Assembly (NCBI GenBank): GCA_022829145.1
Contig: CM040758.1
Location: 24,349,575 to 24,413,574 of the forward strand
DNA: 64,000 bases
Direction: 5' to 3'
Source of the DNA: Albula goreensis
Taxonomy: Eukaryota > Chordata > Actinopteri > Albuliformes > Albulidae
The notes under the pieces were generated by a model. That model was not told where the DNA came from. It was given only the letters and a program-made list of their open reading frames with translations, and made no database searches. Of this stretch, positions 1 through 64,000 are shown in pieces; the stretch's first letter is position 1, and every line of letters starts with the position of its first letter. The position numbers and the translations under genes are program-made.

Positions 1-837
1 TTCCTTAGATCACATTAGACAGGAAATAACTGGGATGGCAAATAAGACTCCTGCCAAATAAATTAGTTCTGCTCCAATGAAATGGTTATTCTTTTCACAA
101 AGTACAACAGACACATTTCAGCTCCTGCGATGCGAATCGCCCTTATGTTTGAGGGTAAAGGGTCCTTAACAAAGCTTAGTGGAGAGCAGACGTTAAGTAG
201 CAATAACTGTATGAGTCCTGTATGAGTTATAGTGCAAGATGTATTACGGGACTTAGAGAGAGATGTCTGACATCTGTTCAAAATTCAAGAGTTCAAAGTG
301 AGCGTGTTGAATAAAACTGTAATTTCACCAAGTTTAAGAGAGCACAATTGGTGCTAAAAAGAGACACGATTTATTGTCTCTTTTTTAAAGATGAATCTTC
401 AGTCCAAGTCCTTGGAACTGGAAAAAAGGGGATTATTTTGCGCATGAGAGGGGGTTGAAATACGACAGGAACGCTCGGTTGGGGTGGCGGGAAGTTTACG
501 GTCAGCATTTTCATCACACGCATTTCACAACTTGGATCTCAGCTACTTCGCCACATCCTGCATAACACACAGCGCATGTGACATGTTTAGCTCTATAAAT
601 TCTCCCTTCTCTCTGCCCCTGAGAAACAACGGTCTCTGCTAGCTACATCCCGAGCTCAACACGCATTTGTGGTTTCCCTAAATCCCATGATTCCGCAAAA
701 ACACTCCACATACGCATTTAGATGTCTTCATCTCTCTCTTACCTTTTGGTGGGACAGAGGACGCTGGAGTCCTTCCTTTCAAAACCACACATCTCTGCTG
801 CCCTCTACTGGCGGTGACATTGCAAACACCTTGGATC
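1..837. other. Intergenic, left edge
   Basis: No gene recognised. Short ORFs lack domain signatures. The sequence around 420-860 is somewhat richer in CpG but has no clear promoter. Confidence 0.5.
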
Positions 838-1015
838 AGGGGTGTCGAACTCCATTCCCGGAGGCCTGCGATGTAAGCAGATTTTCTGTGGGTTGATTTC
901 AATCACCAGCTAATTTAGACCTTTGAAATAAGACGTGTGAACTCTTTAGCCAATCACTGAGCTATATTAAGCACTTAAGTGTCAAATCACACCATAGCAC
1001 AGACACTGCGACCCC
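838..1015 (+). mobile_element. Degenerate fish DNA-transposon remnant
   Basis: Begins aggggtgtcgaactccattc and includes a 'gtgtc(a/g)aactcca...ggaggcc' start, followed by cagattttctgtgggttgat. This resembles an abundant teleost non-autonomous element with gtgtcaaactcca ends. The right end is decayed. Family name not assigned. Confidence 0.5.
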
Positions 1016-1577
1016 CCTCTGTGTGCACTCAAGAAGCTGGCTTTCCTGTCACACTGACCTCAATGTCAGGCTAATAACAACCACATAACGGTGTTTGCAT
1101 GCATGATAAAATCACACCCTATGATGCTACATAGTTCCTCATGTATAGTGCATTATTCAGTCACAGGCTTGACTGGGTTTGTTTTTGTTCCAGTTCCTGG
1201 CTCAAAATTCAACCCCCTCTTCCTTCCACAGAGAAATGAGTGCAGTACATTAAACATTAAACATTATTTTCAAAACAACAAACCAAAAGGTGTTTTTCTT
1301 TTTTAATTAAGAGATCTACTAGTTACAAAGCCCAACGTTATGAATGTGTACTGGAGTGCAGTCCATAATTAGCAAGGAAAGACAACAGCACTGTGTGACC
1401 CCTGCATTCAGAGGCTGCTAAAGTAGATTGTGGAGCACGCTGTTCTACCAGTAGCCCATAGCATATAAGGGTGATAAAGCTGATTTTAACAGCGTGCCCA
1501 TTAGAATGCTTTGGCTTGCAGGGAATTTCAGCTCAGCACCGGTCCCCTGTATACATCTCAATGGGAGTACACACAGC

Positions 1578-1735
1578 CATGAAGTGTAATGGTTAGGGAG
1601 CTGGTCTGAGGTTGCAAGTTCAATTCCCAGCTAACCCACCGTTGTTGTACACTTCAGCAAGTTGCTTCAGTAAATAACCAGCTATATTTCAATAAAATGT
1701 TCATCTGTAATATGTAAACTGTACATGAATGTATG
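1578..1735 (+). mobile_element. tRNA-derived SINE
   Basis: Begins with a tRNA-like head: A-box-like tggttagggag and B-box-like agttcaattcc, the internal Pol III promoter. A tail follows with cttcagcaagttgcttcagt and aaataaccagcta, typical of fish SINEs. It ends in decayed A/T-rich repeats (tgtaaactgtacatgaatgt). Truncated or diverged, no longer active. Confidence 0.75.
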
Positions 1736-3737
1736 AGATCTGCTTTCCAAACGAAATAGTTAAATAACAAAACAGCAGTCATTGTAATATTAGATTGAAA
1801 TGCTCAACAAAAGGCAAAACTGCTTGCATTTCTGTTAAATCTGTACAGTTTTATGCTGGAAGAGGGAGCATGGGAGAAACGGTGACCAAAAAGACTGTTT
1901 TCCTATGAAAACAACTTACTGAAGTGGTACTTAGGCAGGGCCACTGATCTAAAATGAATTTAGTTAATAACTGCACAGACCTTAAAACAGGCTCTTGACC
2001 TGGCTTGAGATACAGTCCTTGCATGCTTTTGGAAACACAGATTTGTACTGTACATAACTCCTGTAGTCCTCAAATATTCTTTTAGAACCTACATTTTATA
2101 ATCATAAACTCTTAAATGTTTTTTGCGGCTGCTTCAAGGTTTCAACCACAATGTTTATGGATTCCTTGGCATGCCCCGAGATAGCTACCTGCCAAGATTT
2201 TTATAAAGTTTTGCAATACCACTTGTGAGGATTTATGGAACCGAGCGGCCAAACTGCAAGCCAAATGCAACAAGTAAAAGTGAATAAATCATTGTATTTC
2301 TGTACAATAAATCCGAGTTTCCAAAAAACCATGGCTGAAACGAGATTGCACGTCAAATAAAAATCATAGCAAATGATGTCGTAAAAGTACAAATTACAAA
2401 CTAAAAGGAACGCCACCCTCCTGTGACCTGATAATTAGAACACAGTACAATCTAGCATGTCGCTTAATTATATCGTAGGCGATCCAGCTTACCAGGCAAT
2501 ATAGGAGGGAGTTGATAGACTTTCAAGCTGAACTGGAAAAGTTCATAATATAAACCTGAGGACAGATTAACAACTAAAAGATGACGGCATGTTCCCTAAA
2601 GCAGTCCTGATGTCCTCGGAAACAACTTTTCCTTGGTAAAGAATTATTGCCAGTGAGTGATTTTATGAGCATTATATTGTTTAGAGTGGTATTGTAGATT
2701 GTGATCGGAGTTATGCATTGTCAGCTCTTTCAGATGTGATAGATGTAGTGTTTTGATAAAATAGCTGCTTTGGGAGAGCAGTTAATAGCATATTATATGG
2801 CTGTATGTAATGCTCTTCACTGAAGGTACTGCGGTCAAAGCAGAGCGTATTACCTTGAGTAGTTCCTCACTGTTTGTTTCAGAGCTGGGCCTATCTGGTG
2901 TCCGTTTCCGTAAAGGGAATATGACGTAAAGTGACAGCTACGGTTAACATTCCAATTTTCTATAAAATGAATTGTGCCTTAATATACGGATATAAAAAAA
3001 CCCAAATTATTCAGGGCAACAGACTTTTTAATCTTTCCGCCAAGAGTTTGGGCTGTCAAACTAAGTCTTCTTTCGTTTGTGTCAGGAGTTGAGATGTTCT
3101 GACAAAATGTGTCCCTAAAACAAGTTGGCGTCTTTTTTGACATTTGAGAAAGGGGGTGTCTCGAATGGAGTCCTCGTCTACCCAGTTTCAGAGAATTCGG
3201 ATTTATTCGACGCGACAGCTTAGTTTTGCGGTGACTTTGTTTCCCTGTGCCAACTCGGTCAAAAAGTTGCTTCAGCAATCCAAAATCCAACCGAAATTTG
3301 TTCGCGATGCTCCGCAGGTGGCAGTGAAAACAGCTCCGGAGGCTAAGCTGCGGGGACCCCCGCTGAAAAGCCTTCCTCTCGCAGTTTCCCCCGCATATGC
3401 TGGAGATTAATGTTAAAAAACACATCGTCCCAGGCTGTCACTGAACATTGAGTGTTAGCGGCTGTCAAATCGAAGATGATGCACGGGCATGTTTTCCATT
3501 ACGCTCCAGACAGGACCGCCACTGGAGTGGGCCGAGGCTGCGTTGCGGCATTGTGTCCGTCTATGTCACCACGTTTGCAGAATTGCTCATTTCTGAGGGA
3601 TACAAGAATTTAACTTATCTCCATATGTTACGTAACCCACCTGTAAACATGGTCCTTGTCTCTCTGTGGACTGCAGCATGTATGCAGTAATGCACTCACA
3701 GCTACCAGAGAGAAGAGGAGCAGAGAACTATTGGACC

Positions 3738-3813
3738 AGTTTCCCAGACATGGATTACATCTAGTCTTAGACTAAATTAAAATTTTGATGGAGATCACCA
3801 TGTCTGGGAAACT
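3738..3813. mobile_element. 76-bp palindromic MITE-like element
   Basis: agtttcccagacatgg at 3738-3753 is exactly complementary to ccatgtctgggaaact at 3798-3813, with a 44-bp AT-rich centre (ctagtcttagactaaattaa). It resembles a very common short vertebrate repeat with gtttcccagac ends. It folds into a hairpin. Confidence 0.75.
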
Positions 3814-3839
3814 AGCCCTGATTTCTTCATATGTGATGG

Positions 3840-3947
<108 letters not shown>

Positions 3948-4844
3948 GTTGTCACCAAAAGTTCAGTCTTACTCCCTGTGTGTGTGTGTTTGTAAAATGT
4001 TGTTAAATCCTAACCTGTCACTAAAAGCACCGAGAGCTCTTTGTGTACCTGACAGATGCAGAGTGTATGCTGTAAATCAGATTTGTAAAGCCTGTCTACA
4101 GTAAGCCCTTTTGGAAGCAGAGAGTGGCATGGCCTCAATAATAAACGACACTCCGTTCCTTTGGCAGCGCTTGGCTTTGTGGTAAGGAGAAACAGTAGTC
4201 ACTTTGTGGGAGGTAAATGCCATATTTCATCTGTGGTAAGTATAACAATAATCTCTTTGCAATGTGGACCGTCCAAAGGCTCACAGCAGATTGACTGTGC
4301 ACTTCAAACAGAACGCTTCATGGTTAAATGGACAGAATGTTGGAAAGAGGACAAAATACCTTGCAAGTGCACATAATGAATGGTCCCAGTGTTTACATAA
4401 ATTCAGTTGTTGAAGGAGGCTGTTTATTAACGCCGATGATGAGAGGACAGAAAAGCATGACTTTCCGATTGACCGAACATTAAAGTAGTAGACTTGTGAT
4501 CCCACAAAAATATTTCAGAGAGAGGATCAGAGAGGTCCATCACTGATCATCATTTGAGTTTTAATTGGACCACTGACTGTCCCTCTTCTACTGTCAGTTA
4601 GTGCATCTTCTCTCTTCTCTCCTCTGGTGCCCCCTAGTGGTGGACTGAACTCCCATGACAGGATTTAAAACTCACCTGTCTAAACAGCATCTTAGTTCAA
4701 CTGACCTGGAACTGTGAGCATTTACTTACCTTCAAATACATTTTCTGCTTAAAACATTATATTGTCCATCTACCTCTAGAACCCTCAATGGCACTTAAAC
4801 GTTTTGTAATAGGTTTGTTTTATGACTTCAGTTACTGGTTGTTA

Positions 4845-4930
4845 CTGGTCCACAGCCTTTGTATGTGAACTTCAGCAAGTGTGTCTGGATAAGAGCATCT
4901 GGTAAATACGTAAATATAATGTAGATGTGA
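4845..4930 (+). mobile_element. SINE tail fragment
   Basis: Contains cttcagcaagtgtgtctgga, taagagcatctggtaaatac and gtaaatataatgtagatgtg. The ggataagagcatctgctaaa-type ending is shared by many fish SINEs. The head is missing. Confidence 0.6.
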
Positions 4931-7900
4931 GAGATATGGACGGGTTGTAGCTTTTGGAACATCCTGCTTCACTAAGTGAAATAATTCCAAACAATCACAA
5001 ATAATTACGCAATAATTAATCGCCACTCAGAGAATAATTGTGTTTGATAACTCCTCTCTAGTGAGCTCGCTGTGATGCATGTTGATTCTTATTAAGAACA
5101 TCACATTTCCCTCAATCTTCCCTCATGCATGATTCAACAGTCCCTGATAAAACAATGCTCAGAAACGGTGTCAAATCCAGAATCCCTCATGTATAGAAGC
5201 CGACTTTAAGGGGTGGAGCGTAATCACCTAACTGGTCAACCAGTGTTGACTGAACTTAATTCAACAAAATAATGCCCGATATGATTGCCATTTCGTGCAA
5301 CCTGTGCACCTTTTTCAGGAGAGGGAGATGTCATAGGCTCCAGAATGAGCTGTCAGTCACCTGTTTGAACCAATCAAACCCATTGGCTCTCCACAGAAAA
5401 AAACAGAAAAAGGATTGGTCTACATCAGTCAGCATATGACAGCCCCTCCCATTTTGGGTTTCATGAAGTTTCGCTCTGCCATGGCTTGGCCATGGACATG
5501 TTGGCCTAATACGCCATGCAGAAATTCTATCAGTAACAATAAATACAATCAGCGGCATTTTAAAATCATACATACTGTATATATATGTCAAGGTTGTTTA
5601 TGGCGGATTTTATTAACTTGAAGCAATTCAAAACCCTCTTGGAAAAAAAATGTCTCTCAGATCTTAGCTTATTTTGATACATGTTCCCACAGAGATTGTG
5701 TATTTTATAATCTGACTGCAGAAGTTGGTTTAATGTGTTTTTTTTATCCGCATGTGTCTTCATTCATCTGAAATCCGTTTTCAGATAGCATCTGATACAA
5801 GTTCTCCGGTTATGCCTAAGTTGCAGACAAAAACCCCATTCTCTTCAGGAATGGCAGCAGATTTAACCTCAGCGAGTCTGGTCTGAGCTCCCCATACGCA
5901 CAGTGAACAAACGTACATTTACACATAAGTTTTAATCATCTAACTGATGGTTGTAACTTAAAGTGACTTACAGGAAGTGCATATTTTCATCAACAAGTGC
6001 AATTCTGTCAAATCTACATGTGTTATCAAACATAACATGTCATGTGTTGGAATCAACAAATAGTAATTGTAGTGGTAAGTGCCTAAGTTCTTCTTTCTTT
6101 TAAAGAATACAAGGATATAAGGGGAGGGGTCAGCATGAACATTCATATGCCACAAAATTAATGTGCTCCAATATTTACAACGAGGTATAAATTTCTATGA
6201 ATTATCTCATCTTCTTATTTCTTTTTTAAAATCAGAAAGATATGATGTGTAAGATTATACCAGCCAACTATAAGACAAGTACCAACAACATGTTGCTTTG
6301 AATGCTATCCGGAGAGCCGGGAAACATTCGTGCTCTAGTATCAAACTCCAACATGGAAAATTGAGAGATATTAGGTATTTTTTATGATACTAACATTTTC
6401 AATGTATGTTACGGCTGGTTTGCTCTCAGCTAATCACATATGGATCTGAAAAATAGGGATTTTATGATTCTCTTTCAGCCTGACGGACTCGGCGGTTAAA
6501 GATGTACATATGCTCAGGGGATAGTCATCTGCAATCTATGAAGACAATGTAAATAACTTTATGCTGTAGCATTAAAATGAATCAATCCCACATGACTGTA
6601 ATTACGAACATTCAGAGAGGGAAAAAATACTTCTGGAAAGCAATCTAACATCAATCAAAAAAAAAAAAAAAAAAAGTTTGTTAAAAACCAGAGGACTGAC
6701 TGTTTTTTTTCCCTTGCAAACCCTATACAGAGATTTCATGCAAGATTAGTTTTACGAACGTTGTACGATTTCAGTCAATGGTAATGTTGTTAGTCCAGAA
6801 TAAATAAGCCATTTCCTGTACCCAGTTTTGACTGAATATGCCAACAATGAACATGGACGTCTTCTCGAAAAAGGCAGGCTAATTTTCCTGATGGTTATAA
6901 AATAAATTAAAATTTCTGTAATACATGGTTCTTAGGCGTCCTTAACAGCACAATACAGGACTGTGTCCATAATGAGGTGTCAGTCCAACAAAGACCAACG
7001 GAGACGTAATGCATGAACCCTTCCAATGTACCTGCAATGCTGCTGATTTTATACACTTTTAAAGGTGATTCATGCATGTGTATGTGTTAGTCTATTTAGA
7101 GATAATGTATTTTGTTGTGTTGTATATATTATATATGGTGAATGCAGCAGTCAGTCAGAGAATAACTTTGCGGCTACGTTATTGTTACTGAGGCTTGCTG
7201 TGTGTGTATGTTTTGCAGGAATGTTGTAGTATAGAATATAGTATGTATAGGCCTATTGTAGAACAGTGACCTCAATGCCGTTGATTGTGAGAGTGTGGTA
7301 GTTTGAACTCCCAACCTCCTTTCTTAAGTCATTGCATTATTTGCCTTAGTGTTGAATGAGTATAACTGAAAACGTAATTTAGGCAGGATTAACTATCTAA
7401 AATGAAAACCTGTATACACAGCCTGAAACCACTGTTTGAAAAGTATTGAAATATATGACTGTGCCTTAAACACGAGAATCTAAGGTCACAGTTACATGGT
7501 ATGCTCTCAAATCAATGCAGTGTCACATGGTAAAAGTTGCATTTATACATTTCCATTATATGTGAAAGAGCAACTTGACCCTCTAAATCAAATGAGATTT
7601 TATTCAAGGTAGCATTGAATGGACAAGAAGAATAAAAAATAAAAGTCTTTTCAGACGATGTCGATCCATGTCATAGGCTTCTTTCACACATTTCAAATGA
7701 AAAGTCCTTTTGTGTTCTTTGTTTCAAATGTTCTGCTATGCGGTCGTCATAATGGTTGTGGTATTAAATACAAACACTAGGTGGCAGTGTTTCCTACTGT
7801 CAATTCAATTTATCTTGATTGCTCTCCGATGGCACATTTAGACAAAGGATGTAGCAGTAATGAAGGCAGGTGATGTCATACTAAAAAAAATCAACCAGAG

Positions 7901-8778
7901 AGAGATCTGCATTGTCTGTCCATATGACAGCAAAAGGGACATTCTCCATCTGAAAAAATGAGAACTGCTTCTCTGTTATTTGTTATTTGTTTTTTTTAAC
8001 ATTGCACAGGAAATATAAATACATAAACTGTAACCATGATAAATTAATTGGTAGCAGATTGCATTTTAATGGTTGTAATTTAATCACACTGTCAATTAAG
8101 CTATTTCAGTATGTTTACTGGACACCTGATCCAGGTTAATCAATTACATCTAAGATGTAAAATGACAGTGAAATATACACGGTAATACTGTACACTCTTA
8201 CATAAATCTGTGGTCTGAACAAGTTTAATAAAACCCTTTTCAAAAAGTTTGTTGCTGATATGACAGCCATCTGTAGCTTCTCTTGGTCTGCAGAAATCAG
8301 TGTGATTTGGGATCATTTAGAAATGAGCGTCAGTGCCAGGCTAATTAGCAGAAAGGCCATAGTGACTGTTAAGGTCAGCTGTCATGAATTCATCTGTATG
8401 TGAAACCAGCAGGGGGTATTCAATCTAATCAAAATGTGTTTGATCCTTAGTGTTTTTTATATATATGTATGTATATATATATATACACACACACACAAGG
8501 GTCTGGTCATTTCCAGTCAATGGCAGAAGCATTCACAAAGTCAAACATCTGGTGCAAACAACGTCATTTTAAACCACTCAGTCTCCTGCCCTTTATTTGG
8601 CTTAGCTCAGAACCAAATTGTCCTGAAGTATGCTATGGAAGTCTGTTTCCATTTAGTGCACTTTGGTATGCGGAGGCCGAATATTAGTATTCAGAACGTT
8701 ACTGAAGATAAGCCAATCCTTCCATAAAAACAGTAGATTCATTTGAAAAGACATCCCGATCTCTACATTCCAGATTTC

Positions 8779-8793
8779 AAGGGGGGGGGGGGG
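8779..8793 (+). repeat. Poly-G tract
   Basis: About 13 uninterrupted G. It may cause sequencing gaps or length errors. Confidence 0.85.
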
Positions 8794-9385
8794 CTTAATG
8801 AAATATGCAAGAGTAATGTGCTTTGATTCACAGGGTAATGTAAGCAATATAAAACATTGATCATTCACTTAAAGCTCATAAGAGGGAACCATGCAATCAG
8901 ACAACATTTTCTCAGATTAGATTCAGCCCTCTAGCAGAGAAATACTTCATACATGTTGAAGACATTACACTGTGATTGGTGAAAATAGTCAATATCCAGG
9001 GGTATCTTGATTTACAAAATATAGACTGTTCATGAAGCACATGATTTTGTCTATATGCGCTACTAAACGAGACATTACTAACGAGACAATTGTGGTGTCA
9101 TTTTCAGACATGCAGTGGGTGGGTCCCTTCTCTCCCCCACCACCCCACTACTACTCCCGTCCTAGCTGGAAACACCTGTATGAAAGGAGGAAAGGAGACG
9201 AGGAGAGGAGGGAATTAGGAGAAAACACCTGCAGAAACCTGAGATGGCTTATTCCCTTATTTTTTTAATCTTTCAGATTCAGTTTTTACTATCCATGCAG
9301 TGGTCCTATCACAACTTCAACGTATGCTGTGGGAATTTTAACCCATTCATTCATGTACATGTACAATTAGATTGAGGGATTCCAC

Positions 9386-9468
9386 AGACACTGTCACCCA
9401 GAGCGACTTACAAAAGTGTGCGGGATGAGGTAGAACAGCTGAGGTGACAAACAAGTCGCCCCCCCCAA
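9386..9468 (+). mobile_element. Trunk-repeat fragment (gcgacttac core)
   Basis: ctgtcacccagagcgactta followed by caaaagtgtgcgggatgagg resembles the common fish repeat containing 'agacgcttttatccagagcgacttac'. Short and diverged. Confidence 0.4.
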
Positions 9469-10829
9469 CAGATTTTTAACAATTCTACCACTTCCCGATT
9501 TGAAAGCATTCTTGCTTTTCAGAATATGTAGCAATAATTACACCATATAATACTGGTGTTAAAAAAATAGTGTTTTTCCAAAATGTATTTCTGTCATTTG
9601 TGCAAGCATGCCTTTTGGTAATAAGATATGTCAAACACATTACCATTAACATACAAAGGTGTCATTTGAAACACTGAATTTTGTGAAGCATGACATAAAC
9701 ATTCAGATGTTGCATTCAGCTCAAACCTCCCATTGTGTCTGCATTGTGTTGCCTTGAATTGAATACCTACACACTGACATTTAGACTTGTTACACAACCT
9801 GTGAACTTTTGGAAGGATACCACTCCCTTTTTGAAGGCATTCTTGTTCTGAATAAATGTTCTGCTTTAGAGCCAGCAGCCTGGAAGATTGTCTGTGTGCT
9901 AAACCATTGTGAATTCTGAAAGATTCAGTCTGAGCTCTTCTAATTTACAGATAGGAAACCTTACACTGTAGCACTGTTATTCACCCTTGGCATTAGAGGC
10001 CTGCAGAGTGAGCAGGTTTGTTGCTGTTATTCGGCACTTCATTGATCAGTTAAAGTATACATTTACACAGGTTAACTCACCTCACCTGGATCAGTCTGTG
10101 GGTTTGCCTCACCTCACCTTGGGTGCGGAATTGGCTGTTGATTTTCAGGTGTTTTTGAGCAGATGTTTTTGGAGAACAAAGGTGGAGATGCACAAAGGTA
10201 AAAGAGTGCTATTACCTCACAAAGAATACTGTTGTCCTTTTCCTAGTTCATTGTCTTCTCCTAAAAGATTGTTGAAAGATTTATCTCAGTACTCATGTCA
10301 GCTTTGTGTACTGTACATCCATATGTGAATTATTTACAGGGAAGTGAGTCAGTAAAAAGGAAAACATGCTCTCCTGTAACATAAAATTATTGCACATACA
10401 TTTATTGCAACTATTCACATTTATTTACATTGACATACAGTGAAAATACTGTTTCAGACTGTTGACTTCTGAGTGAAAACAATATTTTTGTATTCTTATT
10501 CATTTTCATAAGGAGTCAAGTACACAGACAAAAAGGCATGGATATAAAAGAAAAAATAAAACAAAATTCTGGTGTTTTGTGGCCATACTATTTGTTACAG
10601 CATATTTTAGCAATGCTACCATTATAGTACATTATAATCAATAATAAATGACGTTTCATCATCATATTTTGGTGAGTTCATTTTTTTGGTAAGTGGCAGG
10701 TTGGAGTGTGAGTAAGGGGATTGGTATTGTTTTTAACGGCAACTACCCAGCATGCACTGACACTGTAGCTGCTTGTGAAATGTCCCCAGAGTCATGCTTG
10801 GACTCTGAGGAGTTTAAGCACATCGGTAT

Positions 10830-10990
10830 TGTGGAAGAACAGGTTTGATCCCCCTCTCAGGACATACAGTACTGCCCTTGAGCAAAGTAATTCCATTTCT
10901 ACTAAATACAGAGGTTTAGGAAACAGTGATATATAAAATGTTGGTAGTGTTGCTGACCTTGCCAACAGGTACCTAAAATGCAATAAATAA
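10830..10990 (+). mobile_element. Possible degenerate tRNA-derived SINE
   Basis: B-box-like aggtttgatccccctctcag and a following cccttgagcaaagtaattcc stretch resemble a fish SINE body. The A box is unclear. Confidence 0.35.
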
Positions 10991-12746
10991 TATACAGAAA
11001 CAGTCACAGAGGAAGAGTAAAAAAAAAAACAACAAAAAAGGAATGGATCCATGCAGGTTTAATTGGTTTTCCTGGCCAGTGAATTATGCTTTAGATGTGT
11101 TTTGGAGAGACAAATAATAAAAAGGAGGATATTTCTATTAATTCAATCAAAGTAATATAATGCAATGAATAAGTAAGGCATCACAACATAGAGGACATTT
11201 TACATAAAGGATGAAACACAAATTGAGAGCACTATAATGTGTATGTGTACATGACTGTTCAATATGTTTTCTAAAATGTGGTACGCATGAAATTATAAAT
11301 ATCTGACAGAATAACACCTTCGCATACTTATATGTTAATTTCATAGTGACAGGTATAATTAGCAATCATTTGACAACTGAAGCATACATGTTTAAAGGTT
11401 TCTAGTCACATTATTTGAAAATTGAAGATGAACTAAAAAGATAAATAAAAGGCAGAGAGCTGTCATTCTTAAATTTGATCCCAGGGTATCTCTATAAATG
11501 TTAGTTTTTGTTCCAACCATAACTGCACTTCTTATGGTATAAACAATCCCTTAATTGCTTTTGACTGTAAACTCTTCATGTCTCAGAGGAATTATTTGAC
11601 ATACTGAGTCAGAAATAGACACTCGAGCCACAAAGAATGAATATACAGCTTTGTATACTTTTATATTTAGTATTGTGCTCTGGTAAATAATTCCCTCTAA
11701 AAGTGGCTGCATGTTAATTGATGGAGAAATGGAATAACATGATTCCATTTCCTGAACGGTCAGAGTGGGGACACCTGGCCATTGATATTTAACCATTAGG
11801 GTTCAAAGCCAAAGCATGTGCTGGCGAGCCATCATGTTAAAATATATTTCAGCACAAAATTATGGAACTTAAACACAACAGCTGAATACTGTATGGCAGC
11901 TTTACAGTTCAAGCACAGATCTGTAGTTAGTGATACATGGATAGTGTAGTGACATGTTCTGCTGTGCGGTTATAAGTCTTTTCTGTTGCGCTCAAACGTT
12001 TGCAATGTTTTGCAATATGTTAATTGGGACATTTTTATATATGTATATTTTTTGTTCGTTAAATAAATAGTTTACCATAATAGGCATTTCGAGTGATGGG
12101 ACTTGTTTCCTTGACAACAGTAAATTAGCAGATGGTGGCTGGGAGAGCAGAAAAGTATTTCATTGTTTGAAAACCACAGATTTCACCAGAGCAAGTGTCT
12201 TTATTTAAACATTTATGGAACATTTTTTTTTTTAACTTTCAGTTTGTTCCGTGCTGTAATTACATTTCACTTCTGTTCACCGCTGGATACATAACAAAAT
12301 CTTTTCCCATTCCTGATACAATTTACATTAAAAAAAATATATAAAAATATGTATGGACAAAAAGAACCAACAAACCATGCTATTGGCATTTCATTTGTTG
12401 GTATAATTTCTCCCTACATTTTTTGTCTGGTTTGCTGTTACTGATTATCTGTTCGGTTAATAATAGCAAATAAAAAGGAGAGTAAGTCATAACTAACAAT
12501 GAATAACAGCATTCACAATGGATAATGAAGTTTACTGTGTCCATATCCTGCATTCTTGGAGTTGAGTGTCCTGTTTAGCTAGAAATATTTCCTCGGAATC
12601 AATGGGTGGACAAGACAATGGAACGCTCAAACAAACACCGTCACCTGTATAGAAATGTATCCGCTCATAGGTTTGGCAAGGAAACCCACACCTGTACAAC
12701 ATTTACAGGTCCTAACAGTAATTTCTTTTATTTAAATCTATTATGT

Positions 12747-12750
12747 GCGC

Positions 12751-12814
<64 letters not shown>
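12747..12814 (+). repeat. (GT)n microsatellite
   Basis: About 34 uninterrupted GT units, preceded by gcgcgc; a Z-DNA-forming type of tract. Reads as His/Thr runs on the minus strand, not real coding. Confidence 0.97.
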
Positions 12815-12815
<1 letters not shown>

Positions 12816-13767
12816 TGTGTAAATGAAGTGCAACACAGAAACATAATTTTTATGCATGTCATGTTAAAGAAATGTTGTCTCTTTCTGTGATGTATACTTT
12901 CATATGGCACATTCTTGATACACTTTAATGTGTCTGTTTCCATGGCAATGCCACTGTAATCGTATTGCTTGCTGCACCAGGATACAAATCTCATGGTCTC
13001 TTCCAGTCACTCACTACAGCCGTCTATACGCCTCAAACCGATCATACAGCCAGGCTCTCTGACTTCCTATAGATTATCAAAAGGTGTAGCACTGTGTGAT
13101 TTCACATCTTAACTGTAATAATTGCATTAATTTAGATCATTATTTGATGGGTTCCAGCCTTTTGCTCTGAAGGTCTTGTCCATCTGCTGTGGTCTGGTCT
13201 CCAAGCATGCGATGGTTCATTTACAATGCAGGCACTAAGAAGTTGAGCAACAGGTGGCTTACAGCTCTGAATTATTTACAGGTATCGACCAAAACACACA
13301 CAGGAGCCCTCGGTTACAGCAGGTATGAAATCAGATTGCATCAGGATTAAAACTGTGAGTGGAACATATGAAGGAGGAGGACTTTATGACAGATCGGAGG
13401 TGATCTGGCAATGTCTTAACCTTCATATTATAATGTAATTGCATCTAATGAATACTTAATAAATGGTAAAACCTTTCTTCCATTGCATAACCAAACCTTC
13501 ATGCAAACACCATGTCTCGGCTTTGTTTCGTAAATCAAAGCAATTAAAGATTAAAAAGAAGCAGAGAGTGGTAACTTAGTTGTTAATGAAACTAGTTGAT
13601 GAAGCAATGGCCAGTCATTTGTCCAATACCATTACCAACAGGATTGATCTGACAGGTTCCACTGTTGCCAATTAATTTCTGAGGACGGCAGCTACTGGCT
13701 GCTCAAATAGCCTGTATAAATGTCCCAATGGCATCACAAGATCATTTGCTTATTAGCTGCAAGCGTC

Positions 13768-13798
13768 CGTCTCTCTCTTTCTCTCTCTCTCTCTCCTC
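13768..13798 (+). repeat. CT-rich microsatellite
   Basis: Interrupted (CT)n, ctctctctttctctctctct and onward. Just downstream is a poly-G/G-rich tract. Confidence 0.8.
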
Positions 13799-13819
13799 TC
13801 CTTTTGCACTCAGTGGAGG

Positions 13820-13846
13820 TGGGGGTTGGGGGGGGGGGGCGGGGGC
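13820..13846 (+). other. G-rich tract, possible G-quadruplex
   Basis: Runs of 5, 12 and 5 G separated by tt and c. It fits a G-quadruplex pattern. Not shown to fold. Confidence 0.5.
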
Positions 13847-15090
13847 AAGCAGCTCAGTGTTGTGTCGGTCAGCACCAACTGAACCAATTAGTCACCAAAT
13901 GCAGTGAAAGACAACACATCTACAAAACATTTTCCCCAGCAGTCCAAAAGAGAAGCTAAGAAAAGTCATTAACATCAGAAATCCACCAAGTTGGCCATAC
14001 TGACATTTCTACTGATTGGCTCTGCCCTGTTTTAATTTGAATCCCTTATCATGGTCTCTGGCTGTCCCAGCTCATTACCTGCTTGCAGCCATTTTGTTTT
14101 CAACCCAGTTTCAATTTTATGTTGTCTCTGTATCTGCTTTTCATTTCATTTGCTGTGTTTTAGCTTCTTGACCAGACCATTATAGTAAATGAGAACTCGG
14201 ACGTAATTGACTTTCCTGGTTAAAGAACTGTTTACAAAATAAATAAGAAAATCGTACTTCTGTCTCCATTCTCAACAAACATCGATGCTTCCACATAACC
14301 ATCTGCATACAAAAAGAATATCTCTTTCTCTAGAATAAACAGTATATGAATGCCAAAAACAGCTCCTTAAGAGGATATAATAAACATTATTGAAATCCAA
14401 TAACACTGGAGAGAATGCAGTAGCACAGTGAATAACTTTATTGTGTCGCTGACATTCCTGCAAATCCAGCACATTCTTCGTATGGACTTGCTCAAGGTCT
14501 CCTCTATTGGCCTCCACACTGGTCTCTCTCTCTCTCCCTGTCTCTGCAGACAAAGGCAATCTCTGTGTTCTCTTGTTGGCCCCAGCTCCTATTGACTGGG
14601 CTGCACAGAACTTACAGTACGTCTCATGGAAAAGGCAACATAATAACTGAGCTGTTTTGCTGTATGAGGAAGTATAGGAGCAGCCTTAGGAGATGGATAC
14701 TGTAATGCACTGAAATAAGAGTCTAGATTTTGACAGAGGGACATATCATACAGCGCCAAGCCATCACCTCTTCTGCATTTACGCAGTGATGCCAAGATAC
14801 CCGTACCCCCCCGTCACCACGGTTATTTTCTGTAATTACAAATCACTTCAGGTTGACACCAGAGGGGAACCGAGCTGGTTGCCTTCACGATGGGTCGTGT
14901 GCAATTATAATCATCGCCATTTTCTGATAATTTACTGAGCTGAGTATCCAGTGACGGTTTCAGTGTATGAATGTCACCTGATCGCTGGGGAACGTGTTGT
15001 AACAAAAGACACCGATGTCTGGATAGGCTGGCCTGCTCAGGTCATCATCTTCCTTTTCAACGTGCAACAGGAAGCTGCTTACCGCTACCG

Positions 15091-15279
15091 TCTTTCAGCA
15101 TGTAATAAAACTCAGAAACCTATTAATCTCACTATCAGTTGAAGTGCTACATCAGTATGGTTACTACTATGACATGAAAATGTCATGTTAGTAGTGACCA
15201 TAGTCTTTCAATATTTAATAAACCTCAAAAACTCATTAATCTCTCTATCAGTTGAACTGTTCCATCGGTATGGTCACTG
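15091..15279 (+). repeat. Diverged direct duplication around an inverted repeat
   Basis: The stretch at 15091-15166 is repeated at 15204-15279 (tctttca..., taataaa(a/c)ctca, ctatcagttgaa). Between them, tatggttactactatgacat and atgtcatgttagtagtgacc form a near-complementary hairpin (15156-15175 with 15180-15202). The arrangement may be an inverted repeat that spread to make the duplication. Confidence 0.7.
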
Positions 15280-16599
15280 TGCTAATATGAGAATACCTGA
15301 GAATAGTGCAATTGTGTAGGGATTCCCAAAAAACATAGTCTGTTAAGTGTAATGGTGGGGCCTGGGGACCAGACTGTCACTATTTTGCAGTTATTTTTTA
15401 CCTTGAAATAATTGAATGAATGTTTCCTGCCGTTTCTCTCCTGCTAATTTTCAGTAAATTCACAGGGAAAGGGTTTCACCACAGCTGTCTGCGCAACACT
15501 CTAAAAATTACTGTGTTAAAACTGTGTGAGGGATGTTGTACATTGTGAACGTAACTTCCTCGTTATCTGCGCTTCAGTGACTGTTGTTTGTGTTGGGCTA
15601 TTTTAAATCTGTTGTGATAAATCAGGTTCATAACTCAAAACTATTTTCTGCAGACACGAAAATAAGGTAGCCCATTATATTAAGGTCACCAGGTTCGCTG
15701 CGGCTTGCGGTAGAGCCAGCAACCCCAAACGTATCTGTGTGTTTTAGCAGCTCGTTATAGATGCAGTTTTACCCGGTTTCTATGGAGAGCGATTCCTCCA
15801 TGCCCTTCAGTCTCCTGTTGCACTCCCGGCATCCCGATTCTCAAGAGAACACCCCTCCTTTAGGCTAGCCTCCTAAATTATGTCCCATGCTATAATATAT
15901 ACCATAAACGTATTCCCTTCCCCATGGGCAGGCTGTCTTTGTTCAGTGTGTTTACTCAATGCTGCATTCACACTATTGGAGACTGCACGCTACCGTCCCC
16001 TAATTGGGCATTTGTTCTCTGCGACTCACCCATTTAAATAAATACAACTCCAACTACATCACTGATGAAAGGCTTCTCTGAAGAAATAAGATGATATTTA
16101 TCATACATAAAATATTAATCAAAAAATATACACGGTATCTCTACTGCGCGCATATATGCATTAGTACACAAAATAATGACGACACCAAAGTATATGTAAA
16201 TATTTATGTAGGAATCCCAGCCATTTTCCTCCATAGCAACTTCAGTCCTAACTTGGAGTGCAGTTATATTAGTTTTAGCTGTTTCTAATGGGATATCGGA
16301 GTGCTTTTGTATAAGGTCAGTTCTCTGAGGGAGGAAGAACATGGAAATGTACTCCAAACTCTCCATGCAAAAACGGCTCACAAAGGTGCAGTGTTGTTTA
16401 GATCCGGTGATTGGGAGACCATTTTCAATTACATCCCACTCTTGAATCTTTTTAGCTGTGTGAATGAGGGGGTTACAGTATTGGAATATGGGAATCTTGA
16501 GGCTGTGTTTGCATCATAGGGCTCCATGTTCCCCGGTGGTAGTTCTGCCATGCTGAATATCAATCACATCTAATATCTCACAGATAGCGGCTATTCATA

Positions 16600-16865
16600 C
16601 TGTGACAGATCCACCTCCGTGTTTGCCAGTTGGGAAAGGGCTGTGGATTGACTGTTTCTGTACTTTCGCCAAGTCTACCTGCTTTCCATCATTTTCCTGC
16701 CTGTTTCTCTGACTTTGCCTTTTAGATTTGATTTTTACTGTTGCCGTGACTTCCTGGTTTTGATCCCCAGCCTGGCTTGACTTTGTTTTGTGGATTTTTG
16801 GCCGCTAATAAACTTTGGTTTATTTCATCCCTGTCCTGTGCATCTGAGTCCACCTCCTGAGCCGA
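16600..16865 (+). mobile_element. Retroelement-like 3' tail (dispersed fish repeat)
   Basis: gactttgttttgtggatttt, ctaataaactttggtttatt and gagtccacctcctgagccga resemble the 3' end of an abundant teleost repeat, with a poly(A) signal-like taataaac. Family not named. Confidence 0.4.
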
Positions 16866-18223
16866 GACAAGGACTGTGTGGATCGAAGCCTTCCTTTTTG
16901 CTTTTTCCAAACATAAACCAGATTCCAAACATTCACAGAATCTGAAAAAAAGAGTAAAATCCAACTCATCAGACCATGATGCTGCCACTTCCTCCATGAC
17001 TCACATGTTCTTGCACAGCTCAGAAGTTCAGCCTTTGAGATCACTACACCCTGTCCAAATGGCAGCTCTGCCATAAGTATGGCTTTGTGAGGCTCATATA
17101 CAATTTTTGCTGCGAATGATAAAAAATAAGTGATATTGGTGGTGTTCCAGCAAGCGCAGATGAAGAGTTTGGTGCAAAGGAGACCCTGAGTCAATTTTCA
17201 GTTGTGTTGAAGGCGTCCAGATTGTTGCAAAATGCCAGTGCCCGAAGTCCTATGCTTAGCAACCGAATTTTGACTTGAAAGTGGGTGAGCTATCTTACAA
17301 AGCTGAGTGGGGCGATAATTTTTGACAGTGAGACTGGAGAACAGAGCTTCACCATTTCCAGTTCAGCACTGAGGGGTTACTTGGACAGTGAAGGGTGTTT
17401 TGATGGTATGCTGCGTTGGATTTTGTCATAATTATAAAAAGAACGGTCCGTACAAGAAGCGCTCTTGGAGAAAAAGCTTTATTGTTGCTGGTGAGGCAGC
17501 GTGTCTGCCCTCAAAGCTTCAACTTACCTTTAACTCAATGAACTGTTGATGTGACCAGCCTTTTATCCCATGGAGCAAATGGCAACTGGAAACCTATGTT
17601 CCCAATACGAATCACCGATGGTCTTTTATGGTCAGGATGTCTGCATCCCCTTTGTCTGGGGTAGTTGCCACTTGCTCACTCCCAGCTGTGATCAACAGTT
17701 GATGGCTGTCATTTACATTACACCAGAGGTGTGGAGCTTCCTCTGGGATAAGGCTAACAGTTCTTTGAGTTACCTAATTTCCAACAGCTGGATGCACAGA
17801 ACATTGGGGAGTATTTAATCAGAGGTGGCCATTTTGGGGTTCTGTGCAACAGTCTTCAGAATCAGGTTGTGCTGCAGGACGTTTCGTCTCAGATGTGGAC
17901 CCAATGGAGTCAGGATTACCTGCAGGAAACAGTCAGACTTTGCAGTGGCTCAGTGTAGCTGAATAGGAAGCTAGCTTTAACAATGAGCTGTGTAGTGAAG
18001 TCTGATTTTTTTTTCTGTATAGATAGCAGTACACTGAAATGTTGACTTTTGTTATTGGTCAGCATCAATAGTTGAAAGAGATTATGACTGTATCACTGCT
18101 GTATTTCCATGTGTGGAAGAATTTATGCATTCCTGCATATGTGTTATGTTACTTACACATACAGTACAACAAGGAAAAATGTGTTGTTGTGTTTGTTTAA
18201 GAATTTTTTGTGTACTGGAGGAA

Positions 18224-18600
18224 TTAAAAAGAATACAGCAATTGTACTTGAAATGTTTCTTGTAAAAAAAGGGTTGTGGTTATGAGTGTTTCATTTATTT
18301 TCATATGGTATCTGCCTTTTTGAAATGTAAAGTCAGGTCTGTGGTAATTTTTCTGGCCGTTGTTTTCCGAGTTTTTAGCAATTATCCTGTTAAGTATTCC
18401 TCTCTCTCTCTTGGTGAGCTTCAGCTTGTGAGCCCTGTTTCTCACTCCTAATGGAATCTTTCGCTGTTTAGCGCATCCTGTCAAGATTTCCGACACTGTT
18501 CTCCTTGACACATTCAGTAATTTAGCCGTATCAGTAACTGACTCACCTGACAATTTCACCTCTCTCAAAGTCTGTCAGATCCCCTGTGTTGCCTTAGAAA
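18224..18600 (-). pseudogene. Tc1-like transposase fragment (N-terminal helix-turn-helix)
   Basis: On the minus strand, reading LTDFERGEIV..LSGESVTDTA and KLLNVSRRTVSEILTG, then NRAHKLKLTKRERGILNRII. This is the first helix-turn-helix of a Tc1-family transposase, which binds the element's terminal repeats. The rest, including the DDE catalytic domain, is missing or scrambled after about residue 70. The element is dead. The terminal repeats are not evident. Confidence 0.8.
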
Positions 18601-18808
18601 CACAGATTAAACTCAGATATAAAAAAACGCCTATTTTATAGCAGAAAGACATCACCAATTAGCAAAGACGCTGCTGTGAAATAAATGGTCAGGCTCCTCT
18701 TTTGACTGACATTTACTCCAAAATAGGAGTCTGTTTTCATAGTTTTCATTTAGTGTTTCATTATTATTTCCATCCCCCATACATCCCTACCACAGAGAGA
18801 TAAACATA

Positions 18809-19128
18809 CGAGGTGTGGCTATTAAATAACGAGACTGGGCTTATGTAAATCGAACAGCAGCGCGCATTACACAAACCATGTGGTATACATTGACCAATGG
18901 GCAAGCATAAACAACCCCTGAAAGTTTCAATCCGCTCGTGTCTTCAGTTCGCTGTTACGCATCGCTTGAAGTAGACGTGTTTTTCTGACATGTCATAAAA
19001 ATGGTCAGTTCAAATATCGAGTAATGCATTATTATGACTTTTTTGGTGCAATTGAACAGCGAACCGAAGACGTGAGCAGTGGTTCAACATGCATAAGCCC
19101 AGTTTTGTTATTTCATAGCCACACGTTG
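18809..19128. mobile_element. Mariner-derived MITE, copy 1 (320 bp)
   Basis: Left end cgaggtgtggctattaaata, right end tatttcatagccacacgttg; the ends are inverted copies with a few changes. TA duplications lie at 18807-18808 and 19129-19130. The interior has an ATG with M-V-S-S-N-I-E then a stop, matching the mariner transposase start. The later part (gaacagcgaaccgaagacgt) is an inverted remnant of the left arm. Non-autonomous. Confidence 0.85.
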
Positions 19129-19541
19129 TATACATAGTACAAAAAATGCAGATTACATGCGTTGACTCTTCTCAATCTTACAGGCAGGCCAACACGGGGG
19201 ATTGTCCACTTCTCGCTTTATCGAATGGCAGCCCTGCCCTCCTCATTTGCATATCCGCTGAGCATGACTTCACTGTGCACAAATATTTAAACAGCTGGAC
19301 GGGAGACCAGAGAGATGTTGATACCGTGCGCTGGAAGCATCTTCACCAGAAAGGGATGACTTGTTTGATGTATTCAAACATGGTGCAGACCCAAGCTGCG
19401 TTAATGAGTGTACGTCTTGCATGCAGTTCGTGGATGTGCAGCAAATGGAGTAAACACCCAATTTATGCAAAGCTTTGCATTGCATGCTTTGCATGCAGCA
19501 CTAATTATCTGACTATTAATCTGTAGCTGCGCTCGTCACAT

Positions 19542-19725
19542 TAGTCATTTAGCTGACGCTTTTATCCACAGCGACTTACAGTTGGTTTTGCTGGCCAAGT
19601 GTGGGGCCCTTGCTCAAGGGCCCAGCAGCAGTGGTGTTCTTACGGTAACTAGACTGGGGCTTTGAGCCACCAACCTCAGAGGTCCCAGTCATGTACCTTA
19701 GCCACTAGACTACAGGCTGCCCCCA
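19542..19725 (+). mobile_element. Trunk repeat of teleost type (gcgacttac core)
   Basis: tagctgacgcttttatccac then agcgacttacagttggtttt, cttgctcaagggcccagcag, ending gccactagactacaggctgc. This is a well-known abundant fish repeat, here nearly whole. Related fragments are at 9386, 29606, 30636 and 36791. Confidence 0.75.
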
Positions 19726-19769
19726 CTCTGTTCTAGCTGCAGAGAAGGAGTTCGAGCCATGTCCATTAG

Positions 19770-20090
19770 GTTTATCCATTCATTATGTATACCTGCCTCA
19801 TCCAATGGGGGGGGGGTTTAGGGGGTACAGGGGTCTGGGGTTGGAGCCTATCCCAGCATGCTTTGGGCAAGAGTTAGGGTGGCATGCTGGAAGAGCCACC
19901 AATCCATTGCAGGGCCAGAGAGACACACAAATGCTCCAATGAGAGAGTTAGAAACACCAGCCTGCCCGACCTGCATGTGTTTGAAACCGGAGAACCTGGA
20001 GAGAACCCACATGGGTTCTGGGAGAACATGCAGACATACACAGCATGGGCCTGGCACAGGGCTAACCCTTCAGCCACCATGCCACTCTTA
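19770..20090 (+). mobile_element. Abundant teleost repeat with 'gcctatcccagcat' core
   Basis: ggagcctatcccagcatgct, caccaatccattgcagggcc, acctgcatgtgtttgaaacc and agaacatgcagacatacaca match the typical order of a widespread fish dispersed repeat. Includes a G-rich run (19807-19843) with G-quadruplex potential. Overlapping ORFs here are not genes. Confidence 0.7.
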
Positions 20091-21589
20091 CTGTAAGTCA
20101 GTTTAGTGTAAATATTGATCCTGACTCCATGTCCTGGATAGCTGCAGTATGCTGGTTTTTTGTTTTCACCTGAAATTCCACAGTAAGTTCACGCCCAAGG
20201 AACTAGGTGAGACGAGGCAACCGTGCAGCCAACTGTTTAAACTGCTTCTCAAACTCTCAGCATATCCTTGAGCTCTAGCAGACTGGAGGGGGTTTGAAAA
20301 CCACAGGAATGACTGAAAATGTAAAAAAGACCCATTAGCTAAATGTCTAAATTGTAAACTGTAAATCAGTAAGAAACTAGAAACATTAGAGAAAAAAATA
20401 CATCAAAACTGAGACACTGTTTTCTCCAACAGATTTGACATTTACATAATAAATAATTTAAAATTGTTTTTCCTCATGAATATGAATTATATATATATAG
20501 ATATGCAAATTATAATGTTTGAGCGCACACAAAGCTGTTTCATAGCTTTCTTTTCTTCTGCATGTTTTCTAAATTATTTTTTGCCATGTGAATCGCATTT
20601 ATCCTACAATACCATGGGCTGCTTCAGCATGCTAGGGGAAGAAAACATTCTTGTAGTGTTCAAAACCTGGCTTGATGCAATACTGGACTGCATGTAAATG
20701 AATCTGTGGGTCGAATAGCCTGTTTTCACCCTTCTCTCTCTCATGTTCCTACATCCGTAAAGCAACAGATACCTTTATACAGCAGCACCAGCAGGATTTG
20801 ATGTCACGGTGCACACAAAATGATAATTCTCGTACTAACACAACTGGTGGAATTATTTTCAGGAAAAAGGTTGTTTGGTATGTTAAAGTCATGTTGAACT
20901 TATTTATACCTGGAATGAGTTCCAACCAATCAGGTTTCAGAATACATAATGGTGTGTGATCATTAATCACCAATCACCAGCCTTCGTTTCATTTTTTTGA
21001 GCTAGAAATGATAAATTAAAAGTTGAACAAAAGCCCCAGCCCTAATGATGCATGCAATGTGTTCTAGAAGACAGCTGCAGGTGCCACTGGATGGGCTTTG
21101 ATTGGTTATGAGGCCACATACAGGCTTTAATTGGAAACTACAAATCCCTATAGACACTGTGGCCCATATGGGGTGGAGTTTTCTAGCACTACCCAATAAC
21201 CTGGCTTGGCTCCAGTGAGGAGTCTGTGGGGATTACTCCCCCACCATTTACAATACATTCAACAAGCATATGTAGCGTATAAATATAGGCAACAGTGTAT
21301 GAAATGTCAGGCGCATATAAATCGGTCCTCAGATATTGACAAGTCTTCCACATAATAAATGTGGTGTATATTCAATACTATGTAAGAGGACACCACCCCC
21401 CCTCCAACACACACACACACCCGCCAGACTTGGGTCCCCATAGTGTGCCACTCCTTTAACTAAGCCTTGCCAGAACCAGAGTCAAATGTTACTCTAATGG
21501 ACTGTCATACAAATTTGAAATTGCAAAAGGCTGTCGTCGTCACCAGTTGTCAAGGGCAAACTTACAACCGACCCCGGGTGTATTGTTCA

Positions 21590-21610
21590 AAAAAAAAAAA
21601 AAAAAAAAAA
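21590..21610 (+). repeat. Poly-A tract
   Basis: About 21 A, next to the CpG-rich block. Confidence 0.85.
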
Positions 21611-21860
21611 GGGAAGACAAACCAACGCCCCTAGAAGCGGTTGAGGGCAGCTGCGAGGGGATGTATACGAAAGGTCGAGCAAGCGAGCGAGGGAGCCGAA
21701 AGCCACTCTCCCCACCACGGGCGTCGCATGGGACCATCTCCCCTCCCCCTTCAGCATCTGTGCCGGCCGGCCTCAGTAGATCTGGGCCTTCGGTGATCAA
21801 GCACCAGGGGAGACAGAGCCGCCACACGCCGGATGACTCACTAAATGACACATGAACAGG
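21611..21860. promoter_or_regulatory. CpG-rich block, possible unannotated promoter
   Basis: Unusually rich in CpG against AT-rich surroundings (gcgaggg, gccgaaagcc, gccggccggc, acacgccgg). It could be an enhancer, a promoter of a non-coding RNA or the first exon of an upstream transcript. No start or splice site can be assigned. Confidence 0.35.
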
Positions 21861-22037
21861 GTCGGACTGCAGCGAGGCACGACGCACCCTCAAACACGCA
21901 ATTCTAAAATTAAAATATTAACGCATTCAAATACGCGCAACGTACAAAATAGGATTTACTTCGTATCCGGCACTTTGAAGGGATTATTACCGACATGATA
22001 CCGAGAAGTACCTTACACACACTGCAAAAGAACATGC

Positions 22038-22088
22038 TGATTGGACAGAGGTTGTCTTGGATACTGTTGTTTAGCAGTTCTGGCATAA
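22038..22088 (+). repeat. 51-bp dispersed repeat, copy A
   Basis: Begins tgattggacagaggttgtct and ends ctggcataa. A copy with about 6 differences lies 1.4 kb away at 23435. Confidence 0.75.
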
Positions 22089-23434
22089 TTACTGTACGCC
22101 AAGCCCGTGTCTCGTTTTCTGCAGGTGTGCTAAACGGCTTCTCTCAAAACAATGGAGAGAGAATTCTTTTAAAAACATCTCAGCTGATTGCAGATTGTAT
22201 TCTAAACAGTCATCAAAGTAATTGTTCCATGGGGCAACATGGTTAAGGGCCAAATACATATTTACATGTTTATCAGGAATATCAAACTTGCATGTACAGT
22301 AATTATTACTGAAATTAGATGCATTACATTTAATTGCAAAGCAAGATAAATTAAACTGACAGGCAATTATATATGTGTATTCTTTTGTTCCTTCCACTGC
22401 TACAGCAAACAGCTCAGCCAGTGAAAATCAAAAGATAAATAACAAATAGAAAATTTCAGCCCTCGTTTTGATTCATGGTAGAATTCAGGCTCCTAAAATG
22501 GAAACAGTGTCTTCTAGTTTTTTAAAAATATATTTCTCATTTGTTTTTCACTGAGGGAACACAATATTGAAATATAACTGCACTGTACATTATATATAAG
22601 GAACTATAATACAGTTTGTCAGTTTCAAGAAAATATTTGTACTTACAAAACACCAAAGTGCCACTTCTGTGATTTCCATATTTGAGACAGAAGCCAGACC
22701 TTGCAGAAGAGGAAAGGATTCGAAACGTTATTTAACCTGCACTTCCTTCTTACTGTTCAATAAGAAAAGTGACCAATCATAGCATAGTCTTGGTTTAGAC
22801 AAGCTAAGTATTGATATATTACTTGCACGGTAACAGTCATTTGTATGTCTTACAGGGTATATCACAGAATATTTGTTTATGTTTACGCACTGTATATCTC
22901 GGATAGTGACATTTACTGGCAGATATTTGAATAACTGCTCATGATATTTACATTCATTTCTATGGAAATCCATAAAATTCATTAAATTTTTGCCCGTGAT
23001 GTATGCATTACTACACAGCATACATTTGGCTCTCTGTGTGTGTATTATTGCCTCATGAGACGGCATGTTGCTATGGTGATCCTCTTCAAAACTAACACAG
23101 AGGTCAGGATGTGAGACAGAAATGGCAAAAGAGGGGGAAAAAAAAAACACAGAAAGAAATAAGCCAACTGAACGTGGGATAGCTGTGCATTTGTATGAGT
23201 TACCCCCTTACATTTACCGTGACTGAATAAAGAGATGAGAAGTGTCGAACACAGCAACCTCAGAGATATGAATTTCAGAGTTACGATCTGAGCGGGTATC
23301 GGACAAGAAGCAGCACTAGCCGTTATTCCAGATCATACATACCTTATCAGGTCTTATCTGCTCCTCAGAGACGATCGCCCAATGATTTCTGTTTGACGGT
23401 CGCTTTTCAGGAGCTGTGCGGGAAAAGGAAATGG

Positions 23435-23485
23435 TGATTGGGCAGATGTTGTCTTTGATACTGTAGTCTAGCAGTCCTGGCATAA
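23435..23485 (+). repeat. 51-bp dispersed repeat, copy B
   Basis: Begins tgattgggcagatgttgtct and ends ctggcataa, the same orientation as copy A. The flanks do not match, so only this core is shared. Confidence 0.75.
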
Positions 23486-25752
23486 ATGGTGCTATTCGAC
23501 AGTTTGCACACAACAGGCTGAGAATGAAGACGTACTAGTTATGATATTACCTTTGGAGATGCTTGTATTTTTCAGATATGAGTACACTAACATGAGCATG
23601 ACGTCTGCCTAATCTTACTTATTCAGACCTCACATTATTGTTAATCATACAGTATTTTAAAGTAAAAATGATTTGCAACATGCTTTTCAATGACAGAAAT
23701 AGGCAGGCGAAGCATGACGTTTTAATTATAAATGATTATAGCTAAAACTGAGGCCTAGCGGTGCATTATGTTATTCTCCAGGTTGGGGTATTGAGTCTGA
23801 GCCATAAAGCCCAGTTGGTCCAGTCTTCAGTTTCGCCGCAGAGCTGCAAAGCCACGGTGACCGCCAGAAAGAGCCAATGATAACAAATGTCAAAGGTCAA
23901 AAGTTCATAGTTCATTTTCCTCCAGGTGTATTATCGAAGTTAAAGGAATTCTCTGCCATGTGCCACAGTGAATACATTTTCCATTCATTATCAGACAGGT
24001 AGCTGCTTGCTAATTGTACACATTCGTGGTAATCAATGAGCTAATTATGACGCAGCCCCTTGTCAATGGTGCTCAGTCATCGTAATCGATCAGCTGATTA
24101 TGAATGAATGCTGTTTGAAAATTGTGTTTGAAAATTTTTACAACAATCATCTACTTTGCTCCAAATTAGATGGTGGAAAAACAGTTCTTCTCAAATAACC
24201 CCTGTCGACAGATGAAGCCACTGGGAGGGTGACATGTTCCCAGGTGTTTGGGATTCATATTTTTTTGTTGTTGTTGTTTTCGACAGGTGAAGCTCAGGCA
24301 GAAGAAGGTGACTTGTAGCTGTCGAGTGCTGATTTGTCACAGGTTTCGGTACAGATGTGGCGGGTTCCACTGGGGAAGGAGAGGCCACACCCTCCCACCT
24401 GATCACCGTCAGTCGCCATGGTTCCAAAACAAAACAACCCCGCATCTAAACTAATCAAGCATGTACATGGCCCTATACATGGGAATGACCTTTTCCACAT
24501 TACATATGAGGATCACAGTTAAGAGAATATACTCTGAAACTGGTTTAATTTCTTTCCTTCATGCTTGACTATATTTTATATGCTTGGCTGTATGGCATAT
24601 ACATTACTTTACAGAATATATCATATCATCTTCCATCCATAACTGACGTGCAGCTGCTTGCTTAATCAATGTTGATTGTAAAGCAGGACTGAATATAAAA
24701 TCGATTGATGGGACAGTTGTTTTGCATGGTGGTTAGCTGAGGGTTCCGTAGACTGTTGAACCCTCTGCTAACGATGAAAATAATAGAAAAGTAAATTAAA
24801 ACCCTACCAAAAGGACAAAAATTTCCATATCGATGTATAAAACATGGAAATAAAATGTGTGTAGAATGTATTTTGTATATCAGTAAGAAAAAGTGAACAA
24901 ATGAACCCCTTTTTGTGTTTGTGTTTCTCGTTCTGTGACCTGTACAGGGTCACAATAAGAGTGGGATAAGTCTATTTTATATTCACTGTTCAGATTCGTT
25001 CTGTGGAAGCTGCAGTAAATTGCTGACAGCCAGGCAGCAGGGAGGGGATTTTGTTTTTATTTCTTGTTGTGTTTTGAATCATGTAGCACCATACTTTGAC
25101 ACCATAAACTAGTGTGAAGAACGATTTTTTTCCGGTATAATGTGTTTTTTTTTTTTTTTTTTTTACTACTTTTACTTGTTACTGTATCTAACATGGTGAG
25201 TGCTGTGTGAATGTGATTTTAGTGTATACTCTGTACAGTATGTTTTGATATTGTTGTATTACCCTAATCAATGTTATTTTTACACCTATAGGAGTACATA
25301 TTCTTTCATCTTTCTGTAAAAATTGTGACTTTTTCATTGCATTAACAAATTTTTTTATCATATTTTAATTTTCAGTTAGTTGTTTTTTCTAGCATGCAGA
25401 AGTTAATACAGTAACAATGAAAAACAATTATCAGAAAAAACAAGGGATTTGTCTGGAGACAGCAGCATTACAGCAGTATAATATAGAGAGGAGAGAAACG
25501 GATTATACAAAGGACAACATGTGTAAGCGAAGAAACATAAAGGCTATAGTTTCCAACTCTGTAAATAAAAAATGCAAAGTTACTGAGCTATTCTGGCCCA
25601 GAAAAAAAACAAAAACACAAAAACTAATTCAATCCAGTTGAAATTTCTTTAATTATTCCATTTTTTTCCCCTGCCACATTGATCATTTTCCCACAATGGA
25701 AATAAATGTGATCTAATATATGGCCGTTTCTATTGCATCCTTTCTTCAAGTC

Positions 25753-25800
25753 CTCCCCCACTCCTTCCCCGCCCCCATTCCGACCCCCACCCCCACTCCC
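25753..25800 (-). other. C-rich tract, G-quadruplex pattern on the minus strand
   Basis: Several runs of 3-5 C with short spacers (ccttccccgcccccattccg, acccccacccccactccc). The complementary strand fits the G-quadruplex pattern. Confidence 0.5.
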
Positions 25801-26170
25801 AACCCACCAATCAGAATCATGTTCTTAGCAGAACAATAATCTATATGAGAACCCTTCTATGACTAGCACAAAGGCTCTCCCAGCGACGAGTGTGTGGTGT
25901 CAAGCTCACAGAGACGCTCTTGTAATCGGCCGATCTCAGCTTTGGGTCCTGGGCTGGGCGCCGCAGTAAAGATTTGGAGCTACCCCTCCTTTAAAACTGA
26001 TAATACACCTTAGCATGTCACACAAAGCAATGATGTAATTGTTAATGACAATTCAGAGCTCTCAGATTGAAAAGGCTGCTTTTGTGCATACAACACAGTT
26101 CTGTCATAGCACCCCCAAAGTGTGCTTGTTTCTATTTTTACTCAGCCCAAAGTTGCAATATATCAACCCC

Positions 26171-26791
26171 CCCTGGACAGTATACCCACCTATTATCCTT
26201 ATCACCATTAATACATATGGGCTTTGGAGTTACAGTATGCCCACCTCCTCAGACAGTATACCCACCTATTAGCCTTATTACCATTAATACACATGGGCTT
26301 TGGAGTTACAGTATGCCCACCTCCTCAGACAGTATACCCACCTATTAACCTTATTACCATTAATACATATGGGCTTTGGAGTTACAGTATGCCCACCTCC
26401 TCAGACAGTATACTCACCTATTAGCCTTATTACCATTAATACATATGGGCTTTGGAGTTACAGTATGCCCACCTCCTCAGACAGTATACTCACCTATTAG
26501 CCTTATTACCATTAATACATATGGGCTTTGGAGTTACAGCATGCCCACCTCCTCAGACAGTATACCCACCTATTAGCCTTATTACCATTAATACATATGG
26601 GCTTTGGAGTTACAGTATGCCCACCTCCTCAGACAGTATACCCACCTATTAGCCTTATTACCATCAATACATATGGGCTTTGGAGTTACATTATGTCCAC
26701 CTCCTCAGACAACATATCCACCTATTAGCCTTCTTACCATTAATACATATTGGCTTTGGAGTTACAGCATGCCCACCTCCTCAGACAGTGT
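26171..26791 (+). repeat. 76-bp minisatellite, about 8 copies
   Basis: Unit atgggctttggagttacagt, atgcccacctcctcagacag, tatacccacctattagcctt, attaccattaatacat. Unit starts are exactly 76 bp apart from 26217 onward; later units carry a few changes and the last differs most. Because 76 is not a multiple of 3, each unit is read in a new phase, giving a nested series of 66-codon ORFs that are not genes. Confidence 0.95.
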
Positions 26792-26818
26792 ACTTATTTA
26801 CCACAACTCAACCGGAGC

Positions 26819-26871
26819 TTGTGTGTGTGTGTGTTTATTATTGTGCATACATGTTCGTGTGTGTGTGTGTT
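26819..26871 (+). repeat. Short (GT)n tracts
   Basis: Two runs of about 7 and 6 GT units adjoining the minisatellite. Confidence 0.8.
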
Positions 26872-27009
26872 TATTCTGTACTACATGCACATTAGCATTT
26901 AGCAAGGAACAGCGCCAGAGGGCTGGACGATATCAACAGGAAGCACCTGCCAGTGAAAAGGAGGAAGTGAACGCAGAGCTGTCAGCCACTCTGTAGACTT
27001 AAGGCCCGT

Positions 27010-27075
27010 TTATGGCTACTTCATCCAGGGGCGTAACTTTCACACGCACATTGGGTGGGGACACTCTATGTTTTC
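27010..27075 (+). mobile_element. Possible dispersed repeat fragment
   Basis: atccaggggcgtaactttca then cattgggtggggacactcta resembles a common fish repeat start. Weak. Confidence 0.3.
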
Positions 27076-29019
27076 ACTTACATGGAGTTATTAAAAAAAC
27101 AATATTTTTTTTATTTGCTGAATGATGGCCCACATAGTCCGTGGATGGTTTCAGATTTGAACTGAAATTTCTAATTTCTCCTGGATTAAAAAAATAGACA
27201 GGCAGTGTACTGGGTGACATTTACATTGCTGAAAAAGGCAGGCTTTTGCTCCTTATTCAAAGCTGTTGAAACCTCCCGGCTATTCGCATTCCGTCCTGTT
27301 ATTTGTACACACAGACACAAAATTGGCACCAATTTTCTGACCCGCGAGTAGAGAAAAATGGTTCATAACCAAACAGCATGGGAGTGATTTTGGAGACACA
27401 CAGCATATCGCCAAACAACACCAATCATAAAAATATCCATAATGGCAATTGTTTTCTAAACAAGAAAGTAGAGACATGTTAATTAGTATTATTGGAGCTC
27501 AATACAAGCACACATAAATGCTACTTAAATGAAACCATTCGTCAAACAATAATAGCAAACGTTCCTTATATGTCTGAATCAATCACAGATAAATTGTAGA
27601 TCTGCAACTTACTATTGATCTAATGAGAGGAGGCTTTTCAATTTGGTACAGCACATGACGGCAGGCTTACAGCAAACCGCTGCACCATAGTAAAGATTCA
27701 CAGCGGCACAGTAAACCCAATGTGATTCTACATCAGTGAAGCCCCCGATTGTTCCTTCACAGTCTGCCGTATAATTGCGGAGAATAACTTGAAATGGATC
27801 CCTGTTGGGCGATATGACAAACCCGAAAAACAAAATTTCCTGTTCTACTCCTGAATTAGATTGTTTCCTGGCGTTCCCATACTGCCATTACGAAGCCTGA
27901 CAAGACAATTATCAGCACACTTAAGATCCCCTCACACAGCTTAATTGATGTGGGAGGGTTAGCATGCAGCATGCTAATTGCTCAGCAGCTTAATTAACTT
28001 GTGAGTTACTGACACTCATTTGCTACCAATAGATGCCGGGGGTGGGGAATATTTTATTTATTTTTTTGTTTAACTTTCTCAGATGCAGTCATCCAGAGGT
28101 ACAGAGCTTCTGCTTAAAAACATTCAGCTAGGATTACACTGGGTGAAAACGGTTAGTACCCAGCGGGATCTTTGACTAACATGTAGGCCACCCCTGCGTA
28201 GTTGTTGATCAGAACCAAGATCCGAAATATGACTTCCACAATTACCTTTTAGACGTACATTCTCCTTGAATTTCAATGCCTGTCATACAGGGCCATTTCC
28301 TATGTACAGATATCTCTGTGATAATACAAAAGTATAGCACAGTGATTCTCAAAGATTTGCCTTGAGCTTACAGATATATGCTTTCACCCAAGACTGAAGT
28401 TACTCTATGCATGAAATTCACAACAGACACATGCATGTTCCTAGAAATATAAAGAGAGAGGATTCAATTCTCAGTGAATGGATATCAATATCTTTAAGGG
28501 CATATGTTATTCTATTTCAGAATGGCAACTAACACCTTCCAGAGGACATGCTTGCCTGTCTCCAACAAAATTAAACATATTCACAGAAAAATCTTCTGCT
28601 GTAATGTAAAACCTATTTTTCTCAATCGCCTATGCTGTTAAAGAGACCGCATGCATTTGAATGAATTTAACCCCGTGAAATCTCCGCACATGGTATTGCA
28701 TTTTGACAGTTACAGCGGGACCTTAGGATCTCAGTGCAGCTTTGGATCTTTACGTGCCCAGCTGTCGCCTGTCACCATCTGCTCTATGGCCCAGTTCTGC
28801 CTGTCAGGAAAACATTTATTTATTTATTTATTTTAAAGGCTGGACATCTGGACGTGTACTGTCCCCACAACACATATTGCTGTTCCTTTAACTTTTGCTC
28901 CAGAAAGGAGTGGTCTTGATAGGTGCAGAAGGTTAGGAGTGACTGCACATGGAGGTGCCCCATTTGATCTCAACACTACAGCCCTCCATTAAATTTTATA
29001 CTTAAATATTAAAAATATA

Positions 29020-29140
29020 TCCTACTGTATGATCCTTCTGATCTTGGATCAGGGATCTCCTGTCCACATCCTAACAAGATTTCACTTTGAGCTCAATTAT
29101 GAGCTACACTGATCCCGGATCAGTGCATCTAATTTGAGAT
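29020..29140. mobile_element. Short inverted-repeat element (gatc...gatcagg type)
   Basis: tgatcttggatcagggatct and actgatcccggatcagtgca are near-inverted copies. This pattern (gatccaggatcag) is common in fish repeats. Degenerate. Confidence 0.45.
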
Positions 29141-29605
29141 GTTTCATGAATTCTGAGGGAATTGTTGCAAATGACAGGGTTAAGTGTAGATTTCAGCAAA
29201 ATGGATTTTCAGACAACATGAACGCGCTTAGGAGTTCAGTGTGATGTGGCAGGTTGTATAATGGTACTGACATTTGATCTTGGGCTTGGTGTCCAAGGGG
29301 GCAGCAACATACCTCACAATTTTGGGTGAGGTGAACCCCCCAACCCCCACCAGACTACTAGAAGAGGAAGAGAAATACAGAAGAAAGGGGAGTAGACTCA
29401 AAGGTGGAGATGGGGAGGGGGAGAGATGCTGGAAGCAGAGAGCGTGATGGGAGAAAAGGTATGTGGCAAATTAATATCTGCGTAAACAACCGGATTGGAC
29501 GGATGGTGGTACTTGGGTGAAGGGTTGTCTGAAGATTACCTCTCCCAAAATTCGTTTTAACACACTCCATTTATACAGCTGGATATTTACTGAAATGATT
29601 CAGGT

Positions 29606-29712
29606 TGGGTACCATGCTCAAGGGCACAGCAGCAGTGCCCAACCCGGGGAGCGAGTCCCATCGCCTGAGTGGGAGGACCAGCTCTCCGACCATCATACTG
29701 CACTGCTGCCCC
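29606..29712 (+). mobile_element. Trunk-repeat fragment
   Basis: accatgctcaagggcacagc, agcagtgcccaacccgggga and ctctccgaccatcatactgc match the latter half of the repeat at 19542. Confidence 0.6.
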
Positions 29713-30635
29713 TACACTTTCATCAATGACCTACTTTTAATTAATATTCCTCTTGGGAAAAAAACATCCCTCTGGTGAAATTGCTAATATGGCTGCCTCA
29801 GTGTTTTCCAGTACCAACATTAATATGTTGGTCACTGTTGGGTCTCCCAGTAAAATGAGTTAATGTGGCTTGACAACAGTCATATAAGTGGAAAGATATT
29901 TTCGTCGCCATTTGAATTGCTTTGAGACATTTTCATTCGCAAGGGCCCTATATCATGTGAAATATTCACAGATATAATTGAGATTTTTTTTTCCTGAACT
30001 GTATGCGTTTGGTAAATTGGTTCTGGTGCTTGTCTAACATACAACACAAAACATTCTACCCCGCAGTGGATTTTCAACAAACGGCTGCACAACAGCATTT
30101 AACATGTTTTCTATTTTGAGATATTATTTGTAACAGCATAACTGTAATTGCTCAGAGCGTATGATCTGTAGAAACATGTTAATATGATGGGCAGTTTTTT
30201 AAAATGCTATTTAGAATGTTTATGCATTTACATAAAACATAAGTAAATAAACAATGTCAGTTTCTGCCCACAGTCTAATTTACACTGAGGTCTTATTTCA
30301 ATAACTCTAGCAAATACATGCTTTTTCATATTTGATGGGTTTTTTTATATATTTTTTTTACAAACACTAAACAGAGAGTCGTCAGAGTAGCTTGTGTTGA
30401 AAACAGAAGTTGTGCAATAGGTCAAGCAAGGTTTAATTACCTTAGTGAGCCAAGGGCATACTTCATACAGATAAGAGAAGCTGCAATATCCTTTCTCAGG
30501 GCTTGCAAAAGAAAAGGTTGTGCATCACAACGTAATTATCCTCGTTTTCTATAAAGCCCAAGATGCACTTTGGGAACTACAAAAGAAGCAGTCCCCACTA
30601 CATCTCACTGAACCCTAAACACCATGTTTCTCATG

Positions 30636-30700
30636 CCATTACAATAATTTAGCAGGTACTCTTATCCTGAGCTACTCACAGCTGAGGGACCAATTTCTAT
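30636..30700 (+). mobile_element. Trunk-repeat fragment
   Basis: cattacaataatttagcagg and tactcttatcctgagctact match the head of the repeat at 19542 (tagctgacgcttttatccac). Short. Confidence 0.45.
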
Positions 30701-31640
30701 TCAGAAGAAAGAAAAAACCATGGAAGGACACAGATAATTCCTATTTTTAATCAAGGACTTCTGGGTTAGTAGAAACATCCAATCTTGAGGAAAAAACACA
30801 AAGCATCACATATATCTTTCCTCTCTGTAGGACAAATACACCATGGAAGAAAGACAAATATAAGCAGCCTTACTGCTGCTAAAAACACCGGTCATTCTTA
30901 ATGCACCAATTTTATCACAAAACCACAGCATATTAAAATTCATTCTCAGCTGAGAAACTTACACTGGTGCAGTTAAATGAAGTTATCAAAGGGCATAAAC
31001 TTGGGGAATTATATCATTTTATTTTTCATATTTCAATTACGCAATCAATCCAGAAGTGCATATCATTTCATAATATCTAAACAGGGTTAGCTCAACAAAA
31101 TTGTACAATTAAATGTTCAAAGATAGATTAGTATTGCTTTTGAATTTCTCACCAAATATGTATTCATTTTAAGTACTCATTTTCTTATTGAAGTAGTAAA
31201 AGCCGGTTTCATGCATTAAACAGCACAGTACATTATATTAAACTACTGTGTAAACATAGTTTAATGCATATTCAGGTGTAACTGCATGACATGTTTCCTA
31301 ATGACAGCTTTGGATATTTTTATGAAATGCTTCTTCAAATATTCTAATAAACAACTCTAAAAAAAAAAAAGTTTAATTTTTTTTTTGTTTAGGGGTGGGA
31401 CGTTTCAAAAAACTGAATAAAACCTGCAGGGCTCGCGCAACATTGAGACAAACCAACAGTTTGCAATGAATGGCCTTTCTACAGCCCACACACAGAATGA
31501 ACCAGCAAATAAAGTAAAAAAAATGGCCCTCAGAAGTGAGCAGCAGTCACTGCCTCACGTGGTCCAGAAACAAACAAGAAAACACTAAATAATTCCCTCA
31601 AAGATCAGAGTTTATACCACTAAGCTTTATCTTACACTAT

Positions 31641-32096
31641 GGGTGCGTTCCAATACTCAAATCTGTCTCCTCCTTTCCTCCCCTCCTTTCCTCCATGCCC
31701 CGGAAGCTGATTATGTGTCCTCCTTCCCTCCACTGTTCCAAAACGAAATCTCGCCTCCTTTCTCGTCTCCTCCTTTCCTCCAAACAAAGGATACATCGAT
31801 GTATCCTACTGCGGAAGTCTTTTCACATTTCTGGGTGACATCATTGTGCTCACGACCAGTCAGGTTAAAAGACCATCCCACAGAACATTTTAATTGGCTT
31901 TGGAGTCAGTCGAAATTATTACTTCATCAATAGCCGACGTCGACTTTGATGACAGGCGAATTGGATTAGCTGTTCCAATTTTCGATGCATCTCCTCCTTT
32001 CCTCCACATATTTCTGGCATGCTTCCAGGGTAGGAAGGAGGGGAGGAAATGAGTGGAGGAAAGGAGGAGACGAGGAAAAAGTATTGGAACGCAGCC
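31641..32096. mobile_element. 455-bp DNA element with terminal inverted repeats
   Basis: Left end gggtgcgttccaatactc, right end gtattggaacgcagcc (inverted, one mismatch), flanked by tat on each side, possibly a 3-bp target duplication. Inside each end is a long cctcctttcctcc-type run, so the purine/pyrimidine strands form subterminal inverted repeats. No transposase seen. It looks like a PIF/Harbinger- or hAT-type MITE. Family unassigned. Confidence 0.8.
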
Positions 32097-35000
32097 TATG
32101 AGAACTTATCACAGCTAATGTCTGGATCAACATGACCAGAGAAAGTGCAAAATTCTGCCTCCTAAAAGCTTAACAGGAAGGGCGTTGTCACACTCTGATT
32201 GGCTAACAGGAGAGTGCACTGACAGCTGCTCCCAATTGCTAATCTGGAGTCAGTCCCCACACCGCAGAGCACAGGTGAGTCAAATAATCCACCAATTGCC
32301 AGCCTGAGCCAAAGGAATTCCATCAAACTGAAATCAAAATCGAGGAAAAACTTCAAAATAAGTGAAAACAAAAAAGGATACACTAAAAGAAATGTCCAGC
32401 CAGCACCATAGAATGTCTGACTGCTACAAAATGAAGGTTAAAGGTGCTTTGAGTATGTTTTTAAAAGAGCATTTGAAATATAATTTTAAATACTACAATA
32501 AAATTGTTTTAAAAGTGTCATCAACAGGGTATCAGGGGAAGGACGTGGTTCATTTGAGGACGATGTATCCTATAAAACTCAACTTATAATGGCACTGAAA
32601 CCATAAAGCCTATTATTCACCTTCAGTATAGGACTATATCTTTTTAACAGGTGATTGAAAATTAACCTATACATAAATATGCAATGTGTAATAAAACATC
32701 AGCAAAGAGCACTGACACCCCTTGTCATTCTGTCTTTCAGCAAACCCTTCGGAAGAAAGACATAGATTGTCTCTTTAAAATAATGCTCAGAATGTTATCT
32801 TTCGTTCACAAACCTGTGAGTGTTTTACAGGTTTCTCATGTTGTCTGGAACTGTGGTGACCCTATATCTGATGCTAATATATTTTATTAATTCTTTCTAA
32901 TTCCTCTTTTCATTACTACCAAAGCATCAGTATGAAAATACCTTCTTTGTATCTTATTTGAAGTATTTCTTTTTTGCAAGTGAATAAATCAAAACCTTTA
33001 TAAATTGTTTTCATATTTTCATCTTCCAACTGTTATAGGAGTTCCAAAGTTGTTTAGAATGTTTAGAATACAACATTAGTTAAACAACAAGACTTTGTAG
33101 AGGGAAAATGAAACTGTTATACTGTTAACACAAATGCAAAGCCATCTTGTTGGCAACAGCCATTACAATGTCATTTTGGTAGGTGTCTGCAAGATAAAGC
33201 TCTTTTTTTTTTACTGTGACAAACAAAAATCAAATGGCACTGCCAAAACTGATTGTATCACTAATTATGAGAGATACAGATAGGGCCTTTGACCAATGCT
33301 ATATGACTGAAACAATGTCTTTGTTAGTGTGCTATTACCACTGTTTTTGGCTTGGTTAAATACTTGCTTCAGTGTGTATATTATTAAAGCAGAGCTTGGT
33401 ACATCGTCAGTATCACCGCAGCTAAAGGCATTATAAGACTCAACACATAATGGCCTTGCATGCCTTAGCCTATTGCTTTTATAAAACGGTTACAACACTT
33501 TTTTTAATGCCAAGGACACATTATAATTCTAAACATAATTTTAATAAGAAAAATAATTAGATTTCTTCCTTGCACCAGAGTGTAGACTAACTCAAACAAG
33601 GAATGGTTGCCAAGCAACCGAAAGCGCCACTGTCTGCTGGTTTAACCTTTGTGACTGAAAAGTGGTATTTTTTTTGTGTATATAAAAAATTTCGCTGCCA
33701 CCAAAGTTACCTTGCATTCATTGTCTCTGGTGAAAGTATGTATTTCATCTGTTGGGTTTTCTTTATCTGTTGGTCATGTGACTTGAAACCATTATTTGGT
33801 TAGCCACTTAATAAGTTAGCACTGTTATTGTACAAGCACTCTCAAAGCCCAGTGCTCTGAGTCTATTTCCTTACTTATTTTATTTCATTATTTGTCCTGC
33901 TTATTCTTCCTATAGTTTTTTTTGTCTGTAAGAGATAGAGTAGAGAGGGTAAGTGCCATTATTATCCAGCCGCACATCACAGACATTTGCGTAAAGGACA
34001 CCAGCTCCACACTTCAGTTGGTACTTCACTTGAAGGTTGTTTTCCTTCCGGGAAAGTCCACCCTTACAAATGCAGCTGAAATCAGGCCTGAAGCACATGC
34101 AAATCTTTAAAAGGGGAGGTGGACGATTTCCACACATAAATGTAATAAAGCTTCTTAAACTAGCCTCTTTCATGATAGTTAAAACTGAAAAAAAATACTA
34201 CATGTCAACATAAACCCGTGGAGCTGGTGCTCCTCCATAAAAATGTTATATTATAAATATTGAATATTATGTTGCTAATATCAGAATAACATCCTGCAGT
34301 ACTTGCTCTCTGCTGTGTGCTCTCTGATGTGGTAGGTGCTTTATGTAAGCTACAGTATATTGTATTGTGAACTATTGGGCTGCAATTAAATGAAGTGGAA
34401 GGTGTATAAAATTAAAACGTTATCGCACAATAATATAAATTGTCGTTGTCGGGCCTTTTGGCCCTTCTTGGTAATTATTTCACATGCATGCAGGCATAGT
34501 GAAAATAAAGCTGGATCCCCTTCATCACTGTTATTGTTTCAGAAGTCAAAAAGTCTTTGAATGTCTGTTTCTATGGCAACTGACATAAAAAAACTCAGAA
34601 TCGAGATACAGAACTGAGATAGATAGGTCTATGTTTTGCTTTAAATTCAGTCTAATACATCTGGGACTATCTTTACAAAACAGCATATGTTCATTGTTCA
34701 AATGTTCATGAGTTCTAAAATATAAAGACATAAGCCTTTGAGGACTTGTGCATACACAAACATTTATGGATAATTTTTTTTACATATCAATGTAACCTTT
34801 TTGTTTTACAGTAAATAAATCTTAATGGATCTATTCAGAGCGCAATAGAGATATGTAAGAAGATGATCACATCTGAACACAACACTGCAAACGACAATGT
34901 AGGAGCCAGAAATTCAATAGGGCCAAGAAATGTAACATCACAGTGCACTCATTTGGAACAAATTGATCACTTGCAAATATATTCCCCCTGGCATTTCTAA

Positions 35001-38000
35001 GGCCTTGTTACAGCAACCATACAACTCCAAAATAAACCCAGCATAACCTTCAAGCAAAACATGTGCATTTTGAGTGTGTTTTAATGTGTCTCCACTGTAG
35101 GGAAATGAGTGGTAGAGCACAGGTTTTTGAAAATAAAATGGTCTCCAAAATGAACATGTATTTAAAACAATACAATAATACAATAACAATACAACAATAC
35201 AATCTGAGTAATTTTTCCTGCAAAAGAGTATCTTATGAATGTCTAAATGTATTATAATGGAACTGTACTTGTGTTTTAGAGAACTGATCATAATTGTTTT
35301 TAAAAAATTATATACTCTAATCCTGCCTTTGTGAGGAGCTCAAAACACTTTTACCAAAGACTTGAATTGTTTTTTACATTGAAAATTCAATTAATCACTT
35401 GCATTTTTTCCTTTACGGTTGTCAGTCATTTGACATAGAATAAGCTTAGATGGCCTTTTACAGTGTTTTAATTGCCTGCTGTGTCATAATGATTCTGACA
35501 TTTTCAGACCCGTTTTTAAAATACTGAATTCAATATTCTGACATCCCACAGAGAGCCAAATGAGGTAAGTGTAGGCTATTCTAGTTTCTAGCACAATACA
35601 TTCACTCAGATAGAATTTATTAATGTCTTCTAAATTCTACTTTTTAAGAATTCATTTTTTTCTTTACAATCAATAATTACTCAGAAATTGAGCTGTCAGT
35701 CATTTTTAAACATTTTGCACCCAAAGGATTGAAGGATCAGGACAATGGAATTGTCTTCCAAATATACTCTTTGTTGCATGTTTTTCTAATGGAAACATTT
35801 TCTCACATGGTATATGCATAAGGACTCCGGCCACAGGAGTGTGATAACATGTACTCATACAGAGGCGTGTCGTGTAAATTTTATTATCTATTTCAGCAGC
35901 GGTTCCGTTGTGTGGAGGTGTTGTAAAACCATATATAAATGATAGCTGATGCAAACTCATCAGACGCGTTAAAGGGGAACCCACTTTCTTTTATTAGCTG
36001 GTCCTATTTAACAAAGCTGGTCTTTGTTCTCAGAAATAAAACACAAAGGAAATTTTGTGTTTCTCATTCACTTGACACATATTCCCTGATTGCACTGATA
36101 AGGTTCCAATATAGATCTGAGCCATATTTCCCCATCGCCATGTCAACCAATTACCAGAAAGCTCTTTTTATGGCTGGCCCTAGGCAACCTCACCTACAGA
36201 CAGCTTTTTACTTTCTGAGGCTTCTCATTCTTTGATGTCTTTGTGTTGTTCAGTGATGTTTTTTAAAATCTCTTTATTCTGATCATGGATCTGAATAAAG
36301 CAAAGTGTCTCTCTTCAACTGAATGAAGCTCTTTCAACTGACTTCCTTAAAGCATGCCTCTGCCACACTGCTGTATGCCTGTAGTGGTGTGTGCTTTGAA
36401 TGACGAGTCAAGGAAGTCTGAATAGGAGTGGGTATATGCATTTTGAAAACTGTGCGGCAGACAAGGTTTGCAACCAGTGAGAGCTAGCACGAATCGTGTA
36501 TCTAGAGTAATCTGATAAGAGGAGAAATGTCATATACAGTATTTTTTTCCAAATCTACAATTTCCAAATGTTAAGAATCATACATATTAATGTATCATAG
36601 TAATATTCAATACATGAGTATTGAATATTCAAGTGGCATGAAATAAAAATGGGTGAAGCTATACTTTGCACTCAGTCACTAGTTTAATCAGTTGTGAGTT
36701 CTTTCGTACCAAACACAATGATTGATAAAATTTTCTTTCATTTTGTTGTCATGGCACCACATTCTCTCGTCACAAGTATTCAATACGTTACATTACAGTC
36801 ATTTTGCAGACGCCCTTATCCAGAGCGATTTACAACTCAAGTTCAACAACCATAAATTCAACAAAACGGCACACTTGGTTTTCATATACAGTGCAGTACG
36901 TGTTTCCTTCCAATTTCGAGAGCCCGATTGTACCTGTGGGCCCATCTTATCACTGCAACACCCTGCACCATTCCACTAAGGTCACACCAAAGATAAAATG
37001 CATTTCAGAAGTTTCTCAGATGCACCTTGGAGTGCTTCACTTCATCGTTTAGGAGTAGGTTGTCTACGAATCAAGTTCTCAATGACTGACTGAAAGATCC
37101 ATCTGCCTTGCAGTTTTGACTGGCATAAAATGTCCTTTTCTACTCCTCATATTTTATTCATCAAAGGCTTTCCAGACACACCTAATAAGTATCATTAACA
37201 TACAGCCAGATCAATACTGAGTGCTGTATCATTGGACACACAACACCGGAGAACATGCAACCCTGATTGTAAAACGTAACACGTACTAATAACAAACTGA
37301 AACACTGCACCATACTGACTTACAATGTCTGAAGTGTGATTCTTACAATACTTGCTTTCTTGTAATTTACTGAAATTGTAAGTTTGAAGTGATGCAATAA
37401 TTATTCTGCACATGCTCATGAAATTAATAATTTTTATGTGAACAAAATCTGACTATATTGATTATTAAGTAACATTATACATTCATTCATGTAAAACTGC
37501 TTTGCTGGTGCAAAAAGACTAAGAGAGCATGTGATTGTCTGAGGAAGGTAACGTGTGGACATGCATCTTAATAGCATGTCTGATAAGTGCCTGATAAGAT
37601 GTCCTGATAAGACATGTCTTGGGAGCTGAGGCCAGACTTTTTCTCTCTGCCAGTTTAAAGGGTCAAAAGACTGACCAAAGGGTAGTTTACAGTGGAGATT
37701 CATTGGAGGAAAGCAGTATGGATTACGTATGACCATAAAGAGTTAAAACATCTTCATACTCTCTGAAGGGTGCGTCCTGATAAGGCACTCTTTGCATAGT
37801 GCAGTAATATTTCCATGTTGAACCTACTATGGTTTTTAATGATGTGTTGTTGGCTGAAGAAACAACTTAAAATATTGGTTAAGACATACAGTATACCACT
37901 ATTGTTTGTGACACATGGAATTTCATTCAGAATTGTATGACCAAATCAAAGATCCTGTGTTCATGGTGGCTATCTGCCATTCTTCTACAGCAAGGGCATT

Positions 38001-39780
38001 CAAGTTTTCCCTGTGCTAGTGTACTGGACCACCTTCTTCATGTAGTCAAATTGGTGAAGGCCAAGAGCAATCGAAACAAGACCCTTGCCAGACACGGTTA
38101 CTGGACACATGAGAGGACATATTAACGTCAATGCTTTTCCAAGGCAAAGTATTGATGGAAAACCCTTATTTAGCATTTGAAAATATATCAGTGGAAGAGA
38201 ATTTTAAAAAACTGGCAGAGCTGGTGACTCAGTCTTATATTCAATCTGAGGTGGATGTAAAACTATTTCCTGTGACTGAAGTCAACAGCAGACCAAACAT
38301 TAAAAGTCTTGCTTTAAAAATTAAAATAAAAGAGGCTTGTTTTCAAAGGTGCCAGACCTTGACAAAGTGTCTGTGAAGACAGCGCACACTGACTGAAGAT
38401 GAGTTGCAGCTAAAAATCCATTAGCAATACATAACAGAACTGCAATTTCTATTAAAAAAGGTTTAAGAAGTCACTTCTATTCAGAGGCAAGTAGAATCCA
38501 AAACCATTTAGAAACCTTTCAGTTCAACTTTAAAGTCAATATTAAGTTCATAGGGGCTGGCCTTGAGAGGTGCAGAAAACTTGTATTATGATAGCAAAAA
38601 CATTTTCTTGGTCAAATATTTTCAAAGAAGAAAAGTAATTAACAATTTGTCAAATTTGGGGAGATAACACAATAGTTCATGCATTTATAATTCTGGACAT
38701 TGTTACACTATTTGAGGGAATCAGAGTGGATGTAGTAGGGCCTCAGAAGAAGAATAATAGAAGAAGCTAGTTCATACTGACCATTTGTGATTAAAACACT
38801 ACACTTCTTAACAATGAATGAGTATTAGGGAGCACATAGCATGAGCACTGTATCAATTATACCCCTGGACAGGCAAACAAATTTATACATACAAATTTGA
38901 GCATGCTAACTCATCATGCTCCAATTCATGAGCTTCTTTATTTGCATGCCACTCATTTCATTACCTGCTTTATAGCTTGTCTGTTGTGCTGTAACTTCTT
39001 AAGAGAGTTTAGAGTACCTATCACCCACAAACAGGTGAACTGATGGAGTGAGTAAACAGACCTTGAAAATGTTGTTTAAGAACGTTGAGCTACACAGGCC
39101 TCCATAGAATCCCAACCTTTCAAGCTTCTAGAAACTCATCAGATCTGAAGACCAGTGGATGTCCTCAGAGAGAGAACAGAGGAAGGAATAGGGGATGAAG
39201 GTAATCTCGTATTTCCTGGGGACGAGAGAACAGTTCATTCAAGCTAAAGCTATGGGACAGGAGAACTGTAAGGAAAAGAAAAACTGAAGAACTGGTGCAA
39301 GGTAAATAAGCCTGAGCATGGGACTTTAAACAGCTGACACAGAAGCTCAGGAGTAACTTCATTATCCACTAGACCAGTTCTACTTCCCTGCTCCCAGCCC
39401 CCAGCCCAAGACAGCAGCCTGAGATACTTTTGCAGCATGGAAGTTTGTAAACCGAATTGCATGTATATATTTCAAACATACCCAAATACAGTGATTGGTG
39501 AGAGGCACCAGACACAATGAAATTGGTGCAGATGTTGCTGATATTGCAATATCTTAGTTTATAATCGATTAATTCATTTAGAAATTATGGAATAATTTAG
39601 TTAATATGATTAATTGATAGTTACAAAACATTTATAGAATCAAAAGTACCAAATATTACAAAATCCCCAAGAATGAGCAAAACTGTTAGACTTAACAGAA
39701 TAAACCAATCACTCTTTTCAAATAACACAATAATAGTGATAAAGTCAATATCCAACAATGTTGCTTTGATTAAGCCCCTC
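32097..39780. other. Intergenic block before lcorl
   Basis: AT-rich. It holds a trunk-repeat fragment at 36791 and an AT-rich tract (caatacaataatacaataac) at 35160-35200. Two small ORFs at 37937-38376 are unrecognised. No gene supported. Confidence 0.55.
36791..36850 (+). mobile_element. Trunk-repeat fragment
   Basis: cattacagtcattttgcaga then cgcccttatccagagcgatt plus tacaactcaag. Head of the 19542 repeat. Confidence 0.6.
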
Positions 39781-39793
39781 CTTCATTTAGTCG

Positions 39794-39805
39794 TGACACG
39801 TGTCA
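39794..39805. promoter_or_regulatory. Palindromic E-box (tgacacgtgtca) upstream of lcorl
   Basis: A 12-bp perfect palindrome with CACGTG core, 70 bp before the lcorl start codon. bHLH factors (USF, MYC/MAX type) bind such sites. Inferred from sequence only. Confidence 0.45.
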
Positions 39806-39828
39806 ATCAAACGACCGAGAGATGTGGA

Positions 39829-39846
39829 TGACGTTGCATGACGTCA
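39829..39846. promoter_or_regulatory. CRE half-site plus full palindromic CRE near the lcorl start
   Basis: TGACGT at 39829-39834 and TGACGTCA at 39839-39846 lie close together 29-46 bp before the ATG. The full site is the CREB/ATF consensus, typical of CpG-type promoters near transcription starts. No TATA box is evident, so I infer a TATA-less promoter in roughly 39780-39870. Confidence 0.55.
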
Positions 39847-39874
39847 CCGGCAGAGCTAGAGAAGGACAGGCAGA

Positions 39875-39971
39875 ATGGCTACCCAGTGCCGTAGCTCTAA
39901 ATGCACGGCAGAGAGGAAAGGATTCCGGCGGGAACTCGATTCCTGGCGGCACAAATTGGTCCACTGCGTAG
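39875..39971 (+). CDS. lcorl: lcorl exon 1 (start codon, basic N-terminus)
   Basis: Encodes 32 residues plus one base, MATQC...KLVHCV, ending at G|GTAAGC (phase 1). The start is the first ATG after the CRE-containing promoter and is followed directly by the family-conserved [20 protein letters not shown] stretch. A Cys-x4-Cys pair, together with the CSFC of exon 3, may form a small metal site (inference). Human LCORL has an alanine-rich extension here that this copy lacks. Confidence 0.92.
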
Positions 39972-42900
39972 GTAAGCAAAAGGTCTTTTTGCTAGCATCT
40001 TGTTATGCCCTTGTTTTAATATGTGGGTCAGTGATATTGCGTGAATTCAGATTGCAACACAACTCAAGTTGCTCGCACTAGCTGGCAGGCTAGCTAGCTT
40101 GCTTGCTAAATTCAATTGCAGAGGTACCATTCCTGTCTCCATTTTCTTTGTCTTCACTCCTCGCTGTTCCGGTAAACGTCCCGCACATCGGGAATTTCTG
40201 GCAGTGTGAATTACGAAGCTGGGTATTTATCCATTATTGATGCGAGTTACTCAGTACACTTTTGAAGCCCATTTCTACACACGAAGAACTTGAAATAAAT
40301 TTGGTCTGCGCCTTTAAGAGCAACTCACTTGTTTTGACAGGGCTAGAATTTCGTTTTATTTTTATTTTTTTGGAACCCGAGTGCAGCTAGCTGCCATGGC
40401 GACCATAGGGTTTTTTTGGCCGTAGCAGGGGAGTGTCAGCAGTAATCCTAACGGTCGCCCTTGTGTTTCATTCACGTGACCGTTTTGTTTTATAAACACA
40501 AACCCCTTCAGCTCTCGAGAAGCCCGTGACAGAGCTGTGGGATCAAGTGCCTAACCAGATAACAGTTAGCGCTGATCTCTCTCTGCACGGCTCCCACAAA
40601 TACTTAATCGGTGCTGGTTAGGATGCCATTGACGTTAGCTCGCTAACTAGCTTTCTAAGAATGCCCGTTCTCGAGCCTGCAAAGCTATCCTAGATAAGCA
40701 GCGCTGTGATTCCGTACGCGTTTGCACTTGTCTTACATCCCTGCTAACTTATCTCAACAAAGAAAGCCTTTCGCCAGATAACACTGAAGCGAACAAGCAA
40801 ACCCGGTGCTGGTGTAGCGACTTGGGTTAAGCTCGGTGCCGCTGATACTGCCTGGTTAACATGGTCTGATCGAGTCTGCTACTTTTTGTTTGGCGCGAAT
40901 AGTTTGCTGGCTAGACTGTTTGATTAATTGACGTTACAGTTGACTTTTCAGCATTGTAGATAGCATGTTTAATGTTTGAACAGCCATTTCTACTTTCTGT
41001 TTTAGTAGTCAGTAAGTGAACCATACAAGCGAGAAATATTGCAACATGTCCTGCAAGTGTAACGTTAAATTGGAGAAAAAAACATACGTTAGCTTGCCAT
41101 TTTTCTTTCAACAATATGGAAGTCAACTTGCTGCAAACCTAGTTATTACTATCTTGCTAATATTCTTGCTTTTTCAAGGTTGCAAATGAGAGTACAGTTG
41201 TGGATGCTTTGGACTGTTCTGTGCATTCACACGTAGGCTAATTGATCTGCTGTAAATATGCAGTCTTAGCTTGTCACGTTTTAATTTTAGTTCTCTTTGT
41301 TAAAAGCATTCCTGTCCGGGCATTGTTTTTGTCCAGTTTTCATCTGTTACATTGGTGGAGCTTCGCATCGACAGTAGCCCTTTGCAAACAACAACGTTAG
41401 ATGTCATGACCTGTGGCCTATGGTGTTCAGTTTGCGACTACGATTTTCAGTAGTAAAACGGCCTTGAAATGATCATTTCAATAGTCACTTAAGCGATGGG
41501 ATGCTAGCAATGAGTGATATGTTATATACCTTAAAAACGTTTGGTCAGTACTTAGAAGGTCTTCATAACTAGCCGTCTTCCGTAAAATTAATTGCATGGA
41601 GTTTGCCCTCATATCAACAAAAGGTCATCAAACAAGATTTTTCAGTCACTTCAATCAGGTCATGCGTATTTGTCTGGTATGTTGATATCCATTACAAATT
41701 TGTACATGAATACAAGATGAGCTGTAGTCCGAGGGGATTATAGAATTGATTCTGAACTGCTGTTGAGAGCAGACTCGAATCTGCCATATGAATGGGAAGG
41801 AACGGCACACATTTGTTGAAGGAGAGCGCTTTCTGAAAGCGTTTAGATTTTGCTTGTACCTCGCTTTGGCATGTAAAGATTCCCGTATGTGCTCATTGCT
41901 CACTCGGTCTAATCAGCTGAGAATGGATGTGACCTTTGGTTCTTGTTTAACATTGGCAAATACATTAGAAATGCTTTGTTGTTTTGATATGGCTCTTGGA
42001 AATTGTGCTCCTATCCAGAACTTTTCAGTTTAACGTGATAAAACTGGAATCGCCTCGCACAAGGAGTGTGTGCGCGTGCCTGCGCGCGTACACATGTGCA
42101 GGTGTGTTTGTTTTTGTTTCCAACACACGCTATTCACTAAAGAAAAAAATACACACAAAATGATACCTTATACAAACGGATCTGCTTAACACAATTAACA
42201 ATGCAATTTGGGTAAAAGAACAAGTTGCCTCGCAAAAGGGACTGGCTCTCTTGTATATTCAAAACAAAGCACAAATCAGTTAAAGACAAATATTTTGTCA
42301 TAAATAAGGAATTAGAAATTAGCTATATCTGTCTTACTATCTGTTGTTGCTGATACAAAAAGGTGGCTATTAAATTGAAACAAATCACATTTTTCATTGT
42401 ATTTACAAAGATGTCCATTTCCACAAATTTGTGTAGGAGACCAGTTAAAAGCAGCAGGTTTGAAGGAGAACACTGCCTGTTTGTGTAATGTAACAAATTT
42501 GTACTGTGGTGTCATGCCCTGTTAGATGCACTCAGGACTTTTTCTAGGGCCTGTTTAAGTTGAACAGGATTGGCCAACGCATCACTGGACCTCTGCCTGT
42601 CTTTCCGAGGTTTTTTGTCATAATGTTGAGCACCTATAAAAGTATGTGGTAGTGTCTAGATAGCTAGATAGACCTGTCCCATTGCCTTAACATTTTTCAC
42701 CCATTTAGGGGCACATGCTAGGCATTATATTTGTCATGCAAAACTGCAGCCAGCTGCACACATGCATTTTCTGGAACCATTCTGACAATCATTCTCTATG
42801 CTGTAAGACTGTAAAATTCTAAAATTCTGTATCTAGTAATCTGTCAGCATCCCTTGTGGGATTGACAGCTACCTTCTGTTCTGACATGGTCATGAATCAA

Positions 42901-45900
42901 GCAAAGCTGTGCGGTGCATGTTTGCATCGGCAAGTAGCTTCTAACCTGGATGCTCCTGTGCTACCTCTAGACCTGGTATTAACATGCAACGTTTATCGAA
43001 TTGCTTTAGCTATGCTGCATCGGTATGCACCATCAAATATGGTCCATCTCCTTTGTGCATTTTTGTAAATACCTTTTCCTGCTTTTTCATGAATTGTTTT
43101 TTCTTCTCCGAAGATGACTGAATGTCCACTGATTGTGTTTTGTATAGCCTGATTGTGTCTACATAATTCAGAAATTAGAATCCAGTGTGTCCCCATCCAC
43201 CTCTAGAGATAGTTAACTGAATCTGGTTACAGTCCTTTCATAGTGTGTCCATTGCTTTCTGGGCAGGTCATAAACATTCAATCTTCCTGATTAGGGAACA
43301 AAAGTCACATGTTCATACCAGGTACGAACTCTGCGTTTGGTACTCACAGTATGGTAATATGTGAGGGTAAAAAAACACCAGTATAAACACATGAAAGAAG
43401 TTTCCATAAGGGGTCAATTGATCTGTGTAGAGGATGTTTATTCTTTGAATTTTAATCATTATAATTTTTAGTTCTGTACATTCACTAAATGTGTAATGAC
43501 TTATCATAAACATTGAACAAGGAATTTGACAAGTATCTATTGTAATCCTGAACAGGAAATCCAGGCAGGATTCAGGAACAGCATTTCTGCTGTAACAATT
43601 AATCTTAAAAAAATGCAAACATTGCCACGTCAGACAAGCCGAGTGTTTGTGTGTGGAACCACGCCTTTTGTATCCATTACATAAAAATAGTAGAGAGACA
43701 AAGTGCCTGGAGGCTTTCAAATGGCAGGTCCTTACGCATGCAGTTTGGAAATTTTTACTGCGGGTAATGGGTTTAAATCTGTCTCAGGTGGATAGGCCAA
43801 CATTTTCGTGTTGCTCTCTGGTGGTATAAACAATTAGAAGTTAAGTTTTCCAGTCTTGCTGCAGGAAATCTTTAAAGGTAAAGAAACTTCTGTTTTGAAA
43901 TTGGGTGAACTGTCTCTTTAATGAAGATATCAAGTGTGTTTTATTTGGGGGAGAAAATAATTTCCTTTGAAACCATGACTTGATGGTGAGTCTGTGCTGT
44001 TGACTACACCTGTATATTTTGTGTATTTGGCTGCTTGCAGTGTTGTACATATGTTGCATGTATTACTTGTGGCTTGATATTAGCATATGAAGCTACCACT
44101 GATGATTGTGTAGTACGAAAAAGCCTTGCCAAATTATTTGTAGAACCTGTATTAATCAAGCGCAGCCAAGAAAACCTATTCATTTGTAGCTAGCAAGGGA
44201 GTACCACTGTTTCGGCTCATCAGCATGGGTAAACTGACTGAAATTGAATATCAAACCCGTGTCAAACGCTACAAGGTTCTGTGGGGTTGTCATAGCACTT
44301 CTGAGAGAAATAATTCGAGCAGAAGTGGGAAAGACTTGGAGTGAATGCACAGTCCACAGCAGAGCCTTACAAGTGTGTTACTTTGAAATGGATGATTCGC
44401 CGACTCTCCTTGGAGAGCTTCGGTACTGCTGTTAACTGTAAGCAAGCACTGTAGCGTGACATGACATGGTCAATGTTTTTGAGAGCAAATGACAAACCCC
44501 TACTGTCCCCCTGGGTGTATTCTGGTGCAGCAGAGATTGACATCAGCACTTCCTTATTGGGCAGCGTTGTTGACCAGTGCCCAGTACTGTAGCCCGTTTG
44601 CCTGCCCTTAGGTGGTGACATGTACTGCGGTTCCCTGATTTCAGAGCCCATGTGATGGTTACTCATGGGTTACTCATGGTCATTGTAAACAGATTAATCA
44701 ACTACTTAATATTAAGCTAATATATGGACTAATTAATTTTTTTTTATGCAAATAGTGGTGGTCACAGACAATATGATGCTAAAAACAATAACTAGTAATC
44801 ATTTTTGGGATGGTATGAATTTTATTACTTGAATGTTATGATAGAACACATCTGTATTATTCATTTTATTTGTTTATGTGGTGGTATTTGTTGTTTGACA
44901 GGTTTTTATTAAAATGTCTGGTGTCATTGTAGCATTTTACTTGTATTTGACATTTTACTGTTTTTTTTTGTACTGTATCAGACTGACCTAGGTGGGTACA
45001 GACACTCATGTTCAAAGTCAATTTTTAAATGAAATTAACCACACAGCATTGCCAACCCCAGTTTATAGATCCCTGCTTAGTTTACATGAATTCTATTTTA
45101 AGAACCGGCATTATTCAATTCTAGACGGTCACCGTGAACCCATTAGTAAGCTTCTGTAATGCTATTGCGTGAATGAGTATTAACAGAATGGATTTTCAAT
45201 GTCTGAGTTTTAACGATGTCATGTTTACATTTGCCCCCTGCCTTTATCATTTTGCCTGTTTTGTAGGGTTAGTTTCTTTTTTTTTTTTCCTCCCCTCGTC
45301 CTTTTCTGGTTGTCTGGCTTCATATTGGCCATGAATAGGGGACCACAATGTGAGGCTAGTGAGTGACATGGGTAGTAATGGCTGTTGCATGAGTAAAGAG
45401 ATCAATACTCTGATATGTAGCCATAACAGTCCCTCACCTTTGTGGAGGCCACACAGTATCTTCTGTCCACATGCCTTCAGGGAAGTATTTTTGTGCAAAG
45501 TGCTTATGTGTTTCATATTCCCCCTGTATTTTGCAGGTTTTGAAAGCATATTAGAAGGGATCTATGGACCAAGGCTGCTGAGAGACCTCAGTATATTCGA
45601 CGGTAAGTGTGTGTGCGAGCGTGTGTGAGTGTGTGTGGAATGCAGAACGGCATAAAACAGGACATTAAAAGTGGACATCAAATCAGTATGATATGACAGC
45701 CAATCAGCAAGAGGGCCATGTTGCTTCCTTGCGGTAGATTAAACAATGTGTTTCTCAAAACTAATAGGTAAGTTAACTACAACTTAATGATACTAGGGAG
45801 GTTTTTCCTCCTCCAGAAGCATCTCACATGGCCTCTGAAGTTTGTAGGTATGGTACCGAATGAAGTGCGATTAAGGAAAGAAAGAAAGAAAGGAAAGAAA

Positions 45901-48900
45901 CCTAACGCTTCATGTTGGAGCTCAGAAAAGCTATTCAGTGTACCAGAATGGCTACATCACCCACCCTATTCTGTACTGTAGCTACCACTTTCAAGATTCA
46001 GAATGTTCTTTCTGTTTTTAAAATTATTGTAAAATACAGGCATGAGAAACTGGCAGAAATGTGTCCATAAAGTCACGTTTTCTCCTTTTCTTTATAATTT
46101 TTTTTAGACTGTGAACCGGATGCAGTCAGTGACTGGTCAGTGGACGCCAGCTGTTCTTTCTGCAATCTCCAATTAGAGAAACTCAGTGTAAGTTCAGTGG
46201 GAGTTCTGACGTGGTTTGTAGCACACAATGCCTGACCAGACATCACTTGTTGCCTCATGGTGCCTTGTGAAGACAGAGTTGCGTAAGCAGGTTAAAAAAG
46301 AAAAACTGGTATTCTTAAAGTATATTGTAAGTGACTTAAAAAAGAAACACAAACAATTGTAGGTTTTTTTTTTGGTTTTTTTGTTTTCCAACTTTTAAAT
46401 TTGATGCATCAATGGAAAGTTGCATCATGAGATTTTTGCAGTCAGAGGTCCATGGCTTTGTGACTGATGGAGTGTACTGTGTGAGTTGACCTTGTTTTTT
46501 CTAGCATAAGAATAGCAATTTTTCTTGGTCCTTGAAAAGTTGAGTTTTTCGAGTTAGGTGTTTCGAGTTAGCTCTTTTTTCACCCTGATATAAAACTGTC
46601 TCCAAGAATGTAGTAAAGAGCTTTACGGTCAATGTCACAGACTTGTGAAAAGGTTTTACTTCTTACCTCCCCTGGGTATTTTCATTGTGTCCTCGATACT
46701 TGACATTTCTATACCCCAACATACAAGATGCTAGCCGGTGTGTTTTTGATTTTCCATTTTGTGAGCATTCTTACTGCATGTCCTGAGTGAAATGCAATAA
46801 AATAGTTGTAACTTCCTCCTCTCCCTATTCTCTGGCAGGACCATATTCCCACTGTCAGTTCACCTCAGTCGACTCCAACAGAAGAAACCCCACCTCCTCC
46901 TCCTCCTCCTCAGGGCCAGTCAAACACTGAGAACATTGAATGCCAAGCTGACAGATTTCTTCATGCAATCTTTCGAAAGAAAGGTAAACTCCCAATATTT
47001 AAAAAAAAAAAAAAAAACTTTTTTTTTTTTTTTACATTTTTTGTTGAAGGGGTTGCTCATGCAGAGTTGTAGTCGATTTCCTGCTGTTTACTGAAAAACG
47101 TTCTCTGTTGACAGAAAGTCGCGCCCTCATATCACGATGAAGGAAATGACAGCAGTGAGCTGCGGTTAACAATACCGCAGTATTGAAATGCTTTCTCTTC
47201 TTGCATTGCGTAATTGTTCGCACATTATTTCCATTTCTGCCTCAGAAGGTGCATGCACATACTGTACCTTTCGCAGATATCTGGCTGGGATCTTCAGAGT
47301 CTGCCAAACACTCAGTTGATAAATGACTCATCAGTCTTGTTTGTGCATTTTTTATAAAATTAAATTTAAAGTTTTAGCCATGCATATATAATACATGGCT
47401 GTTTATCAAAACACTGATTAATTTTTACAGTTCATTTATTTAGGTATTAATGTGGGTTGGTTTGTTTTTCTTCTTGCCGTCAGACCTTCCTCAGAGCTGT
47501 GATCCGAACATTCCTTTAGTTGCTCAGGAATTAATGAGAAAGATGATCCACCAATTTGCCATTGAATACGCCTCAAAAAGTCAGATCGAAGGAGCAAAAA
47601 ACGGCGCGTCCGAGGACGTGGGCTCAGTGTGCAGCGGTCTCCAGAACCCCTCGGATCAGGATAGCCCTCTCGACCTCACTGTGAACAGGAGCCAACCGAA
47701 TGTCGAACAAGGTAAACCAAAAACATATCTGCAAACACATATGTTTCTGCCCAAAATATCTACAAACTGCATGCAGAAATTAAAACCGCATGGGTTGGCT
47801 GCTCTAATTCTATTTAGGTACACAGAAGGGGCTTAATTACCAAAATATCCCTTTAAATAAAATGCAGTAGAAAATTTGGGCACAGTCAGGCACTCCGCTA
47901 TACTGAAAGCCAGTGACTATTTGTCACACTGAAACCTTGATTACACGTTATGCCAGAATAGTACCATCTGAACAGGGGTGCTGTAGTCCAACATTCATAT
48001 TGCAGCACTTGGCAAAGTGGCTTCTTATATCCTTTGGCAGATTGTATGTACATTTATCTATTAAAACCTTTAGATTTATTGTATTCAAAGTATCCGTCAG
48101 CTCGACTGACAGGTCATTTATTAAACTCGGCTGTATCAACAGTGTCCTTCAAAAGCAGTGTGTTGAGCAACACATAATGAATGTAAACTGAGGAGATGAC
48201 TGGAAGCATTACCTCCATCACGCAGTGTACAGTTAAACACTGCTGGTGTTGAGGATGGTTTCTGTGCCGACAAGATTTATAGCAAGCCATTCCGTTTCCG
48301 TTATTAAGTTTCAGCAGTGTGTTCACAGTAATTTGTTAATACAATGGGATGTGTTGCTCACTGTTATTAACAATACATCTTATTGCAAACACATCAGTCA
48401 TTGTTATGAGTTTAGGAAATGCTTAAATTGCTTGGGCACTGAGAGAAGGATTGAGGGAATGTGCTTAGGCTAAACTGAATACCTGTTCAAACCAAAGTTG
48501 ATGACAGCAATCAACATTTAGATAGGTTGGAAAAAAAGTAAAGTTGGATGAAACTAAGGCTTATGGTTTTATTCTTTTTTTTTTTTTTTTTTTTTTGCTG
48601 AAATAGAGGCAAATGCCCAATAGGAGGTCAAATTTAGTCTCTTAAAGAACTTCAGTTAAGGGCTGACATGACAGTTGAAATTGTTTTCTGTGCACATAAT
48701 ATGACATGCCTCATACATGTAGAGGGAGTTTATTTTTCTTTGTGTCCATATAGGACTAAAACAATAACGCCATGACTGATATCTGTGAAGATTTGCGCTA
48801 ATCCATTAAACAGGACTAAAACAATAAAACAATAACGCCATGACTGATATCTGTGAAACTTTGCGCTAATCCATTAAATAGGACTAAAACAATAAAACAA

Positions 48901-51758
48901 TACTGATATCTGTGAAACGCGCTAATCCATTAAATGACTAAAACAATATCTGACTGAAACTTTGCGCTAATCCATTAAATAGGACTAAAACAATAAAACA
49001 ATAACGCCATGACTGATATCTGTGAAACTTTGCGCTAATCCATTAAATAGGACTAAAACAATAAAACAATAACGCCATGACTGATATCTGTGAAACTTTG
49101 CGCTAATCCATTAAATAGGACTAAAACAATAAAACAATAACTCCATGACTGATATCTGTGAAACTTTGCGCTAATCCATTAAATAGGACTAAAACAATAA
49201 AACAATAACGCCATGACCGATACCTGTGAAACTTTGCGCTAATCCATTAATCCATCCTGTAACTTAAGCCAGAAGTGAATGAATTTTAGTTGTGTAGAAG
49301 AAAACAAACTGAAAGGGATTGCAGTCATCCTTCCTGACATTCTCCTCTGTGCTCCCAGGCATTGGCAAAAAAATCAGCTGTAGCAAACATCAGTTTTCCT
49401 GCCTCGGTGCGTTCAGCTTTATGATGCCATTTGGTCGGCTTGGGGGAGGTGTGGGGTGGGGGGTTGGGGGTAGAGAAGACAATTCACAGGAAATTGGTAC
49501 CCCTTTCAGGAAATACAAATCGGTAGCCAAGGCCCCTGCTTTGGTAGGTACTGGTCACAGAGCTGCTGTTAACCATCGGCTATTGCCAGTTTTTTTTCCT
49601 TTTTTGGCTGAGAACAAACTATTAACATCAGCCCTTGGCAGCTTTTTGGGGAGAAAAACAAATTATCTGATGTTTTTTTTTTTTTCTTTATTTCCTAAAA
49701 GCAGATGGGGTTCTCGACCTCTCAAAAAAGAATTGTGCCAGTTCTGCCATGTCAACGGCATCCAATCAAAAAGCATCAGGGTGAGTACTTTTTGATATCC
49801 TTGTTGTTGTTGGCATCTTAAGTTGAAAACATTTTCTAAGGGCAGTATTAGGTACTCTTGATTGGTCAGTTTTACCTTCATATTTTTTTTTTTTTTTTTC
49901 ATTTTTCATATGCACATGGAAAAGATGGTGCATAAAAACAGTAGGAATTGCTTCTGATTTGGGAGTGCTGAAATGTCCCTTCTACTGCCTTGGTTGTGTC
50001 ATGTAGACAAATTAAAATTGTGCAGACCATCTTGGAAATCTGAATGGTACTTACGTGGTAATGTACCTGGCAAATCAATGTCTGTTACATATGCTCAGCT
50101 TCGACAGAGCACTGTAGAAAATGTGAATAATTCATGCAACATTTGCAAGGATAGTAAACATTACATTGACTGTCAGAATATGCATGTGTTCTTTATTACT
50201 TCATCCTGAGTATACAATGTTCCTGTTGCAATGCCAGTTTGTATTATTGGTATTTTGGTAGATTTTATTTTCCCGTTAGTTTAAATACCAAGGGGTTGAC
50301 TCTTTTATTACTTGTTCAGCGGTAACGTCACAGTTGTCAACAGTGCAGAACATGATCAGCAGTACTGTACAACTTAACATTTTGGAGACTTATTCTCTTA
50401 AGCCTTGAAAATGTAGGAGTCATTCCAGCACATACATTCAACACATTCTACCAAAAAAAAAGATTATAAAAAGACACACTGGAAGTGCTACTGTAGACGT
50501 TGCTACCGCATGATTGACAGGCCGTCCTTCCAGGACTAACGTTTGCAGCTGTTTTTGTTTTTTCTCTAAAAAAAAGAAAAGAAAAGAAAAAAAAAACCAT
50601 AAACGACTACAACTCAGAGACTTTTAAGCAGTGGTGTTGTGAGAAGCAGTGATGTTACCATAAAGCAAGGAATAAAGGAGTGGACCCTTCCCTTCCCATA
50701 GCTGTGTGCCAGTCTGTCATGAGTCCCGCTCACCACCGTTTCATTCCATCCATCTTAGGAGACCGCAGAAAGATGACTATGTGGAAAGAAGCTCTGAGTT
50801 TTCAGAAGGTTTACTCTCGAAAGCCTTGAAAGACATTCAGTCAGGATTGCTGGATGTTCACAAAGCAGCCATACTTTACGGCATACCTCAAAAAACCTTG
50901 CATCTCCGGCTGGAGGCCTTATCGGAAGGAAGACTGACCGTGCTGAAAAGCCTCGCTCAGGACGACGGCATGGACTTTGTTTCCAAGAGCAGGGAGACCC
51001 GCCTTGTTCTCCAGAAGGTGGCCAGCTGGGCTCGGGCTCAAGGGGAACATGCAGACCTGGGCAAGCTCAGCCTGACGGAAAGCCCTGAGCTCAAGTTCCC
51101 GGCGGCCTCCACATACCTCCACCAGCTCACCCTGCAGAGGATGGTCGCCCAGCTGAAGGAGAAGAACGAAAGCCTTTACTTTGAAAGCTCAAACAATCCC
51201 ACTGTACGTTTAAAAATCCCTCAGGTACGAGTCAGTTCTGTGCCCAAGTCCCAAGCCGACATCTCAAGTCTTGTGGATGTAATGTATCAAGTGTCTAAAG
51301 CTACAACGATGCCAGAAGGCTCCGCTCTTCAAAAACTCAAAACCATACTCCCTAAGCAGAACAAAGTGGAATGTTCTGTACCTCTACTTCACTCTGGTAT
51401 TGAGTCTTGCCTCCTGCAGGCGGATCTCTCTCCGTTGTGTCTTAACTTGAAGAACGGTTCGGTCGAAGATTCTGCCGATGACCTAGATCGGAGGGATAAG
51501 CAGCCCAGGAAGAAGCGCGGCCGCTACCGGCAGTATGACCACGACATTCTGGAAGAAGCCATCACCATGGTAATGAGCGGCAAAATGAGTGTCTCTAAAG
51601 CACAAGGAATATACGGAGTACCTCACAGCACTTTAGAGTACAAAGTTAAAGAGCGGTCTGGGACTCTCAAAACCCCGCCCAAAAAGAAACCCAGGTTCTC
51701 CGAGTCTGGGTCTTTGCGTGCGACCGAATCAGGGACAAGCAGTTCCAAAATGTTTTAG
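39875..51758 (+). CDS. lcorl: LCORL short isoform, seven-exon gene model (564 aa)
   Basis: Ligand-dependent nuclear receptor corepressor-like protein, a nuclear transcription regulator. Seven exons, all with GT-AG borders and matching phases (1,1,0,1,1,2), sum to 1695 nt, which is 564 residues plus stop. The N-terminal exons spell the LCORL-type start ([20 protein letters not shown]) and the [13 protein letters not shown] block. CtBP-type motifs are PLDLTVN (residues 191-197) and VLDLSKK (209-215). A first pipsqueak-like helix-turn-helix lies at about residues 246-286 and the canonical one ([15 protein letters not shown] onward) at about 485-535, followed by a basic PPKKK tail. The family is usually about 600 residues, so the length fits. 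I prefer LCORL to its paralogue LCOR because exon 5 has no LxxLL box and the middle region ([19 protein letters not shown]) is LCORL-like from memory. In mammals the locus is linked to body size. Assignment by recognition, not by database search. Confidence 0.93.
39972..45536 (+). other. lcorl: lcorl intron 1
   Basis: GTAAGC to TTGCAG, 5.6 kb. The first kilobase is richer in CpG and may carry promoter-proximal control elements (inference). A Z-DNA-prone alternating purine-pyrimidine tract lies near 42064-42110. I find no coding sequence; ORFs here look random. Confidence 0.85.
45537..45602 (+). CDS. lcorl: lcorl exon 2
   Basis: Acceptor is ...ttttgcag, after a pyrimidine tract; donor is G|GTAAGT at 45603. 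Encodes [22 protein letters not shown], the most recognisable conserved block of the LCOR/LCORL N-terminus. Both ends are phase 1, so skipping it (66 nt) would keep the frame. Confidence 0.93.
45603..46838 (+). other. lcorl: lcorl introns 2 and 3
   Basis: Intron 2 is 45603-46107 and intron 3 is 46188-46838, interrupted by exon 3. Intron 2 has a short GAAA-rich tract at 45877-45900 and intron 3 a T-run at about 46363-46381. Nothing else supported. Confidence 0.85.
46108..46187 (+). CDS. lcorl: lcorl exon 3 (CSFC motif)
   Basis: Acceptor tttttttag at 46107 and donor AGT|GTAAGT at 46188. Encodes [20 protein letters not shown] and the following QLEKLS. Enters in phase 1 and leaves in phase 0. 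The Cys-x2-Cys and acidic-tryptophan pattern match the LCORL family. Confidence 0.92.
46839..46983 (+). CDS. lcorl: lcorl exon 4 (proline run, FRKK)
   Basis: Acceptor ctctggcag at 46838, donor G|GTAAAC at 46984, phase 0 to phase 1. Encodes [16 protein letters not shown], a run of seven prolines, then [20 protein letters not shown] and RKK. The STPTEE and ECQA blocks are family-conserved. The proline run is low-complexity and a likely site of length variation. An A-run/T-run inverted repeat begins about 20 bp beyond the donor. Confidence 0.91.
46984..47483 (+). other. lcorl: lcorl intron 4
   Basis: 500 bp, GTAAAC to GTCAG. Begins with the A-run/T-run inverted repeat described separately. No coding sequence. 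Confidence 0.85.
47005..47037. repeat. A-run then T-run inverted repeat next to the exon 4 donor
   Basis: About 17 A, one C, then about 15 T (boundaries approximate) form a near-perfect A:T hairpin about 20 bp beyond the 5' splice site. Probably two simple tracts or a retroposition scar. It could fold in the pre-mRNA. Confidence 0.75.
47484..47711 (+). CDS. lcorl: lcorl exon 5 (first CtBP motif)
   Basis: Acceptor cttgccgtcag at 47483, donor G|GTAAAC at 47712, both phase 1. Encodes [20 protein letters not shown], then [13 protein letters not shown] and, near the end, [11 protein letters not shown]. The PLDLTV motif resembles the PxDLS signal that recruits the corepressor CtBP in LCOR. The LxxLL nuclear-receptor box found at the matching place in LCOR is absent, which supports lcorl. 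Confidence 0.92.
48753..49250 (+). repeat. 68-bp minisatellite in lcorl intron 5 (about 8 copies)
   Basis: Units begin ggactaaaacaataaaac and end ctaatccattaaata. Starts at 48753, 48813, 48881, 48982, 49050, 49118 and 49186; the four last are exactly 68 bp apart and nearly identical. The copies between 48881 and 48982 are shortened and mixed, with one truncated unit of about 40 bp. Replication slippage explains the pattern. Confidence 0.9.
49441..49475 (+). other. G-rich tract, possible G-quadruplex, intron 5
   Basis: Runs of 3-6 G separated by short spacers (tgggggaggtgtggggtggg and onward) fit the four-run G-quadruplex pattern on the sense strand, 230 bp before exon 6. Not shown to fold. 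Confidence 0.5.
49702..49780 (+). CDS. lcorl: lcorl exon 6 (second CtBP motif, NAGNAG acceptor)
   Basis: Encodes [20 protein letters not shown] then SNQKASG, carrying the second CtBP-type motif VLDLSKK. The donor is GG|GTGAGT at 49781 (phase 2). The acceptor reads AAAAGCAG|ATGG: two AGs three bases apart, so the exon may start at 49702 (adds Ala) or 49705, both in frame. The VLDLS spacing after the PLDLT motif is conserved in LCOR and LCORL. Confidence 0.9.
49781..50758 (+). other. lcorl: lcorl intron 6 (short-isoform splice)
   Basis: GTGAGT to TCTTAG, 978 bp. T-run at about 49882-49899 and an A-rich GAAAA tract at 50570-50597. No coding sequence. In the long isoform this donor would instead splice to 56514, skipping exon 7. 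Confidence 0.82.
50759..51758 (+). CDS. lcorl: lcorl exon 7, short-isoform last exon (pipsqueak HTH)
   Basis: Acceptor ccatccatcttag at 50758, entry phase 2, stop TAG at 51756-51758. Starts [21 protein letters not shown] first helix-turn-helix-like unit ([25 protein letters not shown]) lies at 50799-50920. The canonical pipsqueak domain starts with [16 protein letters not shown] at 51498 and continues [20 protein letters not shown] and [18 protein letters not shown] basic PPKKKPRF tail may act as a nuclear localisation signal. The domain is expected to bind DNA. The middle section [20 protein letters not shown] is a conserved helical region. The frame is intact throughout, unlike the alternative last exon. 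Confidence 0.94.
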
Positions 51759-53653
51759 ACTGCATTTTTTTTTCCTCAAGTCTAACTTGAACACTTGAAT
51801 ACTCAAACTTAGACAGGATATATTTAAGTGAACACTTCAAAACACAACACATGCCTTTAAACATAGTTTATTCAGGGTTTTCACTGTGGATATATTATAA
51901 ACATATATATAAATATGATAGATATTGTAAAGCACTGTCTGTTTAAGTTGTGTATAAATCTTACATTTTACTATGAAATATTCAGGTTTGGTTTAACTTT
52001 AGCTTCTTGGAGCATTAATGATTGTTTTGTGCAGCTTTCACACTGGGTCAATCATCCAGTTTAATAAAGTGACTTACTATTAATACTACTGAAGCTAGAA
52101 CTGTATCTCAGACAAACCTTTGAGAGAAAAATCATGGTACTAAAGTATCAAAATTTGTAAGGGGCACTGTATGCTGAGAAGTACTGACATTAAGTTTGCA
52201 TTTATGGAGGTCAGTACTAAACCAAGAAAGTTGAGAAGCACTTCTGGTGGTTTTGCACACCTGAAGTTAAACATTTTTAAATCACTAGCTTGAAAATTGT
52301 TGTATTAAAGTAGTTTGTATCTGAAATTGCATTTTTTTTTTGTTTGGTTAACTCAAAACTCAAATTGTAATTGGTAAGTTGGAATGCAACATTACGCATG
52401 TTGAAAATGTGCACAGAATAAGCTTGAGAATGGTTTTCGTGAATGTGTGCTGTATATATTTTAATATAAATGAGTATATATGAAGGTTTTTTTCACATTC
52501 TACTACTGTAAACCTCACTTAAAACAACTCCGCTGCTGTGAATTCCTTTTTTTTTTTTTTTGTTTTTTTTTTTTTTGAAGTTTGTATAATTTCAGTAGTT
52601 TTCTAAATGTCAATGCATTGTCAATGCATTGTCCTGCTAATACCAAAATTACAGTTCAGGGTCATATTTCACTCCACAAACAGAAGCTGCTTGAAATATT
52701 GTAAATGGGACGTCTCATGTTTTTGGCAGGATTTTTTAAAAATATAATACTGAATGATATGAACTATGTTCTTTGGTAGATGTTCCTTTGAATGACATTT
52801 CATTTTTATGAACTGTATGATTAAATACCTAACAGTTTTCTTGCTTGGAAATTAAATTCAACACTATAAATACTATACATATTTATTGCTAAGAGATGTT
52901 AAAAATAATCCTGAAGTTTTCAAATGGACTGAATTTCAATTCAGACACACTTTTATGACTTACTCATGGATATTTGTTGGTCCTCGTGTTGTGCGTGATT
53001 TGTAAGTTTGTTTACGCTTCGGTTCTCTCTAAAGGGCGCCAGGTTTGATTATAATTTTACAAAGAAGATGGAAGTATTCTTTGATCAGTCTGTGTATCCT
53101 GCTTCAATGATGATCTGACTTGTAGCTGATTTGAATGTTTCTTAAAATGCTTTTTCATAACAATACAGTGCCTCTGTTTTTAGAACTACTGCTCAATTGT
53201 TTACCAGTTTAACTGAAGTTATTAACCAGTTTCTGGTAGCTTTTTAAAATTTTATATTAAACAACATATTACCTATCGGTGCAATGGATATTAGTTTACA
53301 GGTGCATTTTCACACTCGGGTTTAAGTGCAGTATTTCCATGGTCACACTCCTCAGAATCCAGATGGCAGCCTTTATTTTTGTTCAGTTTTCATAATCGGT
53401 TTCATAGTTGGCTAATGGTTAATATAAAAATTATTTTATGGTAATCAGTTATTTATGCATAAATCAATTGCACTATAATTCATTCATTTTTTTTCCTAAT
53501 TGGTATATCTAAGTGTTTTGTTGTAAATGTACTGTATTTTTGTTCCCCCTTGTGGTTGTCCAAATCTGTGATTTAATGGTTTTGTTGTGGATAGTTTGTA
53601 ATTTTTAATAAAGCACTTTGATGCTTTTGCACATTGGAGAAAAAAAAAAAAAA
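51759..53653 (+). other. lcorl: 3' untranslated region of the short lcorl transcript
   Basis: AT-rich non-coding sequence after the exon-7 stop. A canonical AATAAA sits at 53607-53612 and a genomic A-run at 53640-53653 follows, placing likely cleavage near 53630-53640. A second AATAAA at 54573-54578 could give a longer 3' UTR. T-runs occur at about 52548-52576. I see no coding sequence here. Confidence 0.7.
53607..53612 (+). terminator. Polyadenylation signal AATAAA, short transcript
   Basis: Exact AATAAA, about 1.85 kb after the stop codon, followed within 30 bp by an A-run and preceded by T-rich sequence. Position and context fit the 3' end of the short isoform. Confidence 0.65.
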
Positions 53654-54318
53654 CATGAAACGTGTTTTACTGCAATTTGCATGCATAGGTGATTAAGTGT
53701 TCTCTATATTTGTACTGAATTATTCCAGGACTTTTCCCTCTACGCCCCAAAATGTTAAGGCTATCATTTTCATCAAGACAGGAGGGCTGTTAAGCCATAA
53801 ATTAAGTGAGAATGACCTACTATGTACTTGCAAAGGTGGCTTATCAATCTGAAAATTTCCCCTAGATAATTTTGTTTGTGTTTTGCATTGGAACAAGATT
53901 TTGTAATCTTAAATTGTGCAGCCCCCCCCACCCAACCCATGAGCACTAAAATCAGTGATTGCCATTGAAGTTAGGAGGGGTCGCATTCATTCCCTGCCCA
54001 AACTTTCAAGGACATAGTCTGGGTTCTTTTCTTATTCCTGTGTTTTTATTTTGTGAACATTATGTTAATTTCATCTTTAAAAATATGATGAAAATGTATG
54101 AGGTAAGATGACTGGTATCACTTTCAATGTGAAACATTACTGAAAGTTGAGGCCTGACATCAGCTGTTCACTTTTACAAAAATGCAACCCCGAAAGCCCC
54201 CTTATATAGTGACTATATAAGTGACTATATCCTTACACAAACTTTTGTAATATGTTAAATTCTAAATTTACCCAATGATTTTTGACCACTTAATTTTTAG
54301 AAAGTTTTATTACTCAGT

Positions 54319-54321
54319 GTT

Positions 54322-54352
<31 letters not shown>

Positions 54353-54357
54353 GAAAA
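54319..54357. repeat. T-run followed by A-run inverted tract
   Basis: About 22 T then 11 A, interrupted by G near the end: an AT-only inverted repeat with hairpin potential. It resembles the intron-4 tract in reverse order. Confidence 0.75.
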
Positions 54358-54572
54358 ATTTTAAATGAATACATTTGTTTACATTTAGGATGTATTGCTT
54401 GCAAAATGAGTTTGGCCGTGTCTGTGTATTGGAAAGAGGTATGATTTTTGTTCTGTGAAAGATGGTTCTCAGTTTGTCTCAAAATGTAGGAGTTCAGTGG
54501 ATGTATAGACACATTGTTTCCCTAGGTTTGAGCGTTGCAACAATCGTTATCCTCTGCCTTTTGCAACTTGTC

Positions 54573-54578
54573 AATAAA
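54573..54578 (+). terminator. Second AATAAA, possible distal polyadenylation signal
   Basis: Exact AATAAA in the sequence tcaataaaagc, 0.97 kb beyond the first signal. It could end a longer short-isoform transcript. No other support. Confidence 0.35.
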
Positions 54579-56513
54579 AGCATTCTGTTAAGAAACATTT
54601 AAAAATGGGGTTTTTTTTTACCACATTGCATTCCCATAAGTATTACATCATGCAAGACTCCTTACAGCTCAGCTGGGAAAGTACACACCTGGAAGAGTTG
54701 TTGGCTAATGGTATATATTCTTTAAGGATTCTGTTTGGTTTGCTTGCATACTAAGCTTCACCCAGTCTGCAGCTGAACTCTCCAGCTGTATACAAGTCAA
54801 ATTATTGGGTATGAAGCCATTGTGTAGGCATTCAGGATATCTTCAGACTCCCAAGTCAGATGGTTTTTATTCATTTAAACGTATGTTGAAAGATCCTTCA
54901 TTTTTATTTGTTGGCTCTAATCAGCTACTAAAGAATCATGTTATAAGTGTAGGCATGATTCTAAATTTGTAAAAACTCATCCTCACCAGCCTGTACCCTG
55001 TCGTAAAATAATTTTAAATTGTCTGGGAGTGCTTGATACTGTCCTTGGTCTTGCTGAGACAAAATTATGTCTGCATGAGTAATGTTTAATGTTTTTTGGT
55101 TATTTATCTTTGTGTAATATTTCTTCCGCGATTTTAGTGTTGTTTGATGATGCAATTTTACACTGTAATTTAAAACCTATTACATTTCCTAAGGAATAAA
55201 TTACATACAATTCTGTTTTATTTGACTAGTAGTTTGTGCATTGTGTTTTTTAAAATTAAGATGACTTGCCAACTATATAGTTTACAGTAGTAGCATTTGG
55301 CCTTGCTGTGACCTTTGATTGACCTCTCATCTGTTGATATTTTGATATAGAAAATGCATGCTTAGAAGATACTGGAAAGAGTCACTTTATGTAAACCATT
55401 ATCATATGTTTTATCAAATGTTTTACTATGTGACGACTCAACAATAAAAATCACATAGCTTTTAGAGAAGGCTTTTATAGAGTACATAGAAATGTACCTC
55501 CTCCATGTTTTCATTTTTTTTTTGTAAAACTGAAGACTTTCAAACAGCACACCTGAGCTAATTCATCTGTACATAATTAAGCTAAAAGTAACTCTCCTAA
55601 TTGAATATTGGTGAATATGGTTCACAAATATGTCTAAACAAGATCTCAGAGCAAAATGCAGGTTCATTGGTTGTGATAGGAAAAAAATCCTTTTTCAGCC
55701 CTTAAGGTGCAATTTAGGTCATGTGGTATAACTGGATTATATATTGATAGATATAATATTATGCCTATTTAAAGTGCAAGAAGCTGCAATATAGGCTTGA
55801 CAAAGAGTACCTGAAAGGAACATACTGTGAGTCTCATGATCTGGATGGGTAAGGTGTGAAGCAGAAAGTTTAAATCAAATTGGGATAAAAAAAAACAGCA
55901 TACTTATGATAACTTGATGAGCTTTATAGCATATGGCACCAATAATTTTGACCACCACCTTTTGTATACTTGATGTCATCGCTCAAAGGATATGAACTAT
56001 TTTTGTAAACAAATGGGTATGAGTCATAGGGTATAAGTTTCATATATGTTCATAAATGTTAAGTAGCTAGTTTCATGTGTTTCTTTTTTTTTTTTTTTTT
56101 AGTCTCATCTTTAAAAATGGTGCCAGTAATTCTAAAGACTACTGTAGATAATGTGTGCTTTTCTAATGGTTTACATTGTGTGAGGTGGCGGTTTTATTTG
56201 TGTAATTTTGCTGGGTCATGAAACTTGTGAAAGATTTCCTCCATTATGCTGAATGTTATAGGGTTTGATAGCCAGCTAAGTTGTATTAAAGTATTGGGAG
56301 GCATGTCTAATTTGCCACTACAGCACTATAGAAATTGATTGCCACTCTACATTGCATTTTACACTGTAATTTGAAAACATAAAGCTTAATACTGTTGTCA
56401 GACATTTTAAAATCTTTTTTTTTCATTCCCAGGGGTTTTTTTGCAGTATATCATAGCAATCTTGCATAACAATTTTTATTTATTTATTATTTATCTATTT
56501 ATTTTTTATGTAG

Positions 56514-58640
56514 CTCCCTGGGCTGGCTGGTGACATTGAAGTCCACTTGGATACACGGGAAGAAAAGTTTGAAGCTAGAAGTTCCACGTTGGAAACAGTT
56601 CTTTCATCATTGTGTCCATACCACAAGACTTTGCTGTATCAGATTCTCAAGTGTATGTGTGAATACTATGGAATTTCCACTCATCAGTTCAGAAACGCCC
56701 ATAGACACTTTCCACAAACGGACAGTTCCTTGTATTGTCATTTATCCAAAAAGCTTAACCAGGACATGTACTCTTTCGGTGACTACAAGACGTCTAATGC
56801 CTGCTACTTGCAGGCCTGTCGGGTGAATGCATACCATGTATCCCCAGTCTGTATCTGCATGAAGAATTTGCATTGTTTATCATGTCAAACCGTGGCTATT
56901 GGCTGCATTAGCAATGTGGTCGGTCCCAGCTCCTGTGGTTGCTACCCTCATCATCAGAGATGTCCGTGTTCTTGTCAGAACTACATCGATGGTGCATATA
57001 TCACTCCAGTTGGAAATGTAGCGAATTCCCCATTCACTCCTCACAAAGCCTGTGATTCGTTCAATCCCTGCACCAGGGGCTGTAGCCCGTCCCCCCCACC
57101 ACTTTCTCCCAAACCACCTGATGCCATTGGAAAGATTACTGACAAGACCATTGTGTGCTCTTTTTCGGATGGTAAGACTTGCAGTAACCAGCCACCATCC
57201 CTCCTTCCATATGAAGAGGAGAATGATGAACTTTTTAACAGAGAGGGAGTTGGTAAAGAAGATGATGAAACCACGCGCCAGAAAGTTGATGAGGAGGGCA
57301 CGAAATGTAGCATAGAACCCAGGAAGTGTCTTGAACAAAGACCAAGTGGGACTAGCATCCAAGATCTCGTGGAGCGTATCAGCGAGAATCTGAACAAGAC
57401 TGAACCACTGGAGAAAGGGCAGAACTTCAGTACCACTGCCAACGAAAGCTTGCAATGCATAGATGAAGCTTGTGTAGGGAAAATCACAACTACAGTTGTA
57501 TGTAATGAGAATGACCATGATTACACCCTGAAGGAGCTTCCTTACGACCCCAAAGCACCTGAGGACACACCTATTCAGACAAATTCTGTGACTCAAGAGA
57601 ACACAGTGAATAAGTCTCTGGACATTCCCTCATCTTGCACGCAGAGTTTACAAAGCGAAACCGATCTTGCTGATCAGAAAAGGCTGAATCAAGATGTAGG
57701 AATTGAGGTGAATACTCAGTCCTCTAGCTTGCAACTGATTTCTGATATCTCAGATGTGGAGGGAGTTCCTGAAGATGTGGACAGTGGAATCACGAAAGAC
57801 TGTTGTGACAATCAAAATGCTGAGCAGCCTCTTTGCACACCTGAAAATAAGGGAAATTCACAGACAGTAGTGGAAAAAGACACAAACACAGAAGGCCGTG
57901 CAATATCAATGAAAGATTTATCTCATGAAAGTGGTGGCTTAAGTCCTGAGAAACAAATTTGGCCTTCTCAGTCAAGCAACTGCAGTGATTCAGGCAGATC
58001 CAGAAGAAACATTGTTCCCCCACAGAGATTTTCCTCGTATGTTACAGAACCTAGAAAGATGTATTTTGCTGCCTGTTTTTCAGAAAGCATTTTCATTCGA
58101 AAAGCATCCAAAGATAAGCTCCTAAAAGATGCTGACAGTGAAAATTCATCAGACATCAAAAATGAATCCTCAATAGAGCCGGTTGCTCAGAAGGAATCCT
58201 CCAGTGATGCATGTAATATCACACAGGCCACTGATGATGATGAGCAAGTCAGTAACAAACCAAAAGAGAGGGATCAAGCTACAACAGAACCAAGTAGTCC
58301 ATCTGTTCAGGAAAAGGAAAGAAAAGATGTTGAGGGGAGTAAGGCTAAATGGACTTCTCCAAGGAAGAAAAAGTTGCCTGTAGAAGCCCCCAGAAACCAC
58401 ATGAAATCAAAGCCTTCTGGTGCTCAGAGGAAAGACTATGACTCCCAGTTGCAAAAAGATGATTCCAAGGACCAACCATTAGCAAATACCCAGGCAATTG
58501 ACAATGCACCTGTGTCCAGTGAATGCCACTCAGTTCCTCAGTACACAAGCCCTATTCGGCTGATGTACGTATCTCCCATGGTCTGTGAGAATGGGATCCG
58601 CTACACTCTGAAGTCTGCCGTTTGTGGTTCCACCGATCAG
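56514..58640 (+). CDS. lcorl: lcorl alternative long last exon, part 1 (Cys-rich, PALI2 type)
   Basis: An open frame of 709 codons follows a strong acceptor (pyrimidine-rich tract ending atgtag at 56513). It begins LPGLAGDIEVHLDTREEKFE and has a conserved-looking LCPYHKTLLYQILKCMCEYY block. A cysteine-rich stretch with C-x-C and C-x2-C pairs (about 56810-56980) follows, then a long Ser/Glu-rich disordered region. The end carries RRNIVPPQRFSSYVTEPRKM and SPIRLMYVSPM, which look like PALI/LCOR-long conserved blocks. In mammals the long LCORL form (PALI2) binds Polycomb repressive complex 2. Oddities: a stop abuts the acceptor in this frame, so entry must be phase 0, while the exon-6 donor is phase 2. 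The frame is lost near 58640, where coding continues one base earlier. Family assignment is from recognition only. Confidence 0.8.
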
Positions 58641-59881
58641 GTGAGACGTTTGATCCATGCGAGGAATCGTCATGGGGAGGAACGACAAAGGCTGCTGTCA
58701 AAGAGACTTCCCCCAGCCTGCCCTGCACCAGTAGAACAGAGGAGAGCAGCTTGCTCAAGTGGCCGGTCACCACTGATGAGGTGTCGAGAACCAACCCATT
58801 GAGTGACATGCACGGAAAGGAGAGAGATACCTGTCCTGCAGTTCCTGAAATGACGACTTCTCCGCTGAAACGAAGGCCTGGTCGTCCAAAAAAACTTGGG
58901 CCACAAATTGAAAAACGAGCAAAGAGGCCAATAGGCAGACCACCCAAACACAGGGATGAGAGCTCTAAAAGTGATGGCAGCAAGGCTAACACTAACTCAA
59001 TGAATAGTAACTCTACAGCCATTTCATGTGAAGACAAAGATGAAAAAGCCAACAAAAACCTCAAAATCACTGTAGTTTATGGGAGGTCAAGGAGAATAAA
59101 GAGACTCGTGTCTGAAGAAAATGGAAATTTAAGGAAAGACCAACAAACTGAGCACCAAGAGGATTTCGGGCAAAAATGTGATTTAAATGGGAACGTAATT
59201 GGACCAAGTTTAATTGGCTCTTCTGAAAAGCCTCCTGAAGGACAGACAGAAAATTTTAATTTTGTCGGACCGATTAAATCCGATAGAAAATGTGTGCCAC
59301 CTCAAAGCAGCAAACTCAAATGTCAGAAACAGAAGCGGTCAGTTTCAGTGAGAAAGCCAGGGAGGCCTCCAAAGGTAAAGATATCAGGTATCTCTGTGAC
59401 AGTTACCACAGTGTCCCCAAAGCAGCGAAAGATTCGTATGAACAGTGACATCACCGAATCAGGCAGAGAGGAGTCTCAACACACAAGCTCCGCTGCCTCG
59501 GATAATAAACCTCCCAAAGAGCAGATGACAATCACTTCTGATGCCAATCACAAAGAAGAAATGGAGAACGTGGAAGATGGGGAGATGAGCAAGAAGACGC
59601 CTGTAGTACCACTGAGACATTCGGCTAGAGAAAGGAAACCATCAATTCATTTGCTGCACTCAGTCGCTACATCCAGGGCCTTTAGCCACAGTAATGCATT
59701 GTTACGTAGATCTAGGAAGCTACTGTTAAACAAAGCTAGCAGTGAGCCAAGCCAAATAAAGAGCACAGAGAAACCGCTTAGTGAAGGCCTAGTAATTTCA
59801 GATAAAGCTTCAAGACATGGGCAAGACTTAAACGTCTTGTCTGGGATTTCTGCAGATTCAATTTTACGTCAAATGAGAGTT
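58641..59881 (+). CDS. lcorl: lcorl long last exon, part 2 (three AT-hooks), shifted frame
   Basis: Coding continues here in a different frame, from about SGETFDPCEESSWGG to SILRQMRV, about 412 codons, stopped by TGA at 59882-59884. It holds three AT-hook-like motifs, RRPGRPKKLG (about 58870), KRPIGRPPKHR (about 58920) and RKPGRPPKVKI (about 59352), which bind the minor groove of AT-rich DNA. Near the end is a block RHSARERKPSIHLLHSVATS with a Ser/Arg-rich ALLRRSRKLLL. No starting ATG or splice acceptor explains the entry well. I read it as the same exon with a one-base break, not a separate gene. Confidence 0.78.
58864..58899 (+). other. AT-hook-like motif 1 in the long lcorl exon
   Basis: Encodes LKRRPGRPKKLG. 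The Arg-Gly-Arg-Pro-like core PGRPKK flanked by basic residues is the AT-hook signature for minor-groove binding of AT-rich DNA. Confidence 0.65.
58916..58953 (+). other. AT-hook-like motif 2 in the long lcorl exon
   Basis: Encodes RAKRPIGRPPKHR, an IGRPPK core with basic flanks, 16 codons after the first motif. Confidence 0.62.
59350..59382 (+). other. AT-hook-like motif 3 in the long lcorl exon
   Basis: Encodes RKPGRPPKVKI. It matches the same GRP core and lies about 400 bp after the second motif. Confidence 0.65.
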
Positions 59882-61116
59882 TGAAGTGGTGGCCTACCTC
59901 AGCTTCGTCCGAATCACTTAACGAGGAGTTGAGCCGGAGGATTGAGATGATGTCCGAGACATGGATTGCAGGTGCCATAGAGTCAAGCAAGTCGTGCTCT
60001 GTGGAAAAAGAAATTGATCTTGGAGAAAGAGCGTGCTCGACGGTGACTGACTTTCCAAAGAGCTCAGTTTCTGCAGTACAAATGCTGTTTCGGAAGCACT
60101 GTAATATGGGCGATCTGTGTGCTTGGTTCATGCAGACCACAGAGACCCAGTCACTGGCAATTGTGAGGAAGGCGAGTGCACGGAATCCATATGAAATCAT
60201 TCAGTATAACCCCAACAGAGCCACTAAACGGATCGTCTGCCCAAGTCCTCAAGCGGAACGATTGAGAAAACACGTCAAGAAATTTGCAAAAATCGTCCCA
60301 AAGAGTCCTGCGATGCACCTTCAAGCGCAAGAGAGAATGTCCAGGACCAGGAGGCTGAATGTCAGGAGAAGGCTTTTTCTCAAGAGGTCGAGGACCATTC
60401 CAAGGACTGTTCATAAGAGGCATCTGTGGTCCAGAGCCAAGCCCTTAGGAAGCTACAGAAGTACTCTGCTGAGAGCTAAATTAAAGTTTATGACCAAGAG
60501 GAGAATGCCAAAGGGCAAGAAAAGGCAGTATGGAAGTCTAACATTGCTGTTGGGTAGAGAGTCCTCTAGGCCACTTCGTAAAAATGCATTGACTCCAGAG
60601 TCCTTGTTACAAGTGGACAATAAGCAGCTGTCTGTGGACACAGGGTATGGTTCTCTAAACTCCTCAGTCCCTGGGGAAAGAGAGTCTATGACCCAACAGG
60701 CCCAGAACACCAAGGCAAAAGCTCTTGGTGGGGACCAGGAAGAGAGGGTCCGTTCAAAAACATGGAGCCCTGAAACTTTGAGGGAATGTAGGGTATTTCT
60801 CAAAAAGATTAACTCCCCGGAGACGAAATCCGCAGTAGAAGAATGTAATTTTTGCACAGTTAAGCTCCGTAATGTTTCATCGGAGTATGGTTTGCCTGGG
60901 ACAACAGAAAATGGAGAAGAGGAGAAAGCAGAGGGGGTGAAACCTGGGGGAAGGAGGCGATCAACCAGAAAGATGTCTTCACCGTACCCTGAGGACCTGT
61001 GGGTTCATACCATAAAAAAGAGAGGGAAACGGAAAAGCCATGCAACAAATGGGTCCCAAACTGCAAAGAGAGCAAGACAATCTGAGTGGAAGATCGACAG
61101 GAAGGGAATTGCGTGA
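59881..61116 (+). CDS. lcorl: lcorl long last exon, part 3 (conserved C-terminal domain), shifted frame
   Basis: A third frame, 411 codons to TGA at 61114-61116. It starts LKWWPTSASSESLNEELSRR and continues with SETWIAGAIE, then MQTTETQSLAIVRKASARNP and a basic segment rich in Lys/Arg. This looks like the C-terminal domain of long LCOR/LCORL proteins (I believe Pfam DUF4553). The end has KKRGKRKSHATNGSQTAKRA, a probable nuclear localisation signal. The TTG at its first codon is not a real start: the upstream part-2 frame meets it with one base missing (AGAGTTTGAAG). Together with exons 1-6 the long protein would be about 1,765 residues, close to the roughly 1,850 of mammalian long LCORL. Confidence 0.78.
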   Translation: MKWWPTSASSESLNEELSRRIEMMSETWIAGAIESSKSCSVEKEIDLGERACSTVTDFPKSSVSAVQMLFRKHCNMGDLCAWFMQTTETQSLAIVRKASARNPYEIIQYNPNRATKRIVCPSPQAERLRKHVKKFAKIVPKSPAMHLQAQERMSRTRRLNVRRRLFLKRSRTIPRTVHKRHLWSRAKPLGSYRSTLLRAKLKFMTKRRMPKGKKRQYGSLTLLLGRESSRPLRKNALTPESLLQVDNKQLSVDTGYGSLNSSVPGERESMTQQAQNTKAKALGGDQEERVRSKTWSPETLRECRVFLKKINSPETKSAVEECNFCTVKLRNVSSEYGLPGTTENGEEEKAEGVKPGGRRRSTRKMSSPYPEDLWVHTIKKRGKRKSHATNGSQTAKRARQSEWKIDRKGIA

Positions 61117-62692
61117 TTCTGTGCCAGGTAACTATGATGCTGTTTCAGTAATGTTGTCTTATTTGTGTAGTATCTTAATTAGCTCTGAGGAATTAAAACT
61201 GCATACTTCTTTATTGCAGGAAACGTCAAATGAATCGGTAATGCCTCTCAATGAGATGTGCACTGCAAGATATGATTCAAGTTTCAGTACAACGTGCCTT
61301 CAAATTGTCAGCTAGCTGAAAAAACTGACAGTAGTATCTCAGTAAGCGTCATGTAGCATAAATCTAATGGTAACGTAAGGTTGCACTATTTTGTAACATT
61401 TTTGTTTTTCTTCATGTTATGTAAGTAGTAAGTATATATGCATTTATTGTAAACATGTTACTTTTCCGTTTGTATGCCACAAAGCAGCAACATCTGAAGT
61501 ATTCCTAAAAAAAAAAAAAAAAAAATTCCCCTACACATTTAATTTCTGAATTTTTGGGAACAACCATATTTCATGAAGGAAATGAGTATATCATTGAAAT
61601 ATATCAGGCATACCTCAGGTTCTTAAAAACAAATTTTCGACTCACGCATAGCATTACAGGGATACGCCAGAAAGCATTAGTGAGCCCAAGCTACAATATT
61701 ATGCTGGACTTTAAAATGCTCCAGGACTGTGTCTGGGTCTAAGGCTTATCCTGGAAGTCAGACCAAAATATAATCCAACGTTTTGTGTAAAACATGTTAC
61801 ATAACATGGCATAAATAGTCAAAAGGTATGCTGCGAGTTGTTGTTTCATTTTTTTTTTTGCTAAGATGAAGCATTATATCATTTGAATGGTTTAAAATCC
61901 CCGTAGCCAGCTGGTCTTAGTGGACATTTTGAGGTGATGGTAGGGTGATGATCTGTGTTTGTTTGAGTGTTTGTTGAAGAAAACATTTTTTAACCCCTTC
62001 CAAAGCATTAATGTACTCCTAAATATTGAACACAAATGTTTTCTGCACTATTCAAATCCAAGATTAACAGCTAGTCCTCACTACCACCCATGTAGAGTCC
62101 CTTCTGTTATAGGTGCAATATCTGTTGACATTTTTTAAGCCAGATGTATATATCATTTCTACCATTTTTATTATTAAAGGTTCGAGCATTTTTATGAAGC
62201 CAGTCACACTTTATTAAATGTTATTGCAGTTCTTCTATTTTTTATTTTGTAAAATATCCTATGGTTAGCCATTCCACCTATTGTCCATGTTGCAGTATAA
62301 TAAACCTACCTCTTAATCCATCATCAACAAAATCTCAACAACATTAGATTCCAAATTGAAGTGAGCAAGATTTGGATGTAGCATGTTTGTTGGATGACCA
62401 TACTGTAAAATTAGGTGGCCTGTTCACTGTCATGTTCCATGGAATATTTTGTGTATTTCTAAAGGGATCAGACAATAAATTTATCAAGATCTGTGGAGCT
62501 CAACATTGAGAATCAAAATTATTTGTTCTTATTGTCAGAAAGATCCTTTTTTCACATTTACGTGAGTTACAATGTACATATTACTGGATTTGAAAAATAT
62601 ACACAGATGTGAAAGACAACTCCTTTTGAAATGCATGTTATTTGTACAGAACTGAAGCATTGCAACTTTGTGATTTGCTTTGTCACCGTATA
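61117..62692 (+). other. lcorl: 3' untranslated sequence of the long lcorl transcript (inferred)
   Basis: AT-rich non-coding sequence after the long-exon stop. An A-run lies at about 61508-61525. Candidate signals are ATTAAA at 62173-62178, AATAAA at 62299-62304 and AATAAA at 62474-62479. A splice-like CCAG|GTAACT (61129) and TTGCAG (61220) could remove a small intron in the 3' UTR, but only the other frame crosses it. Confidence 0.5.
62299..62304 (+). terminator. AATAAA, candidate poly(A) signal of the long transcript
   Basis: Exact AATAAA about 1.2 kb after the long-exon stop. A further AATAAA lies at 62474. Which one is used cannot be told. Confidence 0.4.
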
Positions 62693-62958
62693 AGAGGTGT
62701 GGCTTTTAAATGACGAGACTGGGCTTATCTAAGTCGAACCACAGTGTGCGTGCGTGAACCACACGGTATACATTGACCAATGGGCAAGCATAAACACCCC
62801 ATGAAATTTTGTCAGCTCACGTCTTCAGTTCGCTGTTACGCATCGCTTGAAGTGGACATGTTTTTCTGACATGACGTAAAAATGATCACCTCAAAAATTG
62901 AGCAATGCAAAAAAATGTAATTACTGCATTAGTCTCATTATTTAAAAGCCACACCTTA
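62693..62958. mobile_element. Mariner-derived MITE, copy 2 (266 bp)
   Basis: Terminal inverted repeats agaggtgtggcttttaaat and its complement atttaaaagccacacctta flank the element, with TA duplications at 62691-62692 and 62959-62960. Much of the interior matches the 18809 copy (ttgaccaatgggcaagcata, cttcagttcgctgttacgca). Just before the right end is an ATG with M-I-T-S-K-I-E-Q-C, resembling the N-terminus of mariner transposases (MxSxxIEQ). It is a deletion derivative and cannot move itself. Confidence 0.85.
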
Positions 62959-64000
62959 TATTTTCCCTTTTGTTGCTCAATGTTCACATTTTCTTTGTTT
63001 CCCCCAACCGTACATTGTACTATCATTATTTTGTTTGCCTTTTCTATTTTACCTTTAACACTGCCCACTCACACTCAAGAAACAATCAGAATTTTAACAA
63101 AGCCTAATTATTGCCTTGGATTTAATCATTGTATATAACTGCGTATTAAATTACCTAAAAAGACCTCCTTATGACAAGTTTCCAACCGCATTACGGTTAA
63201 AAAAGCCCAACATAATATATAAACTGACTTTGATTAATTAATATATTCCACCCAGGGGTAGTCTCTCAACAAAAATTACTGTTCTCATAAATGCCCTCGA
63301 AAGCGTGTAACATTTGACCAACACTGGACGAATATACTATTCAGTCAAACTCCATGGTTCCCTTAATTTCAGCCAACTTGTATTTCTTTGGCAGTTGTCA
63401 ACTACTCTGTCTATATGTTGTGGGTGTGAAATAGAATTTTATTCACGGCCTATGTATGGTAACCATCCAAAACAGACAATAAATATATTTAAATGTATTT
63501 GCACACTTAAAAATAAAATCCAGGATATTCAGAAGTAATTTGGCCCCATTCACAATCAAGGCAATTAAAGTAACAGCTGTCATCTAATAAGGCTGATGGA
63601 GAAAGCCCAAGTCCTGAGAGTGACATCTCTTCAGTCTGAGGTCTCGGTCAGAACTGGATCTTTACACAGTATTTATGCCGGGGACCATCTCATGCAGAGT
63701 GAGATCCCATGAACTGCTTGACTGGTGGAGCGACTACCACATGACAGTCCCAAGATTTTACTCTCCACGGCAAAAACACAATTAGTTAAATCCAGTAAAT
63801 CACTACTAGCTCCAGCCCAAAACCTCAGTTTCCCCTTGCACTAATTCAGCATTGACAGCATAGTAGTTACGATTACCTTATCACTTGCATTAAGCATTAT
63901 ATATAAAAAAAAAAACAAAATGCAAAAGTTGACACTGGCCTTGAGACTGCAATTTTGGGAATCTCCAGTCAATAAGACTGAGAAATGAAAACCCATCTCC
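62959..64000. other. Distal flank
   Basis: AT-rich, non-coding as far as I can see. An A-run is at 63906-63919. No exon of a neighbouring gene is recognised. Confidence 0.5.

What the first reader, a model, noticed from the sequence alone, without database searches (positions are those of the whole stretch)
56514..61116. Long alternative last exon of lcorl is split by same-direction frame changes
Three strong coding frames follow one another with no splice sites between (0, then 2, then 1 modulo 3). Entry from exon 6 would need another shift of the same sign. Each change fits one missing base, and each lies in a base run (GG, GGG and TTTT read as G, GG and TTT). The pattern points to undercalled homopolymers, or else to real decay of the long (PALI2-type) isoform while the 1695-nt short isoform stays intact.
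Basis: partly seen in the sequence, partly recalled or inferred. Interest (0 to 1): 0.75.

Follow-up and report, generated by a model that had tools for sequence, protein, structure and literature searches.

The report
Frame-broken PALI2 exon of fish lcorl

Summary
The long last exon of lcorl (56514-61116) carries three long open frames in succession, and exon 6 would enter in yet another register; all three changes have the same sign. It is a PALI2 exon: frame B has three AT-hook-like motifs, frame C matches DUF4553 (2.8e-27) and keeps the Lys-Phe pair. The 1692-nt short isoform is intact.

Only weak splice pairs (summed score 1.7 or less; this gene's own introns score 4.9-12.4) join the frames, and no canonical slippery heptamer lies in a change zone. 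The homopolymer argument has little weight: every zone is full of short runs.

The genome behind the window gave controls. Both lcor long exons (open frames 1422 and 1420 aa) are unbroken, as NCAPG appears to be; brca2 exon 11 is broken; 42 of 150 protocadherin matches have short frames. Selected unique controls show 1 break in 31 kb, so three in 4.6 kb is an outlier, suiting a badly polished patch or real decay. With no stop in 1532 codons, decay would be recent. I favour bases lost in the assembly (0.62) over recent PALI2 loss (0.28). Reads or RNA would settle it.

The parts
39875..49780 (+). lcorl shared exons 1-6: 39875-39971, 45537-45602, 46108-46187, 46839-46983, 47484-47711, 49705-49780; 692 nt, last donor leaves two bases over
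   Evidence: joined and translated without a stop; donors of exons 2-6 and acceptors of exons 2-6 scored
50759..51758 (+). short-isoform last exon, HTH_psq domains, intact
   Evidence: PF05225, 4.8e-26; 1692-nt CDS open
56514..61116 (+). long alternative last exon, PALI2 type, up to the frame C stop
   Evidence: acceptor score 6.5
56514..56569 (+). zone of register change 1 (exon 6 entry register to frame A); an unseen upstream cassette exon could also explain this one
56514..58802 (+). frame A, 762 aa, no Pfam family over its cut-off
58638..58773 (+). zone of register change 2 (A to B)
58589..59884 (+). frame B, 431 aa
58871..59374 (+). three AT-hook-like motifs in frame B (58871-58894, 58925-58948, 59351-59374)
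   Evidence: read from the translation; no profile match; PALI2 is described with three AT hooks in PMC8864842
59858..59878 (+). zone of register change 3 (B to C)
   Evidence: frame C homology starts at 59869
59869..60909 (+). DUF4553 / PRC2-interaction region in frame C (protein residues 22-368)
60280..60285 (+). Lys-Phe pair that aligns with the KKF of both lcor exons (EED-binding Lys-Phe of mammalian PALI1/PALI2)
   Evidence: PMC8319299 passages
58641..58642 (+). strongest donor-like GT of the exon; no fitting acceptor nearby
61218..61219 (+). strong acceptor-like AG just after the coding end, in phase with the 58641 donor; use not shown
   Evidence: score 8.2 for exon start 61220

Best explanation
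The exon is the PALI2-type alternative last exon of lcorl. In the living fish it is most likely one intact frame, and the broken register comes from single bases lost during sequencing or assembly in a locally poorly polished stretch. Exons 1-6 would be spliced either to the 50759 exon (short, HTH_psq form) or to the 56514 exon; the long form would carry AT hooks for DNA contact and a C-terminal region that binds and stimulates PRC2. Shown here: exon structure, registers, domains, intact short form, frame breaks elsewhere in the same assembly. Inferred: that the bases are missing only in the file, and that the protein works like mammalian PALI2.
For: All three changes have one sign and 1532 codons hold no stop. 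Frames B and C keep recognisable PALI2 features, with DUF4553 at 2.8e-27 and the Lys-Phe pair. The same assembly has a frame change in brca2 exon 11, a gene not expected to be lost: 1376 aa in one frame, then a 41-nt zone, then 165 aa in another frame that matches recalled human BRCA2 (E=0.006), with the next exon matching too (E=2e-4). 42 of 150 protocadherin matches have open frames under 770 aa; several of the fetched ones are clean but for one missing base. Passages of PMC8081667 say that short indels in CLR contigs caused frameshifts and that some sequence stays unpolished.
Against: Ten selected unique or nearly unique controls, 31.2 kb, show one break; at that rate three or more in 4.6 kb has P=0.0005 (0.034 at the 95% upper bound), so a local patch must be assumed. 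Both lcor long exons and the short lcorl CDS are unbroken, NCAPG shows no sign of a break, and the brca2 change has the opposite sign. The sequencing technology of the assembly is unknown to me, and the protocadherin breaks may be real pseudogenes.
Confidence: 0.62

Rival explanations
1. Real, recent decay of the PALI2 isoform: the long form lost function in this lineage while the short form stayed under selection, as truncating PALI2 alleles arose in domesticated mammals and the chicken.
For: The breaks are concentrated in the exon of one isoform while the short form and both lcor paralog exons are intact and the background break rate is low. PALI2 truncations are reported in eight domesticated animals, and mice with a 94-bp deletion that removes the PIP domain are heavier (PMC12448305, passages); a dog frameshift in the long form goes with large size (PMC6445083, passages).
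Against: No stop in 1532 codons bounds neutral divergence since loss at about 1.6% per site; given three indels, no stop has probability 0.09-0.47 for assumed indel:substitution ratios 0.05-0.2. All three changes have one sign, and the PRC2-interaction motif is conserved. brca2 shows that this file has breaks where decay is unlikely.
Confidence: 0.28
2. Splicing explains part of the pattern: a hidden cassette exon corrects the entry register, or the 58641 donor is joined to the 61220 acceptor, giving a form without AT hooks and PRC2 region.
For: 58641 is the strongest of 243 GT sites in the exon (6.7, above the five donors of this gene that I scored), and 61220 is the strongest acceptor of those scored (8.2); both are phase 0 by my reading.
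Against: No good pair joins A to B (four pairs, summed 0.7-1.7) or B to C (one pair, 1.5), against 4.9-12.4 for this gene's own introns (sums mine). B and C hold the conserved domain. Cassette exons were not searched for systematically.
Confidence: 0.07
3. Programmed -1 ribosomal frameshifting joins the frames.
For: The sign is the one that canonical -1 frameshifting would give.
Against: 0 in-frame X XXY YYZ heptamers in the three zones, ten elsewhere in the exon; three events in series would be needed; both lcor paralogs use one frame.
Confidence: 0.01

Closest known systems
PALI2 (PRC2-associated LCORL isoform 2)
   Same: Alternative large last exon of lcorl after the shared exons; AT-hook-like motifs; DUF4553 region with the Lys-Phe pair; NCAPG next door
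   Different: Not one continuous frame in this file
PALI1 long exons of lcor in the same genome (L022 on C10, L023 on C19)
   Same: DUF4553 region and KKF motif align with frame C
   Different: Both have uninterrupted open frames (1422 and 1420 aa)
Truncating PALI2 alleles of domesticated animals and the dog LCORL insertion (PMC12448305, PMC6445083, PMC11121065; passages)
   Same: The long form is broken, the short form spared
   Different: Those reported there are single defined variants seen in populations; here there are three changes in one assembly and no population data
Indel frameshift errors of long-read assemblies (PMC8081667, passages)
   Same: Register changes in otherwise clean coding sequence; similar breaks occur in brca2 and protocadherin exons of this assembly
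   Different: Denser here than in the unique control exons

Membership tests
PALI2 / LCORL long isoform | Alternative large last exon downstream of the shared lcorl exons | tested here: met
PALI2 / LCORL long isoform | DUF4553 / PRC2-interaction region with the Lys-Phe pair | tested here: met
PALI2 / LCORL long isoform | Three AT hooks | tested here: met
   three GRP-core motifs read in frame B; motif by eye, no profile match
PALI2 / LCORL long isoform | One continuous frame from exon 6 to the C-terminus | tested here: not met
Assembly indel artefact | Similar breaks elsewhere in the assembly in genes not expected to be lost | tested here: met
   brca2 exon 11
Assembly indel artefact | Break density in line with the rest of the assembly | tested here: not met
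   1 in 31.2 kb of selected controls against 3 in 4.6 kb; the protocadherin cluster on C2 is dense too (37 of 94)
Assembly indel artefact | Reads disagree with the assembly | not testable with these tools
   no reads held
Pseudogenised isoform | Further disabling changes such as stops | tested here: not met
   no stop in 1532 codons
Pseudogenised isoform | Relaxed dN/dS against a close relative | not testable with these tools
   no related fish sequence found
Programmed -1 frameshifting | In-frame slippery heptamer at the change | tested here: not met
   0 in the three zones

The most novel reading that the evidence does not exclude
This fish lineage has recently lost the PRC2-binding PALI2 form of lcorl while keeping the short form and both PALI1 exons: a loss in a fish parallel to the growth-promoting PALI2 truncations of livestock and dogs, perhaps with a residual spliced form from donor 58641 to acceptor 61220.
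Probability: 0.25. Interest if true: 0.6.

Novelty: not a real feature. Interest (0 to 1): 0.25.

Why it matters
If the breaks are errors, a growth-related PRC2 cofactor will be annotated as truncated or missing in this genome, and brca2 and some protocadherins of this assembly may be affected too. If they are real, they would be a candidate PALI2 loss in a fish, and a test of whether this isoform limits body growth outside domesticated mammals and birds.

Tried and rejected
Homologs of the long exon in viral contigs (P0003, P0001) and genome contigs (P0003): none confirmed. PDB by sequence with P0001 and P0003: none. NCBIfam on four pieces: only matches far below cut-off. A weak Pfam match of frame A (HTH_TANC1, E=0.081 for the frame and 0.012 for its first 200 aa, below cut-off) was not followed. 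A fourth register change near 61086-61113 followed by an exon at 61220 was considered: an unspliced frame after 61114 scores as coding-like (10.1 and 3.7 in two 90-nt bins), but frame C already runs to a C-terminus like that of lcor and C-terminal pieces gave no profile match, so it is not claimed. Introns between the frames. Frameshifting. Pinning the second change: coding scores are ambiguous over 136 nt, and lcor gives only weak, low-identity alignments there. The protocadherin control does not separate error from tandem pseudogenes; on C2 the short-frame matches cluster only mildly (37 of 94, runs test P=0.037; one search used 93 of the 94 by a typing slip and gave 0.038). The PDB search with the second brca2 frame gave one chance match; that with the first frame found BRCA2 peptides weakly (E=0.03).

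Full report
WHAT IS THERE. The window lies at C18:24349575-24413574 of a 932-Mb genome in 208 contigs; a 601-bp probe from the long exon finds only itself there. About 4.8 kb further on, after a good acceptor (6.5), lies the long alternative exon 56514-61116.

REGISTERS. Exons 1-6 sum to 692 nt, so the long exon must be entered with two bases carried over. That register stops at 56824-56826. Frame A (0 mod 3, 762 aa), frame B (2 mod 3, 431 aa) and frame C (1 mod 3, 436 aa) then follow. Shuffled sequence never gave a frame above 272 aa in 300 trials. A codon-usage model trained on the interior of the three frames plus the short exon puts the changes at 56514-56569, 58638-58773 and 59858-59878; being trained partly on this exon, it is only a guide. 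All three changes are -1. The first could also be removed by an unseen cassette exon before 56514, which I did not search for.

IDENTITY. Frame C matches DUF4553 (2.8e-27) and aligns with both lcor long exons of the same genome, including the Lys-Lys-Phe motif. In mammals, methylated PALI1 K1241 and PALI2 K1558, each followed by Phe, bind EED (PMC8319299, passages). Frame B has three AT-hook-like motifs (read by eye), as described for PALI2 (PMC8864842, section 10 read). NCAPG lies tail to tail downstream: 18 tblastn matches tile residues 8-895 of a recalled human probe with no exon matched in two frames; breaks near exon ends would escape this test. The identity as the PALI2 exon is well supported; what fails is the single frame.

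MECHANISMS TESTED. Splicing: the best donor of the exon is at 58641 (6.7, first of 243 GT sites), but acceptors that fit frame B up to 58960 score -3.9 or lower, and none to 59400 scores 0 or more with it. Elsewhere four A-to-B pairs (sums 0.7-1.7) and one B-to-C pair (1.5) exist, against 4.9-12.4 for this gene's own introns (matrices recalled, intron sums mine). A join of 58641 to 61220 would be in phase, by my reading, but would skip B and C. Programmed frameshifting: no in-frame slippery heptamer in any zone, ten elsewhere in the exon. Homopolymers: 61, 38 and 14 runs of two or more bases in zones of 310, 208 and 76 nt, covering 42-46% of bases, so lying in a run is expected by chance.

INTERNAL SIGNS. 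1532 codons hold no stop; 4.2% of random substitutions would create one, so neutral divergence since a loss is bounded at about 1.6% per site. Given three indels, no stop has probability 0.09-0.47 for assumed indel:substitution ratios of 0.05-0.2. Same-sign changes are somewhat more expected from a deletion-prone error process (inference).

OWN-GENOME CONTROLS. Three DUF4553 loci were found: lcor C10 (open frame 1422 aa), lcor C19 (1420 aa) and this one (436 aa). Two nrip1 exons have open frames of 1131 and 1009 aa; the held loci show 839 and 846 aa of them before running off the end. brca2 exon 11 has an open frame of 1376 aa with four BRC repeat matches, but coding sequence continues in another frame after a 41-nt zone; the continuation matches a recalled piece of human BRCA2 (23 aa, E=0.006) and the next exon matches too (E=2e-4). 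So a gene not expected to be lost is broken in this file, with the opposite sign to lcorl. Ten controls that I chose (two lcor, two nrip1, brca2, two lone protocadherins, NCAPG, short lcorl, one 645-aa frame near the window) make 31.2 kb with one break. At that rate three or more breaks in 4.6 kb has P=0.0005, two or more 0.0099; at the 95% upper bound of the rate the figures are 0.034 and 0.16. The lengths rest largely on the tool's open frames, which can include non-coding ends, and the NCAPG length is my estimate.

PROTOCADHERIN CONTROL. Of 150 matches scored (of 171 candidates), open frames under 770 aa are found in 37 of 94 on C2, 5 of 54 on C6 and 0 of 2 elsewhere. These are matches, not exons: two on C2 (655316 and 655425) adjoin and are probably one broken exon, of which one row counted as intact. 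I fetched 12 short-frame ones (8 of 37 on C2, 4 of 5 on C6) and 3 intact ones. By their frame maps, L031 (twice), L033-L036, L042, L043 and the first change of L037 are -1; L038 is +1; L032 has a +1/-1 pair; L037 has further indels of both signs; L044 is broken many times; L045 has only an in-frame stop. L034, L035 and L036 align to intact neighbours with a single 1-base gap over about 2.35 kb of coding sequence at 90-93% identity. They may be errors in similar repeats or tandem pseudogenes; this control cannot tell. Passages of PMC8081667 report indel frameshifts and unpolished sequence in vertebrate long-read assemblies.

WEIGHING. An error process is very likely present (brca2), but its average density in the unique controls is too low, so a local patch is needed. 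Real decay explains the concentration in one exon and has precedent in domesticated animals (PMC12448305; PMC6445083; PMC11121065; passages seen), but needs three recent events with no stop and a PRC2-interaction motif left untouched. A reader who scans windows will also pick out such outliers. I put artefact at 0.62, decay at 0.28, splicing at 0.07. Literature: a search for lcorl, fish, growth and teleost found four papers, and none of the titles or abstract openings listed concerns PALI2 loss in fish; a search for at least three of LCORL, PALI2, loss, pseudogene and wild species showed none among the ten listed of 422. No wider claim of absence is made. On checking this report I corrected the splice statement (weak positive pairs do exist) and the description of the protocadherin rows; the odds did not change.

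Noticed in passing
L049:1751-1791 (about G000:C11:20094547-20094587): brca2 exon 11 changes frame (+1) within a 41-nt zone; both sides and the next exon look like brca2 coding sequence, so the assembly probably has an indel error there.
   Followed up: yes
G000:C2:626158-1118935 and C6:25004630-25322707: Protocadherin clusters: 37 of 94 matches on C2 have open frames under 770 aa, 5 of 54 on C6. Either unpolished indels in similar repeats or many tandem pseudogenes.
   Followed up: partly
window 58641 and 61220: The strongest donor-like site of the long exon and a very strong acceptor just after its end are in phase and would splice out frames B and C; use unknown.
   Followed up: partly
window 61086-61315: A coding-like open frame and possible small intron (about 61128-61219) after the frame C stop could be an extra 3' coding exon or chance.
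   Followed up: partly
L022 (C10) and L023 (C19): Two lcor long (PALI1-type) exons, both with intact open frames, while only one lcorl exon with DUF4553 was found.
   Followed up: yes
window about 48750-49250: Imperfect tandem repeat of a roughly 60-70-base unit in the intron before exon 6, seen by eye.
   Followed up: no
window 18224-18574 (-): A 116-aa open frame that looks like a Tc1/mariner transposase N-terminus (recognised by eye).
   Followed up: no
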